Source: Hungatella effluvii (lineage in GTDB: Bacteria > Bacillota > Clostridia > Lachnospirales > Lachnospiraceae). From it: 64,000 nt of DNA. Location of the stretch: positions 248,001 through 312,000 of the forward strand of contig NZ_QJKD01000001.1 of the NCBI RefSeq assembly GCF_003201875.1, in the 5' to 3' direction. Position 1 is the stretch's first letter, and every line of letters starts with the position of its first letter. Both the position numbers and the translations under genes were made by a program. The notes under the pieces were generated by a model, which did not search any database, was not told the DNA's origin, and saw only the letters and a list, made by a program, of their open reading frames with translations. Shown here in pieces: positions 1 to 64,000 of the stretch.

Positions 1-161
1 AATCCCCAGGTCTCTCGTTTCTGATCATTACATCCATTTGCCGTCTCCGTTTCCATTTCCCTTTCAAAGGGAATTATTTATTCACACCAGGGCCAGTTTA
101 TTTCAATCCACATTTAGATCCCCGCCAGCTGCATACCCTAAAAAAGTTCCTGCCAATCTGA
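1..161. other. Non-coding left edge
   Basis: No open frame with a ribosome binding site was seen in these 161 bases. They lie downstream of the leftward DUF2264 gene. No strong hairpin with a T-run was recognised, so where that transcript ends is unclear. Confidence 0.5.
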
Positions 162-2189
162 TTATATATGGAGCCGCCCTTCCAGTCCCTCATAATCGAC
201 CGTAACCGTCCTTCCATCCTTCATCTCCAGAACAACAGGACCGTAAGCCCCGCATTTCTCTTTATCGGTATAGGTGATGCTGCGGATCGGGAAGAGGTCT
301 TCATCCCGCCATTCTTCCTGGCTCTTCTTTGTCAGAATTACGCTGATCATCGCATACGGAAGATATTCATAGTATCTCTTCCTGCGGCTGACGCCATACA
401 TGATGCAGCTCTGTTTCGTCACGGCGCTTACGCCCTGTCTCGACATGATTTCAATGTCATCGAATCCGCCGTAGATGACCATCGCCATCTGCCCTTGTGA
501 GGACTTTAAAAGAATGGCCTTGGCCCCCGTCTTCTGATCCGTGCGGATTCTCACATCGACGCCCGAACGGTCCACATCCGGCATTCCATAGGAGCCCAGC
601 GTCAGGGTATACGGCTTATCCGGGATCCTGGTCCTGTCCACGCGCACGATGCCGTCCGCCACCGGAAAATCGGCCAGATCGATCGACGCCTTGTTCTGGA
701 AGGTAAATTCGAATTCAAAATATTCTTTCCGGTAGAGCACTCCATCCTTCACACCGCCGTACATCAGGATATTCGGAATCAGGCTCTTCACCCTTCCGTC
801 GTAGGTCACGCTGTACTGCATGGCCTCGATTCCCTTGAAATCAAAGTCTTCCCATAAAAACTGGCTGTTAAAGGACAGTCGGGAGTAGGTATTGAGGGAT
901 GGATTCTCTTTCTTCATCAGGACCTTCGCCGTCCTGAATTCCGTAATTCCGGTATCCTTATGATTATCCACCACGATTCCCGGACCGTCGAGCACCGTGG
1001 TTCTCACTTCCCTGTCCTTCATCTCCTCCCAGACTCCGTTCGTCTCCGTATCGGTCCAGAACGGATGGTCCTCCGGAAGCGCCAGGCAGACGAATGCATT
1101 GGCGATCCAGAAGGGGCTGGCTGCGCAGCTGTAAGTCTGAATCAATGGCTGGAATGGCCCGTAGAAGCCGAGGCATGGTACGCCCTCATAGAAACACTCC
1201 TCCCTGGAAGCAAACTGCAGCACGGCGCCTGAGGCGATCCTTCTGGCCAGTCCCGGCTCCGCAGCCGGATTCTTCAGGAGGAAATTAGCCGCCAGCGGGG
1301 CCGATGCCGCACTTCTGTAGATGCCGCTTCTCCCCCACATGGTCACGTGGCCCTCTTCATCAAACATGCGATGGAAGGTCTCCACCAGACGGTTGGAATA
1401 TTCCTCAATCTTCGCCGCTACGTACGGCTCCTTTTCATAGCCGTACCACTGGTTCCACAGCGGTCCGTACACATGAAAGGCCCATGGACAGTAATAATCA
1501 AATAAATGGCCGTCGCGGTACCAGCCGTCCCCCGCGTAATAGGAGAGAATGGCGGCCGCATGATCCCGCATCATTCCATGATCGATCGGGTATCCCTCCC
1601 TGTCCAGAAATGCCAGAATCAGCATGTTGAACAGACGCCAGTTGTGGTGGCCCGTATACGAGTGGCCGAAATTCGACAGGTAATCCGCAATGCGGTCCTT
1701 CTCTGCCTTCGTATAATTCTCCCAGATTACTTCCCGGCACATGGACAGGCCGATCACCAGGGATGCACACTCACACGTGTGCTGGAATGCCATCTCCCCC
1801 TCCTGCGCCTCCGGAAATATCTCCTCCACCCGAAGCAGATAATTGGATGTTCCGGGCGTAACGGAGAGAAGAATCTGTTTTGAGTAATACTCCTTAAGAG
1901 AGTAACCTCCCGCCGCTGCCTCCGGCTCGTTATGGAGCAGCGGAGCAGCGATCAAAAAGCTCCTGGCGAGTCCCTCGAACCGTTCCGCCGCAATTCTCCA
2001 TTTCGGCCCGTCCGGCTGCGGATAGCTGACCTTTGTCTCATGGCGCAAAACCACGATCGGATCCTCCAGCTTCTCCACATGCTCAAAAATTCCCTCCAGG
2101 AAAAAATGGCTGATACCAATCCAGTGTTCTCTTGTCATTCCCGTATAGGGACTCCGTTTCTCATCCGGATTTTCTACTGTAAACTTCAT
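162..2189 (-). CDS. DUF2264 family protein
   Basis: A 675-residue protein without signal peptide or membrane segment, so presumably cytoplasmic. The first ~370 residues match what I know of DUF2264: an aromatic-rich alpha-helical region with an early PKWRIAAERFEGLARS stretch and repeated W/Y/H motifs such as YTGHHNWRLFN and DGWYRDGHLFDYYCPWAFH. The C-terminal ~300 residues look beta-rich. The family is found near carbohydrate-degradation genes and its fold suggests an (alpha/alpha) barrel, but I know of no established reaction, so a role in sugar or uronide breakdown is inference. The ATG at 2189 follows the stop of the upstream amidohydrolase by 21 bases, so the two are probably cotranscribed. 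Confidence 0.85.
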   Translation of the reverse strand: MKFTVENPDEKRSPYTGMTREHWIGISHFFLEGIFEHVEKLEDPIVVLRHETKVSYPQPDGPKWRIAAERFEGLARSFLIAAPLLHNEPEAAAGGYSLKEYYSKQILLSVTPGTSNYLLRVEEIFPEAQEGEMAFQHTCECASLVIGLSMCREVIWENYTKAEKDRIADYLSNFGHSYTGHHNWRLFNMLILAFLDREGYPIDHGMMRDHAAAILSYYAGDGWYRDGHLFDYYCPWAFHVYGPLWNQWYGYEKEPYVAAKIEEYSNRLVETFHRMFDEEGHVTMWGRSGIYRSAASAPLAANFLLKNPAAEPGLARRIASGAVLQFASREECFYEGVPCLGFYGPFQPLIQTYSCAASPFWIANAFVCLALPEDHPFWTDTETNGVWEEMKDREVRTTVLDGPGIVVDNHKDTGITEFRTAKVLMKKENPSLNTYSRLSFNSQFLWEDFDFKGIEAMQYSVTYDGRVKSLIPNILMYGGVKDGVLYRKEYFEFEFTFQNKASIDLADFPVADGIVRVDRTRIPDKPYTLTLGSYGMPDVDRSGVDVRIRTDQKTGAKAILLKSSQGQMAMVIYGGFDDIEIMSRQGVSAVTKQSCIMYGVSRRKRYYEYLPYAMISVILTKKSQEEWRDEDLFPIRSITYTDKEKCGAYGPVVLEMKDGRTVTVDYEGLEGRLHI

Positions 2190-2210
2190 CGTTCTTCCCC
2201 TCTCCGCCTC

Positions 2211-3839
2211 TCAGCTCTTCTCTTTTTTGTATACACAGACACCGCCCACATACGTTTCCAGCACGGCAGTGTCCTTTATTCTGTCGGGTGCGCACGCCCT
2301 GATGTCCCGTTCCAGCACAGCAAAGTCCGCCAGCTTTCCCACTGACAGCGTCCCCTTTTCCTGTTCCTCAAAACTGGCCTCCGCACCCATGGAAGTATAA
2401 GTGGATATCGCCTCTTCCACCGTAAGCGCCTGCTCCTTCAGAAATGTCTTGGTCCCATCCAGTGTGGTGCGGGTCACCGCGCACTGAATTCCCGCCATGA
2501 CATCCGGCCTCTCCACCGGGCAGTCCGACCCGTTAGAGACTGAGACTCCCATGGATAGCAGCGTCTTAAACTGATACGTCTCTCCAGCCCGCTCTGCTCC
2601 GATCCGGGCCTCCACGATATGATTGTCGTAATCGAGAAAAATGGACTGAATGTAGGCGTGCAGCTTTAACCTCCGAAATGCCTCCAGAAGCCTGCCCGTC
2701 GTAATCTGGCAGTGGACAATTCCATGCCGCCTGTCCATGCGGTCCGGATTAGCTTCCACAGCCCGTTCATACGCTCTCACTGCCATCTCCATGGCGCCGT
2801 CCCCGATGGCGTGTACGGCGATCTGCATCCCCGCCTCATCGGCCAGGGTGATCAGCTTCTCCAGCTCTTCCTGGGTGTAGATGGCGATCCCTCTCTCATC
2901 CGGGTTCTCCCCATCCTCGTAAGGCTGACTGAGAAAAGCAGTTCTGGCCCCCAGGGATCCGTCCGACAGAAGCTTCAGCGGCCCGATTTTAAAATATGCG
3001 CTTCCCTGGCCTGTGCGGTAGCCGCGCGCCAGAAAATTCTCCAGCTGCTTCATGGTCGGAAGCAGGCACTGTTCGTAGACCCGTACCGTCATCGCGCCCT
3101 CCCGTTCCAGTTCCCGATACGCCTCCAGCACCGTCTCAAAGGGTACACCGGGAAATGCCGCCAGATCATCGGTCTGGCTCGATGTGACGCCGCGGCTGTT
3201 CAAATCCCTCATGGCCAGACGGAGATACTGTTTCAGCTCCTTCTTCGTCGGCTTCGGGATGCTCCCATGGATCAGATCCACGCCGAATTCCCTGAAAATC
3301 CCGACAGGTTGTCCATCTTCATCCATGTCGAAACAGCCGCCTTCCGGCTGTGGTGTCATCCTCGTAATCCCGGCGGCCTCCATGGCCTTCGTATTGGCAC
3401 AGGCAATGTGGCCGCAGGCGCGGATCACCAAAATGGGATGCTCCGCGGACACCCGGTCCAAATCGTACCGGTTGGGAAAACGTTTCTCATCCTGAAAGTA
3501 ATCGTGATTCCATCCCCGGCCTACCACCCATGTGCCCGGAGCAGGCTTTTCCTTTGAAATAAAATGGGAAAGGGCGGAGCACATCGATTCCAGGGACGAG
3601 GTCGCCGCCGTCAGATCCACAAGCTTCAGCGTGTGGCCGTAATTCAGCAGATGCATATGGGAATCGTTAAATCCCGGAACGACAAAATGGCCGTCCAGAT
3701 TATGGTACACCGCATCGGAACAAGTCTCCAGATCAGTAAGGTTCCCCACGCCGGCAAACCGTCCGTCCTCGACGGCCATCGCCTCTGCGTCTCTCCCGGT
3801 TCCCGTATAGATAACTCCATTATAATAGATTTCCCTCAT
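2211..3839 (-). CDS. YtcJ-like metal-dependent amidohydrolase
   Basis: A 542-residue member of the Amidohydro_3/YtcJ group of metal-dependent hydrolases. Visible signatures are the N-terminal metal ligands in GFNDSHMHLL (His61 and His63), a central VHAIGDGAME motif, and a C-terminal NGSDCPVE motif carrying the conserved Asp. The length fits the 520-560 residues usual for the family. Members hydrolyse N-formyl or amide bonds in varied small molecules, and the substrate cannot be read from the sequence. No signal peptide. The gene precedes the DUF2264 gene by 21 bases, suggesting a two-gene operon. It is separated from pnp upstream by a strong terminator. Confidence 0.88.
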   Translation of the reverse strand: MREIYYNGVIYTGTGRDAEAMAVEDGRFAGVGNLTDLETCSDAVYHNLDGHFVVPGFNDSHMHLLNYGHTLKLVDLTAATSSLESMCSALSHFISKEKPAPGTWVVGRGWNHDYFQDEKRFPNRYDLDRVSAEHPILVIRACGHIACANTKAMEAAGITRMTPQPEGGCFDMDEDGQPVGIFREFGVDLIHGSIPKPTKKELKQYLRLAMRDLNSRGVTSSQTDDLAAFPGVPFETVLEAYRELEREGAMTVRVYEQCLLPTMKQLENFLARGYRTGQGSAYFKIGPLKLLSDGSLGARTAFLSQPYEDGENPDERGIAIYTQEELEKLITLADEAGMQIAVHAIGDGAMEMAVRAYERAVEANPDRMDRRHGIVHCQITTGRLLEAFRRLKLHAYIQSIFLDYDNHIVEARIGAERAGETYQFKTLLSMGVSVSNGSDCPVERPDVMAGIQCAVTRTTLDGTKTFLKEQALTVEEAISTYTSMGAEASFEEQEKGTLSVGKLADFAVLERDIRACAPDRIKDTAVLETYVGGVCVYKKEKS

Positions 3840-3856
3840 TTTTTATATACCTCTCT

Positions 3857-3903
3857 GAAAAAACAGGCAGCAAAACCGGATATTCTCCGTTTCTGCCGCC
3901 TGT
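3857..3903 (-). terminator. Rho-independent terminator after pnp
   Basis: Read on the minus strand, arms ACAGGCGGC and GCTGCCTGT pair around an AT-rich loop and are followed by a run of six T. It lies 10 bases beyond the pnp stop codon and separates pnp from the amidohydrolase. Confidence 0.8.
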
Positions 3904-3912
3904 CAGATTTTT

Positions 3913-4055
3913 TTAGGAATTTCTTCTGTCGGAATCTCTTCTGTCAGAATCTCTACGATCAGAATCACGTCTGTCAGAATCTCTTCTGCCGCCGTCGCGT
4001 CTGCCGGAATCTCTTCTTCCGGAGTCTCTTCTGTCAGAATCTCTTCTGCCGCTGT
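3913..4055 (-). repeat. 15-bp tandem repeat in pnp 3' end
   Basis: About nine in-frame copies of a 15-bp unit encode RRDSD, RRDSG or RRDGG. The copies differ mainly at the fifth codon (Gly or Asp). Such a coding minisatellite can change copy number by slippage without shifting the frame. Confidence 0.85.
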
Positions 4056-6168
4056 CCAGGGTTGATACATCCACATTGGGATCCATATCGCCTGGCTTCA
4101 TGCTTAAGTTGATTCTTCCCATCTTATCGACTTCCATAACCCTTACAGTCACTTCATCGCCGATATTTACCGCGTCTTCCACTTTCTCTACGCGCTTGTC
4201 GGATAATTTGGAAATGTGAACCATACCATCCTTGTTCGGTGCCAGCTCCACAAATGCGCCGAAGTTCATAATTCTGACAACCTTGCCCTTCATGATGGCG
4301 CCCGCTTCGATGTCTGTCACGATGCTCTTGATAATCTCAATCGCGCGTGCAATCATCTCCTTATCGGTTCCGCATACGGATACGCTTCCGTCGTCGGAAA
4401 TGTCGATCTTAACGCCGGTCTCCTCGATAATCTTATTGATTACCTTACCCTGCTTGCCGACAACATCGCCGATCTTCTGAGGATCGATGGAGATCTGCTC
4501 GATCTTCGGAGCGTACTTGCCAACCTCTGTACGCGGCTCTGCGATTGCCTTTGCCATAACCTCGTCAAGGATGTAGATTCTTGCTTCTCTCGTTCTTCTG
4601 ATGGCCTCTTCGATGATCGGTCTTGTCAGGCCGTGAATCTTGATATCCATCTGAATCGCGGTGATGCCCTTGTGAGTACCGCCAACCTTGAAATCCATGT
4701 CGCCGAAGAAATCTTCCAGACCCTGGATATCGGTTAATACGATATAGTCATCATCGGTATCGCCGGTCACCAGGCCGCAGGAAATACCTGCTACCGCGGA
4801 TTTGATCGGAACACCAGCCGCCATTAAGGACATGGAGGAGGAACAGATGCTGGCCTGAGAGGTGGAACCATTGGATTCCATGGTCTCGGATACGGTACGG
4901 ATTGCATATGGGAACTCTTCTTCTGATGGAAGCACCGGAACAAGAGCTCTCTCTGCCAGCGCGCCATGGCCGATCTCACGGCGTCCCGGTCCTCTGGATG
5001 GCTTTGTCTCGCCAACGGAGAATGACGGGAAATTGTAATGGTGCATATATCTCTTGGATGTCTCCATATCGTCGATGCCGTCTAATCTCTGGCTCTCGGA
5101 TAATGGAGCGAGTGTACAGATGTTTAAAATCTGAGTCTGTCCACGTGTAAACATGGCGGAACCGTGTACTCTCGGGAGCATATCGATCTCAGCCGCCAGA
5201 GGACGGATCTGATCGACAGCACGGCCATCCGGACGCTTGTGGTCTTTTAAGATCATCTTGCGGACAGTCTTCTTCTGATACTGATAGATGGCCTCTCCCA
5301 ATACTGCCAGCCATTCTTCCTTATCAGCAAATGCCTCTTCCAATTTAGCGGTAATATTTCTGATATTGTCTTCTCTTGTCTGCTTGTCATCTGTGAAGAC
5401 CGCTACTTCCATCTCTTCCTGCGGAACGATCTCCCGGATGGCTGCGAATAATTCTTCCGGAACCGCACAGCTGATGTAGGTATGCTTCGGTTTTCCGCAC
5501 TCTGCCACGATGGTGTCGATAAATTTGATCACTTCCTGGTTTACGGAATGAGCCTTAAATATCGCTTCGATCATGATATCTTCCGCAACCTCATTGGCTC
5601 CTGCTTCGATCATGATTACTTTTTCTCTGGTAGAAGCGACTGTGAGCGCCATATCGGACGCCTGTTTCTGCGCCTGAGTCGGGTTCACAACCAGTTCACC
5701 GTCAACCATACCGATCTGGGTCGTCGCACATGGACCGTCAAACGGGATATCGGATATACAGGTCGCAATCGCGGAGCCTAACATAGCGGTAAGCTCAGGG
5801 CTGCAGTCCTGATCTACGGACATAACGATGTTGTCCAGTGTCACGTCGTTGCGGTAATCCTTCGGGAATAACGGTCTCATCGGACGATCGATAACACGGG
5901 AAGTCAGAACGGAATTCTCAGAAGCCTTTCCCTCTCTTTTATTGAAACCGCCAGGGATCTTACCTACTGCGTATAATTTCTCTTCGTATTCTACACTTAA
6001 CGGGAAGAAATCGATGCCCTCTCTTGGCTTGTCAGATGCTGTCGCAGTCGATAATACAACAGTATCTCCGTAATGCATAAATGCAGCGCCGCTGGCCTGC
6101 TTCGCAACTCTGCCAACTTCTACCGTTAAGGTACGGCCGGCAAGTTCCATGCTGTAACTCTTGAACAT
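3913..6168 (-). CDS. pnp: Polyribonucleotide nucleotidyltransferase (PNPase)
   Basis: Phosphate-dependent 3'-5' exoribonuclease of RNA turnover, 751 residues. Two RNase PH domains are separated by a helical domain; the second holds the catalytic stretch GDMDFKVGGTHKG. These are followed by a KH domain (DVVGKQGKVINKIIEETG) and an S1 domain (MNFGAFVELAPNKDGMVHIS). The last ~45 residues are nine tandem pentapeptides of the form RRDSD/RRDSG, encoded by a 15-bp repeat at about 3913-4050, which makes the protein longer than the ~700 residues typical of Firmicutes. The tail alternates basic and acidic residues and is probably disordered. Transcription is leftward from rpsO, as in many bacteria, and the leader contains a long hairpin. 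Confidence 0.98.
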   Translation of the reverse strand: MFKSYSMELAGRTLTVEVGRVAKQASGAAFMHYGDTVVLSTATASDKPREGIDFFPLSVEYEEKLYAVGKIPGGFNKREGKASENSVLTSRVIDRPMRPLFPKDYRNDVTLDNIVMSVDQDCSPELTAMLGSAIATCISDIPFDGPCATTQIGMVDGELVVNPTQAQKQASDMALTVASTREKVIMIEAGANEVAEDIMIEAIFKAHSVNQEVIKFIDTIVAECGKPKHTYISCAVPEELFAAIREIVPQEEMEVAVFTDDKQTREDNIRNITAKLEEAFADKEEWLAVLGEAIYQYQKKTVRKMILKDHKRPDGRAVDQIRPLAAEIDMLPRVHGSAMFTRGQTQILNICTLAPLSESQRLDGIDDMETSKRYMHHYNFPSFSVGETKPSRGPGRREIGHGALAERALVPVLPSEEEFPYAIRTVSETMESNGSTSQASICSSSMSLMAAGVPIKSAVAGISCGLVTGDTDDDYIVLTDIQGLEDFFGDMDFKVGGTHKGITAIQMDIKIHGLTRPIIEEAIRRTREARIYILDEVMAKAIAEPRTEVGKYAPKIEQISIDPQKIGDVVGKQGKVINKIIEETGVKIDISDDGSVSVCGTDKEMIARAIEIIKSIVTDIEAGAIMKGKVVRIMNFGAFVELAPNKDGMVHISKLSDKRVEKVEDAVNIGDEVTVRVMEVDKMGRINLSMKPGDMDPNVDVSTLDSGRRDSDRRDSGRRDSGRRDGGRRDSDRRDSDRRDSDRRDSDRRNS

Positions 6169-6210
6169 GTTTGAATCTCCTTTTGATTATAATTAATATA
6201 TATATTATAA

Positions 6211-6302
6211 GCAGAGGAGGGCCGAAACTACTGATCTGCGCGCAATAAGAATCAATGCCGCTTATTACGCGTACATCAGCGGTCTCGGATTTTCCCTCCG
6301 CT
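6211..6302 (-). promoter_or_regulatory. Long hairpin in the pnp leader
   Basis: The transcribed (minus) strand folds back over about 90 nt. GCGGAGGG, CCGA, CGCTGAT, CGCG and ATAAG on one side pair in order with CTTAT, CGCG, ATCAG, CGG and CCTCC on the other, with small bulges. In Escherichia coli a long stem between rpsO and pnp is cut by RNase III and lets PNPase repress its own synthesis. A similar autoregulatory role here is inferred from position and shape. Confidence 0.6.
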
Positions 6303-6341
6303 TTTAATACGCACGTTTCATTTCTCTGATAATAGACAGAT

Positions 6342-6365
6342 AGGGTGGAGAAGTTTCTCCACCCT
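6342..6365 (-). terminator. Intercistronic hairpin after rpsO
   Basis: A perfect inverted repeat, AGGGTGGAGAA against TTCTCCACCCT, lies eight bases after the rpsO stop. There is no clear T-run on the transcribed strand, so it may be a partial terminator or a 3'-end stabiliser between rpsO and pnp rather than a full stop. Confidence 0.55.
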
Positions 6366-6373
6366 AAATGGTT

Positions 6374-6640
6374 TTATTTTCTGATTCCTAACTTCTCGAT
6401 TAATGCACGGTAGCCGTCTAAGTCAGTCTTCTTTAAGTAGTCAAGAAGTCCTCTTCTCTGTCCAACCATCATTAAAAGTCCTCTTCTGGAGTGATGGTCT
6501 TTCGGGTTCTTCTGAAGGTGATCGGTTAATTCTGTGATTCTCTCTGTTAAGATTGCGATCTGTACTTCCGGTGAACCTGTATCGCCGGCCTTTCTGCCGA
6601 ATTCTTCGATAATTGCTGCTTTCTTTTCCTTTGAAATCAT
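6374..6640 (-). CDS. rpsO: 30S ribosomal protein S15
   Basis: An 88-residue protein that binds 16S rRNA in the platform of the small subunit. It has the expected length and the typical segments [19 protein letters not shown] and [19 protein letters not shown] longer in-frame ATG exists at 6712. The start at 6640 is chosen because AAGGAGG lies 8 bases upstream of it and the extra 24 residues are not part of S15. A consensus-like promoter lies at 6735-6764. pnp follows 205 bases downstream. Confidence 0.98.
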
Positions 6641-6734
6641 GATGATTTCCTCCTTAATTTTCAGTCTCACCAAATACCAGGCGCTGGTTGGAGTTTCCAA
6701 AGCGCTGAGCATTGGCGCGTTTTCATACCGATCT

Positions 6735-6764
6735 AGTTTATCATAAGCTGTCCTCTGTTGTCAA
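6735..6764 (-). promoter_or_regulatory. Promoter of rpsO
   Basis: TTGACA, an 18-base spacer, then TAAACT on the minus strand. The -35 box overlaps the last codons of the upstream araC-type gene. The ~90-nt leader holds short hairpins (TTGGAAACTCCAA) where S15 could bind, but I cannot assign a known S15 leader class. Confidence 0.65.
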
Positions 6765-7573
6765 TGATTTTTTCCGCAGTTCTCCCCCATCTTTTCTGTT
6801 TTTTTATAACAGTTCAGACGGCGGTACCTGGCCGGCGCGGTTTTCGTTTCCTTTTGAAAATGTCTGCAAAAGGAAGACGAATCGTGGTACCCGCAGGAGT
6901 AGGCGATCTCGGTGATCCGGTATTCCGTCTGCACCAGCATCTCCTTCGCTTCCTCTAAACGGTACCTGTTTAAATACTGCTTCGGCGACACTCCCGCCTG
7001 ACGCATAAAGATACGGTAGAGATACGTCCTGTCGATTCCTACGTAATCGGCAATCTCGCTTACCTGGATCGGATAACTGTAATTATGGCGGATAAACGCA
7101 ACGGCCCTCTTAAAATAGCCTTCCTCATCCACCGGGACACCGCCCTTTCCGGTCCTTAAAAGACAGGCCATAATTAAATAGAAGTATCCCAGAACCCTCT
7201 CCCGGTTTTCCTCCGCGCTTCCAAAGGAGCCAAGCAGCCCTTCAAACCAGCCGGAGACTGCGGCGGTCTCGCCCATGGCACATACGGGCAGACGGCGGTC
7301 CGGATAGTACCGTTCCAGCAGCGTTTCCGCCTCGTCACCGTCAAATGCAATCCACGCGTAACTCCACGGTTCCTCCAGGTCCGCCCGGTAATACGTCACC
7401 TCTCCCGGCCTGATTAAAAACGCTTCCCCTTCCTTTATCTCATACTCTCCATATTCCGTCCTGTAAATCCCCTTTCCCTTCAGGACGAAATGAATCAGCT
7501 GATGGGACCTCACCGCCGGTCCGAAGAAATGCCCCTTCTCACAGTCCTCCCTGCCGCAATAGTATACCTTCAC
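6761..7573 (-). CDS. AraC family transcriptional regulator
   Basis: About 270 residues: an N-terminal cupin-like sugar-sensing domain (from YYCGREDCEKGHFFGPAVRS through IRPGEVTYYRADLEEPW) and a C-terminal double helix-turn-helix (EIADYVGIDRTYLYRIF and ITEIAYSCGYHDSSSFCRHF). A longer in-frame ATG at 7651 overlaps a TATAAT box with a well-spaced -35, so I prefer the GTG at 7573, preceded by GGGAGAGAG. The gene is divergent from the alpha-galactosidase gene and probably controls it in response to an alpha-galactoside. Its last residues (RLNCYKK onward) are encoded by an 18-bp match to the end of the 151-bp mobile repeat described below, so the C-terminus seems to have been altered by an insertion remnant. 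Confidence 0.9.
   Translation of the reverse strand: MKVYYCGREDCEKGHFFGPAVRSHQLIHFVLKGKGIYRTEYGEYEIKEGEAFLIRPGEVTYYRADLEEPWSYAWIAFDGDEAETLLERYYPDRRLPVCAMGETAAVSGWFEGLLGSFGSAEENRERVLGYFYLIMACLLRTGKGGVPVDEEGYFKRAVAFIRHNYSYPIQVSEIADYVGIDRTYLYRIFMRQAGVSPKQYLNRYRLEEAKEMLVQTEYRITEIAYSCGYHDSSSFCRHFQKETKTAPARYRRLNCYKKTEKMGENCGKNH
6809..6828. repeat. Solo terminal repeat of the 151-bp element
   Basis: TAACAGTTCAGACGGCGG is identical over 18 bases to the left end of the element at 21302. It lies inside the 3' end of the AraC-type gene. No internal element sequence is seen beside it. Confidence 0.6.
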
Positions 7574-7649
7574 GCTTCTCTCTCCCTTTTCGGATGCAAC
7601 AAAATGACAATAAATCCGAAACAATTTTTCTATCTTGTTTTCCTGTCTC

Positions 7650-7678
7650 ATTATATACTTTCTTCATAAGCAGCACAA
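7650..7678 (-). promoter_or_regulatory. Promoter of the AraC-type regulator
   Basis: TTGTGC, a 17-base spacer and TATAAT on the minus strand. The -10 overlaps the ATG of the longest frame, which argues for the internal GTG start. A rightward -10-like TATACT for the galactosidase gene overlaps it at 7654-7659, so the two promoters share DNA. Confidence 0.6.
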
Positions 7679-7709
7679 CAGAAAAATGAAGAAAAAGAGG
7701 AGAATCATC

Positions 7710-9029
7710 ATGGTAAAAATTACGTTTATGGGCGCCGGCAGCACCGTATTTGCAAGAAACGTCCTGGGTGACTGCATGTGCACCCCGGCTCTGTGCGACG
7801 CAGAGATCGCGCTGTACGACATTGACGGGGATCGTTTGAATGACTCTTACGTCATCCTGTCCGCAATCAACAAAAATGTCAACGAAGGCCGCGCCTCCAT
7901 CCACACCTATTTAGGCGTGCCGAACCGGAAAGACGCGCTTCGTGACGCCAACTTCGTCGTAAATGCCATCCAGGTCGGCGGCTACGATCCGTGTACCATC
8001 ACAGATTTCGAGGTTCCGAAAAAATACGGTTTGAACCAGACCATCGCCGACACACTGGGAATCGGCGGAATGATGCGGGCGCTGCGCACCATCCCTGTAC
8101 TGGAAGATTTCGCACGCGATATGGAGGAAGTCTGCCCTGACGCTTATTTCCTGAATTATACCAATCCCATGGCCATGCTGACCGGATATATGCAGCGCTA
8201 TACGAAGGTGAAGACCATCGGATTATGCCACAGCGTTCAGACCTGCTCGAAGACCATTTTAACGGAGCTGGGTATGGAGGATAAGCTGGAGGGCCGCACC
8301 GAGCTGATCGCGGGAATCAACCACATGGCATGGCTCTTAAAGCTTCACGACAAAGACGGCCATGACCTCTATCCCGAGATCCGCCGCCTCGCTGATCAGA
8401 AAAACAGGGAGGAGAAGCACAAAGACATGGTGCGCTTCGAGTATATCCGCCATCTCGGTTACTACTGCACCGAATCCAGCGAACACAATGCCGAATACAA
8501 TCCACTGTTCATCAAAAGTAAGTATCCGGACATGATAGAGGACTATCAGATTCCGTTAGACGAATATCCGCGCCGCTGCATCAGGCAGATCGAAGGATGG
8601 AATCAGGAAAAGGAAAGCATCCTGAAGGATGGAGCCATCACGCACACCCGTTCCCTGGAATACGCTTCCTATATAATGGAAGCAGTCGTCACCAATAAAC
8701 CGTATAAGATCGGAGGAAATGTGCTCAACCACGGTCTGATCAACAACCTCCCGGCCGACGCCTGTGTGGAGGTTCCCTGTCTCGTGGACGGCAGCGGAAT
8801 CACGCCATGCCACGTAGGCGCTCTCCCCACGCAGCTGGCCGCCATGAACTCCAGCAATATTTCCGTCCAGCTTCTCACCATCGAAGCGGCCAAAAACAGA
8901 GACCGACGCACCATTTACCAGGCGGCCATGATGGATCCCCATACCGCCGCCGAGTTGAATATCCCGGACATTATCGCCATGTGCGATGAGTTGATTGCAG
9001 CGCATGGCGAATATATGAAGGAATATTAG
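7710..9029 (+). CDS. Family 4 glycosidase, alpha-galactosidase-like
   Basis: A 439-residue glycoside hydrolase family 4 enzyme. These enzymes use NAD+ and a divalent metal and cleave by oxidation and elimination in the cytoplasm. Visible are the Rossmann motif FMGAGSTVF at the N-terminus, NYTNPM (residues 149-154), the metal-binding GLCHSVQ (Cys173, His174) and GINHMAW (Asn204, His205). The CHS form of the metal motif is typical of MelA-type alpha-galactosidases, but alpha-glucuronidase or related specificity cannot be excluded. The ATG at 7710 has AGAGGAGA upstream; a longer in-frame start at 7635 lacks a site. Strong terminator downstream. Regulation by the divergent AraC protein is likely. 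Confidence 0.9.
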   Translation: MVKITFMGAGSTVFARNVLGDCMCTPALCDAEIALYDIDGDRLNDSYVILSAINKNVNEGRASIHTYLGVPNRKDALRDANFVVNAIQVGGYDPCTITDFEVPKKYGLNQTIADTLGIGGMMRALRTIPVLEDFARDMEEVCPDAYFLNYTNPMAMLTGYMQRYTKVKTIGLCHSVQTCSKTILTELGMEDKLEGRTELIAGINHMAWLLKLHDKDGHDLYPEIRRLADQKNREEKHKDMVRFEYIRHLGYYCTESSEHNAEYNPLFIKSKYPDMIEDYQIPLDEYPRRCIRQIEGWNQEKESILKDGAITHTRSLEYASYIMEAVVTNKPYKIGGNVLNHGLINNLPADACVEVPCLVDGSGITPCHVGALPTQLAAMNSSNISVQLLTIEAAKNRDRRTIYQAAMMDPHTAAELNIPDIIAMCDELIAAHGEYMKEY

Positions 9030-9052
9030 AAGCACCGCTGTAATACAGGAAA

Positions 9053-9093
9053 CAGCCGCGGCAGATAATTCACGCCGCGGCTGCTCTGTTTTT
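9053..9093 (+). terminator. Terminator of the GH4 gene
   Basis: A perfect 10-bp stem, CAGCCGCGGC with GCCGCGGCTG, is followed within six bases by five T. It is a textbook Rho-independent terminator. Confidence 0.9.
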
Positions 9094-9225
9094 CCCTAAA
9101 AACCATTCTTTTCCTTGTGCATTATGACGAAAAATAAAAATTTTTGTAAGCCCGTCTCCTAATTTTCTCTTCAAATACCAAATGGGGAAGCTAAATAAGT
9201 AAATTTCCATCGGTTCATTAAGTAA

Positions 9226-10254
9226 TTAATTACCTTCCCCTGTTTCCAGACTCTGAACAGAATCCCTCATCACCATCTCTCCCCGGACCAGCACCATATC
9301 AGGAAGGCTTTCCGAACCCCACATCAGGCGGAGACCGGCATTCACCGCGCTCTCCGCGATTCGGTGGGCATCCACGCGGATCGTGGTTATGGCCGGAGTT
9401 CCTGCCGTTGCAAATTTGTTGTCGTAAAAACCCGTCACGGAGACATCCTCAGGGACACGAAATCCCTGGGACTCCAGGTAATGGATAAAATAGTATGCGG
9501 TCTCATCATTGTTGCAGACAAAGGCCGTGGGCATGTTCTCCGGGAGTTGGAAGACTCGTTTCGGCATGGTACCGGAGACCTCGTCCCGATCCTCAAGCAC
9601 CCAGTCCTCCTGATAGGGAAGGCGCCTTCGAATCACGGATTTATAATATCCCAGATACCGGTCCTCAATATCGCTGGTCGCATGGATGCTTCCCACAAAT
9701 CCAATCCTGCGGTGTCCGATGCTGTATAAATACTCTGTCATCTGGTACGTGTCGTATAGCATGTCCGCAATCACCGCCGTGGCTCTGTTGGCCTTGCTGT
9801 AAAAATCCACATACAAAAGAGGCAGCCCTGCGGCGTCAAGGGCACGCAGATACGTCCGTCCCAGCCATCCCAGGACAAAGATAATATCTACCTTCTCCTC
9901 TCTTACAAAGGCCGGGATGTTGCCCTCCTGCTCGTCCTTCACGGAAATCATCTCCAGCATGGCATAGTAGCCCCTCTGCCGCAGAGATTTGACAATGCTC
10001 TGATAGATATCCCAGTAAAAGGACTGCCCCGAAGCCACAAAATGGTCGGCCACCAGGATACCAACCGTGTTCGTCGCGCTTCCGCTGCGCATGCTGTCCC
10101 TGTTTCGGTATCCCAGTTCCCTGGCCGTCTCCTTGATCTTCTTTTTCAGTTCCTCGCTGACACCGTCTTTATCGGCCAGCGCCTTTGACACCGTCACCGT
10201 GCTGACCCCAAGCATATTGGCGATATCCTTCATCTTAATTCCTTTTTTACTCAC
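9226..10254 (-). CDS. LacI family transcriptional regulator
   Basis: A 342-residue repressor: N-terminal helix-turn-helix and hinge (MKDIANMLGVSTVTVSKAL, residues 8-26) followed by a periplasmic-binding-protein-like sensor domain ending in the usual SVTGFYDNKFATAGTPAITT block. The frame opens with GTG at 10254, preceded by AAGGAGAAGGGG at good distance; an internal ATG at 10233 is possible. It is divergent from the nucleobase permease operon and convergent with the GH4 gene, so it could control either. The AT-rich flanks hold repeated TTAAGTAATT/TTAGTTAATT motifs, but I cannot define an operator. Confidence 0.92.
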   Translation of the reverse strand: MSKKGIKMKDIANMLGVSTVTVSKALADKDGVSEELKKKIKETARELGYRNRDSMRSGSATNTVGILVADHFVASGQSFYWDIYQSIVKSLRQRGYYAMLEMISVKDEQEGNIPAFVREEKVDIIFVLGWLGRTYLRALDAAGLPLLYVDFYSKANRATAVIADMLYDTYQMTEYLYSIGHRRIGFVGSIHATSDIEDRYLGYYKSVIRRRLPYQEDWVLEDRDEVSGTMPKRVFQLPENMPTAFVCNNDETAYYFIHYLESQGFRVPEDVSVTGFYDNKFATAGTPAITTIRVDAHRIAESAVNAGLRLMWGSESLPDMVLVRGEMVMRDSVQSLETGEGN

Positions 10255-10406
10255 ATCCGTATCCCCTTCTCCTTAAATTAGCTTAATTATACGATATTTT
10301 TAAGTAATTTACAACACAGTATTTTAGTTAATTATTAGCATCTCTGTTTTCATAAACGAGTCTGTTTTATGTGTAAAATTCGATTCCTCTTAACTTTGTT
10401 AATTTA

Positions 10407-10435
10407 TTGACACAGTTTTGTGTCACTGCTATACT
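10407..10435 (+). promoter_or_regulatory. Strong promoter with embedded palindrome
   Basis: TTGACA, exactly 17 bases, TATACT: close to sigma-A consensus. The dyad TGACACAGTTTTGTGTCA (10408-10425; 6-bp arms) covers the -35 and most of the spacer, where a repressor would block polymerase. The regulator is unknown; the adjacent LacI protein is one candidate. Confidence 0.8.
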
Positions 10436-10467
10436 CCAGGCATCAACAGCATTTACGGAGGTAAATC

Positions 10468-11757
10468 ATGGACGAATTAATCGGTACAGAAGGGCGCCTT
10501 CCTTTTAAAAGATGGGTGTCCCTCAGTTTTCAACATTTATTTTCCATGCTCGGCGGCCTTGTGGTAGCGCCGCTGATCATCGGAATTAATCCTTCCGCCA
10601 CGATGTTCTGCAGCGGTGCCGGAACACTTTTCTATCTCTTTATCACCAAAAAGAAAATGCCCATATTTCTGTGCACTTCTTTTGCATATACTGCTCCGCT
10701 TCTGATTGTGCGGGAAAAATACGGAGTTGAGGGCATGATGTTCGGAGTCCTGACGGCAGGCCTCATGTACGTGCTCCTCTCCCTCCTGGTGAGGCTCTGC
10801 GGAACCGGATGGATCCGCAGGCTGATGCCTCCGGTGGTCACGGCCTCTGTCATGATTGTCATCGGCCTCTCGTCCGCACTTACTGCGGTCGGTTGGGCGG
10901 GATACAACGCCTCGTCCGGGGCTGCCGCGGCATTGGAACCGTCCATGCGCTTAAAATGGATTGCCGTATCCACAATTACACTGCTGGTCGGAATTCTGGG
11001 AACCACCTGTTTCCGCGGCATTTTTTCGGTAATCCCCGTAATGCTGGCCCTGATCGCCGGCTATGTGGCCTCTCTCGTACTGGGCGTCGTCTCCCCTTCC
11101 GCCATCGCGGAAGCCATCTCCGGTCCGGTATTGGCGCTGCCAAAGTTCTGCCTGCCCCGGGCTAATATGGAAGCGGCCTTCATGACAGCTCCGCTGGCGC
11201 TGGTTACCGTCGGGGAGCACATAGCCGATGTGACGGCGGCCGGAAACGTATGCCGCCGGGATTTCATTCATGATCCGGGCCTCCACCGCTCCCTGTTTGG
11301 AGATGGGGTGGCCTCTGTGATCGCCGCCTTCTTCGGCGGTGCTCCCGTTACCACCTACAGTGAGAACATCGGGATCATGGCTCTGACCAAGGTCTGCTCC
11401 GTATCCGTAGTCTTTCTGGCTGCCTGCATAGCCATCGTGATCTCCTTTTTCGCTCCGGTGAACGCCGTTATCACAGGGATACCCACTCCCGTGCTGGGAG
11501 GAATCAGCATCCTGCTGTTTGGAATCATCGCCATAACCGGAATCCGCATCTATATGGATGCCCATATCGATTTCAGCAGCAACCGGAACGCCGTCATCGC
11601 CTTGTGTGTCATCGTTCTGGGACTGGGAGGGGCTTCCATCAGTTTCCATACAGGCGGCCTGTATTTTGAAATGCCTTCCATCGCCGTCGCCACCTTTACC
11701 GGTATTTTTCTGAACCTGCTGCTTCCCGGAGACAGGAACCAGCCAAAACCCGTGTGA
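10468..11757 (+). CDS. NCS2 (UraA/XanQ type) nucleobase permease
   Basis: A 429-residue integral membrane protein with about 12-14 hydrophobic segments. The N-terminal FQHLFSMLGGLVVAPLII matches the QH-containing first helix of uracil/xanthine permeases, and the mid-protein ALVTVGEHIADVTAAGN is the conserved NCS2 signature with the Glu/His pair near the substrate site. It imports a uracil- or purine-like base with protons; the exact substrate is not readable. First gene of a four-gene operon, with GGAGG upstream of the ATG and a consensus promoter. A second, different NCS2 permease lies two genes downstream. Confidence 0.92.
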   Translation: MDELIGTEGRLPFKRWVSLSFQHLFSMLGGLVVAPLIIGINPSATMFCSGAGTLFYLFITKKKMPIFLCTSFAYTAPLLIVREKYGVEGMMFGVLTAGLMYVLLSLLVRLCGTGWIRRLMPPVVTASVMIVIGLSSALTAVGWAGYNASSGAAAALEPSMRLKWIAVSTITLLVGILGTTCFRGIFSVIPVMLALIAGYVASLVLGVVSPSAIAEAISGPVLALPKFCLPRANMEAAFMTAPLALVTVGEHIADVTAAGNVCRRDFIHDPGLHRSLFGDGVASVIAAFFGGAPVTTYSENIGIMALTKVCSVSVVFLAACIAIVISFFAPVNAVITGIPTPVLGGISILLFGIIAITGIRIYMDAHIDFSSNRNAVIALCVIVLGLGGASISFHTGGLYFEMPSIAVATFTGIFLNLLLPGDRNQPKPV

Positions 11758-11806
11758 GTTTTACAGGCCCAGCCTGTATCAAATATATTTATAAGGAGGA
11801 TTTACC

Positions 11807-12799
11807 ATGTATCAGTTAACAAAGGATTTATTCCGCATTCCAATGAAGGCGGAGGAAGTATTGTGCAGCACGGTCTATGAATCGGAGGCCCTTAAGGAAT
11901 TTACGGAGGAACCGGTGAAATCGCCGAAAATCGAAGAAGTTTACGGCCACTTGAAATTTCCGAAGGCGCCGGCAGACCGCCCTTACGTCTACGCGTCCTT
12001 TATCACCACCATAGACGGAAAGATCGCGTTTCAGGATGCCAGAGACAGCGCCCTTCTTCAGACGAACAACTTTCTCGACAAGACCGGCGGCAACGCCCCG
12101 TTTTTCGTCTTCATGCTCCAGCGGGCCGCGGCCGATGCGGTCATCTGCGGCGCCGGAACCATGAGGGAGGAGCCGAATATGACGGTTCACTTATACGATG
12201 TGGATTTAGAGCAGGCGAGAATTGACAACGGTCTGCCGCCGGTTCCGCTCAACATCATTTCCACGCTGGATGGCACCGATCTTCTGTTCGACCACACCAT
12301 CTTCAAAAAGGACGAAGTTCCGAAGATGATCAACACCTCCCCTGTCGGCTGGGAAGTCGTCCGTGAGAAATGCCAGAACCCGATCTTCCTGGTTGGCCCC
12401 TACCGCACCATAGAGGACGTGGACTTTGTTAAGCTTGACCGGCTGCTGGAAGAAAACAAAGGAAAGATTCCCGTCGTCGTCACCGGAGAGGGTGCCCAGA
12501 CCGATTCCAACATCCTGTTTCGAATCCTTCGCCATATGGGAATCGAGCGTCTCTTGATTGAGACACCGGTATATACCCACCATCTGATGATGAACGGCCT
12601 GATGGATGAATTGTTCTTAAACTATGCCTGTATTTACGTGGGGGGCGGCGCCATGTCCATCGGTCTTCACTCAAAATCATGCACCTCAACAGACCATCCG
12701 CACACAAAGATGCTGAGTATTGTCAACGCAAAGGCTTCGCCTGACCACTGGTTCTGCTTCCGCGAAGCGGTCATCCACGGTGTAAAGGGAAGGGAATAG
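11807..12799 (+). CDS. RibD C-terminal / DHFR-like reductase
   Basis: A 330-residue protein with the RibD_C fold, related to dihydrofolate reductase. After a ~60-residue N-terminal extension come VYASFITTIDGKIA, the NADPH-site GAGTMREEPN, and VVVTGEGAQ. Family members reduce a ribosylamino-pyrimidine in riboflavin synthesis using NADPH, but the deaminase half of RibD is absent and no riboflavin gene is nearby. The location between two nucleobase permeases suggests that it reduces an imported heterocycle; that is inference. AAGGAGG precedes the ATG. The length exceeds the usual ~220 residues because of the extension and a mid-domain insert. Confidence 0.8.
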   Translation: MYQLTKDLFRIPMKAEEVLCSTVYESEALKEFTEEPVKSPKIEEVYGHLKFPKAPADRPYVYASFITTIDGKIAFQDARDSALLQTNNFLDKTGGNAPFFVFMLQRAAADAVICGAGTMREEPNMTVHLYDVDLEQARIDNGLPPVPLNIISTLDGTDLLFDHTIFKKDEVPKMINTSPVGWEVVREKCQNPIFLVGPYRTIEDVDFVKLDRLLEENKGKIPVVVTGEGAQTDSNILFRILRHMGIERLLIETPVYTHHLMMNGLMDELFLNYACIYVGGGAMSIGLHSKSCTSTDHPHTKMLSIVNAKASPDHWFCFREAVIHGVKGRE

Positions 12800-12830
12800 A
12801 GCGAACTGCAAAAAAGGAGAAAAGGAAACC

Positions 12831-14126
12831 ATGAAAAATCAGTCAACCGTTAAAAACCTTCTGGGCGGACTCCAGTGGGCCCTTTATATGATTTCCACGG
12901 GTATCGTCATGCCCGTGGTCATCGGGCAGAGTTATCACTTAAGCCCGTCGGATGCCAGCATGTACATCCAGGTTACGCTGCTGTGCATCGGCCTCGCCAC
13001 GATCACACAGGCGGTCTTCGGTCACCGCCTCCCCATCAACGAAACGCCCTGCGGCCTCTGGTTCGGCATCTTTACCATGTATGCCACCATCGGAGTCACG
13101 TTATTTGGTTCGGAATCGGAAACGCTTCGCGTTCTGGAATTCTCTCTGATCCTGTGCGGTGTATTCGGATTTATTCTGAATATGCTGGGTGTCATTGAGA
13201 AGCTGGAAAAGTATTTTACCCCCACCGTCGTCGGAACAAACCTGCTTCTTTTAGTGGCCCTGTGTTCGAAATTCTTCTTCCAGGCCATGACATCCGTCTA
13301 CGGCGACGGTTACGGAATGAATTTGAAGGTGGTGCTCTGCTCCGTCGTCATCATAGTACTGACCTTTTTCCTGATGAACACCCGGTTAAAGGCCTATTCC
13401 GTCCTGATCAGTATCGTGGTGGGCTGGGGCCTCTACACGCTGCTGGGACTGTCCACCCCCTATGAGATGCCGTCACAGCTGGTGCGCATGCCGAGAATTT
13501 TCCCCTTCGGACCACCGCGGATTGAGCTGTCCATGATTATCACCTCGTTCTTATGCACCCTGCTGCTGGTCACAAATTTACTCAGCAGCATGAAGATCGC
13601 CCAGCAGATGGTCTCCCAGTATGATGAGGTGGCCACCGGGCGCACGAAACAGGCAGGCAACTGTTTTTCCTTTATCTATATCCTGCTGGGCTGTTTCGGT
13701 GTCACCGGACTGATCCCCACGTCGGAGGGCGGCGGCTTCGTCGTAAGCACCGGCATGACAAGGACGAAGCCCCTGATCATCGGCGGAATCATCATCGCGG
13801 CGATCAGCTTCTTCCCGCCGATCACCAGCCTGCTTTCCATGATACCGGAATCGGTTGGCTATGCGGCCCTCTTCGTTCCATTCGTAAGCCTGTGCGGCTT
13901 CTCCATTGAATGCCTGGAGGGCGCGGAGGACAAGAAGAGCATGTATCAGACCGTAGGACTTTCGGTGCTGATCGGCATCGGAATCATGAACGTACCCGGA
14001 ACCGGATTTACCATGGCACTTCCGGCGTTCCTGTCCACATTTTTAAGCAATGGCCTTATTGTTGGTACCATTATCGCATTGATTATGGAAGTAATCAGAA
14101 TTCATAAAAAAGAAAAGGAGAATTGA
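12831..14126 (+). CDS. NCS2-family nucleobase permease, second copy
   Basis: A 431-residue polytopic membrane protein, clearly NCS2-like (LLGGLQWALYMISTGIVMPVV at the N-terminus) but divergent from the permease at 10468. The QH of helix 1 is replaced by QW, and a C-terminal LIPTSEGGGFVVSTGMTRTKP segment stands where the family has its NxG-type signature. It probably carries a different base or an intermediate. AAGGAG lies upstream of the ATG. The SDR gene follows after four bases, so the two are translationally close. Confidence 0.87.
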   Translation: MKNQSTVKNLLGGLQWALYMISTGIVMPVVIGQSYHLSPSDASMYIQVTLLCIGLATITQAVFGHRLPINETPCGLWFGIFTMYATIGVTLFGSESETLRVLEFSLILCGVFGFILNMLGVIEKLEKYFTPTVVGTNLLLLVALCSKFFFQAMTSVYGDGYGMNLKVVLCSVVIIVLTFFLMNTRLKAYSVLISIVVGWGLYTLLGLSTPYEMPSQLVRMPRIFPFGPPRIELSMIITSFLCTLLLVTNLLSSMKIAQQMVSQYDEVATGRTKQAGNCFSFIYILLGCFGVTGLIPTSEGGGFVVSTGMTRTKPLIIGGIIIAAISFFPPITSLLSMIPESVGYAALFVPFVSLCGFSIECLEGAEDKKSMYQTVGLSVLIGIGIMNVPGTGFTMALPAFLSTFLSNGLIVGTIIALIMEVIRIHKKEKEN

Positions 14127-14130
14127 AATT

Positions 14131-14868
14131 ATGAGTCGTTTAGAAGGAAGAGTCGCAGTCATTACAGGAGCAGCATCAGGAATCGGAGCCGGCATGGTGA
14201 GACGCTGGCTGGAAGAAGGGGCCTGCGTGGTTGGCTGTGATATCAAAGACTCCATGCCTGTAGAACACGAGCGCGCCGTCTACGTGAAGGGAGATTTAAG
14301 CCGGTATGAGGATGCCAAAAACGTGATCGACACTGCCGTAAAAACGTTTGGAAAGATTGATTCCATGGTGAACTGTGCGGGGATCGCCCTCCTTGGCGGT
14401 CTGGAGGACTTATCCGTGGAAGATATGCAGAAAGAATTTGCTGTCAACGTCTTCGGCATGTTCCACATCTGCAAGGCCGCTATCCCGTATTTAAAGGAAC
14501 AGAAGGGCGCTACCATCGTCAACATCGCCTCGGACTGCGCATTTAAGACCATGAAGGGCTGGATCGGCTACGGCCCCTCAAAAGCCGCTGTGATCCAGTT
14601 AAGCCGCTGCATCGCCATGGAATATGCGCCCGATGTCCGCTGCAATATCATCTGCCCTGGCATTACAGAGACTCCTATGATCACCTGCCGTTTTGAGACC
14701 GCAGAAGATCCGGCCGCCTTACGCGCCAGCTACGAGAACCAGTATCCGATGAAACGAATCGCCCAGGTTTCCGACATGGAAAACGCCGCCCTCTTCCTCT
14801 CCACAGAAGAAAGCTCGTTCATTACAGGGGAAACAATCTGCGTCAGCGGCGGGAGCCAGATGGAATAG
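14131..14868 (+). CDS. SDR family NAD(P)-dependent oxidoreductase
   Basis: A 245-residue classical short-chain dehydrogenase. Cofactor motif TGAASGIGAG (residues 11-20), the NCAG block, catalytic Ser in NIASDCAFK and the YGPSK tetrad near residue 150, and the C-terminal TGETICVSGG. The length is standard. Classical SDRs oxidise or reduce a hydroxyl or carbonyl group; the substrate is unknown. As last gene of the permease-reductase-permease operon, it probably acts on the same imported compound. A convergent terminator follows. Confidence 0.92.
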   Translation: MSRLEGRVAVITGAASGIGAGMVRRWLEEGACVVGCDIKDSMPVEHERAVYVKGDLSRYEDAKNVIDTAVKTFGKIDSMVNCAGIALLGGLEDLSVEDMQKEFAVNVFGMFHICKAAIPYLKEQKGATIVNIASDCAFKTMKGWIGYGPSKAAVIQLSRCIAMEYAPDVRCNIICPGITETPMITCRFETAEDPAALRASYENQYPMKRIAQVSDMENAALFLSTEESSFITGETICVSGGSQME

Positions 14869-14912
14869 GCAGAGTGTGAAATATATCATTCATAGCTAGA
14901 TGTGTCAAGTGG

Positions 14913-14943
14913 TCAGCCGTATTAAATTTTATAATACGGCTGA
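14913..14943. terminator. Bidirectional terminator
   Basis: A perfect 11-bp inverted repeat, TCAGCCGTATT with AATACGGCTGA, around a 9-base AT loop, between the convergent SDR and YtvI-like genes. Confidence 0.7.
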
Positions 14944-14946
14944 TCC

Positions 14947-16041
14947 CTATTTAATCAAATGAATCGTCCCCTCATCATTCATTTTCTTCACAATGGTAGC
15001 GATAACCGGAAACGTAAAGATCCCCAGCACCCCGATCAGCTGCGCCCCCGCGAAAATACACAGCAGAGTGACAATCGGATGAAGCCCCACCTGCTGTCCG
15101 ATCACCTTCGGTTCCAGAGTCTGTCTGACTATAGTGATAATCACATACAGAACAAAAATCCCCACTCCGAGTCCGGTCTTCCCAATAATGCAGAGAATAA
15201 GCGCCCACGGAATCAGGACCGTTCCGGTTCCCAGTACCGGAAGAATATCGACCACAGCCACCAGAAATGCCAGCAGCAGCGGCATCGGAATCTTCAGCAG
15301 CACAAATCCCAGATACAGCTCAGCAAAGGTAATCGTCATCATAAGAGCATAGACCCGGAGAATCTTCCAGATCGTCGTTCTCGCCCCCGCCGCAGTCTCC
15401 GCAATCATCTTCCTCTGCTCCTCTTTAAACTGCCGCAAAACAAAGTCCCAGATCCGGTCATAATCGATTGTAAAGAAAAAGGACGAAATAATCGTAAATA
15501 TCGTCTGCACCAGAATCGCCGGAAATCCCACGATCCAGGAGGCCCCCCAGCCGATCAGAGTACCTGACACAGTCATAATCCCGCTCTGCAGGGCATTTTC
15601 CAGGCTGGCGGACATCTGACTCACCCAATCCTGATATTCCGGGAAGCTGACCACGATCCGTTCAAACAGAATTCCCAGTTCCGGCTCAATCACCTCCACA
15701 TAAAACTGAGGCAGCTTCCCGGCCAGGTTCTGAATAAAGGTAACGACATGGCTCGCGGAAAACAGCGCCGCCAGCACCAGCAGCCCATAAAATACCAGAA
15801 GTACCGCGATCGACACCAGCGCACGCTTTCCTCCTGTCTTCTCACACAGCTTTCTGATCAGCGGCGACAGCACGGCCGCCACCGCAAGTCCCAAAATAAA
15901 CGGGAAAAACATGGGAACAAACCGCTTCATCACAAAGAGAAAAATCCCTCCTAAAATGATAAAGTAGATAAAATTCGTTATAAACCGTTTCCTGGCTTCC
16001 ATCCTGCGTTTCTGTACTGCACTTTCCTTACTCTCTTCCAT
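14947..16041 (-). CDS. AI-2E/YtvI-family permease
   Basis: A 364-residue membrane protein with the AI-2E transporter (UPF0118) pattern: two N-terminal helix pairs, a long soluble central region, then four or more C-terminal helices including the conserved VDILPVLGTGTVLIPWA segment. In spore-formers the paralogue YtvI is often labelled a sporulation integral membrane protein. Substrate unknown. GGGAAGG precedes the ATG. The gene has a ~220-nt leader with an internal terminator hairpin. Confidence 0.88.
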   Translation of the reverse strand: MEESKESAVQKRRMEARKRFITNFIYFIILGGIFLFVMKRFVPMFFPFILGLAVAAVLSPLIRKLCEKTGGKRALVSIAVLLVFYGLLVLAALFSASHVVTFIQNLAGKLPQFYVEVIEPELGILFERIVVSFPEYQDWVSQMSASLENALQSGIMTVSGTLIGWGASWIVGFPAILVQTIFTIISSFFFTIDYDRIWDFVLRQFKEEQRKMIAETAAGARTTIWKILRVYALMMTITFAELYLGFVLLKIPMPLLLAFLVAVVDILPVLGTGTVLIPWALILCIIGKTGLGVGIFVLYVIITIVRQTLEPKVIGQQVGLHPIVTLLCIFAGAQLIGVLGIFTFPVIATIVKKMNDEGTIHLIK

Positions 16042-16092
16042 ATTTGGATATCCTTCCCTTCCTCATGCATCTTATTATGATTTTGTCCAATT

Positions 16093-16140
16093 CATGCACA
16101 AAAAGGCACAACCTGCCATAAAAAATGCAGGCCATGCCTT
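16093..16140 (-). terminator. Terminator hairpin inside the YtvI leader
   Basis: On the minus strand GGCATGGCCTGC pairs with GCAGGTTGTGCC over 12 positions (with G-U pairs), followed by five T. It lies downstream of a consensus promoter but ~50 bases before the YtvI-like ATG, so it is either an attenuator or the end of a short RNA. The plus strand also shows TTTTCTT after the hairpin. Confidence 0.6.
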
Positions 16141-16271
16141 TTCTTATCATTTTTATCTCTGCGTCGCTGTCGGCGTGGTTCATTGTTTCCTCTTATCGTC
16201 ATAATTTGAGCAGGCGTCTGCACGTCCACCGCTTGATGGGGTATACCGGACCGAAGCCTGCATCTGACGCC

Positions 16272-16300
16272 ATTATAGAAACAGAAAGCCCTTTCGTCAA
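16272..16300 (-). promoter_or_regulatory. Promoter of the YtvI leader
   Basis: TTGACG, 17 bases, TATAAT on the minus strand. The predicted start is near 16265, giving a leader of about 220 nt. Confidence 0.75.
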
Positions 16301-16328
16301 GCGAACTTAAGGAAGCTTAACGACATCT

Positions 16329-17690
16329 TTACAGAGAAAACAGTACTTCCTCCGCAAACGCAGTCTTCGCCATCTTTCCTGCCAGTTCTCCTCGTAAAAC
16401 CTCCACGCTCTTTTCAGCCAGCTTCCCAGCCTTTACAACGCACGTCCCTTCCACAAACACCATGTCCACATTGGAGGGGCCGGCGCTGTAGACCAGAGCC
16501 GAATAAGGATCGTAGATGGGGAACATATTGGCGGAGCGGGTCTCCACCAGAACCAGATCCGCCCGCTTTCCCACTTCAATGGAGCCGATCTTCTGTTCCA
16601 TATGAAGGGCCTTCGCGCCACCGATCGTAGCCATCTCCACCACCTGCCGTGCCGGAAATGCGCTCCGGTTCCTCGTCTCATTCTTATGGAAGTTGGCAAA
16701 CAGCTTCATCTGCGTAAAAAGGTCCAGCGTATTGCCGCTGGCCGGCCCATCGGTGCCGAGCCCCACAAAAATCCCCAGTTCCCGCATACGGCTGACCGGA
16801 GCGACGCCCTTGGCCGCCTTCGTGTTGGAACCGATACAGTGAGCTACCGAGGCCCTCCTCTTTGCAAACAGCCGCAAATCCGCTTCCGTCATCTGGATGC
16901 AGTGTGCAGCCAGCGTATGTTCCCCCAGAACTCCCAGGGAATCCAGATATCCCGCCGGAGTCTGTTCAGAAGTCTCCCGAAAATAATCCATCTCATAATC
17001 CATTTCCGCCGTATGAAGGCTGAAGGGAGCCCCAAACGCATCATCCAGCTTCCAAGCCGCCTTAAGGAGGCCGGCAGAGCAGGTAGTCGTCCCATGCGGC
17101 GCCACACAGGCGGAAATCCTGGTATGGCCCTGGTACTTCTTCATGAGGCTTTCCCCATAGGAAAGTGCCTCATACGGGTCTTTAAAATCACAGGCTTCCT
17201 CTTCCATTATGGTTTCTCCCGCAATACCACGAATCCCCATCTCATCCATGGCACGTGCAGCCTCCGCCTCGAAATAATACATATCAAAAACTGTGGTGAC
17301 CCCGGCCAGCAGCATTTCCGCCGCGGCATATTTCGTGGAAAGATAGACGAGCTCGGCATCCATGGCCCTCTGTTCCATAGGCAACAGAAATACTCTCAGA
17401 CGGTCCCTGCAGTCGTCGCCCAGACCCCGAAACGGAATCATCCCCATATGCGCATGAAGGTTTACCATACCCGGCATGAGGATTCCGCCCTTCCCGTCGA
17501 TCAGACGGAAACTTTCCCCTGTTTCATCGTCCATTTCATCGTCCCTTTCCTCCGCAATCAGCGCCTCCAGCATATCCATCGTTCCAACCGCGGTGATCTC
17601 TCCGCCTTTCCATGCGGCAAACCCGTGTTGTATCACTTCGCGCGTTTCATTCATCGTCACCACAGCTACATTCGTAATAATTGTACTCAC
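16329..17690 (-). CDS. Amidohydrolase, MTA/SAH-deaminase type
   Basis: A 453-residue metal-dependent amidohydrolase of the TRZ/ATZ group. Metal ligands are seen in NLHAHMGMIPFRGLGDD (about residues 78-94), HTAEMDYE, the later AHCIQM, and GLGTDGPASGNTLDLF near residue 310. The HAHxxMxxxRGxxDD block resembles 5'-methylthioadenosine/S-adenosylhomocysteine deaminases and SsnA-type enzymes, which deaminate aminopurines. Its start overlaps the stop of the adenine deaminase gene by four bases, so the two are translationally coupled and probably act together in purine salvage. Exact substrate unproven. Confidence 0.87.
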   Translation of the reverse strand: MSTIITNVAVVTMNETREVIQHGFAAWKGGEITAVGTMDMLEALIAEERDDEMDDETGESFRLIDGKGGILMPGMVNLHAHMGMIPFRGLGDDCRDRLRVFLLPMEQRAMDAELVYLSTKYAAAEMLLAGVTTVFDMYYFEAEAARAMDEMGIRGIAGETIMEEEACDFKDPYEALSYGESLMKKYQGHTRISACVAPHGTTTCSAGLLKAAWKLDDAFGAPFSLHTAEMDYEMDYFRETSEQTPAGYLDSLGVLGEHTLAAHCIQMTEADLRLFAKRRASVAHCIGSNTKAAKGVAPVSRMRELGIFVGLGTDGPASGNTLDLFTQMKLFANFHKNETRNRSAFPARQVVEMATIGGAKALHMEQKIGSIEVGKRADLVLVETRSANMFPIYDPYSALVYSAGPSNVDMVFVEGTCVVKAGKLAEKSVEVLRGELAGKMAKTAFAEEVLFSL

Positions 17691-19603
17691 TGTTCCACTA
17701 CCTTTTCTTCCTGTATCTGAAATGCTTCTACCAGAGGAATTTTTCTCTGGCTCTTCACATCGAACATACCCTGATCGCTTAACTTGAGCTCCGGAGACAC
17801 CAGAAGAGACAGTGTCGAAATGGACATAATGACATTGTTGTTCACATAGCCCATTCGCTCGATCTCTCCCCTCACAGCCCTGATCTCTGCCGCCAGCTCC
17901 GGAAGGCTCTTATCGGATATAATTCCACCCACCGGCAGTTCTGCCGCCGCTGTCACTCTGCCGCTGCTCGCCGTCACATAGCCGCCCTGCATATGCACCA
18001 CCTCATTCTGTGCCAGAACCATATCTTCCACAGAATTCCCCAGCACCAGCAGATTATGGCTGTCATGGGACCACGTAGTCGCCACGGCCCCTTTCTGCTC
18101 CAGCGCGTGTTCCACGAATCCCCACGAGACATTTCCATTTTTCCCATATCTCTCGAAAACAGCTGCCAGGCACAGCCCCGCCTCCTGCCAGCAAAGGTTT
18201 CCGTCCTGTACAGGGATTTCTCTCTGAACATGCTTCGCCCTGGTTCCAAAGGTCTGGATCTGCATCACATTCACCACAGCGGTTCCAGACAGGTTTGATA
18301 CCTCACTCCCGCTTGGCTTCCCGGACAAAGCCTCTTCCCCGCACTCATTCCGGCACGCTTCCTTTCGGCACTCTTCCTTCCGGTACTCTTCCTTCCGACA
18401 CTCTTCCTTCTGGTACTCTTCCTTCCAGAAATCATCAACTGGCAATATAAAATCCGATGCCAGGGCCAGCCTGCACTTCACCGAACTGTAAAAATGATCA
18501 GGAAACCTTTTTTTCAGACTGTTTTCCAGGACCTCCGCCGCCGCGTCCATACAGCGCTTTCCGTCTTTAAAAACCGCTTCCGGCACAAAGCTTTCCAGGT
18601 CGGGAAGAACGACGAAATCCGCCTTCTTCCCCGGCGCGATGATTCCCCTGTCATCGAGATGCATTCTCCTGGCCGGAGTAAATGTAGCCAGATAAATTGC
18701 TTTCTCTGCCGGCATCCCCTTCTCCACAGCCAGCCTGACAATCCGGTTCAAGTGTCCTTCCATCAACCGGTCAGGCATTGTGTCATCGGTTACCAGTGCA
18801 ATATTTTCATAGAGCTGCTTCCGTTTTACCACTTCCACAACTTCCTCTTTCAAAGATTTCTCCTGCAATTCCAGAAACATCCCCATATCTGTCTTCTCCA
18901 GGACCGATTCTGCCGTCTGTTCCGTATGATCCGCATCCACGCCCGCTCTGATAAACGCCGCTAAATCTCCGCCCGACAGCCCCGGACAATGCCCTTCAAT
19001 TCTGACTTTTCTGCCGCATTCCCCGCAGACTTCCAGAAATCTTTTACTCTTTGTATCCCCTTCCGCCACCAGATCTTTAAAGTTCATCACTTCCCCGAGA
19101 CAAACCACCCGCTCATCCCGCAGAAGCTCCCGAAGTTCCTTTTCCCCAAACTCTGCCCCTGATGTCTCCATCTCTGTTCTGGTAGCCGGAACACTGGACG
19201 GAATACCATAAAAAATATCCAGCTCCGTCTCCTGTTCCATAAAACTTAAAATCCCTTCGAGTCCAAACACATTGGCAATCTCATGAGGATCCGCCACCAC
19301 AGTTGTGACTCCAAACGGCACCACGGCCCGTGAAAATTCCTCCGGATACGTCATCGAGCTTTCCACATGCATATGAATGTCCACCAACCCGGGAATCACA
19401 AACTTTCCGGTCCCATCAAAGACCGACTCCGCTTCCCATTCCCCGCGCCGTGCTCCCACCCGCTGCTCCGAATCTCCCACAAAATCAGAAACAGGAGAAA
19501 CGTCAAAAAACTTTCCTCCTGTCACTGCAATATTCATTCGTTCAAAGCACTGCCTGAAAGTCCGATAAACCCAGGCATTCTCTATCACCAGATCCACTTT
19601 CAC
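17687..19603 (-). CDS. ade: Adenine deaminase
   Basis: Converts adenine to hypoxanthine and ammonia, using metal. Signature blocks are DIHMHVESSMTYPEEFSRAV with the first metal ligands, VVADPHEIANVFG, RIEGHCPGLSG, VTDDTMPDRLMEGHLN and the C-terminal domain with ATTWSHDSHNLLVLG. The frame extends to a TTG at 19636, but GAAGGAGG lies at 19611-19618 and points to a GTG start at 19603 (or 19609). At ~640 residues it is longer than the usual 570-600. The excess is a low-complexity EEYRKEECRKE tract between the two catalytic domains, encoded by tandem 15-bp repeats (18355-18430). Coupled to the downstream amidohydrolase by a 4-base overlap. Confidence 0.93.
   Translation of the reverse strand: MKVDLVIENAWVYRTFRQCFERMNIAVTGGKFFDVSPVSDFVGDSEQRVGARRGEWEAESVFDGTGKFVIPGLVDIHMHVESSMTYPEEFSRAVVPFGVTTVVADPHEIANVFGLEGILSFMEQETELDIFYGIPSSVPATRTEMETSGAEFGEKELRELLRDERVVCLGEVMNFKDLVAEGDTKSKRFLEVCGECGRKVRIEGHCPGLSGGDLAAFIRAGVDADHTEQTAESVLEKTDMGMFLELQEKSLKEEVVEVVKRKQLYENIALVTDDTMPDRLMEGHLNRIVRLAVEKGMPAEKAIYLATFTPARRMHLDDRGIIAPGKKADFVVLPDLESFVPEAVFKDGKRCMDAAAEVLENSLKKRFPDHFYSSVKCRLALASDFILPVDDFWKEEYQKEECRKEEYRKEECRKEACRNECGEEALSGKPSGSEVSNLSGTAVVNVMQIQTFGTRAKHVQREIPVQDGNLCWQEAGLCLAAVFERYGKNGNVSWGFVEHALEQKGAVATTWSHDSHNLLVLGNSVEDMVLAQNEVVHMQGGYVTASSGRVTAAAELPVGGIISDKSLPELAAEIRAVRGEIERMGYVNNNVIMSISTLSLLVSPELKLSDQGMFDVKSQRKIPLVEAFQIQEEKVVEQ
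18355..18430 (-). repeat. 15-bp tandem repeat inside ade
   Basis: About five copies of a unit encoding (E/R)KEE(C/Y) are arranged head to tail in frame. The tract links the amidohydrolase domain to the C-terminal domain and is rich in Glu, Lys, Arg and Cys. Confidence 0.8.
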
Positions 19604-19850
19604 AACCACAACACCTCCTTCATTCCCGTTAGCCAAAGTTCTCCAATTATCCCGCTTTTACTCCTCAGCCCACTTTTTAATTTCCTTCTCTCTGTTTATC
19701 CGGCTTTTTTACAGCCTCGTTATCTTTCAAATCCTTTATCTCATCTTTTTTTAATTTCTTTTTGTCTCTTTATCTTATCCCTTTTCTTATCACTTTCTTC
19801 TCATCAGTATCTCCGCCGTCCGCCATCTCCTACAGATCCCCTTCGTTCAC

Positions 19851-20204
19851 AAATTTCTAATGCCGCCTGCCCCAGCGGACTTTTCACAGCCTCGCCGGAA
19901 AGCGGGCGTGGGAGACGCGGGCAGAGAACGGGCGTTTTGCGTATGCGGGTCGATGTGTCTTAGCCTGGAGAAGTGCCGGAGCAGGGGGCTGCGGAGGGCA
20001 TACAGGGCCCAGAGCAGAGCGGACACGGAGGAGAAGCCATCAGGGCTTCTCCGTAGTTTCCGCGGTCCCCCTGCGGAGGTACTTCTCCAGGCTTAGACAC
20101 ATCCCCCGCAGGAGCTTAGCCCGTGCCCTGCCCGCGTCTCCCGCGCCCGTTTTCCTCAACCCCTTCGCAAAGTCCGCGCCCCCTTGCCATCACCAAAAAT
20201 TTCT
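19851..20204. repeat. ~300-bp giant GC-rich palindrome with flanking direct repeat
   Basis: Nested arms pair across a centre near 20040: GCGGACTTT (19875) with AAAGTCCGC (20169); 22 bases at 19903-19924 with 20128-20149 (one mismatch); 23 bases at 19952-19974 with 20081-20103 (one mismatch); and a central hairpin 20025-20054. The whole block is flanked by the 8-bp direct repeat AAATTTCT at 19851-19858 and 20197-20204, like a target-site duplication. It is much richer in G+C than the flanking DNA and has no convincing gene. A non-autonomous mobile element or a large structured RNA fits best. It lies between the PotD-like gene and ade. Confidence 0.75.
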
Positions 20205-20207
20205 GAA

Positions 20208-21263
20208 CTAAGAATTAATAATCCGATTCCACTGATCAATCCACTCTCCCAATATCGGATTCACAAACGAATAATCAATCACCTTTGCGTTCTCCGCCGC
20301 ATCGCCATACGTCATATTTGCGGACTCTTCCTCTGTAAATGCTACCTGGTTATTTGTAGGCGCCTCATTCAGCGCTTTTCCTGTCTTGGTCTGGAGTTCC
20401 TGGCTCAGTCTGTAATTGATGTACTCATAAGCCAGTTCCTTATTTTTCGAGTTCTTCGTAATGCTGATCGTATTAAAGTTCGCATATGTCACATCAGGAG
20501 TCACGTAGACGAGGCTCTGATCCGCCGCCTGAATCGTCGGCACGCCGAAATCACCAACAATGGCCGCAGAAATTTCTCCGGATGTAAACATATTAATCAG
20601 GTCCGAAGACTTCGCATACGTCTTCACGATATTCGGTTTCAGTTCCTTAAGCGCTTCAAAGGCCGCGGCTCCCTGATCTGCTGTCACGTCCGCCCCTTTG
20701 TAATCACTGGCCATATACACCATGGCCGGTCCAAAGGTTGTAGTGATATCCGGTATGGCGATCCGTCCCTCGAGTCTCGCATCCCAAAGGTCATCAAAAC
20801 TCTTAATCTCAAATCCCACATCCTCCGGATTGTACATGATACCGATGCTGTTGATGGTATAAGCGACACCCTGTCCCGCTTCCGCCATCTTCTTCGCAGC
20901 GCCGATCAAATACTTGCTGTTTTCAATTTTGCTTAAGTCGATTGGCTCAAATAAGCCTTCCTCGATTCCCTTCGCTGTCATGGCCTGAGACAGCTCGATC
21001 ACATCAATGACCGTTTCCGAGTCTGCTGACAATTTTGTATAACGTTCATTGGTGCTTCCTGTCTCCGTTACAATTTTGCAGCCAAATTCGTCCTCGAACG
21101 GCTTATAGACTTCCTCCTCGGATATATCCTCGCTGAGTCCATAAGTGGAGAGAATCAGTTTCTTCATACCCTCGTCATTTTTTCCGCCCTCTGCAGAGTT
21201 GGAGCTTCCACAACCAGTAAGCGCCAGTGCTGCGCAAAGAGACAATGCAATGATTTTCTTCAT
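20208..21263 (-). CDS. PotD-like solute-binding lipoprotein
   Basis: A 351-residue extracellular binding protein. The N-terminus is a lipoprotein signal peptide with lipobox LTGC at Cys18. The mature part has the spermidine/putrescine-binding-protein pattern (VIELSQAMTAKGIEEGLFEPID; YTINSIGIMYNPEDVGFE). It is the last gene of a transporter operon ordered permease, permease, ATPase, binding protein. A 151-bp repeat element separates it from the ATPase gene. Polyamine uptake is the family default; another small cation or amine remains possible. Confidence 0.88.
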   Translation of the reverse strand: MKKIIALSLCAALALTGCGSSNSAEGGKNDEGMKKLILSTYGLSEDISEEEVYKPFEDEFGCKIVTETGSTNERYTKLSADSETVIDVIELSQAMTAKGIEEGLFEPIDLSKIENSKYLIGAAKKMAEAGQGVAYTINSIGIMYNPEDVGFEIKSFDDLWDARLEGRIAIPDITTTFGPAMVYMASDYKGADVTADQGAAAFEALKELKPNIVKTYAKSSDLINMFTSGEISAAIVGDFGVPTIQAADQSLVYVTPDVTYANFNTISITKNSKNKELAYEYINYRLSQELQTKTGKALNEAPTNNQVAFTEEESANMTYGDAAENAKVIDYSFVNPILGEWIDQWNRIINS

Positions 21264-21301
21264 AATAATAGTACCTCACTTTTCTCAATTATTTATTTAC
21301 T

Positions 21302-21452
21302 GTAACAGTTCAGACGGCGGGAAAATTGGCGCAGGAAGCAGCGTCAAGCTCGCTTGTAAGCAGCTTTGTGTACCAATTTTCACATCGGATAAACATCCGA
21401 TGCTTCTTGACCGGATTTTTCGGTCAAGAAGATGATCCGTCTGAATTGTTAC
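21302..21452. repeat. 151-bp inverted-repeat element, copy 1
   Basis: Begins GTAACAGTTCAGACGG and ends CCGTCTGAATTGTTAC: 16-bp terminal inverted repeats with one mismatch. Inside are hairpins CATCGGAT-AAAC-ATCCGATG (21383-21402) and CTTCTTGACCG / CGGTCAAGAAG (21403-21431). A second copy of the same length, in opposite orientation, lies at 51800-51950 with clearly high identity along its whole length. Here the element supplies the last nine codons and stop of the ABC ATPase gene. It encodes no protein. It looks like a miniature inverted-repeat element. Confidence 0.88.
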
Positions 21453-22497
21453 CGTTTACTAAAATCAGTTTTTCTTCCGGCAGGTACAGGCGAACCATCT
21501 GGCCCTCTTCATACGATTCATCCGCTGTTCTGTTCACCAGAAATTTTCCGGCTGCGGTATTTACCTCATACTGATAGCTCTTTCCCAAAAAGGTGCGCAC
21601 TCCCACAGTTCCTGCCAGCACATTTACGGTCCTGTCTTCTGTATCCACCAGAATATCTTCCGGTCTGATCGTTCCGGTAACCGTTTCTTCCGACGGAACC
21701 GTACCATGAGCCGTCTTCACGGAAAATGCCTCCCCGCCGTCTGTCCGGTAAATATCCCCGCCCTTATGAAGCGTAAGGAAATTCTCAAAACCGATAAACC
21801 TCGCCACAAACTCCGTCTCCGGCCTGCTGTAAATGTGCTCCGGTGTGTCATACTGTTCGATCACACCGCGGTTCATAACAGCTACCTTATCTGAGATGGA
21901 GAAGCACTCCTCCTGGTCATGGGTGACGAACAGAGTGGTGATTCCCAACTGCTTCTGAATCCGTTTGATCTCCATTCTCATATTGATGCGCAGCTTGGCA
22001 TCTAAGTTGCTGAGCGGCTCATCGAGCAGCAAAAGCTTTGGCTCGATCACCAGCGCCCTGGCAAGAGCGACTCTCTGCCGCTGTCCGCCGGACATCTGCT
22101 GCGGAAAACGGTTCGCGAATTCCGTGAGTCCGCACACTTCAAGGATGTTCTTCACCTTTTTGTCCATTTCCGCCTTGTCCAGCTTCCTGATTTTCAAACC
22201 GAACGCTACATTATCATAGACTGACAAATGAGGAAACAGCGCATAACTCTGAAATACGATACCGAAATTTCTCTTATGCACCGGCACCTTTGTTAAATCA
22301 GTTCCATCCAGAGAGAAGATTCCGCCCTGCGGTTCAATAAATCCGGCCACCACCCGGAGCGTCGTCGTCTTGCCGCAGCCGCTAGGGCCTAAGAGAGATA
22401 CCAGTTCGCCCTCCTCTACCTCCAGATTCAGTCCCTTTAAAACCTGTTTTTTCTTATCATAACAGACATCAATATCCTTAAGTGTCATAAATGCCAT
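21424..22497 (-). CDS. PotA-like ABC transporter ATP-binding protein
   Basis: A 357-residue ATPase that powers import through the neighbouring permeases. Walker A LGPSGCGKTTT (residues ~34-44), Q-loop FQSYALFPH, signature LSGGQRQRVALARAL, Walker B LLLLDEPLSNLD, the H-loop FVTHDQEE, and a C-terminal TOBE-like domain (from ~residue 280). The last residues, NNSDGSSS, are encoded by the inverted-repeat element that starts inside the gene, so the native C-terminus was probably replaced. AGGAGG precedes the ATG. Confidence 0.95.
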   Translation of the reverse strand: MAFMTLKDIDVCYDKKKQVLKGLNLEVEEGELVSLLGPSGCGKTTTLRVVAGFIEPQGGIFSLDGTDLTKVPVHKRNFGIVFQSYALFPHLSVYDNVAFGLKIRKLDKAEMDKKVKNILEVCGLTEFANRFPQQMSGGQRQRVALARALVIEPKLLLLDEPLSNLDAKLRINMRMEIKRIQKQLGITTLFVTHDQEECFSISDKVAVMNRGVIEQYDTPEHIYSRPETEFVARFIGFENFLTLHKGGDIYRTDGGEAFSVKTAHGTVPSEETVTGTIRPEDILVDTEDRTVNVLAGTVGVRTFLGKSYQYEVNTAAGKFLVNRTADESYEEGQMVRLYLPEEKLILVNGNNSDGSSS

Positions 22498-22552
22498 CGT
22501 TTTTTCCTCCTCATTATAAGCACTCCGCGTGCCCCGCTTTCCTGCTGCCCTG

Positions 22553-23335
22553 CTACTTTGTCAGCGCAGCGATTCCCAGCGTCTTATCTACAATTACCAT
22601 AATGATGACCGTGGCCGCCATTAAAAGCACAGATACCGCCGATACGGTCGGGTCATAATTATATTCGATATAATTCATCAGGGTTGCCGGGAACGTGGAT
22701 ACCCCCGGACCGGAAAGAAACATGGATACCGGAATATTATTGAAGGAATTGATAAACGCAAGCATAAAGGCCGCAGAAATTCCCGACGTGATATTCGGAA
22801 GCACCACCTTGAAAAATGCGGAAATCTTGCCGCAGCCCAGGCTCCACGCTGCTTCCTCCACCGAGAAATCAAACTGATCCAGACTCGATCCTACCACCCG
22901 GATCACATATGGAAGCGTCACCATGAAATGGCCTGCCAGAAGTCCCGCATACACCGGAATTCTCAACGACAGCACAAGAAACTGGTAAAGCACAAAACCG
23001 ATGACAATACCCGGAACAATGGTAGGCGACAGGAACACCGACTTTAAGATCCCTTTTCCCTTCATCCCGGATCTGGCCAGCGCGTAGGCCGCCGGAATTC
23101 CCACCAGAAGAGCGATAAAGGTAGCCAGAAACGCAATCTCCAGGCTCGTTAAAAACGATTTCCGGAAGGATTTCAGAGAGAAGACATTGAGAAACCATTT
23201 CATGGAAAATGACTCAATCGGAAAAGTTATGGCATTTCCCCCGCCAAACGCCGTCACGGTGATGATGATGAGCGGTATAATCAGAAATGCAAATACCAGC
23301 ACCGCAAAAATCGTGAGCAGTTTATTCTTACGCAT
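22553..23335 (-). CDS. PotC-like ABC permease
   Basis: About 260 residues with six hydrophobic segments and the inner-membrane permease EAA loop VEEAAWSLGCGKISAFFKVVLPNI. The start at 23335 is preceded by GAGGAGG; a longer frame to 23392 would intrude further into the upstream gene. It overlaps the PotB-like gene by eight bases. It forms the transmembrane channel with that permease. Confidence 0.92.
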   Translation of the reverse strand: MRKNKLLTIFAVLVFAFLIIPLIIITVTAFGGGNAITFPIESFSMKWFLNVFSLKSFRKSFLTSLEIAFLATFIALLVGIPAAYALARSGMKGKGILKSVFLSPTIVPGIVIGFVLYQFLVLSLRIPVYAGLLAGHFMVTLPYVIRVVGSSLDQFDFSVEEAAWSLGCGKISAFFKVVLPNITSGISAAFMLAFINSFNNIPVSMFLSGPGVSTFPATLMNYIEYNYDPTVSAVSVLLMAATVIIMVIVDKTLGIAALTK

Positions 23336-24161
23336 GGCTTCCTCCTCTTCTGTCCAGCCTGTTTGCCAGAGCGTTAAATCCTTTGATGACAATCAACGTC
23401 ACAATAATCATAATCAGGGATATGACCGCCGCTCCATTCCAGTCACCCACAGTCATGGCGCGCTGGTAAATAAAGGTCGACAGCACCATATTTTTATTGC
23501 CGCCCAGCAGCTGCGGTGTAGTATAGGCTGTCAGCGTTCCGGTAAACACAAGGATACCGCCTACAATAATTCCCGGAAGGCTCATGGGAAAAACAACCTT
23601 CAGAAACGCGGTAAACCGGTTGGCGCCCAGGCTCTGAGCGGCTTCCATCATATCGTCCCCAATGTTCTCCATGACACCAGCCACCGTAACGATCATCAAT
23701 GGAAGGAATAAGTAAACAGAACCGATGATAATGGCGAAATCGGTATATAATAATTTCACCGGTTTATCCGCAAATCCCGCGGCCATCAGAAATCGGTTCA
23801 TAATCCCATTGCTTCCCAGGATATTGATCCATGCGAAGCTTCGGATGACAGAATTTGTCATCATCGGGAAAATGGAAACTGCAAGAAGGATTCCCCGCCA
23901 TTTTCTGCCGCACCGGCTGATAAAATACGCGGTCGGAACACCTGCCGCCATACATGCCGCCGTCGTAATAACCGCCACCTTCACGGTCCTTGCGAATATC
24001 TTCAGATAATACTCGTCCAGGAAAAAGTCCACGTAAGAGCTTAACGGATACTCACCGGCAAAGAGCGTGGGGACCAGAACCTTCAAAAGCGGAAGAAACA
24101 GACACACCACCAGGATGACAAGTCCGGGCACCACCATAACAAATGCACTACTTTTCTTCAT
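23328..24161 (-). CDS. PotB-like ABC permease
   Basis: 277 residues, six predicted membrane helices, EAA loop MEAAQSLGANRFTAFLKVVFPMSLPG. The ATG at 24161 has GGAGAGG upstream; the longer frame to 24215 runs into a palindromic repeat and is unlikely. First gene of the PotB-PotC-PotA-PotD-like operon, transcribed from the promoter at 24312-24340. Confidence 0.92.
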   Translation of the reverse strand: MKKSSAFVMVVPGLVILVVCLFLPLLKVLVPTLFAGEYPLSSYVDFFLDEYYLKIFARTVKVAVITTAACMAAGVPTAYFISRCGRKWRGILLAVSIFPMMTNSVIRSFAWINILGSNGIMNRFLMAAGFADKPVKLLYTDFAIIIGSVYLFLPLMIVTVAGVMENIGDDMMEAAQSLGANRFTAFLKVVFPMSLPGIIVGGILVFTGTLTAYTTPQLLGGNKNMVLSTFIYQRAMTVGDWNGAAVISLIMIIVTLIVIKGFNALANRLDRRGGSHA

Positions 24162-24189
24162 CTCGACCTCTCCAAATTCATTTTTATTT

Positions 24190-24250
24190 CCGCGGGCAAC
24201 GAGCCGGGCGGGCATGCTTGCATGTCCATCCGGCGACTGCCGCGAGAGTC
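24190..24250. repeat. Short palindromic repeat, family 2, copy 1
   Basis: CCGCGGGCAACGAGCC at one end and GACTGCCGCGAGAGTC at the other, shared in order with 33118-33172. The ends can fold back through CCGCGG/CGCGAG-like pairs. It lies just before the ribosome binding site of an ABC permease gene. Confidence 0.6.
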
Positions 24251-24311
24251 ACCCCCGCAGCTTGCTGCGAGGCTTGACTTATTAGTTTAGTTAATCCAAC
24301 GATGTACATTT

Positions 24312-24340
24312 ATTATAAAATGTGATATACTGTACGTCAA
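24312..24340 (-). promoter_or_regulatory. Promoter of the Pot-like operon
   Basis: TTGACG, 17 bases, TATAAT on the minus strand. ACATTT/AAATGT arms overlap the -10 region and could be a LysR-type site, as the LysR gene is divergent 80 bases away. Confidence 0.75.
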
Positions 24341-24421
24341 ATACATATAATCTATAATTTTTATGCAGTAAAGCTATAATCCCCCATTGATCCATTTTCT
24401 TTCACCCAGGAGGAGTCCGCC

Positions 24422-25354
24422 ATGGAATTAAAAGAAGCCCGCTACATTCTCGCCATCGCCCGCCACAAGAGCATCAGCAAGGCGGCCGAGGCCCTGTTCA
24501 TCTCCCAGCCTTCCTTAAGTAAATATTTAAAAAATTTAGAGCAGCAGCTTGGAACCCGCCTGTTTGACCGGATTGGAAACGGCTACTTCCCTACCTATGT
24601 GGGCGAGCGCTATCTCCATTACGCGGAAAAAATCGTAGAATACGGCCTGGAATGGGATACAGAGCTTGATGATATTATGCACCAAAACCACGGCCGTTTA
24701 AACATTGCGATTCCGATCATGCTTGGCAACAGCATAATCGGCCCCACTCTGCCGCGTTTTCACAAACAATTTCCCCACGTAACGGTAAATATGATGGAAG
24801 AAGTCAATTTCGTCGCGGAGCACACCCTTAACGACCATACCGTGGATTTAACCTTCTATAATGTTCACGAATATCCCAGGGATTTAGATTATCAGATTCT
24901 TGGAAAGGAAGAGATGGTCCTTGTACTCTCCGCTTCCAGCTCCGCGGCCTCAAAGGCTGTGGAAAGAGAAGGCTTCAAATACCCATGGCTGGATTTACGG
25001 CTGCTTGCGGAAGAAGACTTCATCCTCCTCTATCCCGACCAGAATACAGGAGGCATCGCCCTGAAACTGTTTTCCGAATATGGAATGGAACCTCATATCC
25101 TGATGCACACCCGCAACAGCGAGATGTCCATCCGCCTGGCCATGGAAGGCATGGGCGCGGCCTTCGCACCGGAGAGCTATTACCATTATTTAAAGAAACA
25201 GTCCAGTTCTCCCTGTGCATGCTTTTCTATAGGAAATGAAAAAATCGAAAACACCCTGATCGCTGCTTATCAGAAAAACCGGTATCTGCCCCAGTATGCG
25301 AGGGTTTACCTGGATATGATACGGGAGTATTGTAAGGGAAATATTGTAAGGTAA
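24422..25354 (+). CDS. LysR family transcriptional regulator
   Basis: 310 residues with the standard N-terminal winged helix (MELKEARYILAIARHKSISK, AAEALFISQPSLSKYLKNLE) and a C-terminal substrate-binding domain with LPRFHKQFPHVTVNMME. AGGAGG precedes the ATG. Divergent from the PotABCD-like operon, which it probably regulates together with itself, as usual for LysR pairs. The coinducer is unknown. Confidence 0.92.
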   Translation: MELKEARYILAIARHKSISKAAEALFISQPSLSKYLKNLEQQLGTRLFDRIGNGYFPTYVGERYLHYAEKIVEYGLEWDTELDDIMHQNHGRLNIAIPIMLGNSIIGPTLPRFHKQFPHVTVNMMEEVNFVAEHTLNDHTVDLTFYNVHEYPRDLDYQILGKEEMVLVLSASSSAASKAVEREGFKYPWLDLRLLAEEDFILLYPDQNTGGIALKLFSEYGMEPHILMHTRNSEMSIRLAMEGMGAAFAPESYYHYLKKQSSSPCACFSIGNEKIENTLIAAYQKNRYLPQYARVYLDMIREYCKGNIVR

Positions 25355-25541
25355 ATATTGTAAAATAAAAAGAGAGAGCGATTCTTAAGAGTGGCAGATT
25401 TGGAATAACAGAGCAGAATTGACGAAGATTGGCGGGATGAGTATATTGGAATACGGCGATCGAAATAAATGAGGAGTAAATAATGTCGGAAAATGTCAAA
25501 AATCAAAAGGGGCTGCAATAAAAACTGCCATTGATTTTACC

Positions 25542-25572
25542 TTGTTTTTATGTTAAAACAACTTTGTATAAT
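25542..25572 (+). promoter_or_regulatory. Promoter of the small hydrophobic peptide
   Basis: TTGTTT and TATAAT separated by 19 bases; the -10 sits in the dyad TTGTATAATTGTACAA. Predicted start near 25579, leaving a ~58-nt leader. Confidence 0.55.
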
Positions 25573-25603
25573 TGTACAATGGTCAGAGGATAGTCTGATG
25601 GTT

Positions 25604-25625
25604 TCCTTCGGAAATATGCGAAGGA
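25604..25625 (+). promoter_or_regulatory. Hairpin sequestering the toxin ribosome binding site
   Basis: TCCTTCG and CGAAGGA form a perfect 7-bp stem with an 8-base loop. The 3' arm contains most of the AAGGAGG site of the peptide gene, so translation should be blocked until the stem opens. Confidence 0.7.
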
Positions 25626-25636
25626 GGATATGTGGT

Positions 25637-25720
25637 ATGAAAACACTTGAAGTGTTGACACTGGTGCTGGTTATCTTCACAACACTGACCTACATAGATA
25701 ATCGTCAGAATAGAAAATAG
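25637..25720 (+). CDS. 27-residue hydrophobic peptide, candidate type I toxin
   Basis: Starts MKTLEVLTLVLVIFTTLTYI and ends in a charged tail DNRQNRK. One membrane segment (about residues 5-20) followed by a short basic tail is the design of Fst/TxpA/holin-like toxins of Gram-positive bacteria, which damage the membrane. AAGGAGG at 25621 is nine bases from the ATG but buried in a hairpin. A 9-base sequence in the leader (25585-25593) is complementary to bases just after the stop, allowing 5'-3' folding of the mRNA. A convergent minus-strand promoter and terminator define an antisense RNA over the 3' end. Not a shadow: no gene lies opposite. Toxicity is inference. Confidence 0.7.
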   Translation: MKTLEVLTLVLVIFTTLTYIDNRQNRK

Positions 25721-25818
25721 CTATCCTCTATCACCAGTAGAGGATAGCTTGTAACTATAAATTACACAGTTATCCGAAGTTTTGATCATCAGACACCACA
25801 AATCTTTTGATCACTTCT
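25712..25818 (-). ncRNA. Candidate antisense RNA antitoxin
   Basis: Predicted from a -35/-10 pair at 25825-25853 and a terminator hairpin at 25719-25749 followed by ATTTTCT on the minus strand. About 105 nt long, it would be fully complementary to the 3' part of the toxin mRNA, whose own terminator lies beyond at 25835-25863. It also carries a second copy of the complement to the toxin leader repeat, as in par/Fst loci. Ends are estimates. Confidence 0.6.
25719..25749 (-). terminator. Perfect 12-bp hairpin, antisense terminator
   Basis: AGCTATCCTCTA and TAGAGGATAGCT around a 7-base loop, overlapping the last bases of the peptide stop codon. The T-rich tail is on the minus strand, so termination is mainly leftward. 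Confidence 0.7.
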
Positions 25819-25824
25819 AAGTAC

Positions 25825-25853
25825 ATTATACCCGAGGTACTTGTATTTTACAA
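25825..25853 (-). promoter_or_regulatory. Promoter of the antisense RNA
   Basis: TTGTAA, exactly 17 bases, TATAAT on the minus strand. It is placed within and beside the toxin terminator. Confidence 0.65.
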
Positions 25854-25863
25854 GTACCTTTTT
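25835..25863 (+). terminator. Terminator of the toxin mRNA
   Basis: A perfect 11-bp stem, AGGTACTTGTA with TACAAGTACCT, a TTT loop and a following T-run. Confidence 0.85.
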
Positions 25864-25893
25864 AGATTTTATCCATATTTTTACCGTTTCTGT

Positions 25894-25922
25894 TTTACTT
25901 ATGATACCTCCAGTGGTATGAT
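25894..25922 (+). promoter_or_regulatory. Possible promoter of the PanE-like gene
   Basis: TTTACT, 17 bases, TATGAT, ending 30 bases before the ATG. A short ATACC/GGTAT dyad lies between the boxes. Confidence 0.45.
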
Positions 25923-25951
25923 AAATAAAATCGCTGTAAGGGAGGCAAATC

Positions 25952-26878
25952 ATGAAAGAAATACAGACCACCGCCATCGTCGGCATGGGTGCGCTAGGCT
26001 TATTATACGGAAATCAGATAGCAGCAGAGCTCGGGACATCTGCCGTCCGTTTCATTGCAGACAAAGACCGGATTAAAAAATACAGAGAAATGAATTTTAC
26101 TGTCAACGGGGAGCGCCGTTCCTTTCCGGTTGAGGACTGTGAAACGGCTGCCCCTGCTGATTTTATAATCGTTGCAGTCAAATACAACGCGCTTCCCGCT
26201 GCTTTGGATACCATGAAACACTGTGTAGGGCCGGATACCACCATCATCTCTGTCATGAATGGGATCAGCAGCGAGCAGATAATCGGAGAACGATACGGTC
26301 ACGAAAAAGTACTCTACTCCATCGCCCAGGGCATGGATGCCATGAAATTCGGAGCCGCCCTGACCTACACAAAATTCGGGGAACTGAGAATTGGTGTCCG
26401 GACACCGGACCAGGCTGACCGCTTAAAAGCCATGACTGACTTCCTGGACAGGGCGAAGATCGCCTATGTGGCTGAAGACGATATCCTGCACCGCCTGTGG
26501 GGGAAATTCATGCTGAATGTCGGTGTAAACCAGACATGCATGGCGTACGAAACCACCTACTCCGGCACCCTGACGCCAGGCGAAGCACACGATACCATGG
26601 TAGGCGCCATGCGTGAGGTCATTGCCCTTGCTAAAGCGGAGCATGTCAATCTGACAGAACAGGATTTAGAGGATTACATCAGACTGCTGGAGACACTTTC
26701 CCCCGACGGCATGCCGTCCATGCGGCAGGATGGGATTTCGCACCGCCCATCGGAGGTGGAAATGTTTGCCGGAACCGTAGGCCGTATGGCTAAAAAACAT
26801 GGCCTCTCTACACCTGTCAACGACCGGCTGTATGAAAGAATTAAAGAAATGGAAGCGCAGTACTCCTTATGTTTGTAA
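25952..26878 (+). CDS. Ketopantoate reductase family protein
   Basis: 308 residues with the ApbA/PanE layout: N-terminal NADP-binding Rossmann fold (IVGMGALGLLYGNQIA), the VAVKYNALPAALD strand, and a helical C-terminal domain with the LWGKFMLNVGVNQTCM motif that carries the catalytic Lys and substrate-binding Asn. Canonical PanE reduces ketopantoate to pantoate for coenzyme A. No other pantothenate gene is near, so it may be a 2-hydroxyacid-forming paralogue. GGGAGG precedes the ATG. Confidence 0.88.
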   Translation: MKEIQTTAIVGMGALGLLYGNQIAAELGTSAVRFIADKDRIKKYREMNFTVNGERRSFPVEDCETAAPADFIIVAVKYNALPAALDTMKHCVGPDTTIISVMNGISSEQIIGERYGHEKVLYSIAQGMDAMKFGAALTYTKFGELRIGVRTPDQADRLKAMTDFLDRAKIAYVAEDDILHRLWGKFMLNVGVNQTCMAYETTYSGTLTPGEAHDTMVGAMREVIALAKAEHVNLTEQDLEDYIRLLETLSPDGMPSMRQDGISHRPSEVEMFAGTVGRMAKKHGLSTPVNDRLYERIKEMEAQYSLCL

Positions 26879-26891
26879 AAAATGAAGCAAT

Positions 26892-26943
26892 AAGACCGTG
26901 TATCCCGGCTGGTATTGATTGGCCAGCAGATACACGGTCTTTT
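26892..26943 (+). terminator. Terminator between convergent genes
   Basis: AAGACCGTGTATC pairs perfectly with GATACACGGTCTT (13 bp), ending in TTTT on the plus strand. It separates the PanE-like gene from larE. Confidence 0.85.
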
Positions 26944-26951
26944 GATTTACA

Positions 26952-27776
26952 TTACTTTTCGATTTTTAAATCCATACTTCCAGACCGAAAGCCCTCCAGA
27001 TCCAGAGTGATATATAGAAATCCCAGTTCCTTTAGGCCTCTGATTATCTCATCCTTTATTTCCAGTACCCTTAAGAAGGCATTGCCGTCTACCTCAATCC
27101 GCACAATGTCACCGTGCAGACGCAGACGTACATTGCCGTCAATCTGTGCTCTCAAGCGTGCCTCACCTTCCGCAATTCTTTCCAGCACCCCATAATCAAT
27201 ATCCGTATCATAAGGTATTCTGGTTGCCATACACGGTGTAGACGGCCGGGAAGCCACAGAGATTCCATATTCTGCCGCCAGCTCCTTTACCTCCGCCTTC
27301 GTCATATGCAGTTCGGCCAGCGGGCTGATAATCTCCAGTTCCTTTAATGCCTGGATTCCTGGGCGGTAAACGTGCAGATCGTCTTCATTCGTCCCGTCAA
27401 GGATAATCCGGACACCCCTCTGTACTGCAAAATCCCTGAGTCCCTGGAACAAGTGGCGTTTACACAGATAACAGCGGTTTACCGGATTATGGCGGATTTC
27501 CTCCTGTTCCAGTTCATCTACCATAATAACCTCATGAATTCCGCCCAGCTCCTTCGCCACACGGCTCGCAATCTCTAAATCACAGGAAGGATGAAGCCTG
27601 CTGTCGAAGGTCACCGCGTAGACTTTTGTCCCATTTTCCCTGGCCGCATCCGACGCCGCCTTTAAAAGGAGGCTTGAATCAACACCACCGGAAAAAGCAA
27701 GGCAGATGTCTTCTTTTCCATACTGCGCCATTGCGCTTTCCAGCTGTCTTTTCTTTTCTTGTAAAAGAACTGTCAT
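26952..27776 (-). CDS. larE: LarE, sulfur insertase for the nickel-pincer cofactor
   Basis: 274 residues. LarE adds sulfur to the pyridinium dicarboxylate mononucleotide made by LarB, before LarC inserts nickel. The PP-loop SGGVDSS (residues 29-35) binds ATP. Three cysteines are visible: Cys102 and Cys105 in RCYLCKR, and Cys182 in RPSTPCMATR. Sacrificial LarE enzymes rely on the last cysteine alone. A CxxC plus C set is the pattern reported for Thermotoga-type LarE carrying a [4Fe-4S] cluster, so this copy may work catalytically. The start at 27776 has AAGGAG six bases upstream; a longer frame from 27809 overlaps the upstream ATPase stop. Confidence 0.93.
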   Translation of the reverse strand: MTVLLQEKKRQLESAMAQYGKEDICLAFSGGVDSSLLLKAASDAARENGTKVYAVTFDSRLHPSCDLEIASRVAKELGGIHEVIMVDELEQEEIRHNPVNRCYLCKRHLFQGLRDFAVQRGVRIILDGTNEDDLHVYRPGIQALKELEIISPLAELHMTKAEVKELAAEYGISVASRPSTPCMATRIPYDTDIDYGVLERIAEGEARLRAQIDGNVRLRLHGDIVRIEVDGNAFLRVLEIKDEIIRGLKELGFLYITLDLEGFRSGSMDLKIEK

Positions 27777-27805
27777 TTTATACTCCTTTGCTGTTCCTGC
27801 TGTCT

Positions 27806-29200
27806 TCATGAAAGTATTTCATCTAATGTCACAAGAATAATATTGTCTTCCTGAACGGCTTCCTGTATCACACCATCCGTAAATCCGCTCTTTGAAAACA
27901 GCAGATAAAAAGTCTTCTCCCGTTTTCTCCCAAAAACCTCTGCCCTTTCCTTAAGTCCCCTCAGAACTGATAAATCCAGCATTTCATTTCTCCACTTGCA
28001 TTCACAAAACAGGTAATCGTCCCCGTCCTGAGCAACTAAGTCAATCTCTGCCTGCTTTCGTCTCTTCGGATCGGTTCCCCACCAGCGTCCGATGGCGGTA
28101 AATAAGACAGGCAGCTTTCCTTTACTGTTTTGATGCAGCAAATAATCACGGCAAACTCGTTCAAATACAATCCCCATATAATGATTGAAGTCCGGTTCTA
28201 TGCGCCGTTTCCACACAATCGCCTGTGCATCGGTCTCTAATAACGTTTTGTTGTCCGAAACATAGCGGTACCAGAAACGGAACATAAAATCAGATATCCC
28301 ATACAGCGTTTTCCTGGAATTCTCTTTTTCTCCAAACGGAGTCTCTTTATAGACAATTCCCAGTTCCCTTAACGTACTGATGTATTTTAAACATTTCGAA
28401 GAATCTTCACCTGTTTTTAAAGAAATTTCATTTGCTCTTGACGCTCCGCCCGCAATGGCTTCTATCACAGCACAGTAGACCCCCGGTTCTTTCACCTCCT
28501 GTCTCATCAATAAAAGAGGTTCTTCGTACAAGTATCCGGTGGGTTTTAAAAAGGTGTCCATGATATTTTCTCTGATGGATTTATCCGGACGCACCAGTTG
28601 TAAATACATCGCGGTACCGCCGAAAGCACCATAGAGTAATAGCTGTTCCTCTTTGCTGAATCCCTTCAAAAACTGTACGCTCGTTCTGTAATCAAATGAC
28701 TTTAGATGAAGCTGTGCGGTTCTTCTTCCAAAGATCGGACTCTTTGAACCAAGCACTTCTTTTTCCATAAATCCCATATAACTGCCGCACAGAACGAAAA
28801 AAAGTTTACCATGCTGTAATTTATGGTCGATCAAATGTTGAAGAATCGAAAGCAATGACGGGGTCATGTCCGCCAGGTATGGAAATTCATCCCATACCAG
28901 CACCAGTGGTTTTTCCATTTGTCTCTTATGAATATAGGTCAATGAATTTTCCCATGACGAAAACGGTTCCAATGACGTTTCTCCATAGTGTAAGAACACC
29001 AGCGCTGAAAACTTATCTAAATTTATTTTTTCATTACTCTGTTCCGCCGAATAAAAAATAGCTTCCTTCCCTTTGCAGAACTCTTTTAAAAGTGTGGTTT
29101 TTCCAACACGCCTTCTGCCATAAAGGACAAACAGATGAAAACGGTCCTCACTGTATAACTGGTTCATATCGGAAAGTTCATTTTCTCTTCCTATAAACAT
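27806..29200 (-). CDS. AAA ATPase with DUF234 nuclease-like C-terminus
   Basis: 464 residues. N-terminal archaeal-type ATPase domain starting FIGRENELSDMNQLY, Walker A LYGRRRVGKTTLL (residues ~26-38), Walker B LVLVWDEFPYLA; middle winged-helix region; C-terminal DUF234 with AEIDLVAQDGDDYLFCECKW, an ID...ECK arrangement typical of PD-(D/E)xK nucleases. Such genes are scattered among archaea and Clostridia and behave like mobile or selfish loci; function is unknown. It has its own promoter (29275-29302) and lies between larC and larE, apparently as an insertion into the lar operon. Confidence 0.85.
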   Translation of the reverse strand: MFIGRENELSDMNQLYSEDRFHLFVLYGRRRVGKTTLLKEFCKGKEAIFYSAEQSNEKINLDKFSALVFLHYGETSLEPFSSWENSLTYIHKRQMEKPLVLVWDEFPYLADMTPSLLSILQHLIDHKLQHGKLFFVLCGSYMGFMEKEVLGSKSPIFGRRTAQLHLKSFDYRTSVQFLKGFSKEEQLLLYGAFGGTAMYLQLVRPDKSIRENIMDTFLKPTGYLYEEPLLLMRQEVKEPGVYCAVIEAIAGGASRANEISLKTGEDSSKCLKYISTLRELGIVYKETPFGEKENSRKTLYGISDFMFRFWYRYVSDNKTLLETDAQAIVWKRRIEPDFNHYMGIVFERVCRDYLLHQNSKGKLPVLFTAIGRWWGTDPKRRKQAEIDLVAQDGDDYLFCECKWRNEMLDLSVLRGLKERAEVFGRKREKTFYLLFSKSGFTDGVIQEAVQEDNIILVTLDEILS

Positions 29201-29274
29201 AGACTGTCCCCCTCAGATTTGCATTTATCGTACTTTCAAGTAAGTTACTTTTATGTCAGTAAATTATCAATATT

Positions 29275-29302
29275 ATTATAAAACTATGACAGATAAAGTC
29301 AA
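29275..29302 (-). promoter_or_regulatory. Promoter of the DUF234 ATPase gene
   Basis: TTGACT, 16 bases, TATAAT on the minus strand. A palindromic AAGTAAGTTACTT follows at ~29238-29250, downstream of the predicted start, a possible autoregulatory site. Confidence 0.65.
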
Positions 29303-29341
29303 GGGCTCGGCTTTATTCTTTTTTATCGTCCCGCCTTACTG

Positions 29342-29358
29342 TTACTATTCAGACGATT
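29342..29358. repeat. Degenerate terminal repeat after larC
   Basis: GTTACTATTCAGACGA matches the end of the 151-bp element at 13 of 16 positions and stands immediately after the larC stop codon. It could be an insertion scar or chance. Confidence 0.35.
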
Positions 29359-29360
29359 CT

Positions 29361-30689
29361 TTAATATTTTTCGGGCTGATCGTACGTGGTCCGGGCGGCT
29401 CTTTGGATTTCATAATACACTGTCTGAAAATCCACAGCATGACATTGGCAGATGGCACGCACACTCTCATATTCCGGATAACAGAACGTTTTCTCGTTTC
29501 TGGTACAGATTTTGACCGAGGCATTACCAAACCGGGTCTCGACTTCCGCCTTCCTTCTCTCCAAAATAGTTCTGGAAACCGGGTAGCGGCGTACACCGAT
29601 TGTCGTCGTATGTACAAAGATCAGATCTTCCATCTTTTCGATGTCATTTTCCATGCAGAGTGTGGAGAGCAGATAGGCCGGCCGGTTTTTCTTCATGTAA
29701 ATGGGCGTGTTCCACACATCCAGTGCTCCTGCGGCGAACAGTTCTTCCATCACAAATCCCAGCATCTCACCGCTGCAGTCGTCTACATTGGTCTCCAGCA
29801 CCCAGGCCTGGTCATTCTCCTCTTCATTCGTCTCAAGAAGCATGGCGCGCAGTACATTGGCATGATCGAAATCCTTTTTACCAGCCCCCATGCCAGTCTT
29901 TACGATTCTGCAGGAAGCAGGCAGTTTTTCTCTCGTCCGGACCGCCGCCGCGATGGCTGCTCCCGTAGGCGTCACCATCTCCCCCTCCTGATCCGTCAGC
30001 CGCAGTGCAAGGCCGTGAGCCGCTGCAATATTAGCCGTAGCAGGCACCGGTACCGGTATCACTCCGTGCTGACACCGGATCTGGCCATGTCCCTCCGCCA
30101 GCGGAGATACCACTACGTCCTTCACCCCCAGATTGTCGAGGCAGACTGCCACACTGATGATATCGACGATAGAATCAATCGCCCCAACCTCATGGAAATG
30201 GACTTCATTGATGGGAAGGCCATGCGCTTTCGCTTCCGCCTCCGCCACAATAAGAAACATGTTCCTGGCCAGTTCCTTTACTTCTTCCTTGGAATCCAGG
30301 CGTTCAATAATCCCGTAAATATCCGAAAGATTCCGGTGGATGTGTGAATGGGAATGTCCATGGCTGTGAGAGTGCGTATGCTCATGATCATGTCCATGGC
30401 CTTCCCCGTGCTCGTGCCCGTGTTCGTGCTCATGATCATGCCCATGGCTCTCTCCACACTCATGGTCATGCCCATGTTCATGCCCCTCTTCCTCCAAATG
30501 CACATCAAAATCATACGCATCCAGCCCGCATTTCACCGCCCTGCCAAAATGGAGGTGGTATCCCTCCACGCCCAGGCTGCCGAGTGCCCGCTCCAGAACT
30601 TCTCTGTCGGCGCCAAGATCCAGAAGCGCTCCGACCGTCATATCTCCGCTAATTCCCGAATTACATTCCAAATACAGTATTTTCCCCAT
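29361..30689 (-). CDS. larC: LarC, nickel insertase for the pincer cofactor
   Basis: 442 residues in one frame. LarC inserts nickel into the thiolated pyridinium nucleotide using CTP. The N-terminal LYLECNSGISGDM and the GLPINEVHFHEVGAIDSIVDI block are family hallmarks, with ALDVWNTPIYMKKNRP in the C-terminal domain. Residues ~70-120 are an exceptional His/Glu/Asp tract (repeated HGHDHEH units), a likely nickel store. In Lactiplantibacillus plantarum the two halves are joined by programmed frameshifting; here the frame is continuous. The gene begins one base after the larB stop. Confidence 0.96.
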   Translation of the reverse strand: MGKILYLECNSGISGDMTVGALLDLGADREVLERALGSLGVEGYHLHFGRAVKCGLDAYDFDVHLEEEGHEHGHDHECGESHGHDHEHEHGHEHGEGHGHDHEHTHSHSHGHSHSHIHRNLSDIYGIIERLDSKEEVKELARNMFLIVAEAEAKAHGLPINEVHFHEVGAIDSIVDIISVAVCLDNLGVKDVVVSPLAEGHGQIRCQHGVIPVPVPATANIAAAHGLALRLTDQEGEMVTPTGAAIAAAVRTREKLPASCRIVKTGMGAGKKDFDHANVLRAMLLETNEEENDQAWVLETNVDDCSGEMLGFVMEELFAAGALDVWNTPIYMKKNRPAYLLSTLCMENDIEKMEDLIFVHTTTIGVRRYPVSRTILERRKAEVETRFGNASVKICTRNEKTFCYPEYESVRAICQCHAVDFQTVYYEIQRAARTTYDQPEKY

Positions 30690-31433
30690 TTATTTCACCG
30701 CCAGTCTGTTTATTTGTGTTGCCAGATAACCTGCGCCGTATCCATTATCGATATTTACCACGGAAATCCCGTTCGCGCAGGAATTCAGCATGGTCAGGAG
30801 GGCTGAAACTCCGTGGAAGCTGGCGCCGTAACCGACTGATGTCGGAACCGCAATCACAGGGCAGTCCACCAGACCGGCCACTACCGTTCCCAGGGCCCCC
30901 TCCATTCCGGCCACCGCAATGATGCAGTTTGCCTTCATGAGTCGATCCCTCTGTGACAACAGGCGGTGGATTCCCGCCACGCCCACATCATAGATCCGGT
31001 CCACCGCGCAGCCGAAATATTCCGCCGTCTGGGCTGCTTCCTCCGCCACTGGAATATCCGCAGTCCCACCGGTACACACCGCCACGCAGCCCTTTCTTTC
31101 CTTATCCTTCTTCTCCACCTTCAGAATTCTGGACACCGCATCGTACTCGATCTCCGGCACCACCTCTTTCACCAGAAGAAACTGTTCCGCAGACGCCCGC
31201 GTTCCCAGAACCTCACCATCCCGCTCATAAAACCGCTTCATAATCTCCACCAGATACGGATCCGGCTTTCCCTGACAGAACACGGTCTCTCCAAACCCGG
31301 AACGCAGCTTCCTGTGATGATCCAGTTTGGCATATCCCAGGTCCTCATAGGGAAGATCCTTTAAAAGTGCCTCTGCCTCTGCCACATCCATCACTCCACT
31401 GCTCACACGTTCCAACACCTTTTTTACATCCAT
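30690..31433 (-). CDS. larB: LarB, pyridinium dicarboxylate synthase
   Basis: 247 residues. LarB carboxylates and hydrolyses nicotinic acid adenine dinucleotide, the first step to the nickel-pincer cofactor. The C-terminal half resembles AIR carboxylase PurE: VAVCTGGTADIPVAEEA, VAGMEGALGTVVAGLVDCPVIAVPTSVGYGASFHG. The open frame runs up to 31652, but the start at 31433 (MDVKKVLERVSSG) fits the family and follows GGAGAAAGG. Located between the ABC transporter genes and larC in one leftward operon. Confidence 0.95.
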   Translation of the reverse strand: MDVKKVLERVSSGVMDVAEAEALLKDLPYEDLGYAKLDHHRKLRSGFGETVFCQGKPDPYLVEIMKRFYERDGEVLGTRASAEQFLLVKEVVPEIEYDAVSRILKVEKKDKERKGCVAVCTGGTADIPVAEEAAQTAEYFGCAVDRIYDVGVAGIHRLLSQRDRLMKANCIIAVAGMEGALGTVVAGLVDCPVIAVPTSVGYGASFHGVSALLTMLNSCANGISVVNIDNGYGAGYLATQINRLAVK

Positions 31434-31543
31434 CGCAATTGTATCCTTTCTCCTTTTATCGTTTCCGCTGTGCAGCATTATTCCAGTGCTGCCGAACATT
31501 GTGCTGCCGAACCTAGTGCCGCCGACCCCAGTGTCGCCCGGCA

Positions 31544-32143
31544 CTACAGTCTCAGCATTTTCGTACAGATCCGTTCCAGCAGCGCATCCGAATGACTCAC
31601 CGCCAGAAGGCCGATTTCTCTGTTTTTCACTTCCTCCAGAAGGAAATTCCACAGCTGGCTCTGGGTAATCAAATCCAGCATCGTGCTGATCTCATCCGCC
31701 AGAAGGAACCGCGTTCTCTGTCCAAGCGCCCTGGCAATGCAGAAACGCTGGAGCTCGCCTCCGGACAACTCCGAAGGGTACCGGTTAAGCCAGTCCGGCT
31801 CAATTCCCAGACCGTCCATGATCCTCTGTTCCACCTGATCCCCCTCTTTTATAACCTCTCCCATCTTCCACCTGGGATTGACCGACAGCTCCGGATGCTG
31901 CCATATCATCTGCACCGGGCAGTAACCCTTCCAGGCAGAAAGCGGTTTTCCGTCCAAAAGCACTTCACCGCTGTCCGGCTTCTCATATCCGGCCAGAATC
32001 TTGCAGAATGTCGTTTTTCCAAACCCGCTGGGTGCAATGAGCCCCAGGCGATCCGTGCTTGTAAGCGTCATACTCAAATTGTTTAAAATCTGTCTGTTTC
32101 CATTGTCATATCGAAAAGAGAGCGCTCTCGCCTCCAGCTCCAT
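31544..32143 (-). CDS. ABC ATP-binding protein, NikE/OppF-like (short)
   Basis: 199 residues. Walker A IAPSGFGKTTF (~residues 36-46), signature SELSGGELQRFCIARAL, Walker B FLLADEIST, H-loop AVSHSDAL. Second ATPase of the nickel/peptide-class importer. It lacks the ~60-residue C-terminal oligopeptide-type extension seen in its partner and in most NikE/OppF proteins. It overlaps the partner gene by 38 bases. Its place directly before larB supports nickel as substrate. Confidence 0.9.
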   Translation of the reverse strand: MELEARALSFRYDNGNRQILNNLSMTLTSTDRLGLIAPSGFGKTTFCKILAGYEKPDSGEVLLDGKPLSAWKGYCPVQMIWQHPELSVNPRWKMGEVIKEGDQVEQRIMDGLGIEPDWLNRYPSELSGGELQRFCIARALGQRTRFLLADEISTMLDLITQSQLWNFLLEEVKNREIGLLAVSHSDALLERICTKMLRL

Positions 32144-33089
32144 ATCTTCCGTTCCCTCCTTCCGCGGCTTTCCGGCATCTCACCATGCCTCCGCGAAGAC
32201 TCGTATATTCCACCTCTTTGCCGCAGGTTCCATCTGCCAGTTCACACCGGGACGCATACGGACATCCGGACAAAAATTCCTTTCCGTAAGGCTGACTGCC
32301 CGAAATCGGGACGAAACCGTGCTGCGGCATAGCGCGGAACAATGCCTTCGTATAGGGATGGCGAAGTCTTTCTTCCTCCTCAAAATCAGATACCGGAGCC
32401 TCCTCCACATTGGTTCCCGCATAGAAGACAACAATCCGGTCGGCCGCCTCTAAAGCCAGTTCCAGATCGTGGGTGATCAGGAGGACTCCCGCTCCCTCGT
32501 CCGCAATCTCCCGAAAATGAGAAAGTACCCGTTTGGCTGCTTCCATATGAAGTCCCGGCGTAGGCTCGTCTGCAATGACCAGTCTCGGTTTTTCCATCAC
32601 CGCCGTAGAAATCAGCACACGTCTCGTCATGCCCCCGGAAAGTTCAAACGGATACAGTTCCTCCGTCTCCTTTCCAAGTCCATAGCGTGCCAGAACCTCC
32701 CTGCATTTCCTTCTGGTTTCCGAATCCTTTTTGCCTTTCCTCACAGATGCTCCCGCCTTCATGAGCGGATCCAGATAGGAAACACTCTGAGGGACAAGAA
32801 CGATCTCCCGGCCGCGCAGGGCTCTTATTCTCTTTTCCGTCAGCTCCATCCCGTCATAATCAATGCGCCCTCCGGTCACGGCGTTATACGGAAGGATTCC
32901 CAGCACGGCGTGGACCAGGAGGCTCTTGCCCGAACCGCTGGAGCCTACCACCGCCACCATTTCCCCTTCCTTTACCGTAAGACTCAAATCACGAATTGCG
33001 GGAAGCTCTATCTGGCGAAAGCCCCTTTCATACTGGGTAAATTTCACCGATAAATGTTCCACGGACAGAACTGTTTTTCTCTCTTCCAT
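32106..33089 (-). CDS. ABC ATP-binding protein, NikD/OppD-like
   Basis: 327 residues with Walker A VVGSSGSGKSLLVH (residues ~42-55), ABC signature FELSGGMTRRVLIST (Gln replaced by Thr after GGM), Walker B LVIADEPTPGL and a C-terminal cysteine-containing oligo_HPY-type tail (SGCPYASRCELADGTC), which in this class can hold an Fe-S cluster. It pairs with the shorter ATPase to energise the NikBC-like permeases. Confidence 0.93.
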   Translation of the reverse strand: MEERKTVLSVEHLSVKFTQYERGFRQIELPAIRDLSLTVKEGEMVAVVGSSGSGKSLLVHAVLGILPYNAVTGGRIDYDGMELTEKRIRALRGREIVLVPQSVSYLDPLMKAGASVRKGKKDSETRRKCREVLARYGLGKETEELYPFELSGGMTRRVLISTAVMEKPRLVIADEPTPGLHMEAAKRVLSHFREIADEGAGVLLITHDLELALEAADRIVVFYAGTNVEEAPVSDFEEEERLRHPYTKALFRAMPQHGFVPISGSQPYGKEFLSGCPYASRCELADGTCGKEVEYTSLRGGMVRCRKAAEGGNGRYGAGGESALFSI

Positions 33090-33117
33090 CGAACCTCTTC
33101 CATCCTTTCAATTTATT

Positions 33118-33172
33118 CCCGCGGGCAGCGAGCCAGGTGGGCGCGCTTGCGGGTCTATCTGACTCTCGCGGG
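33118..33172. repeat. Short palindromic repeat, family 2, copy 2
   Basis: CCCGCGGGCAGCGAGCC ... GACTCTCGCGGG, a foldback sequence resembling 24190-24250 in both ends and order. It occupies the gap between the NikC-like stop and the NikD-like ribosome binding site region. Confidence 0.6.
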
Positions 33173-33177
33173 ATATT

Positions 33178-33993
33178 TCACTGATGTGCGTGTGCCGGAT
33201 CCAAAAGCTGACTGATGGTGCTTCCCATAAAATGAAACAGCAGCACCACAAAGACCAGAAACAATCCCGGGAAAAGGGCGAGCCACCATTTTCCCATGGC
33301 GAGATATTTCATGCTTTCCGACAAAATGACGCCGATGGCCGGCTGTTCCGGCGACAGTCCAAAACCCAGAAATGTGATGCTGGCTTCGTGCAGTATCGCA
33401 TGGGGAAACATCAGAACCAGCCCAACGAACAGCTGCGGAATCAGATGAGGCGTCATATGTTTAAGCGTAATTGTAAGCTTTCCCTGTCCCAGTTTTTCCG
33501 CTATCTTTATGTACTGGCTCTGCTTCAGCTGCAGAACCTCTCCGCGGATCAGGCGTGCAAGGGAAGTCCAGTGCGTCAGCGCAATCCCAGTCACAACACC
33601 CCAAAATCCCTTTCCCAGTGCAAAGGAGATAAGCACCAGCAAAAGGATATGAGGAATTCCCATGACCAGATCGATAAGCCCAATGATCAGGCCATCCGCG
33701 ATTTTCCCCATGGTCGCGGCCAGAATTCCCATGAGAAATGCAATCACCGCGCTGATGGCCGCCGTCAGAAGCCCGATCCGGATGCTCATGGAAAGTCCCG
33801 TTATGGTACGGACAAACATGTCTCTCCCCATCCAGTCCGTTCCAAATGGATAAGAGAGACAGGGCGCCAGATTCTTTCTGGAAAAATCCGTCACCATGGC
33901 AGCCTCCGAAAGGAGCTGCCCTGCCACCGTAATAGCCGCCAGCATCAGAATCGACAGGCCCGCGAGAAGAATCATCATCTTCCTCCTGTTCAT
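33178..33993 (-). CDS. ABC permease, NikC/DppC-like
   Basis: 271 residues, about six membrane helices. The DppC-type N-terminus includes FGTDWMGRDMFVRTITGLSM, and the cytoplasmic coupling loop reads QYIKIAEKLGQGKLTITLKH. It overlaps the NikB-like gene by four bases, so it is translationally coupled. A subunit of a nickel- or peptide-type importer. Confidence 0.92.
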   Translation of the reverse strand: MNRRKMMILLAGLSILMLAAITVAGQLLSEAAMVTDFSRKNLAPCLSYPFGTDWMGRDMFVRTITGLSMSIRIGLLTAAISAVIAFLMGILAATMGKIADGLIIGLIDLVMGIPHILLLVLISFALGKGFWGVVTGIALTHWTSLARLIRGEVLQLKQSQYIKIAEKLGQGKLTITLKHMTPHLIPQLFVGLVLMFPHAILHEASITFLGFGLSPEQPAIGVILSESMKYLAMGKWWLALFPGLFLVFVVLLFHFMGSTISQLLDPAHAHQ

Positions 33994-34982
33994 GCCTTTG
34001 CCCTCCTTCTGATTCTTGGGTCCACGACGCCGTAAAGCACATTGGCGGTGAAATTCCCTGCAAATACAATCGCTGCGCTGATCACGGTAATTCCCAGAAG
34101 CAGCGGAACATCTCCGCCCAGTCCGGCCGTCACAGCCGCCTGTCCGATTCCCGGATAAGAGAATACCTGCTCCACCAGAACGGAGCCTCCGAAAATTTCA
34201 CTGATCGAAGCAAACTGCAAAGTCATGGCAGGCAGTATGATATTGCGGAGACCGTGACGCAGAATAATCTGCCCCTCAGACTCGCCTCTTGCCTTTGCAA
34301 ACAGCACGTAATCGCTTTCCATGGCCTCGGCCATCTTCTCCCTGGTATGCAGTATGATGTTAGACAGCCCGGTGATGGAAAGCGTCAAAGCCGGCAGAAT
34401 ACCATGAGCGATTCTGTCGGTAACAGTAACTCCGGCGGCCTCCACTCCAATTGGAACACTTAAGCCAATCGGAAGCACCTTCAGCCATACTGCAAAGATC
34501 ATAAGCAGAACCAGCGCCAGCCAGAATGCCGGCGTGCTGGCCGTCACCAGCGCATACCCGGTAATAACCTTGTCCACCGTTTTACCGCGATTCGCCCCCG
34601 CCACCACTCCGAGCAGCAATCCTGCCGCACCGGATATCAGCCAGGCAGTTCCCATGAGCCATAAGGAATCCTTCAGCTTCACTGAGATTACATGGGACAC
34701 CGGCTGGCGGTAAAGCAGGGAAGTCCCCATGTCGCCCCGGAAGAAATCCTTTGCCCAGGAGACAAACCGCTCCATCGGCGGGGTATTCATCCCCCAGTAT
34801 TCCTCCAGCTTCGCAATCTGTTCCTGGCTCATGGATCCCAGCGCAGTCTGCCCTACATTCGTCTTAAGCGGATCAAGAGGAGACGCCGACACCAGGAAAA
34901 AGGCCGCCGCACTCACCAACAGCAGAAGTACTGCCATCCGTATTAAATTTTTAAGAATAAACCATGGCATGCTTTTTTCCAA
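33990..34982 (-). CDS. ABC permease, NikB/DppB-like
   Basis: 330 residues with an N-terminal helix, a periplasm-like loop (MNTPPMERFVSWAKDFFRGDMGTS is the usual DppB-type stretch) and five further helices; coupling loop ESDYVLFAKARGESEGQII. Partner of the NikC-like permease. The C-terminus ends VDPRIRRRAKA, as usual in the class. Confidence 0.92.
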   Translation of the reverse strand: MEKSMPWFILKNLIRMAVLLLLVSAAAFFLVSASPLDPLKTNVGQTALGSMSQEQIAKLEEYWGMNTPPMERFVSWAKDFFRGDMGTSLLYRQPVSHVISVKLKDSLWLMGTAWLISGAAGLLLGVVAGANRGKTVDKVITGYALVTASTPAFWLALVLLMIFAVWLKVLPIGLSVPIGVEAAGVTVTDRIAHGILPALTLSITGLSNIILHTREKMAEAMESDYVLFAKARGESEGQIILRHGLRNIILPAMTLQFASISEIFGGSVLVEQVFSYPGIGQAAVTAGLGGDVPLLLGITVISAAIVFAGNFTANVLYGVVDPRIRRRAKA

Positions 34983-35036
34983 TGCCGTACGCCTCCTGAA
35001 TTTCCTTTTACTTTTATTTTCTTTTACTCTTACTGC

Positions 35037-36716
35037 TTACTTCCAGCTCCACTGATCCACGTTATTTACAATAGACCATCCGTGACCGTGAGGATGCAGC
35101 TTCTGCTGTGCCACAGCCAGATCAGATTTCGCCCAGTAAAGGTGGTCAATATTGACGAGCCAGATCCACGGAATATCGCCCTGTTCCGTAATACCGGTCT
35201 CTCCGTCCCACTGCGCTTTCTTCCACAGCTCATAAGACTCCTCGAGGCTGCTGCTTGCCAGTGCTTCATCCATATAGCGATCCACGGATTCGTTGCTGTA
35301 TGGAGAGTATTCCGCCAGCCCTGTATCCTTCATGGTGTGGTAAATATTATAAAGCTCCATCGGCGTATGTGCTCCCCAGCCCCATATCAGCGGTTCTGCC
35401 TGTGCACGGTCATAGGCGGTATCCCAGCCCACGCCTTCCGTCTTCACATCGATGCCGATCTCCTTCAGCTGGTTTGCCGTATCTGCAGCAAGAGCCTGTC
35501 TCACAGAATCACTGGCCGGATACATCAGCGTAAAGCCAGCCTTTTTGCCGTCCTTTTCCCTGATTCCGTCATTTCCTTCTGTCCATCCGGCTTCCTCTAA
35601 GAGCGCCTTCGCGCCTTCCGCGTCATACTTTGTTTCTGCCGCGTTATTGTACCACGGCATCTTGTCGCAGACACTGTAGGCCGGGCTTCCGTAACCGCTC
35701 AACACATTTTCAATCATTTCGTCTCTGTTGATGGCGATATTGATGGCCCGTCTCACACGCACATCTGCGGTAAAATCGTTACCAATGGGATTTCCATTAC
35801 CATCGCTGCCTCCCGCTGCTATAGCCGGAAGATTGAAGCCGCGGTTGTCCACTGTCTCGAAGGAAAGCAGATCATAGCCTGAAATGGTCTGATCTGAATA
35901 AGAAGCCGCCGTATAGGCAAGATCCACCTGTCCGGACTGCACCGCCGCAAATGCCGCGTCCTCTTCCATAAACAGCACAGTCACCTTCTTCATCTTCGGC
36001 GCTTCCCCGTAATAGTCGGGATTTGCCTCAAATATCACCTGCTGTCCTCTGTCCCACTGCTTCATAATGTAGCGGCCGGATCCGATCGGGTGCTCTCCGT
36101 AATCAGCGCCATACGCGTGCTCCGGAACGATTCCCACGATTGCCATGGTATACGGCCAGATCGAATAGGCCCGTTTCATGTGGAAAACCACGGTCATGTC
36201 GTCCACCGCCTCAGCGGAGTCCAGCATGGTAAAATCATTGACTGAGCTCGTACTCTTCAGCGTATTATATGTAAATGCCACATCCTTCGCAGTCAGCTTC
36301 TCTCCGTCGGTAAAGGAGACGCCGTCCCGAATCTTCACGGTCCAGGTAAGTCCGTCATCGCTGACGCTCATATCGGTAGCAAGGTCGTAATCAATCTTTA
36401 AATCCGCTGTCGTCACGGTCAGCGTGCTCTGAATCAGCGGCTCATGCACGTGTTCTCCCGCGCCCCATCCATAGGCCGGGTCAAATCCCGCCTCCGGCTC
36501 CGAGCTGGGCCCCATCACCACGATTACGCTGTCTTTACCCGCGCCTGTTCCTTCGGTCGTACTCTCTGTACTGTCCGCCGCACTCTGCTCCGTGCGCTCT
36601 TCCTTTCCTTCCATCCCCGTTGCTTCCTGACTCTTACCGGCACTGCATCCAGTGATCACAATCGCTGCCGCAGCCAATAAAACCGCTGTTTTCAGTTTCC
36701 ATCCTCTTTTTTTCAT
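35037..36716 (-). CDS. Nickel/peptide-type solute-binding lipoprotein (family 5)
   Basis: 559 residues. Lipoprotein signal with VITGCSAG, a Ser/Thr/Glu-rich linker, then a SBP_bac_5 domain (YGWGAGEHVHEPLIQST; DVAFTYNTLKSTSS; the C-terminal WSIVNNVDQWSWK). The ATG at 36716 follows AGGAAGGG; the longer frame adds 17 unlikely residues. Family 5 includes NikA and DppA. Nickel import is favoured by the downstream larBCE genes but not proven by sequence. Confidence 0.92.
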   Translation of the reverse strand: MKKRGWKLKTAVLLAAAAIVITGCSAGKSQEATGMEGKEERTEQSAADSTESTTEGTGAGKDSVIVVMGPSSEPEAGFDPAYGWGAGEHVHEPLIQSTLTVTTADLKIDYDLATDMSVSDDGLTWTVKIRDGVSFTDGEKLTAKDVAFTYNTLKSTSSVNDFTMLDSAEAVDDMTVVFHMKRAYSIWPYTMAIVGIVPEHAYGADYGEHPIGSGRYIMKQWDRGQQVIFEANPDYYGEAPKMKKVTVLFMEEDAAFAAVQSGQVDLAYTAASYSDQTISGYDLLSFETVDNRGFNLPAIAAGGSDGNGNPIGNDFTADVRVRRAINIAINRDEMIENVLSGYGSPAYSVCDKMPWYNNAAETKYDAEGAKALLEEAGWTEGNDGIREKDGKKAGFTLMYPASDSVRQALAADTANQLKEIGIDVKTEGVGWDTAYDRAQAEPLIWGWGAHTPMELYNIYHTMKDTGLAEYSPYSNESVDRYMDEALASSSLEESYELWKKAQWDGETGITEQGDIPWIWLVNIDHLYWAKSDLAVAQQKLHPHGHGWSIVNNVDQWSWK

Positions 36717-36861
36717 ATTTCTTTCCCTTCCTGTTTTCTGCCGGCAAAGTCTCATAAAATATAACAAACCAAGTATAACAGGAGATGCAGCAGCGGTTTT
36801 AAATATAGCGTAAGGTTCTCTGCGCAGACGTTTTCGCGTACTATCCTAAAGGAATGATCTG

Positions 36862-36921
36862 CAAAAATAAAAATACCAGGTTCAGGCGTACTCCTTGGGA
36901 ATACTCATACCTTCCTGGTAT
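36862..36921 (-). terminator. Terminator-like hairpin in the leader
   Basis: On the minus strand ATACCAGG pairs with CCTGGTAT and an inner stem GTATTCC/GGAGTAC stacks inside, followed by TTTTTATTTTT. About 145 bases before the ATG, after a promoter, so attenuation of the operon is possible. Confidence 0.7.
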
Positions 36922-37156
36922 CTGATCATCATTCTATTCGCTTCTGCTCTGCTGACCGGTACCCCGGTTACTGCGATTCCTATATCGGTTGTATTGTTAC
37001 ACACTTCCGCTATTGTACCGTTACACAATCATACTATTATTTCGTAACGTAGTATTGTCATATTTTATCTATATTTGCTTTCTTCCAATGCCATGCATTT
37101 CTTATGCCTGCAACCATTCTGTTTCAGGGTGGTGACTTCAGTCAGCCGTTATAGAA

Positions 37157-37185
37157 AGTATACGAAAAAAGAGGGAAAACGTCAA
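37157..37185 (-). promoter_or_regulatory. Promoter upstream of the nickel operon
   Basis: TTGACG, 17 bases, TATACT on the minus strand, just after the GNAT stop codon. It would give a leader of about 430 nt. Confidence 0.7.
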
Positions 37186-37263
37186 TCATATTTCACACAA
37201 ACGTTTGATGAAAATTTGTGTTCTCTCATTTCTGTTTATTATCATCTGTCAAATGATGGTCCG

Positions 37264-37794
37264 TCAATCCAGACCTTCACTCCTGTCGCGTAAAAATATC
37301 TCCCGCCGATAACCACCATACTTCAGCGCAGTTTTTACCGGTTTAAATCCCTGCTTGATGATATTCTGCCTGCTGTACCGGTTTTCCGGGTGCACCGTAC
37401 ACATAAAATAACGGTATCCCTGTTCTGCCAGTTCCTGCTCCGCGTGCTGCATCAGTCTTTTCTGGAGGCCTGCACCACGGTACTCCGGAAGAATTGCCAC
37501 GGAATCCATATGAGCCACCAGCAAAAGCTCCGATTCCGGAAGGCCAATATCGCGCCCCAGATTTTCCTCGGAATCCCCTGGAAATGTCGTAAGTAAAATT
37601 CCAGCCACCGCGCCCGAGGGCTGATGAATCGCCTTATAACCGACTCCGTTGCTGTATTTCAGCATTTCGTATGTGTACTCCGCATTATCGGCCGCAAACC
37701 ACTCCTTCTCCTCCATCGCCTCATATACTTCCTGAATAATGGAGGCAAAAAGCTCATAATCCTTCTCCTCCGCCTTCACAATCTCAAATGTCAT
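37264..37794 (-). CDS. GNAT family N-acetyltransferase
   Basis: 176 residues. The acetyl-CoA motif is seen in LLVAHMDSVAILPEYRGAGLQKRLMQHAEQ (Q/RxxGxG/A form as EYRGAGLQ). Target unknown. Its ATG overlaps the stop of the VanZ gene by four bases, the third member of a coupled three-gene operon. Confidence 0.88.
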   Translation of the reverse strand: MTFEIVKAEEKDYELFASIIQEVYEAMEEKEWFAADNAEYTYEMLKYSNGVGYKAIHQPSGAVAGILLTTFPGDSEENLGRDIGLPESELLLVAHMDSVAILPEYRGAGLQKRLMQHAEQELAEQGYRYFMCTVHPENRYSRQNIIKQGFKPVKTALKYGGYRREIFLRDRSEGLD

Positions 37795-38414
37795 TTCGTC
37801 TCTCCTTCAACCTGTTGACCCGCTGCCTCTCTGACCCGAAATCCCGGGATCCACAGCGGTCTGTATCTTTTCATCAACCAAAATACACCGTAGCCCAGAA
37901 CAGCGCCCAGCGTATTGAGCCACAAATCATCGATGTCCGTCCCCCTCGCCTGGGGCAGCTGACAGATCTCCACCGTAAGCGAAAAAAAGAAGCCCGCAAA
38001 GGCCGCTTTCTTTAAGGACTCCCCTTTCCAGAGAAGCGCTGCAAAAAAGCCCGCCGGCATGAACATCACGATATTGCCTGCTATATTAATCATGGGATAA
38101 ATCCAGTTTCCGTCAGACAGGGCTATCCACGAATCCACAATAATGCGGAACGGAATCAGATTGACCCTCGAAAATCCCTTCAGACCCACAAAACCGGTAA
38201 GCCCGCCATCCGCACTGCGCGGAATGACAGTAATGGATGCCAGACCCGCCATAAAGAGCAGAAAGCACCACAGTCCTGCCTCATGACATACCGTGGTGCT
38301 CCTGTGACTCTTACGCAGCCTCCGCACAGCGATTAAACGGACGATCCATATGACCGGTACTGCATACGCCATGTAAGGCGCCATATTCCTTATGTATGCC
38401 AAAACAGCGTTCAT
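37791..38414 (-). CDS. VanZ-like membrane protein
   Basis: 207 residues with four to five hydrophobic helices and the VanZ signature NLIPF ... NIAGNIVMFMPAGFFAALL ... EICQLPQARGTDIDDLWLNTLGAVLGY. VanZ proteins give low-level teicoplanin resistance in enterococci; the role of chromosomal copies is unclear. I choose the ATG at 38414 because it overlaps the stop of the small upstream gene (ATGA); longer in-frame starts would lie inside that gene. Confidence 0.85.
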   Translation of the reverse strand: MNAVLAYIRNMAPYMAYAVPVIWIVRLIAVRRLRKSHRSTTVCHEAGLWCFLLFMAGLASITVIPRSADGGLTGFVGLKGFSRVNLIPFRIIVDSWIALSDGNWIYPMINIAGNIVMFMPAGFFAALLWKGESLKKAAFAGFFFSLTVEICQLPQARGTDIDDLWLNTLGAVLGYGVFWLMKRYRPLWIPGFRVREAAGQQVEGETK

Positions 38415-38587
38415 ACAGCGGTACGCTCTGTTTCCAATTGTAATTCCTGGACGTTTCCTCTGGGAACGTAATTCTCTGAGGCCCGCTGTGCTGCTTTGCT
38501 GCGGCTGTACATTCCCGCTCCCAGCAGTACAAGAATAATACAAAATGCAATCAGCATGACTTTGTTATACAGATTCTTATCCTCCAT
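38411..38587 (-). CDS. 58-residue single-pass membrane protein
   Basis: Begins MEDKNLYNKVMLIAFCIILV: one membrane helix at about residues 9-26, then a basic and polar tail of about 30 residues (KAAQRASENYVPRGN). GGACAGGGAG lies directly upstream, and the stop overlaps the VanZ start as ATGA, strong support that it is real. I do not recognise a family. Possibly a partner or regulator of the VanZ protein. Confidence 0.7.
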   Translation of the reverse strand: MEDKNLYNKVMLIAFCIILVLLGAGMYSRSKAAQRASENYVPRGNVQELQLETERTAV

Positions 38588-38680
38588 CTCCCTGTCCTTT
38601 CCTGCCTTCCGGCACGCTTCACTCTTTTCTTTCAGTGTATCACAAAACAGGCGCCATGTCTCTTTCCGTTTTCTTACATC

Positions 38681-39355
38681 TTATACAACAATATTTTTCG
38701 TATACCTGCAGACCGGGTAGTTGGAGCAGCCATAGAATGGTCCGAATTTGCCATTTCGTTTTGTAAGCTCTCCCCCGCATCTGGGGCAGACCGGAATGTC
38801 CACGTCCTTCAAAAGTTTTCCCATATGCTCATAGCAGATCTGGTTCATCACGCAGTCGTTAAGCGCCCGGTGAGCCCCCTCCGAACTGATCTTAAAATAC
38901 TCCGCCAGATCCGTAAGGCGGTAATGGGAAAGCCCCGGAAGGCATGCTCTGGCCATATATAACGTATCTATAAAATCGTTGAGCACTGCCGTCCCACACA
39001 CCTCGCCGGCCACACGGTTCAGAAACAGAAGATCGAAAGACTGAATATTATGGCCGATCAAAATCTCTCCGCCGATAAAGTTTAAAAATTCCGGCAGGAT
39101 ATGAACGAGCCCAGGCTCATTCTGAACCATCTCATCGGTAATCCCGTTTACCTTCGTGGCCCCTGGCGGAATGGGACGCCCGGGATTCACCAGCCTTGAA
39201 AAAGTCTCCACCCGTTCATGATTCTTCACCTTCAGGGCGGATATCTCGATGATATCATCCTTTACCGAGCTGATTCCCGTAGTTTCCAGATCAAACACCA
39301 CATAATTGTCCACATATTTGCTGAGCCTTTTTCCTTTGTTTCCCGCTGCTGCCAT
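38681..39355 (-). CDS. DnaQ-like 3'-5' exonuclease with topoisomerase zinc finger
   Basis: 224 residues. DEDDh exonuclease domain: FDLETTG (Exo I, residues ~20-26), GHNIQSFDLLF (Exo II) and HRALNDCVMNQ (Exo III). The last ~40 residues are a four-cysteine finger CPRCGGELTKRNGKFGPFYGCSNYPVC, as in the C-termini of DNA topoisomerase I, which should bind DNA. The fusion suggests a repair or editing exonuclease acting on nucleic acid, not a polymerase subunit. Confidence 0.9.
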   Translation of the reverse strand: MAAAGNKGKRLSKYVDNYVVFDLETTGISSVKDDIIEISALKVKNHERVETFSRLVNPGRPIPPGATKVNGITDEMVQNEPGLVHILPEFLNFIGGEILIGHNIQSFDLLFLNRVAGEVCGTAVLNDFIDTLYMARACLPGLSHYRLTDLAEYFKISSEGAHRALNDCVMNQICYEHMGKLLKDVDIPVCPRCGGELTKRNGKFGPFYGCSNYPVCRYTKNIVV

Positions 39356-39437
39356 AATCGTTTCATCCTTTCCGTATATCAGCTTCCTCTTTTTCCGTAA
39401 TTATACCGGATTTCCAGCAGGATTTCCACCAGAAACT

Positions 39438-40001
39438 TTACCTCTGGTGTTTTAATCTGGAGAAATCAAACACCAGTCCCCTGCACACCCTGGAACCCAG
39501 CGCACCGGAAAAAGAGGCCAGATCCATATCACCGTCATCGAAATAATAGACGTAACCGTGATCCCAGTCCCGATCCACGATCCAGTACTCTTTCACACCG
39601 GCATTCCGGTATCTGGTCAGTTTGATCCGGTAATCCATATACTGGGACTCCGGCGCTACTACCTCGATCACAATCTCCGGCGCCCCGTTGCAGCCATGCT
39701 CCGTCAGCTTTCCCCGGTCAAGAATCACGCAGAGATCAGGGATCAGATAGGTCGTCCCCCCTCCGGCCAGAGTAAGGCCAAATGGAGCCGTACGCACTTC
39801 ACAGAGTCCCGGATTCTTTCTCCGGTACTCCTCAATCATTTCCTTTAAAATTCTGACAATCCGCTGATGCCACCGTTTCGGTTTCCTCATAATATAAATC
39901 CGGCCATCAATCCGCTCGGCAAGCGGTTCCTCTACAGCGTTTGCACTTCTTTCTCTTGTATTACACTCTCTTGCATTACTTTCTTCTGGCACATCTTTCA
40001 C
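39438..40001 (-). CDS. Uma2 family PD-(D/E)xK protein
   Basis: 187 residues. The Uma2 pattern is clear: LIPDLCVIL, APEIVIEVVAPESQYMDYRIKLTRYRNAGVKEYWIVDRD. These proteins have a restriction-endonuclease-like fold (Asp, then ExV/Lys ligands) and are common, often in many copies, but without defined function. The first ~35 residues are variable and the start is not certain. AT-rich upstream region. Confidence 0.85.
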   Translation of the reverse strand: MKDVPEESNARECNTRERSANAVEEPLAERIDGRIYIMRKPKRWHQRIVRILKEMIEEYRRKNPGLCEVRTAPFGLTLAGGGTTYLIPDLCVILDRGKLTEHGCNGAPEIVIEVVAPESQYMDYRIKLTRYRNAGVKEYWIVDRDWDHGYVYYFDDGDMDLASFSGALGSRVCRGLVFDFSRLKHQR

Positions 40002-40065
40002 ACTTCAGGCCTCGCTTTCTTAAGACTCCACGCTCCATACGAATCCATTTCCAGCCTCATGTCCG

Positions 40066-40096
40066 ATTATATCTTGTTTTGTAGTAAAGTTTACAA
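40066..40096 (-). promoter_or_regulatory. Possible promoter of the Uma2 gene
   Basis: TTGTAA, 19 bases, TATAAT on the minus strand, with a repeated AAAACAAGATA motif overlapping both boxes. The spacing is long, so this is tentative. Between here and the GT51 gene the only other recognisable structure is that gene's terminator. Confidence 0.4.
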
Positions 40097-40243
40097 TTTT
40101 ATCTTGTTTTTAATTTGGTACAAGAGAAGACTGTTCCTGATCCGCTTGCCGCCCCCTTGCTTAACGCTCCTACAATTATACTTGTTTTCCCAGAGTACTT
40201 CCAGTTTTTTTTCCTCTTCCCCCATTTTCAATGCTTGTCACTG

Positions 40244-40308
40244 CACAAAAAAATCACCGGGCCGCTTCGCTCAAACTCTTTCTCAGTCTGGAGTAACACC
40301 GGTGATTT
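40244..40308 (-). terminator. Terminator of the GT51 gene
   Basis: AAATCACCGG / CCGGTGATTT inverted repeat, followed on the minus strand by seven T. It lies 20 bases beyond the transglycosylase stop. Confidence 0.85.
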
Positions 40309-40327
40309 CAATATTTAGTTAATCAGA

Positions 40328-41053
40328 TTAATGGATTGCAACCATCTGTGCCGCCACTGTTTCCGCTTCTTCCGTAGAGAAGTAGCCACAGTCTTCCATG
40401 CGTCTTAACACCTGCATCTGGCGTTTCTCCGCCAGAACGGGATTTTTAGTCGGCGCATATCTGGAAGGCGCATTCGGAATTCCCGCCAGAAGCGTGCTCT
40501 CATACTTACTCATCTCTTCCGGCGCCTTACCAAAATAACCTTCGCTGGCATCGGCTACGGTGTAATACCCGTCTCCGTAATAGATTGTATTTACATACAG
40601 CTCCAGGATCTCTTCCTTGCTGTAATTGCGTTCAAGATCAAAAGCCATGAAGACCTCAGCGGCTTTCCTGGTCATCTCCTTTTCCTGGCTGAAGTAAAGA
40701 TTCTTTGCCAGCTGCTGGGTGATGGTGCTTCCGCCCTCCACGAACCTGCCTGCACGCAAGTCATTAAACACGGCTCTTCCGATGGCGATGAGATCGATTC
40801 CCGGGTGATTGTAAAATCTGTGGTCTTCCACAGAAACCACTGCGTTCACATACACCTCCGGCAGCTCTTCAAATGTCGTATAATGTTCCTTATCCTGAAT
40901 GGACTCGACTTTATCTGCCAGACTCATCTGATCCAGCGCATTCCGGTACATGGAGTATCCCTTACCGGCAACAACGAAACCGGAACAGATACAGAGTACC
41001 ATTGTCAGAACGATAAACCATTTTAATAGTTTCATAACCTTTATTTTTTTCAT
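40328..41053 (-). CDS. Monofunctional GT51 peptidoglycan transglycosylase
   Basis: 241 residues with an N-terminal membrane anchor (about residues 8-30) and a GT51 domain outside the membrane that polymerises lipid II. Catalytic Glu in VVSVEDHRFYNHPGID, then GGSTITQQLAKNLYFS and LNTIYYG-like LYVNTIYYGDGYY motifs. No transpeptidase domain, hence MtgA/SgtB-type rather than a class A PBP. GGAG is eight bases upstream of the ATG. Monocistronic between two terminators. Confidence 0.92.
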   Translation of the reverse strand: MKKIKVMKLLKWFIVLTMVLCICSGFVVAGKGYSMYRNALDQMSLADKVESIQDKEHYTTFEELPEVYVNAVVSVEDHRFYNHPGIDLIAIGRAVFNDLRAGRFVEGGSTITQQLAKNLYFSQEKEMTRKAAEVFMAFDLERNYSKEEILELYVNTIYYGDGYYTVADASEGYFGKAPEEMSKYESTLLAGIPNAPSRYAPTKNPVLAEKRQMQVLRRMEDCGYFSTEEAETVAAQMVAIH

Positions 41054-41236
41054 TGCATCTGCTCCTTTCTTTTTGGTTTCAGACTTTTTTTGTTTTACTG
41101 GTTCTATTGTAACAGATTTTTAAACGGAAGACTTTAATAAACCCTTATAATAATCTGACAGATTCTGGCAAATACTGACGAGAATCTGAACAATTATTAC
41201 GAAAAACAACATTCTCCCCTGTTTACAACAGGAAAA

Positions 41237-41285
41237 CAGGCGCCGTTCTGCCGCACCCTCTTTCTCTGTGCGGCAGATCGCGCCT
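41237..41285 (-). terminator. Terminator of the cupin/ABC operon
   Basis: Stem AGGCGC ... CTGCCGCAC with GTGCGGCAG ... GCGCCT, followed on the minus strand by TGTTTTCC. It lies directly after the third cupin gene. Confidence 0.8.
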
Positions 41286-41296
41286 GCTCTATCTGT

Positions 41297-42043
41297 TTAA
41301 TAAAAATACGGACACATTTCTTTTCCTGGTACCACAACCTCAAACCATACGTAATCGATATAATCCCCGCTCTTCATCGGAGATACGATGTGAGCCACTT
41401 CATTGGGAATGCAGATCCAGTCACCTTCTCTGACCTCCACTTCCTCATCCTGAGCCTTAAACAGGAATGGATCCGTCCCTGGAAGTCCATAAAACCACTG
41501 GTACAATTCCGGATGCGTGTGTGGTTCCAGCCTCGCCTCCCCAGGCCCGGTCACTTCTCCAAGGCTCATCCGGCTCACATAGTACTGGTGAAGAACCGCA
41601 TAGGACTTTAATTCCGATGCCCGGAACCCCTCGATGTACAGATGCCAGTTGGAATGCGTATGAAACCACGGCAGTACAATGTGGTACATTTCATGATGCT
41701 TCCAGTCTTCCTCGCTCATCCTCTGGCTAAGCTCCAGATATTCCATCTCCGTATCTGTCTCGATCAAATACTTCTCGTGGTCAAAATCCGGGCAGAACAG
41801 GCACCTCTCCGTAATTTCATATACCTGGCTTCCGCTTTTGATCCGGCCTGTTCCCTTAAAGATGAAAAGCGCGGTGACACGGTCTGCGTAACAGGCAGGC
41901 CATACCTGTGCGCCGGCCTCGATCCTGCATTTATTCGTAATGATTCCTTCCATCGCCCCCGGCAGCATCTCTCCCCGGTAATAGCCTTCAGAAACACGAT
42001 GAAACAGGATATCTTCTCTCTTCACGTAGGAAATAACATTCAT
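41297..42043 (-). CDS. Cupin-domain protein, paralogue 3
   Basis: 248 residues, no signal peptide. Shares with the two following genes an N-terminal LPGAMEGI/CRIEAGAQVWP segment, a central LSQRMSEEDWK region and a C-terminal cupin with EARLEPHTHPELYQWFYGLPG and VEVREGDWICIPNEVAHIVS. The HTHPE motif gives three potential metal ligands, more complete than in the two paralogues. Cupins of this kind are often sugar isomerases, epimerases or lyases; activity is unknown. Last gene of the ABC operon. Confidence 0.75.
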   Translation of the reverse strand: MNVISYVKREDILFHRVSEGYYRGEMLPGAMEGIITNKCRIEAGAQVWPACYADRVTALFIFKGTGRIKSGSQVYEITERCLFCPDFDHEKYLIETDTEMEYLELSQRMSEEDWKHHEMYHIVLPWFHTHSNWHLYIEGFRASELKSYAVLHQYYVSRMSLGEVTGPGEARLEPHTHPELYQWFYGLPGTDPFLFKAQDEEVEVREGDWICIPNEVAHIVSPMKSGDYIDYVWFEVVVPGKEMCPYFY

Positions 42044-42057
42044 TTTTCTTCCTCCTG

Positions 42058-42837
42058 TCAGTCCTGTGCCTCGGTGAGGCTTCCATTATGAATCTGGCAT
42101 AGATAGTATTTCTGCAGATCCTCATCCGTAAAATATTCCACCCAGACATAAAAGACTTCCTTCCCGGGCTTTGCCAGAAGCTTATGGTCCTTTCCAGCAT
42201 AGATAAAGCTCCAGTCACCTGGCTTCTGCGGCTCTGTCTCTTCCTCCACTGTTAAATCAAAGTCCGAATTGCCCAGGCAGTAATTCCACTGATGAAGAAG
42301 GCCGTGTCCCTTCTCATCCGTCCCTTCCCCAATTGCCTTTACCACTCCAATGGATACGTGCCCTAACTGGAACGGCTGAAGAATGCTGTAAGACCTTGTA
42401 TTTGGCCCCTTGCAGTCCTGATCGTACTGTACTCCATCCGAATATTTGCTGAAAAATGGAAGATGCAGATTCCATTTTTCATAAAACTCCCTGTCCCACT
42501 GATTCATAGAAAAGGCAGCCATGATGAACTCGCTATCTTCTACCGCGTGAACCGTATATGGAACACGTTCGAAATCCGGAATAAAGAAGGAAGGTTCTGT
42601 TATGTTATATAAATCATACGGTGTCGTTATATATCCTGTTTTTCCATTAAAAATAAGAATGGTAATCTTCTCCCGATCCAGTTCAGGCGTTACGCTGCAG
42701 CCTGCCCGCAGGGAACAGCGGTAAAATTTTGCATTGACCGCATCAGCTCCCGGCAGAAGTTCTTCCTGCGCGTAACCAAACCCGTTATATTCACGCCTGG
42801 CCTTCTCCGCCCTGCATACAAAATTATCCATCATCAA
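42058..42837 (-). CDS. Cupin-domain protein, paralogue 2
   Basis: 259 residues, homologous along its length to the genes on both sides. Visible: GADAVNAKFYRCSLRAGCSVTPEL, FSMNQWDREFYEKWNLHLPFF, and GHGLLHQWNYCLGNSDFDLTVEEE followed by KPGDWSFIYAGKDHKLL. The HQWNYC motif replaces the HTHPE of paralogue 3, so metal binding may differ. Its start overlaps the stop of paralogue 1 by four bases. Confidence 0.75.
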   Translation of the reverse strand: MMMDNFVCRAEKARREYNGFGYAQEELLPGADAVNAKFYRCSLRAGCSVTPELDREKITILIFNGKTGYITTPYDLYNITEPSFFIPDFERVPYTVHAVEDSEFIMAAFSMNQWDREFYEKWNLHLPFFSKYSDGVQYDQDCKGPNTRSYSILQPFQLGHVSIGVVKAIGEGTDEKGHGLLHQWNYCLGNSDFDLTVEEETEPQKPGDWSFIYAGKDHKLLAKPGKEVFYVWVEYFTDEDLQKYYLCQIHNGSLTEAQD

Positions 42838-43586
42838 AATCCCTCCGTCTGATATATTCCGTGTTCACTGGTATAGAGTTCCACCCAGACATAATACACT
42901 TCTTTGCCTTCCTCCGCACACAGACTATGATCAAGTCCCGCCGGAACAAAGCTCCAGTCCCCTGCTTTCTGGTGAACCTTCTCGTCCTCCACGGTCAGGG
43001 TAAAATCGGAATTTCCCACACAATAGTTCCATTGATGAACCTCGCCATGGCCCTTTTCTATGGTTCCTCCCTCCGCTGAGCCGCCGCCATGAACCACACC
43101 GATCGTAAGCTTTCCCAGTCTCCCAAAATCCCCGAACAGTACGGATTTTGACCACGTTCCGGCTGTCTTGCAGCTCTGGTCATATCCATAGCACTGCCTG
43201 ACAGTTCTGAAAAATGGGGTATGTACCCTGCACTCTCCCGCTCTCACACGGTCGTAGTCATTCATATCTGCCGCGCACATAATAAATTCCATGTCTTCTA
43301 CAGCATAAACATAATACTCCGCGTTTTCAAAGTCAGGAGCGTAGAAGCTAAGCTCCTCAATTTTAAATCCTCCATCTGTTCCGGCTACGTATCCCCTCCC
43401 CTTTCCGAAGATCAATACCACGGCCTTGTCCGCATACCGGGGCGGAGTTACCCTTGCTCCTGCTCTCAGATAATACTTGTAATTCCGTATTCCTTCCACT
43501 GTGTCCGGCAGAAGTTCCACACACACCGTTCCATCACTGCCGTACGCCTTTTCGAAAGCGGCGTCCTCAAAATTCATAATTGCCAT
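42834..43586 (-). CDS. Cupin-domain protein, paralogue 1
   Basis: 250 residues from the ATG at 43586, which has AAAGGATGG upstream; the frame extends to 43661 but that would overlap the binding-protein gene. Shares LPDTVEGIRNYKYYLRAGARVTPP, MNDYDRVRAGECRVHTPFF and GHGEVHQWNYCVGNSDFTLTVEDEK with paralogue 2. Function unknown; cotranscription with a sugar-type ABC importer suggests action on the imported compound. Confidence 0.75.
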   Translation of the reverse strand: MAIMNFEDAAFEKAYGSDGTVCVELLPDTVEGIRNYKYYLRAGARVTPPRYADKAVVLIFGKGRGYVAGTDGGFKIEELSFYAPDFENAEYYVYAVEDMEFIMCAADMNDYDRVRAGECRVHTPFFRTVRQCYGYDQSCKTAGTWSKSVLFGDFGRLGKLTIGVVHGGGSAEGGTIEKGHGEVHQWNYCVGNSDFTLTVEDEKVHQKAGDWSFVPAGLDHSLCAEEGKEVYYVWVELYTSEHGIYQTEGF

Positions 43587-43617
43587 GTCTTCCATCCTTT
43601 CCTGCGCCAATGGCTGT

Positions 43618-45006
43618 TTAGTTATATTTTCCAGCGGCATAATCCTTGAATATCTCCGCATATCTGGCAGTAAAATCTTCCCTGGATATCTGCTGATTTA
43701 CGTATCTGGACCAGATTTCTTCCAGGTCAGTCGCAAGAACTGCCGGTGTGAACTCCCACATGGATTCACTGGCCTTTCCAGCCGCCACATGATCCAGCAC
43801 ATCGACCGCGATACACGGAAGTTTATCTGAAATTTCCAGAGACACGATGGATGTCGGACTTCCCATTGTCTCCTGATGCCATACACGGGCCGCCTCCGAT
43901 GATATAATATAGGAAAGGAAATCCTTAGCCGCCTTCACATTCTTCGACTGGCTGCTGACCCCTGCACACATGGTCTGGATCTGTAAATGATTCTTGTCCG
44001 CATCGTTGGAGCACGGAATCACATCCTGCTTAATATGGTTCATCAGATCCGGATTCACATTCATGATATTGGGATACTCCCAGCTACCTTCGCCTGTCAG
44101 CATGGCCGCCTCTTCCAGGAAGAACGCATTTCTGGCCGTCCATTTGTCAGTCGCTGTGGCGTTTGGCTGAGCATACTGAATGGCGATGTCATAGTAATCC
44201 AGGAATTCATTCATCTCCGGATCATTCGCCAGATCCATATCCTCTCCGGCCAGCATCTTCTGAATAAAATCGAGTCCGCCGTTCTCTTTGTTGCCAAGCC
44301 ATGTCGGTCCTACCCAGTTAAACAGATTCAGATTTGTCTCCGCCCATTGGTGCATAAAAGGCTGTATTCCCGCGGCTGTCAAGTCCTCGCACAGTTTTTT
44401 CAGTTCATCTCTGGTTTTCGGAACCTCTTTCCAGCCTGCTTTTTCAAGCAGCGCCATGTTGTAAAGAATTCCCGTCCCCTCCAGATAGATCGGCGCCACC
44501 ACAACCTTGCCGTTAACAGTGCCAAGAGTCTTCTGATCCTCTGTAAACAGTTCATACGCAGGGAAGTCCGTGCTTAAGTCTGCCATATAGTTGTTCCATT
44601 CCTTAAATGGTTCCCCGTAATTCGTTCCGATGATATCCGGAAGCTCTCCTGCTGCAGCTGCGGCTTTCAGCAGGTCATTATAATCCGAGGTGGACGGAAA
44701 TGTTGCTTCAATCGTACCGATCTCCGGATGCTCCGCCTTATACGCCTCGATCAGAATATCAAAGTTGTCGGTCCACTGTCCCAGCGGCATGGTTACCGTC
44801 AAATCGACAGAGCCATCCGCCGCCTTTTCTTCTGTGGGCGCAGGTGTCTCAGCTGTCTGCTGCTCCGACTTCGTCTCTTCTGCCGCCTTCTCCGCAGCAG
44901 CCGTCGTGACAGGCGTCGTCCCCGCTTCTTTTCCCCCGGAGCACGCCGTGACAGACATCGCCGTAAACATCGCCGCCAACATCAGAGAACTCACTCTTTT
45001 CTTCAT
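43618..45006 (-). CDS. Family 1 extracellular solute-binding protein
   Basis: 462 residues. Lipoprotein signal with SVTACSGG (Cys22), then an Ala/Glu/Thr linker and a sugar-binding domain (GNKENGGLDFIQKML; the C-terminal FTARYAEIFKDYAAGKYN). It receives an oligosaccharide or sugar derivative and passes it to the two permeases upstream in the same operon. No ATPase gene is in this operon, so a shared MsmX-type ATPase is implied. Confidence 0.93.
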   Translation of the reverse strand: MKKRVSSLMLAAMFTAMSVTACSGGKEAGTTPVTTAAAEKAAEETKSEQQTAETPAPTEEKAADGSVDLTVTMPLGQWTDNFDILIEAYKAEHPEIGTIEATFPSTSDYNDLLKAAAAAGELPDIIGTNYGEPFKEWNNYMADLSTDFPAYELFTEDQKTLGTVNGKVVVAPIYLEGTGILYNMALLEKAGWKEVPKTRDELKKLCEDLTAAGIQPFMHQWAETNLNLFNWVGPTWLGNKENGGLDFIQKMLAGEDMDLANDPEMNEFLDYYDIAIQYAQPNATATDKWTARNAFFLEEAAMLTGEGSWEYPNIMNVNPDLMNHIKQDVIPCSNDADKNHLQIQTMCAGVSSQSKNVKAAKDFLSYIISSEAARVWHQETMGSPTSIVSLEISDKLPCIAVDVLDHVAAGKASESMWEFTPAVLATDLEEIWSRYVNQQISREDFTARYAEIFKDYAAGKYN

Positions 45007-45077
45007 AAGTAATACCTCCTTCTAAATAATAATTTAACCAACAAGGGATTTTCCCTTCGTTTTCTCATACGGACGCG

Positions 45078-45908
45078 CTAACCTTTCACCGCCCCTGCGG
45101 CCACACCATCAAGCACCTGTTTCTGCGAAAAAATGAAGAAAATAAACAACGGCAGGATTGAAAGGGATATTGCTCCCAAAGCCGTGTCCCAGGCAAAAAA
45201 TGCTTCATTAAACAGAGACTGCATGGCTATCTGAAGAGTCCTGAGCCCCTTTTTCGTCAACAGGAACTGCGTCATTAAGTAATCATTCCAGTACGTGATG
45301 ACATTGAGTGAAGCTACCGTAAATACCGTTCCTTTAATCAGTGGGAATACAATGGTCCAGTACGTCTTAAGCGGGCCGCAGCCATCGATCCTGGCCGATT
45401 CCTCAATTTCATACGGGACTGATTTCACCGCCCCTGCAGTCAGAAACATGCTCATAGGCATGGAGAAGACCCAGTTGCTGATCACCACGCCATAAAGATG
45501 GTTGGTGAGCTTCAACAATCCCGCCATCTTTGCAAATGTAATCATAATCCCCTGAAACGGCACCGACATGCCCGCGATGATGATCAGATACCATGCCTTT
45601 GTAAATCTGCATGGATGCCTCACGATCCAGTATCCCATCATTCCGGCAAACACAATGCTGCCGATATTGGAGAAAACTGCTATGATCATGGTATTTTTAA
45701 ATACAGTGGAGAAATTCAGCCTTTTCCATGCCTGCTGGTAGTTGATAAGCGTAATCTCCTTGGGCAGAGCACTGATATTTTTTGCAATCTCCGAATATGG
45801 TTTAAAGGAGTTCAGCACTACCAAATACAGCGGGACGATGACGATCGTCACACTGACAGCCAGAATGAGTAACGATACTCCGATTCTTATCTTTTCCGAA
45901 CGCTTCAT
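45078..45908 (-). CDS. Sugar ABC permease, MalG/AraQ type
   Basis: 276 residues, six helices, EAA loop IEESARIDGCGPLKTYWTIVFPLIKG, C-terminal FIFSQKQVLDGVAAGAVKG as typical of CUT1 family permeases. It overlaps the partner permease gene by one base. Imports carbohydrate with the adjacent binding protein. Confidence 0.94.
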   Translation of the reverse strand: MKRSEKIRIGVSLLILAVSVTIVIVPLYLVVLNSFKPYSEIAKNISALPKEITLINYQQAWKRLNFSTVFKNTMIIAVFSNIGSIVFAGMMGYWIVRHPCRFTKAWYLIIIAGMSVPFQGIMITFAKMAGLLKLTNHLYGVVISNWVFSMPMSMFLTAGAVKSVPYEIEESARIDGCGPLKTYWTIVFPLIKGTVFTVASLNVITYWNDYLMTQFLLTKKGLRTLQIAMQSLFNEAFFAWDTALGAISLSILPLFIFFIFSQKQVLDGVAAGAVKG

Positions 45909-46819
45909 TACAGCTCCACCTCCCTCTTTGAGGTTGCATAAATCTGGATCATGGTAATTGCAACAATGATGACAATAAAGATACAGGACTTGGCCGCACC
46001 GTAGCCAATCTGGTTCGACCGGTAAGCCGTCGCGTAAATATTCATGGTAACGCCTTCGGACGAACGGTAAGGATTGCCGTCGGTCAGCGATATATTAGTA
46101 TCATACAAAAGCATTGTCCAGTTGATGGCGATAAACAGGCACTGGGTAATGGAAGGCATAATCATGGGAATGATCACATTTTTAAGCACCTGCAGCGGTG
46201 ACGCCCCGTCTACGATCGCCGCCTCCTGTAAATCTCCTGGTATTGAGGCAAAGCCCGCACTGTAGATCAGCATCAGATAACCGGAGAGCGTCCAGGTAAA
46301 TACAATGACCAGAGCGGTAAAGGAAGACTCCGGTGTCGTAAACCAGTTTTGGGAAAACCAGGAAAGCCCGGTGGCCTGCCCAAACTGCACGAATGCATTC
46401 TGAAAGATAAATCTCCATAAGTATCCCAATACCACTCCTCCGATGATACGCGGGAGGAAAATGACAGCCCTCCAGAAATTTCTGAATGGGATGGGCTTCG
46501 ACAGAATATAGGCCCAGCAAAACGCAATCAGGTTGGAAAACAATACCGAAAGAGCGGAGAACCGGATGGTAAACCATACTGATTTCCAATATCCCTTGTC
46601 CTGAAATGTCCGGAAGTAATTATTGATCCCCACCATCCCATACGTCTGATCAATTCCATTCCAGTTGGTAAAGGAGTAATAGATTTCTCCAAAAAACGGA
46701 ATGACGAACAGCGATGAAAACAGCAGGATTGCCGGCCCCATAAAGATAAAATAATACTTGAACTCTTTTGGCAGCTTTCTGCTTGTGACCGCTGCCGGCT
46801 GTATTTTTGCTTCTTCCAT
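45908..46819 (-). CDS. Sugar ABC permease, MalF/UgpA type
   Basis: 303 residues, six helices, EAA loop LQEAAIVDGASPLQVLKNVIIPMI. First gene of the leftward operon permease-permease-binding protein-three cupins. Expression is probably controlled by the divergent YesM/YesN pair. A TATAAT-like box at 46866-46871 has no good -35, which fits an activator-dependent promoter. Confidence 0.94.
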   Translation of the reverse strand: MEEAKIQPAAVTSRKLPKEFKYYFIFMGPAILLFSSLFVIPFFGEIYYSFTNWNGIDQTYGMVGINNYFRTFQDKGYWKSVWFTIRFSALSVLFSNLIAFCWAYILSKPIPFRNFWRAVIFLPRIIGGVVLGYLWRFIFQNAFVQFGQATGLSWFSQNWFTTPESSFTALVIVFTWTLSGYLMLIYSAGFASIPGDLQEAAIVDGASPLQVLKNVIIPMIMPSITQCLFIAINWTMLLYDTNISLTDGNPYRSSEGVTMNIYATAYRSNQIGYGAAKSCIFIVIIVAITMIQIYATSKREVEL

Positions 46820-46936
46820 AAGCTCACCTCTAACTTTTCTTTATTTTTTCCGGTCTCTTTAATCGCATTATACTTCCTGCTAACATTTTCATGCACTGTC
46901 AATTTTTACCTTTTGGTGCACTATTTTGACATCGTC

Positions 46937-46965
46937 TTGCAATGATTCAGACTATTCATTATAAT
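46937..46965 (+). promoter_or_regulatory. Promoter of yesM/yesN
   Basis: TTGCAA, 17 bases, TATAAT. Upstream, TGCAC/GTGCA arms and repeated TTGACA/TGTCAA motifs (46890-46935) could be sites for the response regulator. Confidence 0.65.
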
Positions 46966-46996
46966 AAGTTTAAACATTTCGAAAGAGGATCTGAGT

Positions 46997-48922
46997 ATGA
47001 AAAAACATTTTATCAGCATCAATACCCGGTTTATTACGCTGCTAGCCCTGTGCACGATCGCTCCCATGCTGATTTTCTCCTTTTATTTCTATTCCTACGA
47101 GAGATCCCGGGCACTGGAGCAGTACAGACGGGAGTCTGAGATCAATATGTCCGTAGCCATTAAGAATATTGAATACTATATCTCCACCTGCGTCTCCTCT
47201 GCCAGAACAGTTTATTCCAATCCTGACCTGCATAATATTCTCTTGAAAGGCAGCCCGCAGGACTTTGTCTCCCAGGAATTCACAGAACCGGGCCGAATCT
47301 TCAGCTATATGCAGGGCATTTATACCGTTGCCCCGAACGCCAGGCAGATCCGTCTCCTCTCCTTCCGTTTAAATAAAAGTTTTCTGCTCATCACAAACAC
47401 ACTGCAGAAATCCATGATATCCTTAAATGCGGCGGAAGCGGAAAGGCCCACGTTCTCTGAATATACCGACGTTACCATCGAACCGGTCCATCCCATGTCG
47501 ACGTACGGTCACAGAACCTACTATTCTTCAGGAAGTCTCGATACGGAGGAGGTCTTTACGATATGGCTCCCCATTTACAGCATCTCGGCAGAGAAACAGC
47601 TGCTCGGCGTCCTTTCCATTGATATGCCGGCTACGTTTATCTACGATAACTGCTGTCTTGCCTATAAAGAAGGGGAATTCGTCTGTATCGTTAATTCCGA
47701 TGGAGAAATGATACTTTCCGGAGCACCGCAATCCGGGGATATCCTGCTTTCCGATCCCATAGTAAAAAAACTTCTGGCTCCCGGCCACGATACGTTTCAT
47801 TCCTTTACAGAGGACGGCGTTCTATATCTGAAATCCAGTTTCCCTGCCTCCTACTTAGACTGGCATATGATGAAAGCTGCGCCGGATGCCAGTATCTACA
47901 GCAGTACTGATTTACAGCTGCGTTTTCTGACCACTACCTTCCTGCTGGGTGTGCTGCTTGCCACTGTGCTCAATTCACTTACGCTGACCAGACTTACCGG
48001 ACCGCTCAAAAAGGCCACCCGTTATTTGACAAAGGCGAAGGGGAAGTCCGGTGATTTTTCGAAATTCCAGCTCTCGGAATATTTGGAATACCGCCAGAAT
48101 GATGAGTTAAAAATGCTGTTTGATTCCATGCAGGAAATGATGGATTCTATCCAGCACTATACCATCCGCCAGTACAAAATGGAATTACTGCAGCAGGATA
48201 CAGAGCTTAAGATGCTGCAGGCTCAGATCAATCCACACTTTATCCATAACACGCTCCAGTGCCTGGCCAACAACGCTCTGGCTAACAACGATCTGGCCCA
48301 GTACGACTATATCACAGCATTGGGCCAGATGATGCGCTATGCCATGGAAATCTCCCAGACCGTCTCATCGCTGGGAGAAGAGCTTGACTATGTATACCGT
48401 TATTTTACACTGCAGAAGATGCGGTTCTGCTCTTCTGCGGAATTTAAGATATGCCCCGTCTATCCCAGGCTGTTTCTTCTCCCGAAGATGACACTGCAGC
48501 CACTGATTGAAAACTGTATTTACCATGGCGGAGTTATGAAAAAAACGGATGGCTTTATCGAATTTACGGCAGAAACAGAAGGGGATTTTTTCGTTCTCTC
48601 TATTTGCGACAATGGGCAGCCGATTGCGGCAGAACGGGCGCTGGAGATGCAAAAGAGCTTTTCTATGCAGAAGGACTGGTTTGTGGAACGCTATGCCCAG
48701 CTTGAAACCGCCTCCAACTACCGCTCCCTGGCGCTCGGTTATTACGCGGACGGAATTCCCAGAGAGCATATTGGCATCAACAACGTTTTTATGCGCCTGC
48801 TTTTTCAATTTGGGGCAGACTGCACCATCGAGATCCTCGCTAACGACCATGGCGGTACCACCGTTCGGCTTAAGCTCCCGGGCCAGCCGCAGGTCTCCGC
48901 ACCCGACACAATTTATTTTTAG
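46997..48922 (+). CDS. Sensor histidine kinase, YesM family
   Basis: 641 residues: membrane helix at ~12-34, a ~270-residue extracellular sensor (dCache-like), second helix near 310-330, HAMP-like linker, His_kinase domain with the phosphoacceptor in AQINPHFIHNTLQ, and an ATPase domain with LQPLIENCIYHGG. The N box reads IENC-I-Y-HGG instead of the common VENAIKHG. It senses an extracellular sugar or a loaded binding protein and phosphorylates the next gene product. Confidence 0.94.
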   Translation: MKKHFISINTRFITLLALCTIAPMLIFSFYFYSYERSRALEQYRRESEINMSVAIKNIEYYISTCVSSARTVYSNPDLHNILLKGSPQDFVSQEFTEPGRIFSYMQGIYTVAPNARQIRLLSFRLNKSFLLITNTLQKSMISLNAAEAERPTFSEYTDVTIEPVHPMSTYGHRTYYSSGSLDTEEVFTIWLPIYSISAEKQLLGVLSIDMPATFIYDNCCLAYKEGEFVCIVNSDGEMILSGAPQSGDILLSDPIVKKLLAPGHDTFHSFTEDGVLYLKSSFPASYLDWHMMKAAPDASIYSSTDLQLRFLTTTFLLGVLLATVLNSLTLTRLTGPLKKATRYLTKAKGKSGDFSKFQLSEYLEYRQNDELKMLFDSMQEMMDSIQHYTIRQYKMELLQQDTELKMLQAQINPHFIHNTLQCLANNALANNDLAQYDYITALGQMMRYAMEISQTVSSLGEELDYVYRYFTLQKMRFCSSAEFKICPVYPRLFLLPKMTLQPLIENCIYHGGVMKKTDGFIEFTAETEGDFFVLSICDNGQPIAAERALEMQKSFSMQKDWFVERYAQLETASNYRSLALGYYADGIPREHIGINNVFMRLLFQFGADCTIEILANDHGGTTVRLKLPGQPQVSAPDTIYF

Positions 48923-48945
48923 CTCATATAGAGGAGGCATGATTT

Positions 48946-50538
48946 ATGAAGGTACTGATTGTGGACGATGAGCCTCATCTGATCCATGCGATCAAGGCTT
49001 TGGTTCCCTGGCAGGAATATGACATTGATAAGGTTTTCTCTGCTACCACGGCCGCAGAGGCCCGCGAACTGTTAAGCCGTGAGCAGCCGCAGCTGGCTTT
49101 CTTTGATATTATGATCGGAGATGAGCGCGGAACCGATCTTATGAATTACGTCGTCGAACAGAAGATTTCCTCCAAAGTCATTGCCATATCCGGTTACAGT
49201 GATTTTGAGTACGTCAGAAGCATGCTGGTCTTAGGCTGCGTTGATTATCTGCTGAAACCCCTGGAACGGACCGCCCTGCTGGCGGCAGTTGAAAAGGCAG
49301 TCAATACCTGGAAGGAGGACCGCAGGAAAAACGATGACGCCCGGTCGCTGCTTCATCAGATCAATTACTTAAGTTCCGAACGAAGACACACGCTTCTTTC
49401 CCAGCTGCTCTCTCCCGCGGCCAGCCAGGCGGCTTATCAGGAGCTGTCCTCCTTAAGCGACAGTTTTTCCAAAGCCGATACCTGCCTCATCTTTTACAGT
49501 GATTTAACATTTTATCCTTCAGAGGAGGATGCCGCCTTTCAGCGCAGCTTCACAGCATTTTTTGATATGATGAAAACAGATTTGGAGAGCCGCGGGCTGG
49601 GCGCTGCAATTCTGCGCCATTGGAATCCCCATGATGCCGCAGTGATCCTCTATGGACGGACAGACCGGGGGCTTAACTCCGTTCAGACGGCCGTCTCTCA
49701 TTTCCGGCGACAGTCCGGCTATCCTTTCCACTTTGGATGCTGTTCCGGCAGCAACAGACCGGAAGATATTCTGTCAGCCTACGATTCCGCCCGCAGAGCC
49801 TTCTACAGTATGGAAGTCAATCAGAATGGCAGGACTCCTCTCATCGTCGGGCTGCCAGGATTTTTCCACACCATTCCGCCCGCAGATGACAGAAATGAGG
49901 CACAGCTTCTGTCATCCATCATGCTGAATGAGGAAATGGCGATAACGGCCAGTGTACAGCAGTGGCTCTCCGGCATGCTTCTTTCTGCGCCGGTCACTTA
50001 TGGTGCCATAAAAAGAATCAGTACCGATTTTGAAACTATGTATTCCCACTGGTGCGGGTACTTTACAGAACGCTATCCCGGTTTTACACCTGGTAACGCC
50101 TCAGCCCTGACTCCCTGCAGTCTCTTCGACGGATCTTACCATTTCCAGGCAGAACATGCAGCCAGCCGGTGCAGGGAAATTTTGATGGAGCTGGCTGCAA
50201 ATCTTCATGACGTCTGTCGATCCGGCGATGTTTTCCGACAGATCGGCAGCTATCTGGAAATCAACTACAACCAGCCCTTCGATCAGACGGAATACGCAGA
50301 GCTGTTTCACATGAACAAGGATTACCTGTGCAGAAAATTTAAGGAGGCTTACGGCGTGAGTATGGTAACCCGTTTGAATGAAATACGAATCGGGCATGCA
50401 AAGAAGCTGCTGCGCTCCAGCAGCGCTAAGATTACTGATATTGCGATTCAGATTGGGTATAATGATGAGAAGTATTTTATCAGAACCTTTAAGAAATGTA
50501 CTGGAATGACGCCAAATGAATATCGTCATAGTAAGTGA
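48946..50538 (+). CDS. Response regulator, YesN family (REC plus AraC HTH)
   Basis: 530 residues. Receiver domain with IVDDEP and the phosphoacceptor Asp in AFFDIMIGDERG (residue ~54), then a ~300-residue middle region and a C-terminal AraC-type double HTH (YAELFHMNKDYLCRKFKEAYG; ITDIAIQIGYNDEKYFIRTFKK). AGAGGAGG precedes the ATG, 24 bases after yesM. It likely activates the divergent ABC/cupin operon. Confidence 0.94.
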   Translation: MKVLIVDDEPHLIHAIKALVPWQEYDIDKVFSATTAAEARELLSREQPQLAFFDIMIGDERGTDLMNYVVEQKISSKVIAISGYSDFEYVRSMLVLGCVDYLLKPLERTALLAAVEKAVNTWKEDRRKNDDARSLLHQINYLSSERRHTLLSQLLSPAASQAAYQELSSLSDSFSKADTCLIFYSDLTFYPSEEDAAFQRSFTAFFDMMKTDLESRGLGAAILRHWNPHDAAVILYGRTDRGLNSVQTAVSHFRRQSGYPFHFGCCSGSNRPEDILSAYDSARRAFYSMEVNQNGRTPLIVGLPGFFHTIPPADDRNEAQLLSSIMLNEEMAITASVQQWLSGMLLSAPVTYGAIKRISTDFETMYSHWCGYFTERYPGFTPGNASALTPCSLFDGSYHFQAEHAASRCREILMELAANLHDVCRSGDVFRQIGSYLEINYNQPFDQTEYAELFHMNKDYLCRKFKEAYGVSMVTRLNEIRIGHAKKLLRSSSAKITDIAIQIGYNDEKYFIRTFKKCTGMTPNEYRHSK

Positions 50539-50579
50539 CGGGGAATTTAGGGACAGGAGGGGGGAGGCGGTTTTTGGGG

Positions 50580-50712
50580 GGAGCTAAGTCCGCCATGCAC
50601 CTCATGACCTGCGGTCATTCGGTCGCGGGCTTCGCCCTATGAAAAACGGCACACAAAAAATTGCTTATGTGCGAGCACAACGCAATTTTCTGCATACCGT
50701 TTTTCGCATGGC
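50580..50712. repeat. Palindromic element between convergent genes
   Basis: Nested foldbacks GAAAAACGG / CCGTTTTTC (50641, 50698), AAAATTGC / GCAATTTT (50657, 50682) and TGTGC-GA-GCACA at the centre. With T-runs inside the stem it may terminate both yesN and the SIS gene; its length and shape also fit an extragenic palindromic repeat. Confidence 0.6.
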
Positions 50713-50719
50713 TCATTGC

Positions 50720-51775
50720 CTACGCGGATATCACAATCGCCTGGGATAAATGCCTCGGGGAATCTGCATCAATCCCCTTCTTTTCTGCAATATAATAGCC
50801 TATAAACTGACCGATGAATCCAATAATTGCCGCATTCTGCGTATCGTTATAGCCATATGGCAGGTCGAGGCAGTAGTCCGCGTCTTTCAGATCTGCGGAA
50901 GCCGTGTTTCCGATTGCCACAGTCACTGCTCCGTATTCTTTCATCTGCGCGAGGAGCTTCGCATCCTCTTTTACGGTTTCAGAATGGCTTAAAAAGATAA
51001 TCAGGGTGTTCTCGTCTACCAGGCTCATCGGGCCATGGCGGTATTCCAGTGAGAAGTAAGCCTCCGAATTGGAGAGTCCCATTTCCTTCATCTTGTTCAT
51101 ACACTCGTTGGCGACGCCGTAGTTAATGCCCTGGCCAAGCGTGATAAACAGATTCAGTCCCTCATGCTCCGTGATGATGCTCTTTGCCAGATCATCCATC
51201 TTCTTTAACGCGTCTCGGGCGCTGTCGCCGTAACCGGCCATGGCTGCGATCTCGTCCTTCTTACCGCCTGCATACATTGCCATGACAGCTGCCAAATACA
51301 CCATGCTGGTGAAAGAACGGGTCATGATTACACTGTCCTCCGCCGTATCCGGGGAAAGGATCATAAAGTCATTGTAGAGCGCGCTGTCCTGATCACAGGT
51401 AATTGCCAGCGATTTTACACCAGGATAGCTTCTCACTTTATCGATGGCCATGCGTACTTCTGTCGTATAGCTCTTTCTCGTAATCGGGAGTACAAGCACC
51501 TTCCGGTTCTTTACAAAGGTCTCCGGGAAATAATAGAGTTCCGAACAGCACACCGCTTTCGACGGTATCGCGTTGTAGCTTGAAAATGCGTGGGCCGCTG
51601 CCTGGGCCAGATAGAGGCTGGTGCCGCAGCCGGTGAAGATCAGCTCATCGTAATCTTCTGCGAATACCTTGTCAAGAACACCATAGATGTCCCCAAGCGT
51701 GTTGTTGATTGCCTCGAATGACTCCGGCTGTAAGTAAATTTCTTTGTATGTAACTTCACTGTTTCTCTTTTCCAT
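50720..51775 (-). CDS. SIS-domain sugar-phosphate isomerase/deaminase
   Basis: 351 residues, two SIS domains as in AgaS/GlmS isomerase halves: FTGCGTSLYLAQAAAHAFSS and LVLPITRKSYTTEVRMA in the first, LGQGINYGVANECMNKMKEM and SLEYRHGPMSLVDENTLIIFLS in the second. The ERHGP-type motif (here YRHGP) is the family catalytic region. Probably deaminates/isomerises an amino-sugar phosphate ahead of the adjacent aldolase, as AgaS does. The ATG at 51775 follows GAGAGGAC; longer frames would start within the inverted-repeat element. Confidence 0.87.
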   Translation of the reverse strand: MEKRNSEVTYKEIYLQPESFEAINNTLGDIYGVLDKVFAEDYDELIFTGCGTSLYLAQAAAHAFSSYNAIPSKAVCCSELYYFPETFVKNRKVLVLPITRKSYTTEVRMAIDKVRSYPGVKSLAITCDQDSALYNDFMILSPDTAEDSVIMTRSFTSMVYLAAVMAMYAGGKKDEIAAMAGYGDSARDALKKMDDLAKSIITEHEGLNLFITLGQGINYGVANECMNKMKEMGLSNSEAYFSLEYRHGPMSLVDENTLIIFLSHSETVKEDAKLLAQMKEYGAVTVAIGNTASADLKDADYCLDLPYGYNDTQNAAIIGFIGQFIGYYIAEKKGIDADSPRHLSQAIVISA

Positions 51776-51799
51776 TTTAATAAGTCCTCTCTTTATTTT

Positions 51800-51950
51800 G
51801 TAACAGTTCAGATAGCTCATCTTCTTGACCGAAAAAGCCGGTCAAGAAGCATCGGATATTCATCCGATGTGACAATTGGTGCAGAAAACCGCTTACAAGC
51901 AAGCTTGACGCTGCTTTCTGAGCCAATTGTCCCGCCATCTGAACTGTCAC
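51800..51950. repeat. 151-bp inverted-repeat element, copy 2
   Basis: Same length as copy 1 (21302-21452), inverse orientation, with the same two internal hairpins (CATCGGAT.../CTTCTTGACCG...) and ends GTAACAGTTCAGAT / ATCTGAACTGTCAC. It fills the gap between the aldolase stop and the SIS ribosome binding site inside an operon. No coding capacity. Confidence 0.88.
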
Positions 51951-51956
51951 GTTATT

Positions 51957-52811
51957 TTAAGCTTTTCCTTCAGAACCGGCCAGACGGATAATATCCTTGA
52001 TGTCTTCTGTCAGCCTGTCATTGGCAAACTGGGACAGTTTCCAGGAATGTCCCTGATGATCCAGTGTTTTTAATCCTTCTTCGTAGTGTTCCACGTATTT
52101 ATACCGGATTTCAGTACCAAAATTAATCTTTGCCACACCCAGCTTGATCGCTTCCTTTACAATCTCTTCCTTCATTCCTGTGCAGCCATGAAGCACCAGC
52201 GGAATATCCGTGAATTTTCTCACTGCCTCCAGTACCTCTAAATGAATATCCGGCTCTCCTTTGTAATAGCCATGGGCATTACCAATGCCAATCGCCAGGG
52301 AATCGGGCTGACACATTTCCAGGAATTCCTTCACTTCGCAGGGATCTACAATATTCTTATTTTCCATCACTGTCCCCATATTGTCAAGACGAAGGAGTTC
52401 TCCGATTTCCGCCTCCACCGGCACACCAAAGCATTTTGCCACCTTGATTACCTCATTGGTCATAGCAGCATTCTCTTTGATCGGACTTGTGGAACCGTCG
52501 ATCATCACGGAGGTAAAGCCTAACTTCAGAGCCTCCATACAAATGTCGAAATCAGCACCATGGTCCAGATGAATGGATACAGGGACTGACACCTTGTCGG
52601 CACACCACTTGCAGACCTGTACAAACCAGTCATGACCAGAATAAGCGCCAGTAGACACATAGTGCGCCAGAATGATGGGAGATTTCATCTCCTCGGCCGC
52701 ACGGCATGCAGCCCATATGATATCGTAGTTTCCGCCCTGCGTATTGAGTGCTGGAATGGCATATCCGTTTTTGGATGCCTCAATTAGATTTTCTTTGTTA
52801 GTTACAAGCAT
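51957..52811 (-). CDS. Class II ketose-bisphosphate aldolase
   Basis: 284 residues, zinc-dependent aldolase of the fructose/tagatose-bisphosphate group (FbaA/GatY/KbaY). Catalytic Asp83 and zinc His84 in SIHLDHGADFD, SVMIDGSTSP, EAEIGELL and PLVLHGCTGMKEE with further zinc His. The neighbouring AgaS-like SIS protein makes a tagatose-bisphosphate role, as in galactosamine breakdown, plausible. No kinase gene is present in the window cluster. Confidence 0.92.
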   Translation of the reverse strand: MLVTNKENLIEASKNGYAIPALNTQGGNYDIIWAACRAAEEMKSPIILAHYVSTGAYSGHDWFVQVCKWCADKVSVPVSIHLDHGADFDICMEALKLGFTSVMIDGSTSPIKENAAMTNEVIKVAKCFGVPVEAEIGELLRLDNMGTVMENKNIVDPCEVKEFLEMCQPDSLAIGIGNAHGYYKGEPDIHLEVLEAVRKFTDIPLVLHGCTGMKEEIVKEAIKLGVAKINFGTEIRYKYVEHYEEGLKTLDHQGHSWKLSQFANDRLTEDIKDIIRLAGSEGKA

Positions 52812-52827
52812 AATTTTCTCCTTTTTC

Positions 52828-53667
52828 TTAACCTTTTACGGCTCCAGCTACCAGGCCCTTAATCATATATTTCTGGAAAAAGAAGAATACAATCACCATA
52901 GGTATCGTACCTACAATGGATATCGTATTGATCAGAGACCAGTCATAGGAAAGCTCGCCCAGATAGCGAAGCGCCACGCCTGCGGATAATGTCCGAAGCG
53001 AGTCTGTCTGTATGAGTGTGGATGCGTGTAAATAATCATCCCAGGACAGCAAGAATGCGTAAATACCAACTGCCAGCATACCGGGTTTCACTAATGGAAC
53101 AACGACTCGAAACAGTGTTCCAAACCGGCCTGCTCCGTCTACACGGGCCGCCTCTTCCAGTTCTCTCGGAATCCCGTCATAGAAACTGGACATCAGCATG
53201 ATAGTGAACGGCAGCTGTCCGGCAGCAATGGCCAGGATCAGTCCCGCATGGGTATTAATCAGATTAACATCTCCAAGTATTTTATACAGGGAAATCAAAC
53301 GGCTGACAACCGGGAACATCTGAGCGGAGGTAAATGCTGCAATAATCCATTTATTCCACTTAAAGTGGAAACGGGACAGTGCATAACCGGAAATAATTGC
53401 CATAAAGGTTGTCAGCAGCGCGGTGGAACCGGCTACAATAAAGTTGTTCTTATAATAGGTAAAGAAATCATTATCCACAGTAAACAGATTGATATAACTC
53501 TGGAATGTAGGATTTTTCACAATAAAAGTCGGAGGGAATTTGTACGCCTCCATATTGGTCTTAAAGGACGTCAGCAGTACCCACAAAAGGGGGAACAGCA
53601 AAAAGACGAGAATTATAATTAATACCACGTATTTTATTACGCCATTAAGGATACGTTTCCGTTTCAT
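52828..53667 (-). CDS. Sugar ABC permease, MalG type
   Basis: 279 residues, six helices, EAA loop LEEAARVDGAGRFGTLFRVVVPLVKP, C-terminal FFQKYMIKGLVAGAVKG. CUT1 family. Lies 16 bases from its partner gene and 16 bases before the aldolase gene in the same operon. Confidence 0.94.
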   Translation of the reverse strand: MKRKRILNGVIKYVVLIIILVFLLFPLLWVLLTSFKTNMEAYKFPPTFIVKNPTFQSYINLFTVDNDFFTYYKNNFIVAGSTALLTTFMAIISGYALSRFHFKWNKWIIAAFTSAQMFPVVSRLISLYKILGDVNLINTHAGLILAIAAGQLPFTIMLMSSFYDGIPRELEEAARVDGAGRFGTLFRVVVPLVKPGMLAVGIYAFLLSWDDYLHASTLIQTDSLRTLSAGVALRYLGELSYDWSLINTISIVGTIPMVIVFFFFQKYMIKGLVAGAVKG

Positions 53668-53683
53668 AAGCTTTCCATCCCCT

Positions 53684-54604
53684 CTACATGTCTTCGCTCT
53701 TAAAGATGCGGTTATAGATATAGACTACGATAATCATCATCAGCATCCAGACGGTTGTAACCGCTGCTCCTGATCCAAAGTTATTAGAGACGAAGGCTTC
53801 CCGGTAGCTTAAGATCGCCATGGTGGTTGTGGAGTTGTTGGGGCCGCCGCCTGTCATAGTCCAGAACAGGGGGAACTGTTTGAAGTTCTCAATGATGGAC
53901 ATGGATACCGTAACCTTGATCACACTCTTCATGTATGGAAGGACAATACGGAAAAATCGCTGAACGCCGTTCGCTCCATCAATCTTTGCTGCTTCCTGCA
54001 TATCCTCCGGGACATTGGCAAGTCCGGCGAGAAGAAGCAGTGTGGCAAGTGGAATCTGCTTCCACAATGCCGCTACCGATACACCAAACATGGCCGTAGC
54101 CGGATTATTTAAAATGGCAAAATCCGTGATTCTTCCTTTTGTTAAGATTCCTACGAAATACTTAACCAGACCGTACTGAGGCTGGAACATCCACAGCCAT
54201 ACAAGACCTGATATCAGTGTCGGAACCACCCAGGGAACCATCATAATACTCCGGATAAACCTTGAAAATTTCACATTACTGTTAAGAATCAGTGCCAGAG
54301 CCATACCGAGCACGAACTGAGCAATAACCACTCCAAAGACGAATGCAAGGGTGTTAGTCATGGACGGAATCAGCTTTCCGTTGGAAAACAGCTTTGTATA
54401 ATTGGCGAAGTTATTCCATACCCCTGGCTGCCCCGAAATAATATTTCTCACCTTATAATCGAAAAAACTTCGGTAGATTGAATCCACAACAGGAACCAGA
54501 ATAAACGAAACTGTTGTGATAATGGCTGGAATCATCAGCGCGATTGCAAATATTTTATCACCCGTCTGGCTCTTCCAGAGGGATTTCTTAATACCTTTCT
54601 CCAT
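53684..54604 (-). CDS. Sugar ABC permease, MalF type
   Basis: 306 residues, six helices, EAA loop MQEAAKIDGANGVQRFFRIVLPYMKS. Forms the channel with the MalG-type protein. Fifteen bases separate it from the sulfatase gene; no ATPase gene is in the cluster, implying a shared one elsewhere. Confidence 0.94.
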   Translation of the reverse strand: MEKGIKKSLWKSQTGDKIFAIALMIPAIITTVSFILVPVVDSIYRSFFDYKVRNIISGQPGVWNNFANYTKLFSNGKLIPSMTNTLAFVFGVVIAQFVLGMALALILNSNVKFSRFIRSIMMVPWVVPTLISGLVWLWMFQPQYGLVKYFVGILTKGRITDFAILNNPATAMFGVSVAALWKQIPLATLLLLAGLANVPEDMQEAAKIDGANGVQRFFRIVLPYMKSVIKVTVSMSIIENFKQFPLFWTMTGGGPNNSTTTMAILSYREAFVSNNFGSGAAVTTVWMLMMIIVVYIYNRIFKSEDM

Positions 54605-54618
54605 CGTTACAACTCCCT

Positions 54619-56025
54619 TTATATATTTTCCCCATATACATTGATACCTGGTCCCAGAAGTCCTGCTAAGTCTCTCTGCCCGCCGCCCATAACTGGCTCC
54701 TTAGCACCATCAATTCTTGGATCCACGTACTGTAAAAACCACAGTTCCATCTGCTTCTTCATATCCTGTATCATATCCTGATACTGTTCATCTTCGATTC
54801 CGTTATGCGTCTCCCCCGGATCCGCTTCCAAATCATAGAACTCGTCAGGACCATATGGATATCTGTGTACCAGCTTATACTTCCTGCTCCTTATCATGCG
54901 GACCGGCCCATACTCATCGAATACAACAACTCTGCTATCTTCATTCTTGTGCTCCTGTCCCATCAGTGCCGGCAGAAAACTCTTTCCCGGAAGTTTATCC
55001 GCCTCGTCATTCTCAAATCCCAGATATTCCAGGAGAGTAGGCATAAAATCGTATCCGCTGTGCATCTCATCACATACCTGGTCCTCCGGAATACGGCCCT
55101 TATGACACATAATGAAAGGAACCTTTACAGAAGAATCATACATATTGAGCGGGAACGTCCCATTTCCCTTCCCCCAGATTCCATGATGACCGCAGTTAAA
55201 GCCATTATCACTGGAGAAAATGATCAAAGTATCTTCCATCAGGTTCTCCTCTTCCAGCTTCTTTAAAATACGCCCCACATTATCATCCATAGCCGTAACC
55301 GCTGCAAAGTAACCGATCAGGGACTCTCTGGGCTTTTGATATCCTGCGAGTACTTCTGTCTTTGCCCACGGATGCGTCTCTCCCTGTGGACATGTCTCAA
55401 ACGGACAATCCTCATAAAGATCCGTATACTTCTTCGGATGGCAGTCAATCCACGGAGAATGGGGAGCAGTATAATGCACGCTTAAATAAAATGGCTGTTT
55501 TTTCTTCTTTTCTCTGTCTATGAAAGATATCGCTTCATCAGTAATAATATCAGTTATGTACCCCTCTTCCTCCACCTTTTTTCCTTCCCGGAACATTGGT
55601 GCGTTATAGTAGGGGCCGCCCCCCTTCTGGTGTGCATACCAGAAGGAGAAGCCCTTCTGCGGATGGCCGCCGTCGCCTAAATGCCATTTTCCGCTCAATC
55701 CACAGGTGTAGCCTTCTTCGGCCAGGATATCCGTATATCCGCGGTGATCCTTTAAAAACTCAATCGCAGCCTGGGAAGCGCCTCCGTTTCCCCCGCTAAG
55801 ATAATCTAGAATTCCGTGTTGTGACGGAATCTTTCCTGTTAACAGAGAGGCTCTGGCAGGAGAACAAACCGGTGACGTACAGAAAAAGTTGTCAAATCTC
55901 ACTCCCTGTTTCGCCAACTTATCAAGGTTTGGCGTCCGGATCTCGTAATTGCCATAACAGCCCATGGACCAGATTCCCTGATCGTCCGTCAGAATAAATA
56001 CCACGTTCGGTTTCTTTCCTGCCAT
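54619..56025 (-). CDS. Cytoplasmic Cys-type sulfatase
   Basis: 468 residues. Formylglycine-type sulfatase: metal ligands Asp14-Asp15 in ILTDDQG, the maturation motif CSPAR at Cys54 (C-x-P-x-R, followed by ASLLTGKIPSQHG), and IIFSSDNGFNCGHHG. The Cys form must be converted to formylglycine by an anaerobic maturase (anSME) not encoded here. There is no signal peptide, so sulfate is removed after import. Lies between the binding-protein gene and the permeases, which points to a sulfated mono- or oligosaccharide as the transported ligand. Confidence 0.93.
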   Translation of the reverse strand: MAGKKPNVVFILTDDQGIWSMGCYGNYEIRTPNLDKLAKQGVRFDNFFCTSPVCSPARASLLTGKIPSQHGILDYLSGGNGGASQAAIEFLKDHRGYTDILAEEGYTCGLSGKWHLGDGGHPQKGFSFWYAHQKGGGPYYNAPMFREGKKVEEEGYITDIITDEAISFIDREKKKKQPFYLSVHYTAPHSPWIDCHPKKYTDLYEDCPFETCPQGETHPWAKTEVLAGYQKPRESLIGYFAAVTAMDDNVGRILKKLEEENLMEDTLIIFSSDNGFNCGHHGIWGKGNGTFPLNMYDSSVKVPFIMCHKGRIPEDQVCDEMHSGYDFMPTLLEYLGFENDEADKLPGKSFLPALMGQEHKNEDSRVVVFDEYGPVRMIRSRKYKLVHRYPYGPDEFYDLEADPGETHNGIEDEQYQDMIQDMKKQMELWFLQYVDPRIDGAKEPVMGGGQRDLAGLLGPGINVYGENI

Positions 56026-56076
56026 ATCTTTCTACCCCTTTTCTCTATCCTTGATTCTTATACTATCTTTCATTCC

Positions 56077-57432
56077 CTATGGAAGCAGCGGCTGTACGGC
56101 CGTCTTAAATCCTTCGATCGCCGTATCCACGTCCTCTCCTCCTACCGTTACTGCCTGTGACAGTGCACATAATTCCAGGTTAAACTCAGATAATGTTGGG
56201 AACATGTAAACCGGTTCTGCCTTCTCAACAGAATCCCCAGCACCATTTAAAATCGGGCTGTTCTTAACAGCTTCCATATCCTTCATAGAATTTTTCGCCG
56301 GAAGAGCTGGTGCAATGTTGGCAATATAGTCATTTAATACTTCAGGTGTAATTACGTACTGAATAAAATTTTTAACTGCTTCTACATGTTCCGGTCCATT
56401 GTCCACTGCTGCAAAGCAGTGAGACTGAAGTGTCGATGCACCATCGCCGTTTCCACCCTTTAACGGCTCTGCCGCTGCAGCAAAGTTCACTACATCCGGA
56501 TTAATGGATTTTGCACCGTTAAAGCCCCATGAATTATCGTAATACATAGCTAACTGACCAAGTGCAAATAAGTTTCTTAAATCCTTCGGTTTCGCGTTCT
56601 GCGGATTGTACCCCTTTTGATCCAGAAGTTTTAACATCTCCAGGGATTCTTTAAATGCAGGATCGTCAGCAGTAAGCTTGCCGTTATCGTCAATAACCTT
56701 TCCGCCAAAGTTAGCTGCAAACGCCTGAATAGAAGAACCAATTACGATAACAGACGCTGTCGGCTGCCCAAACGCATATACTTTATTTCCATCATCCGTT
56801 GTCAGAGTTGATAGTTTCTCAGCCATTGTAAGCATCTCGTCATATGTTTTCGGCGGCTGCTCCGGATCCAGGCCGGCTTTCTTAAACAACTCCTTGTTGT
56901 AGAATAAAAGGGACGGTGATACATAAAGCGGCGCTCCGTAAACCTCTCCATCGATGGAGTGTGCCTCAAGAATGTTCGCATAGTAGTCATTTAAGAAGGA
57001 TTCATCCAGGACGTCCTTCATCGGCATTGCCAGACCAGAATCTACCAGTGCTGGCAGCCAGATCATCTCACTGAAAATACAGTCCACACGGTCTCCGCCG
57101 CCTGCCATGTTGATAACCTGATTTAATATCTCTCCATAAGGTGCTGTTACCCATTCGATCGTTACATTCGGATATTTCTCTTCATATCCGGCCTTTACGC
57201 TGCTCCAGAACTCATCATATCCCTTTTCCAGAACGGCGTAGTTGGCAATCTTTAATGTAACCTTTTCTCCGCTTCCAGCTTCGGTCGTCTTCGCCTCCTC
57301 TTTTGCTCCTGCCTCTGTCTTCGCTTCCGTGTCTGCTGCACTCCCCGCCGTACTGCCGCCTCCACTGGAACATCCTGTGGTTAATGCCATAACACATGCA
57401 AGTGCCAGTGCTGCCAGTCTTCTTTTTTTCAT
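56077..57432 (-). CDS. Family 1 solute-binding protein, copy 1
   Basis: 451 residues with lipobox LTTGCSSG, an Ala/Glu/Lys linker and a sugar-binding domain. Homologous along its length to the proteins at 60345 and 63019: all share EILNQVINMAGGGD or its counterpart, LDEKGYNPQNAK..KDLRNLFALG and the ELCALAQAVT-type end. It directly precedes the sulfatase and permease genes and is preceded by a LacI operator, so it is the main receptor of this transporter. Confidence 0.94.
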   Translation of the reverse strand: MKKRRLAALALACVMALTTGCSSGGGSTAGSAADTEAKTEAGAKEEAKTTEAGSGEKVTLKIANYAVLEKGYDEFWSSVKAGYEEKYPNVTIEWVTAPYGEILNQVINMAGGGDRVDCIFSEMIWLPALVDSGLAMPMKDVLDESFLNDYYANILEAHSIDGEVYGAPLYVSPSLLFYNKELFKKAGLDPEQPPKTYDEMLTMAEKLSTLTTDDGNKVYAFGQPTASVIVIGSSIQAFAANFGGKVIDDNGKLTADDPAFKESLEMLKLLDQKGYNPQNAKPKDLRNLFALGQLAMYYDNSWGFNGAKSINPDVVNFAAAAEPLKGGNGDGASTLQSHCFAAVDNGPEHVEAVKNFIQYVITPEVLNDYIANIAPALPAKNSMKDMEAVKNSPILNGAGDSVEKAEPVYMFPTLSEFNLELCALSQAVTVGGEDVDTAIEGFKTAVQPLLP

Positions 57433-57498
57433 TGTAATACCCTCTCTTTCCTCATTAAAATATAGTTTTTAGAGTTTCTATATTATTAGTCCGGAAAC

Positions 57499-57514
57499 AT
57501 ACACACGAGTGTAT
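57499..57514. promoter_or_regulatory. LacI-type operator, site 1
   Basis: ATACACACGAGTGTAT: perfect 6-bp arms around ACGA with a central CG, as in LacI-family operators. It lies upstream of the binding-protein gene and matches site 2 (60070-60085) at 14 of 16 positions. Confidence 0.75.
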
Positions 57515-57570
57515 ATTCCCGATATAAAATGGTTTCCCATTTTATAATTTCATAATGCTGCTATGCCTTC

Positions 57571-58581
57571 TTAAGTGCTTTCACGAACGATCAGTTTCGT
57601 CTCAAATGTCGCATTTTCCGGCATCTTACCCCCGATCATCTGAACCATCATATCAATAACAGTTCTGCTTATCTCTTCCCTCTGCATCTCCAGTGTAGTA
57701 AGCTTAGGTGAACAAAACTGGCTGATACTGGAATTATCAAATCCAACAACGCCGATATCCTCAGGTACCCGTTTTCCAATTCCAATCGCCGCCTGCATGG
57801 CTATACAGGCTACCATATCGTTACGTCCCATCATTCCATCCACATACTCGTGACTCCGTAAGTAATTCGCCACAGTCGCAGTCAGTTCCTCTTCCGTATG
57901 GCATCCGGCTATTACTGTACCATCGCCAGCCTCCAGGCCGTAATCGTGAAGCTCATCTAAGTAACCGCTGAGTCGCAGGTCCGATGGACCGCTGACATTT
58001 CCCCGCCTGCTGATACGATCAATGTAGATTATGTTCTTTTTTCCTCTGCTGATCAGATGGTTTACACCTCTTCTCGCGCCGGAATACAATCCGGAAGCCA
58101 GCGTCGCCACATTCTCAGGCAGAGTATCGTGTTTCTTATGTTCAAACAGCAGCACCGGAATTCCGGCCTTACTGAAGTGTCTTACATATTCTTCCGGAAA
58201 GCTGATAGAACTGATAATGATTCCATCATACTGGCGGCTTATGACCTGTGAAACAAACTCCGGTGTATTTCGGTTGGCGCAGAGAGAAATCAGAAATCCC
58301 GCTTCATACGCATACTTATCCATCTCGCTGACAATTCTGCTGAAATATTCATTTGTGATCTGATCTGCAATGAAAAGCAGCTGATTACTTCGTTTTCCCT
58401 TTAAAGCTCTCGCCACATTGTTGGGCCGGTAGTGCAGGGCCGCAATAGCCTCTTCCACTCTCTGCCTTTTATCTTTCGCTACATAACGATTGTTATTCAC
58501 GACATACGATACAATGGTTTCGCTCACCCCTGCAGCCTTTGCCACATCTGCTCTTGTGACCCGCTCACTGTTTTTCTCCAT
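57571..58581 (-). CDS. LacI family transcriptional regulator of the sulfatase cluster
   Basis: 336 residues: HTH TRADVAKAAGVSETIVSYVV and hinge RPNNVARALKGKRS, then a sugar-sensing domain (GVVGFDNSSISQFCSPKLTT). The ATG at 58581 has AAGGAG upstream; the longer frame is unlikely. It has its own consensus promoter at 58636-58665. The two near-identical operators before the 56077 operon and the 58682 gene are its likely targets. Confidence 0.93.
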   Translation of the reverse strand: MEKNSERVTRADVAKAAGVSETIVSYVVNNNRYVAKDKRQRVEEAIAALHYRPNNVARALKGKRSNQLLFIADQITNEYFSRIVSEMDKYAYEAGFLISLCANRNTPEFVSQVISRQYDGIIISSISFPEEYVRHFSKAGIPVLLFEHKKHDTLPENVATLASGLYSGARRGVNHLISRGKKNIIYIDRISRRGNVSGPSDLRLSGYLDELHDYGLEAGDGTVIAGCHTEEELTATVANYLRSHEYVDGMMGRNDMVACIAMQAAIGIGKRVPEDIGVVGFDNSSISQFCSPKLTTLEMQREEISRTVIDMMVQMIGGKMPENATFETKLIVREST

Positions 58582-58635
58582 ACGTTCTTTTCTCCTTGCC
58601 GCATACACTGAAACTCCAGTGCTGTACTTTTATTC

Positions 58636-58665
58636 AGTATACCTCTGTATGAGAAATAGTGTCAA
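58636..58665 (-). promoter_or_regulatory. Promoter of the LacI gene
   Basis: TTGACA, 18 bases, TATACT on the minus strand, just after the stop codon of the fucose-isomerase-like gene. Confidence 0.7.
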
Positions 58666-58681
58666 TGACCACAGTCAGCTT

Positions 58682-60022
58682 TTACATCTCAATAACCGGA
58701 ATATGAAGCAATGCACAGATCCCCTTCATGGCTTCCGCCACATCTTCCCAGACAATGCTGTAATGGTGAGGCACTCCCTCTGCTATAATTCCTTCTATGA
58801 TCTCTCTAACCGGCCGCTCCACTTTTACACTGGCTGTTACGCCTTTTGTACAGCGATCCATTGCAACTGCTTCTCCGCTAAGGAGAAAGAGTTTATATGC
58901 TCCGTCAATATTACAGAACCTGGCAACCGTCACCTTTCCAGGCTTCAAGGCACCATAAAAAGCGGTTCCCTGTCCGGCCAGCGGATGGTTTCTGATTTCT
59001 ACCTCATACTCCTTATTAAATAAAGATGGAGCTGCATTTCCACAATGCCAGAAGGTGATTACATTCTTCTCCTCATCGATATTAATTAAATCTGTAATAA
59101 AACTTGGCTCTCCCGTGAGATAATACTCTGTCATCTGAGCCAGTTCTGCATCGACATCGCCTTCACAGCCAATGGTAATCCCATCATCAGCCAGCCTTCC
59201 CAGCACTGCACACGGTGTCGTATGTAAATTTCCCATCTCCGGCCAGCACTTAATCGCTGCAAAATCATAATGCTGTTCTGTCATTACATCTTTTAATGCC
59301 AGGTACAATCTGGAATGATTCTCCATATGACCCTTTGGCAGGTTCTCTGTATCATAAGTTTCTGCCATCTTCGCCATATCTGCCTCATATACTTCCGCCG
59401 GCAAACGATCCATCTTATCGAAAACTACTTTCAAATCGGTCTCTTCAATTTTAACTCCAAAGGTCCTTCGAATCAGCCCTTCATCGAATGCGCAGTTATA
59501 AAATGCTGTCGGACGGTATCCCAACAGGCCTAATGTCGTATGCTTTAAGGACTTAACCGCTCCATAGGCACGAAGAAGATTTATGACTTTCTCTGCTGCC
59601 TTATCCTCTTCCCTGCTTCCGTAAACCGTGTGACAGGAGACTCCCAGCCGTCTTAATGCGGCTGCATTCATTGTCATGGAACAGAGTGCATTGGAATACA
59701 GTCTGTCCTCCCTTTCAAAGGGGACTTCATACGGTGCCCAGAGGATAATCGGTTTCTGAAGCATTTCTGCAAGATAAGAAGCTACATCATCACCAGTAAA
59801 CGCCCCATATACAAAAACGATGACATCGGCTTCCTGTCGCTTGAATTCTCTGACCGCCGCTTCTACGGACTCACTTCCGCTGCCAAGTTCTGGCGCACGG
59901 ACTACTTTTGCTTCCGGCATCTGAGCTTCGAGCCAGTCTCCGTACTCTTTGTTTCTTTGCTCAGGAATCTCTCTCGGCCATCGTCCTGAACAGGTTGTTA
60001 TAAAACCAATCGTTAACTGCAT
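58682..60022 (-). CDS. L-fucose/L-arabinose isomerase-like protein
   Basis: 446 residues from the ATG at 60022 (GGGGAAGG upstream). Pattern of the COG2407 isomerase-like family: FITTCSGRWPRE at the N-terminus, then metal-binding candidates Glu in KCWPEM, Asp in CEGDVDAEL and His in HHYSIVWED. True fucose isomerases have ~590 residues, so this belongs to the shorter, less characterised group. Some relatives isomerise sulfoquinovose or other unusual sugars; with a sulfatase nearby that is worth testing but not shown. First gene after its own operator-controlled promoter. Confidence 0.82.
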   Translation of the reverse strand: MQLTIGFITTCSGRWPREIPEQRNKEYGDWLEAQMPEAKVVRAPELGSGSESVEAAVREFKRQEADVIVFVYGAFTGDDVASYLAEMLQKPIILWAPYEVPFEREDRLYSNALCSMTMNAAALRRLGVSCHTVYGSREEDKAAEKVINLLRAYGAVKSLKHTTLGLLGYRPTAFYNCAFDEGLIRRTFGVKIEETDLKVVFDKMDRLPAEVYEADMAKMAETYDTENLPKGHMENHSRLYLALKDVMTEQHYDFAAIKCWPEMGNLHTTPCAVLGRLADDGITIGCEGDVDAELAQMTEYYLTGEPSFITDLINIDEEKNVITFWHCGNAAPSLFNKEYEVEIRNHPLAGQGTAFYGALKPGKVTVARFCNIDGAYKLFLLSGEAVAMDRCTKGVTASVKVERPVREIIEGIIAEGVPHHYSIVWEDVAEAMKGICALLHIPVIEM

Positions 60023-60069
60023 CTTATTACCTTCCCCATTTCTTAGTAATTTGCACAATTATAATTTAT

Positions 60070-60085
60070 ATCAACTCGTGTGTAT
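60070..60085. promoter_or_regulatory. LacI-type operator, site 2
   Basis: Reverse complement reads ATACACACGAGTTGAT, like site 1 with two changes in the second arm. It begins about six bases downstream of the -10 box, at the transcription start, where binding blocks initiation. Confidence 0.7.
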
Positions 60086-60091
60086 ATATCA

Positions 60092-60120
60092 TTTTTACCA
60101 TATCTTAATGTTGTTGTCAA
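60092..60120 (-). promoter_or_regulatory. Promoter of the isomerase-like gene
   Basis: TTGACA, 17 bases, TAAAAA on the minus strand, with operator site 2 directly downstream. Confidence 0.6.
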
Positions 60121-60344
60121 TACCTTTTTTTTAATTATTTTTGTTTTAAGAAGCATGGCAAGCCAAGCTCTAAAGCCTCAGCACATAGTCCACATACTAA
60201 GTCCCCCCTTCCCGCAAGCGACAGGGAATTTGACCCTCATGGAGGTCGTCTAATGATCAACTTTCCTATAAGCAAAGCGGCAGCACGTTCCTTATTTCAT
60301 TCACGTGCTGCCGCTTGCTAAACCTTTGATACCACTGGCCTATT
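60121..60344. other. Non-coding region with hairpins
   Basis: No gene seen. Contains a 12-bp hairpin GCGGCAGCACGT / ACGTGCTGCCGC (60277-60314, extended by AGCAA/TTGCT), likely the terminator of the binding-protein operon although the T-run is weak, and TTCCCGCAAGCGACAGGGAA, a smaller foldback. Confidence 0.5.
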
Positions 60345-61766
60345 TTATGGCAGCAATGGCTGAACAGATTTCTCAAAATCTGCTGCCGCCGTCTGGATCT
60401 CCTCATCCCCCATCGTCACAGCCTGGGCCAGAGCGCAGAGTTCCAAATTAAAATCTGCCACTGCCGGAAACATCAAACTGGGAGAGAGATGGTTTACTGT
60501 ATCCCTGGCGCCTGCCAAAAATGCGTTGTTATTCACTCCCTCCATATGTTCCATGGCTTTTTTAGCCGGGTACGCTGGTGCGATATTTGTCATGTAGTCT
60601 TCCATTACTTCAGGAGTAATCACATACTGAATAAAATTCTTAACCGCTTCTTTTTTCTCCTGGCCGTTGTCAATTGCAATAAAACAGTGGGACTGTGAAA
60701 CTGTCTCACCAGTTCCCCCGCCTCCAGCCAGTGGACATGCAGTAGCTGTAAAATCTGCTGCTGCCGGATTAATAGAAGTGACACCGTTGATTCCGCCAGT
60801 CTTATCATAATACATAGCCAACTGCCCCAGTGCAAAAAGATTTCTTAAATCCTTTGCCTTTGCATTCTGGGGATTATAGCCCTTTTCATCTAACTCCTGT
60901 AAAAATTTAAAGGCATCAACGAATCCAGTATTTTTCACATCCAGCTTTCCATCGGCATCCAAAATCTCGCCGCCAAAATTCTTTATCAGCCCCTGCAGAT
61001 AAGATCCCACTACAATCACCGATCCTGTTGGAAATCCGAACGCATATACCTTGTTTCCGTCAGATGACTTTAACTGTGACAACTTCTCTGCCATCACCAT
61101 CATTTCGTCATAAGACTTCGGCGGCTTCTCCGGATCCAGACCAGCCTCCTTAAAAAGTTCCTTGTTGTAAAATAATACCGGCGGAGTCAAATACAGAGGA
61201 GCTGCATACACAGTGCCCTCCATAGAATGTGCCGCTAATGCATCCGGATAATAGTCATTCAAAAAATCCGAATCCAGTACCTGATCCATAGGGGCCGCCA
61301 GTCCGGCTTCAACCAACGACGGAATCCAGATATCCTCACCAAAGACACAATCCACTTTGTCTCCGCCTCCCGCCATATTAATAACCTGGTTTAAAATCTC
61401 ACCGTAAGGTGCTGTCACCCATTCTACTGTTATATTGGGATATTTCGCCTCATATCCCGCTTTTACATTCTGCCAGAATTCCTCATACCCCTTTTCCAAA
61501 ACTGCATAATTTGCAATCTTTATGGTTACCGGACTTCCCAAATCCGATCCTGGAGAGTTGGCAGTCGGTGCGCTCTCCTCTGTCATTTCGCTGGATTCCT
61601 CACTGTTTTCCTTGTCTTTACCAGCTTTTTCCTCCGCGTTAGCATTAGTCTTTGTATCTGAATTTAAATCTGCGCCACTCTCCTGTGCAGTATTATGATT
61701 TGCACAGCCCGTCATCAATACCAGCAGACAAGCCAGTACAAGCGCTGACATCCTCCTTCTTGTCAT
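60345..61766 (-). CDS. Family 1 solute-binding protein, copy 2
   Basis: 473 residues, lipobox LMTGCANH, a long acidic Ser/Glu/Asn linker (residues ~25-75), then a binding domain strongly similar to copy 1 (AVLEKGYEEFWQNVKAGYEA; LFALGQLAMYYDKTGG). No permease adjoins it; it probably serves the permeases at 52828-54604 with altered specificity. Cotranscribed with the epimerase gene 28 bases upstream. Confidence 0.93.
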   Translation of the reverse strand: MTRRRMSALVLACLLVLMTGCANHNTAQESGADLNSDTKTNANAEEKAGKDKENSEESSEMTEESAPTANSPGSDLGSPVTIKIANYAVLEKGYEEFWQNVKAGYEAKYPNITVEWVTAPYGEILNQVINMAGGGDKVDCVFGEDIWIPSLVEAGLAAPMDQVLDSDFLNDYYPDALAAHSMEGTVYAAPLYLTPPVLFYNKELFKEAGLDPEKPPKSYDEMMVMAEKLSQLKSSDGNKVYAFGFPTGSVIVVGSYLQGLIKNFGGEILDADGKLDVKNTGFVDAFKFLQELDEKGYNPQNAKAKDLRNLFALGQLAMYYDKTGGINGVTSINPAAADFTATACPLAGGGGTGETVSQSHCFIAIDNGQEKKEAVKNFIQYVITPEVMEDYMTNIAPAYPAKKAMEHMEGVNNNAFLAGARDTVNHLSPSLMFPAVADFNLELCALAQAVTMGDEEIQTAAADFEKSVQPLLP

Positions 61767-61794
61767 AAGTTTCCTTCTCCTTTCTAAACACAGA

Positions 61795-62997
61795 TCAACT
61801 CACAGTTTCAAATAATTCGCTGAGATTCATCAATGCACGCGGTACATGAAACGCTACCCTGTGCTTCCCACCTTTATTTTTGCGAAGGGGCGTCCCTTCC
61901 CGGTCCAGAACAGGATACCAGTCTCCCCCGTCCTCAGGTTTAAAATGCGTCTGACAGAATTGATGAAGCTGACGAAACTGATCGATCGAAGTCTCGTTCT
62001 CTGTCAGTACCGCTGCAAGAGCAAGAGCATAAAGACTCTCACAGTTCACCCAATCCACCTTGTCATCCGCCTTAAGCTCTCCTGTATCCGTCCTTACTGT
62101 ATCCTCTCCCTCCTTCCCATAGCAGTCAAACCGATGAATCACACCCCCATGTGTCCGGTCAACTGCTGCTTCAGCAGTATCTTGAATAATGCTGAGCGCA
62201 CTCGAAATTACAGCATCATCCGTTCCTCTTGCATAATCGATGCAAAACCACATTCCTTCAAAAATATGTCCAGGGTTGACAATTCGCCCCTCCGGAGTAT
62301 CCCACACGCTTCCATCTTCTTTAAGACTTTCCAACAGATATCCGCTCTCATTTTTCCCAAAGAAATACAACAGTTTATGAATACAGAAATCAATAAACGG
62401 TCCTGTGACATCTTTTCCCAGAACTTTTTCCGCTATCATGGACGAATGAACAGCAATCATGTATGGGGAATGTCTCTCGATCCCCTTCTGCCACACATGC
62501 GGTTTTATATCCCGGAACTCAGGATCCATAATATGATTTCTAGCACAATCAAATGTCTCCCTGATCAGTACATAATCCGTCTGGTCTCCCGATGAAGATG
62601 CATACTGTGCCAGCGCGATCAGGGCAAATAGATCCGTAAAGATGGTTGTTGTTCCTTCAATCACCCGTTCTCCATCTTCCGACACCTCATAATACCATCG
62701 GCCCTCCCCGGCATATGCATGGTGAACCAGAAAATCACGTCCCAGCTTTGCCAGTGAAAGCCACTTATCCTCATGGCCAGAATATTCATAATAGGCAGCA
62801 AACATATACGTTTGGCGTGCTTGAGCCCATATATTCTTACGCCTGGAAACCAGTTCCCAATCCTCGCCGAAATCAGTTATATAACCTCCGGTCGGGTCCA
62901 CAGTATGCTTCGCCCACTCTTCCATAATATCTGAGAGCTGACTTCTATACATGGCCGCCAGTTCCCTGGCCTCTTCACTTTTTATCCCCGTTACCAT
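61795..62997 (-). CDS. AGE-family epimerase/isomerase
   Basis: 400 residues with the N-acylglucosamine 2-epimerase (alpha/alpha)6-barrel pattern: TGGYITDFGEDWELVSRRKNIWAQARQTYMF at residues ~37-68, LLESLKEDGSVWDTPEGRIVNPGHIFEGMW and the C-terminal YPVLDREGTPLRKNKGGKHRVAFHVPRALM. The R-x-x-W-x-Q/H-x-R and NPGH motifs carry the catalytic residues of YihS and related enzymes. It interconverts an aldose and ketose or epimers; substrate unknown. No signal peptide. Confidence 0.88.
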   Translation of the reverse strand: MVTGIKSEEARELAAMYRSQLSDIMEEWAKHTVDPTGGYITDFGEDWELVSRRKNIWAQARQTYMFAAYYEYSGHEDKWLSLAKLGRDFLVHHAYAGEGRWYYEVSEDGERVIEGTTTIFTDLFALIALAQYASSSGDQTDYVLIRETFDCARNHIMDPEFRDIKPHVWQKGIERHSPYMIAVHSSMIAEKVLGKDVTGPFIDFCIHKLLYFFGKNESGYLLESLKEDGSVWDTPEGRIVNPGHIFEGMWFCIDYARGTDDAVISSALSIIQDTAEAAVDRTHGGVIHRFDCYGKEGEDTVRTDTGELKADDKVDWVNCESLYALALAAVLTENETSIDQFRQLHQFCQTHFKPEDGGDWYPVLDREGTPLRKNKGGKHRVAFHVPRALMNLSELFETVS

Positions 62998-63018
62998 ACT
63001 AATCCTCTCTGAACGTAC

Positions 63019-64000
63019 TTAATCAAGAATCATTTCTGCGGCCTTCTTAAAGTCTGTGATTGCCTTGTCCACATCCGTCTTTCCAACGGTCACCGCCTGA
63101 GCCAATGCACAGAGTTCAAGATTTAAATCACTGTTCTGCGGAATGAAAACCTGTGTCTTTGTATTTGCCTCAGAACCGGCAGCCCCCTTTAAAATCAGAC
63201 TATCATCCACTGCGTGTTCCATAGATTTCTTAGCCGGGTATGCAAGCGTCTCATTAGACATACGGTAACTCAGATTATCATTCGTTATAATATATTCAAC
63301 AAGCTTTTCTACAGCTTTCTTTCGTGCATCTCCATTATCCACCATCATCAGGCAGTGGGACTGTAAGATACTCTGTCCCGTACCGCTGCCGCCTTTTAAA
63401 GGCTTTGCTGTAACCGTAAATGCTTCCGATTCCGGATTGATCGGTTTGATACCTGCAAATCCCCATGACTGATCATAATACATGGCCAGTCTGCCCAGAG
63501 CAAATAAGTTTCTCAAATCCTTCAGCTTTGCATTCTGCGGATTATAGCCTTTCTCATCCAGAAGCTTCAGCATTTCAAAGGCCTGCTTAAATCCTTCATT
63601 GTCACAGCTTAACTTTCCATTTTCATCAAGCACCTGGCCTCCAAAATTGAATACCATGCTCGTCAGGGAAGCGCCCGATACCGGCACCGATGCAGTGGTC
63701 TGACCAAACGCATATACCTGATTTCCATCTGCGTCCTTTAATTCAGAAAGTTTCTCTGCGCACTTAAGCATCTCGTCATAGGTAGTCGGAGGATTCGACG
63801 CATCCAACCCGGCCTGCTCAAACAAATCCTTATTGATGTACAAAATATACGGTCCTACATATAATGGAAGAGAATAAAGCACCTGATCAACTGAGTGTGC
63901 TTCCAAAACATTAGGATAGAAATCCGCCAGATACTCCGCCGACATAATGTCTGATACCGGACATGCTATTCCCGAATCCGCCAAAGTTGGAGTCCAGTCC
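63019..64000 (-). CDS. Family 1 solute-binding protein, copy 3 (5' part outside window)
   Basis: At least 327 residues, continuing past the right edge. The frame enters as DWTPTLADSGIACPV, matching the WLPALVDSG / WIPSLVEAG segment of copies 1 and 2; the TTG at 63984 is an internal Leu codon, not a start. It keeps LDEKGYNPQNAKLKDLRNLF and the ELCALAQAVTVG end. Third tandem paralogue; ends 22 bases before the epimerase gene. Confidence 0.93.
   Translation of the reverse strand, partial: DWTPTLADSGIACPVSDIMSAEYLADFYPNVLEAHSVDQVLYSLPLYVGPYILYINKDLFEQAGLDASNPPTTYDEMLKCAEKLSELKDADGNQVYAFGQTTASVPVSGASLTSMVFNFGGQVLDENGKLSCDNEGFKQAFEMLKLLDEKGYNPQNAKLKDLRNLFALGRLAMYYDQSWGFAGIKPINPESEAFTVTAKPLKGGSGTGQSILQSHCLMMVDNGDARKKAVEKLVEYIITNDNLSYRMSNETLAYPAKKSMEHAVDDSLILKGAAGSEANTKTQVFIPQNSDLNLELCALAQAVTVGKTDVDKAITDFKKAAEMILD

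Follow-up and report, generated by a model that had tools for sequence, protein, structure and literature searches.

Long palindromes with few mismatches are generally considered unstable in bacterial genomes. MITEs with a stem-forming body include ERIC, Correia/NEMIS, RUP and EFAR. Rolling-hairpin termini and the attC sites of integrons have a long imperfect stem, a branched or bulged tip and conserved unpaired features, while their stem sequence varies. REPs are described as being 20-40 bp long and as carrying GTAG/CGTC tags, and those of the GTAG type often supply the stop codon to neighbouring open reading frames (ORFs) (PMC3733652). REPs, BIMEs and REPINs are discussed together with RAYT in PMC3733652, PMC2817692 and PMC3116915.

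Here we analyse a palindrome from a 64-kb stretch of the genome of Hungatella effluvii ("the window" is this whole stretch). It belongs to a dispersed multi-copy family of giant hairpins which is represented in several genera of the Lachnospiraceae. Like MITEs, the family is non-coding, dispersed, intergenic and present in many copies, and inverted ends combined with target duplications occur in a sub-family of 431-bp elements and in a second palindrome family (family A). In contrast to MITEs, its members are longer, are near-complete palindromes with a conserved three-way junction at the tip, have copy-specific complementary arms, and form doublets of fixed orientation, and no parent transposon has been found. 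Terminal inverted repeats of 30 bp are present in the 431-bp sub-family, whereas the copy in the window has a 9-bp outer pair only. With REPs, BIMEs and REPINs the family shares extragenic palindromes, inverted doublets and, for some copies, a position flush with stop codons, but its elements measure 300-840 bp rather than 20-40 bp and no RAYT was found adjoining its copies. Because the elements are not of REP size and no linked RAYT was found, we file the family as a variant of the stem-forming MITE/REP-like repeats and not as REP. By analogy, its long stem of variable sequence and its branched tip may be likened to rolling-hairpin termini and attC sites, but neither a replication protein nor an integrase or cassette was linked to the elements here, and these are interspersed in chromosomes. 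We read the element as most likely an unusually large MITE/REP-like repeat that forms a stem and has a conserved tip in the shape of a Y, and the stretch in the window is probably a worn solo copy of a giant, non-coding, palindromic mobile family of the Lachnospiraceae. The literature considered, mostly listings and the beginnings of abstracts, holds no recognisable description of such elements and no name for them; the word "clostridi" is absent from the main text of a review of bacterial MITEs (PMC10969869).

The palindrome in the window

The palindromic element proper extends over 303 bp (19875-20177, assigned to neither strand). It was delimited by its sequence, arms and fold and by BLASTn relatives in its own genome (G000) and in that of Hungatella hathewayi DSM 13479 (G001), and is assigned to "class II". 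An earlier note on this DNA had described nested arm pairs spanning about 300 bp, and these are borne out. The outermost arms, recognised by sequence and fold, are GCGGACTTT (9 bp, 19875-19883) and AAAGTCCGC (9 bp, 20169-20177), and similar ends occur in loci L054 and L016. The arms of the window copy are unmatched between 19884 and 19896. Further inwards, stem arm 1 (19897-19933) pairs with 20119-20155 (37 nt, 89% complementary) and stem arm 2 (19952-19988) with 20067-20103 (37 nt, 86% complementary), the latter including the long arm with a single mismatch that had been reported before (23 nt, 19952-19974/20081-20103). The innermost pair is formed by hairpin arms 20019-20038/20044-20063 (20 nt, 80% complementary). 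The tip (19983-20075, + strand) scores 82.8 bits with our covariance model R2, the window copy being among its training rows. It has two side hairpins, A (19989-20017, + strand; consensus structure read onto the window copy by eye) and B (20019-20063, + strand; from the arms and the structure model), of which B is the best-conserved part.

The stretch 19851-20210 has a folding energy of -216.3 kcal/mol, compared to -140.6 kcal/mol (SD 5.3) for 100 shuffled sequences (z -14.4 on the + strand); for the opposite strand of the palindrome, z is -10.6. With -194 kcal/mol per 300 nt, the palindrome is the top fold in the 64-kb window, the next unrelated place reaching -123 kcal/mol. Its GC content is 0.61-0.67, compared to 0.33-0.49 in adjoining windows, so that the description as a giant GC-rich palindrome with a composition unlike that of both neighbours holds. 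The neighbours are genes for an adenine deaminase (17687-19636, - strand; from the ORF list and a family search) and for an ABC-type solute-binding protein (20208-21263, - strand), the stop codon of the latter being 30 nt from the element. ORFs which overlap the palindrome, e.g. 19367-19963 (+ strand), look like chance frames in our judgement.

An 84% copy of the left end of the element (19876-19894) is found 175 bp upstream, at 19701-19719, within a T-rich, G-poor stretch that holds another 27-bp repeat. This copy is perhaps the remnant of a lost partner.

Flanking repeats and the orthologous site

The earlier note had considered the two copies of AAATTTCT as a flanking duplication and as a sign of transposition. 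Both (19851-19858 and 20197-20204, + strand) are outside the element, at 16 and 19 nt, respectively, from the palindrome ends, and the 8-mer is found four further times in the window. Among 20,000 random sites, an 8-mer common to both flanks occurs at 257-340 when the flanks are 30 nt long and at 508-618 when they are 40 nt long (overall 1.3-3.1%). The AAATTTCT pair is thus probably a chance repeat and not a target duplication.

At the orthologous site of H. hathewayi, the stretch corresponding to 19675-20145 is missing (BLASTn blocks 19002-19674 and 20146-21000). The two blocks overlap by 24 bases, and a remnant of the right end is kept. Most simply, H. hathewayi has lost the window copy by deletion across a short repeat, so that this is not an empty site. 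Transposition is not demonstrated for the window copy, given the position of AAATTTCT outside the palindrome, chance sharing at 1-3% of sites and the apparent deletion in H. hathewayi. Neither a target duplication nor a clean empty site was found for the window copy and for classes I and II.

Copies and distribution

A genome-wide search for copies had been proposed, and it revealed them in the own genome as well as in relatives. A BLASTn search with 19851-20204, which links the copies without any model, retrieved eight other places in the own genome (E 4.2e-9 to 2.6e-5) and six in H. hathewayi (best E 1.3e-15), with matches that are mostly confined to the 55 bases at the centre. In the own genome, seven places are tips of other giant hairpins, and at the eighth (L016) a different hairpin has only the outer arm in common with the query. 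In H. hathewayi, one place is the remnant at the orthologous site. With a covariance model built from 11 tips (R1), 19 copies were found in the own genome with E-values of at most 4e-8 and a further one with 0.2, as well as 15 in H. hathewayi and seven in Diplocloster agilis ASD5720 (G016). These are the three positives among 41 genomes searched, the 38 other relatives having no R1 copy.

Matches to the broader model R2, built from 18 tips, occur in 26 of the 397 genomes searched from the same bacterial family, representing 23 of 334 genera; three of the 26 (H. effluvii, H. hathewayi and D. agilis) had supplied training rows. Copy numbers from this survey are lower bounds since at most 10 candidates were scored per genome. 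A pattern scan of named genomes returned at least 117 stretches, 89 of those listed being from D. agilis. Together with one viral contig, this results in 118 pattern loci, of which R2 confirms 110, including all 89 from D. agilis; these are tiles rather than elements, and an element split between two contig ends may have been counted as two. Loci L092, L104, L164, L174, L180, L189, L195 and the viral L196 are not confirmed by R2, and collections of phages and plasmids gave no match to the element. The units inspected have no long ORF.

In 46 of 120 model matches in the tiles examined, a contig end lies inside the tip, all of them in Diplocloster drafts (43 from D. agilis and three from D. modestus). 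Draft assemblies thus seem to break at the elements, whose number is probably underestimated. In the own genome, two near-identical class I elements (L023, L026) are at the ends of contigs C17 and C29, where the assembly probably broke at the palindrome; a promoter-like box then follows and, in one of them, a tRNA-like sequence (both by eye).

The earlier note had held that conservation as a single-copy gene would point to an RNA gene rather than to a mobile element. Instead, among the 11 H. hathewayi copies compared, an orthologous element exists for four of the 20 elements of the own genome. Two more H. hathewayi sites retain arms alone.

Conserved shape and changing sequence

The tip is a three-way junction which consists of a closing stem, the variable side hairpin A and the conserved side hairpin B. 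Without fitting to the model, an alignment of 18 tips has changes on both sides at 18 of 24 pairs, with a covariation of 0.621 as compared to 0.211 when shuffled and 0.09-0.12 when slid. When 66 distinct tips are aligned by fitting to the model, all 24 pairs have changed on both sides (covariation 0.933 versus 0.201 when shuffled). This tip module is common to elements whose ends are quite unlike one another, namely those of class I, of the 431-bp type, of Diplocloster and of G101 and G171.

Such covariation is also what might be seen if the elements were structured RNAs, either in a 3'-UTR or stand-alone, with the Y-tipped hairpin stabilising or processing mRNA. Mismatches in the tip show an excess of G.T (63) over A.C (26), with 15 of the 26 in one column pair and with an alignment that had been fitted to an RNA model; the excess would fit a function on one strand at the tip. 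Several classes share a CTGA/GAAT internal loop, which as RNA could presumably form tandem sheared G.A pairs. In addition, four of 14 R2-type Hungatella elements are located within 10 nt behind a stop codon, as compared to 192 of 2,925 random intergenic points (6.6%, length-weighted). The arms tell against such an RNA: in 63 elements, their mismatches (G.T 178, A.C 188) have no overall strand bias, although the G.T/A.C ratio varies by group (36/25, 10/14, 17/11, 13/13, 46/60, 25/12, 31/53). If a single RNA strand were functional, G.T should dominate; the near-equality thus speaks rather for elements maintained as DNA. Moreover, sister species differ in the presence of elements at several sites, a scan of 19500-20400 returned neither a promoter-like nor a terminator-like site around the window copy, and no Rfam match at the gathering score was obtained in the 64-kb window or in ten other loci. 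We therefore regard a structured RNA as unlikely.

Matches to Rfam miRNAs were obtained at a relaxed threshold but are below the gathering score, and the hairpin shape accounts for them. Adjoining a class I element, L006 has a match to the Rfam Clostridiales-1 RNA (1225-1353) which at 42.8 of 48 bits is also sub-threshold.

Class I copies have in common a mid-stem block as well as the ends CCARTACACA-GCC...GGC-GTA, while the outer ~40-50 bases of each arm are copy-specific, with complementarity being kept. How arms diverge was followed in three orthologous element pairs from the two Hungatella genomes, the structure of one member being applied to the other in both directions. In these six comparisons, 5/129, 2/126, 0/128, 3/132, 12/159 and 8/151 pairs are broken, while 7, 6, 6, 6, 17 and 14 pairs, respectively, have changed on both sides and are still paired; one to five pairs have turned into G.T. 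For L050/L045, the alignment is insecure in the outer part. The flanks at orthologous sites diverge by ~5-18%. A former count of zero broken stem pairs was discarded as biased, having been based on a structure built from both members; with one-member structures, a few are broken.

Arms may also be lost or joined. Two class I sites in H. hathewayi have arms without a tip, one of them keeping a remnant of the mid-stem block. Locus L042, in which the outer arms of L027 and L030 are joined, has the appearance of a doublet of these two that has collapsed, and the window copy, with its arms unmatched at 19884-19896, may have a similar history.

Doublets and RAYT-like genes

In the loci examined, R2 matches less than 1 kb apart form 15 distinct pairs, of which 14 have the orientation (-,+), one has (+,+) and none has (+,-), some doublet loci having been chosen because a close pair had already been seen in the R2 survey. 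In G101 and G171, each doublet makes up a unit of ~810-840 bp. The window copy is solo. An autonomous element between paired hairpins was considered for G016:C89 and G164:C6 but rejected, as the ORFs found there look like ordinary genes.

A fixed orientation of doublets is reminiscent of REPINs, and the elements might be REP/REPIN-like and travel in single-stranded, folded form through the action of a tyrosine HUH transposase (RAYT), with the Y-shaped tip as the recognition hairpin. By eye, no target duplication was seen for class I and for the G101 and G171 doublets. RAYT-like PF01797 matches in frames of 235-311 aa were found in nine of 18 chosen R2-positive genomes but only in one of 12 negatives (a weak 193-aa match in G195 was excluded from the count). 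The association does not extend to the loci: the surroundings of 14 RAYT-like genes (up to ~4 kb on each side, some shortened by contig ends) contain no R2 match, and no such gene was seen in the other nine positives, both Hungatella genomes included. The 431-bp sub-family makes target duplications of 9 bp. HUH elements are not known to make any. Movement by a RAYT is thus improbable in our view.

Another strong hairpin was noticed ~2.8 kb upstream of a RAYT-like gene in two Diplocloster genomes (L340 ~1101-1500, L346 ~1201).

Position relative to gene ends

With gene ends taken from longest-ORF calling, eight of the 14 R2-type Hungatella elements are within 60 nt behind a stop codon. Random intergenic points are as close in 461 of 939 cases (49%) when each gap has equal weight and in 856 of 2,925 (29%) when weighted by length. 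Within 10 nt, the counts are four of five for family A and one of one for another element, in addition to those given above for the R2 type. Of all 20 Hungatella elements, 13 are within 60 nt of a stop codon in this way, but a general rule to that effect was rejected in view of the controls of 49% or 29%; the preference is strong for family A only.

The elements might also have been domesticated at gene ends, as bidirectional terminators or insulators kept by selection. This would be compatible with the raw count in G101, where a stop codon lies no more than 6 nt from an element end in seven of ten copies, and at both ends in two of these (up to five mismatches were allowed in locating several of the ends). 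At one such G101 site, giant hairpins are also present in three sister species; these seem to be, at least in part, relatives without side hairpin B, and R2 matches none of them. Against a role at gene ends, the Hungatella counts within 60 nt show little or modest excess over random points, many copies lie between tandem genes, and the window copy lacks the T tract which follows the short stem of an intrinsic terminator. We consider such a domestication very improbable.

Transposition of the 431-bp sub-family

Elements of the L049/L051 type are 430-431 bp long and have inverted ends of 30 bp. Six two-ended copies are all that were found in the two Hungatella genomes, one of them a tipless version of 137 bp. 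In every case, their 9-nt flanks agree in eight or nine positions; this occurs at 12 of 100,000 random sites. For one insertion in H. hathewayi, the orthologous position in H. effluvii contains the target only once, i.e. it is an empty site (by eye), and a class I element of H. effluvii is ~25-30 nt away from it (also by eye). Transposition is thus demonstrated for the 431-bp sub-family but not for the window copy. The suspicion of transposition had been right in kind, the family being dispersed and multi-copy and including a sub-family with target duplications and with an empty site in a sister species, but not with respect to the AAATTTCT duplication on which it was based, and the comparison with a related strain yielded an apparent deletion for the window copy itself.

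The two genomes contain 16 matches to ends of the 431 type, 12 of which belong to the six two-ended copies and enclose 137-431 bp. ORFs were listed within 1.5 kb of the four single ends, and no parent transposon was seen. The only ORF with a transposase name, a PD-(D/E)XK nuclease-family ORF at L293 (28.3 bits at a cut-off of 27.4), is outside the end.

Rpn-type ORFs were observed near this single end (L293:454-1317, PF12784, 28.3 bits) and near a G171 doublet (L200:3516-4040, PF04754, 60.3 bits).

Persistence of the palindromes

If the family is indeed one of MITE/REP-like mobile palindromes, it might persist as selfish DNA, with transposases provided in trans acting on its ends. What matters would be the palindrome as DNA, in the form of a hairpin or cruciform, and the arms could be kept equal when one is copied from the other during replication. 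Selection would keep the tip and the unpaired features, perhaps because the tip is recognised by a protein, either a cellular one or part of the moving machinery, and insertions would survive between genes, where they do least harm. Copying from arm to arm alone should, however, erase the conserved mismatches.

A new class of mobile DNA might replicate or move as a folded hairpin, its conserved, single-stranded Y-shaped tip being read by an enzyme and its arms being re-copied from each other in each cycle, which would give each copy matched arms of its own. The tip module would then be what functions, and the transposon ends would serve it only as vehicles. We hold this to be rather improbable. 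No moving enzyme was found linked to the elements. SbcD relatives were matched in all 30 genomes tested, in 25 of them above the cut-off, including 17 of 18 R2-positive genomes, so that survival of the palindromes is not due to absence of that nuclease. The family provides natural replicates for asking how palindromes persist and why their arms coevolve.

Other palindromes in H. effluvii

Family A is a second family of giant palindromes in the own genome. It has an unrelated core and the ends GTAACAG...CTGTTAC, and there are five copies in 646 kb (C1:81413-81699, ~119.2k, 198884-199168 and 236822-237027; C11:113555-113843). The 8-nt flanks agree at eight, seven, seven and five of eight positions in the four copies that could be resolved. 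One site is without the element in H. hathewayi, and the insertion appears to shift the stop codon of a gene to an earlier position (by eye). The idea that arms are copied from target DNA, which arose from the copy at C1:236.8, was ruled out, as the whole palindrome is absent from the H. hathewayi site. At 198.9k, merely a small hairpin is seen in H. hathewayi.

The fold census of this genome is a lower bound, the known R2 element at C11:45.7 being under the threshold. A strong fold at C1 ~169700-170100 originates from a coding-looking tandem repeat and not from a palindromic element. A third palindromic repeat is present at C1:117263-117419, where it measures ~157 bp, and at C11 ~125040-125260; the H. 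hathewayi orthologue of the C1 copy is without it.
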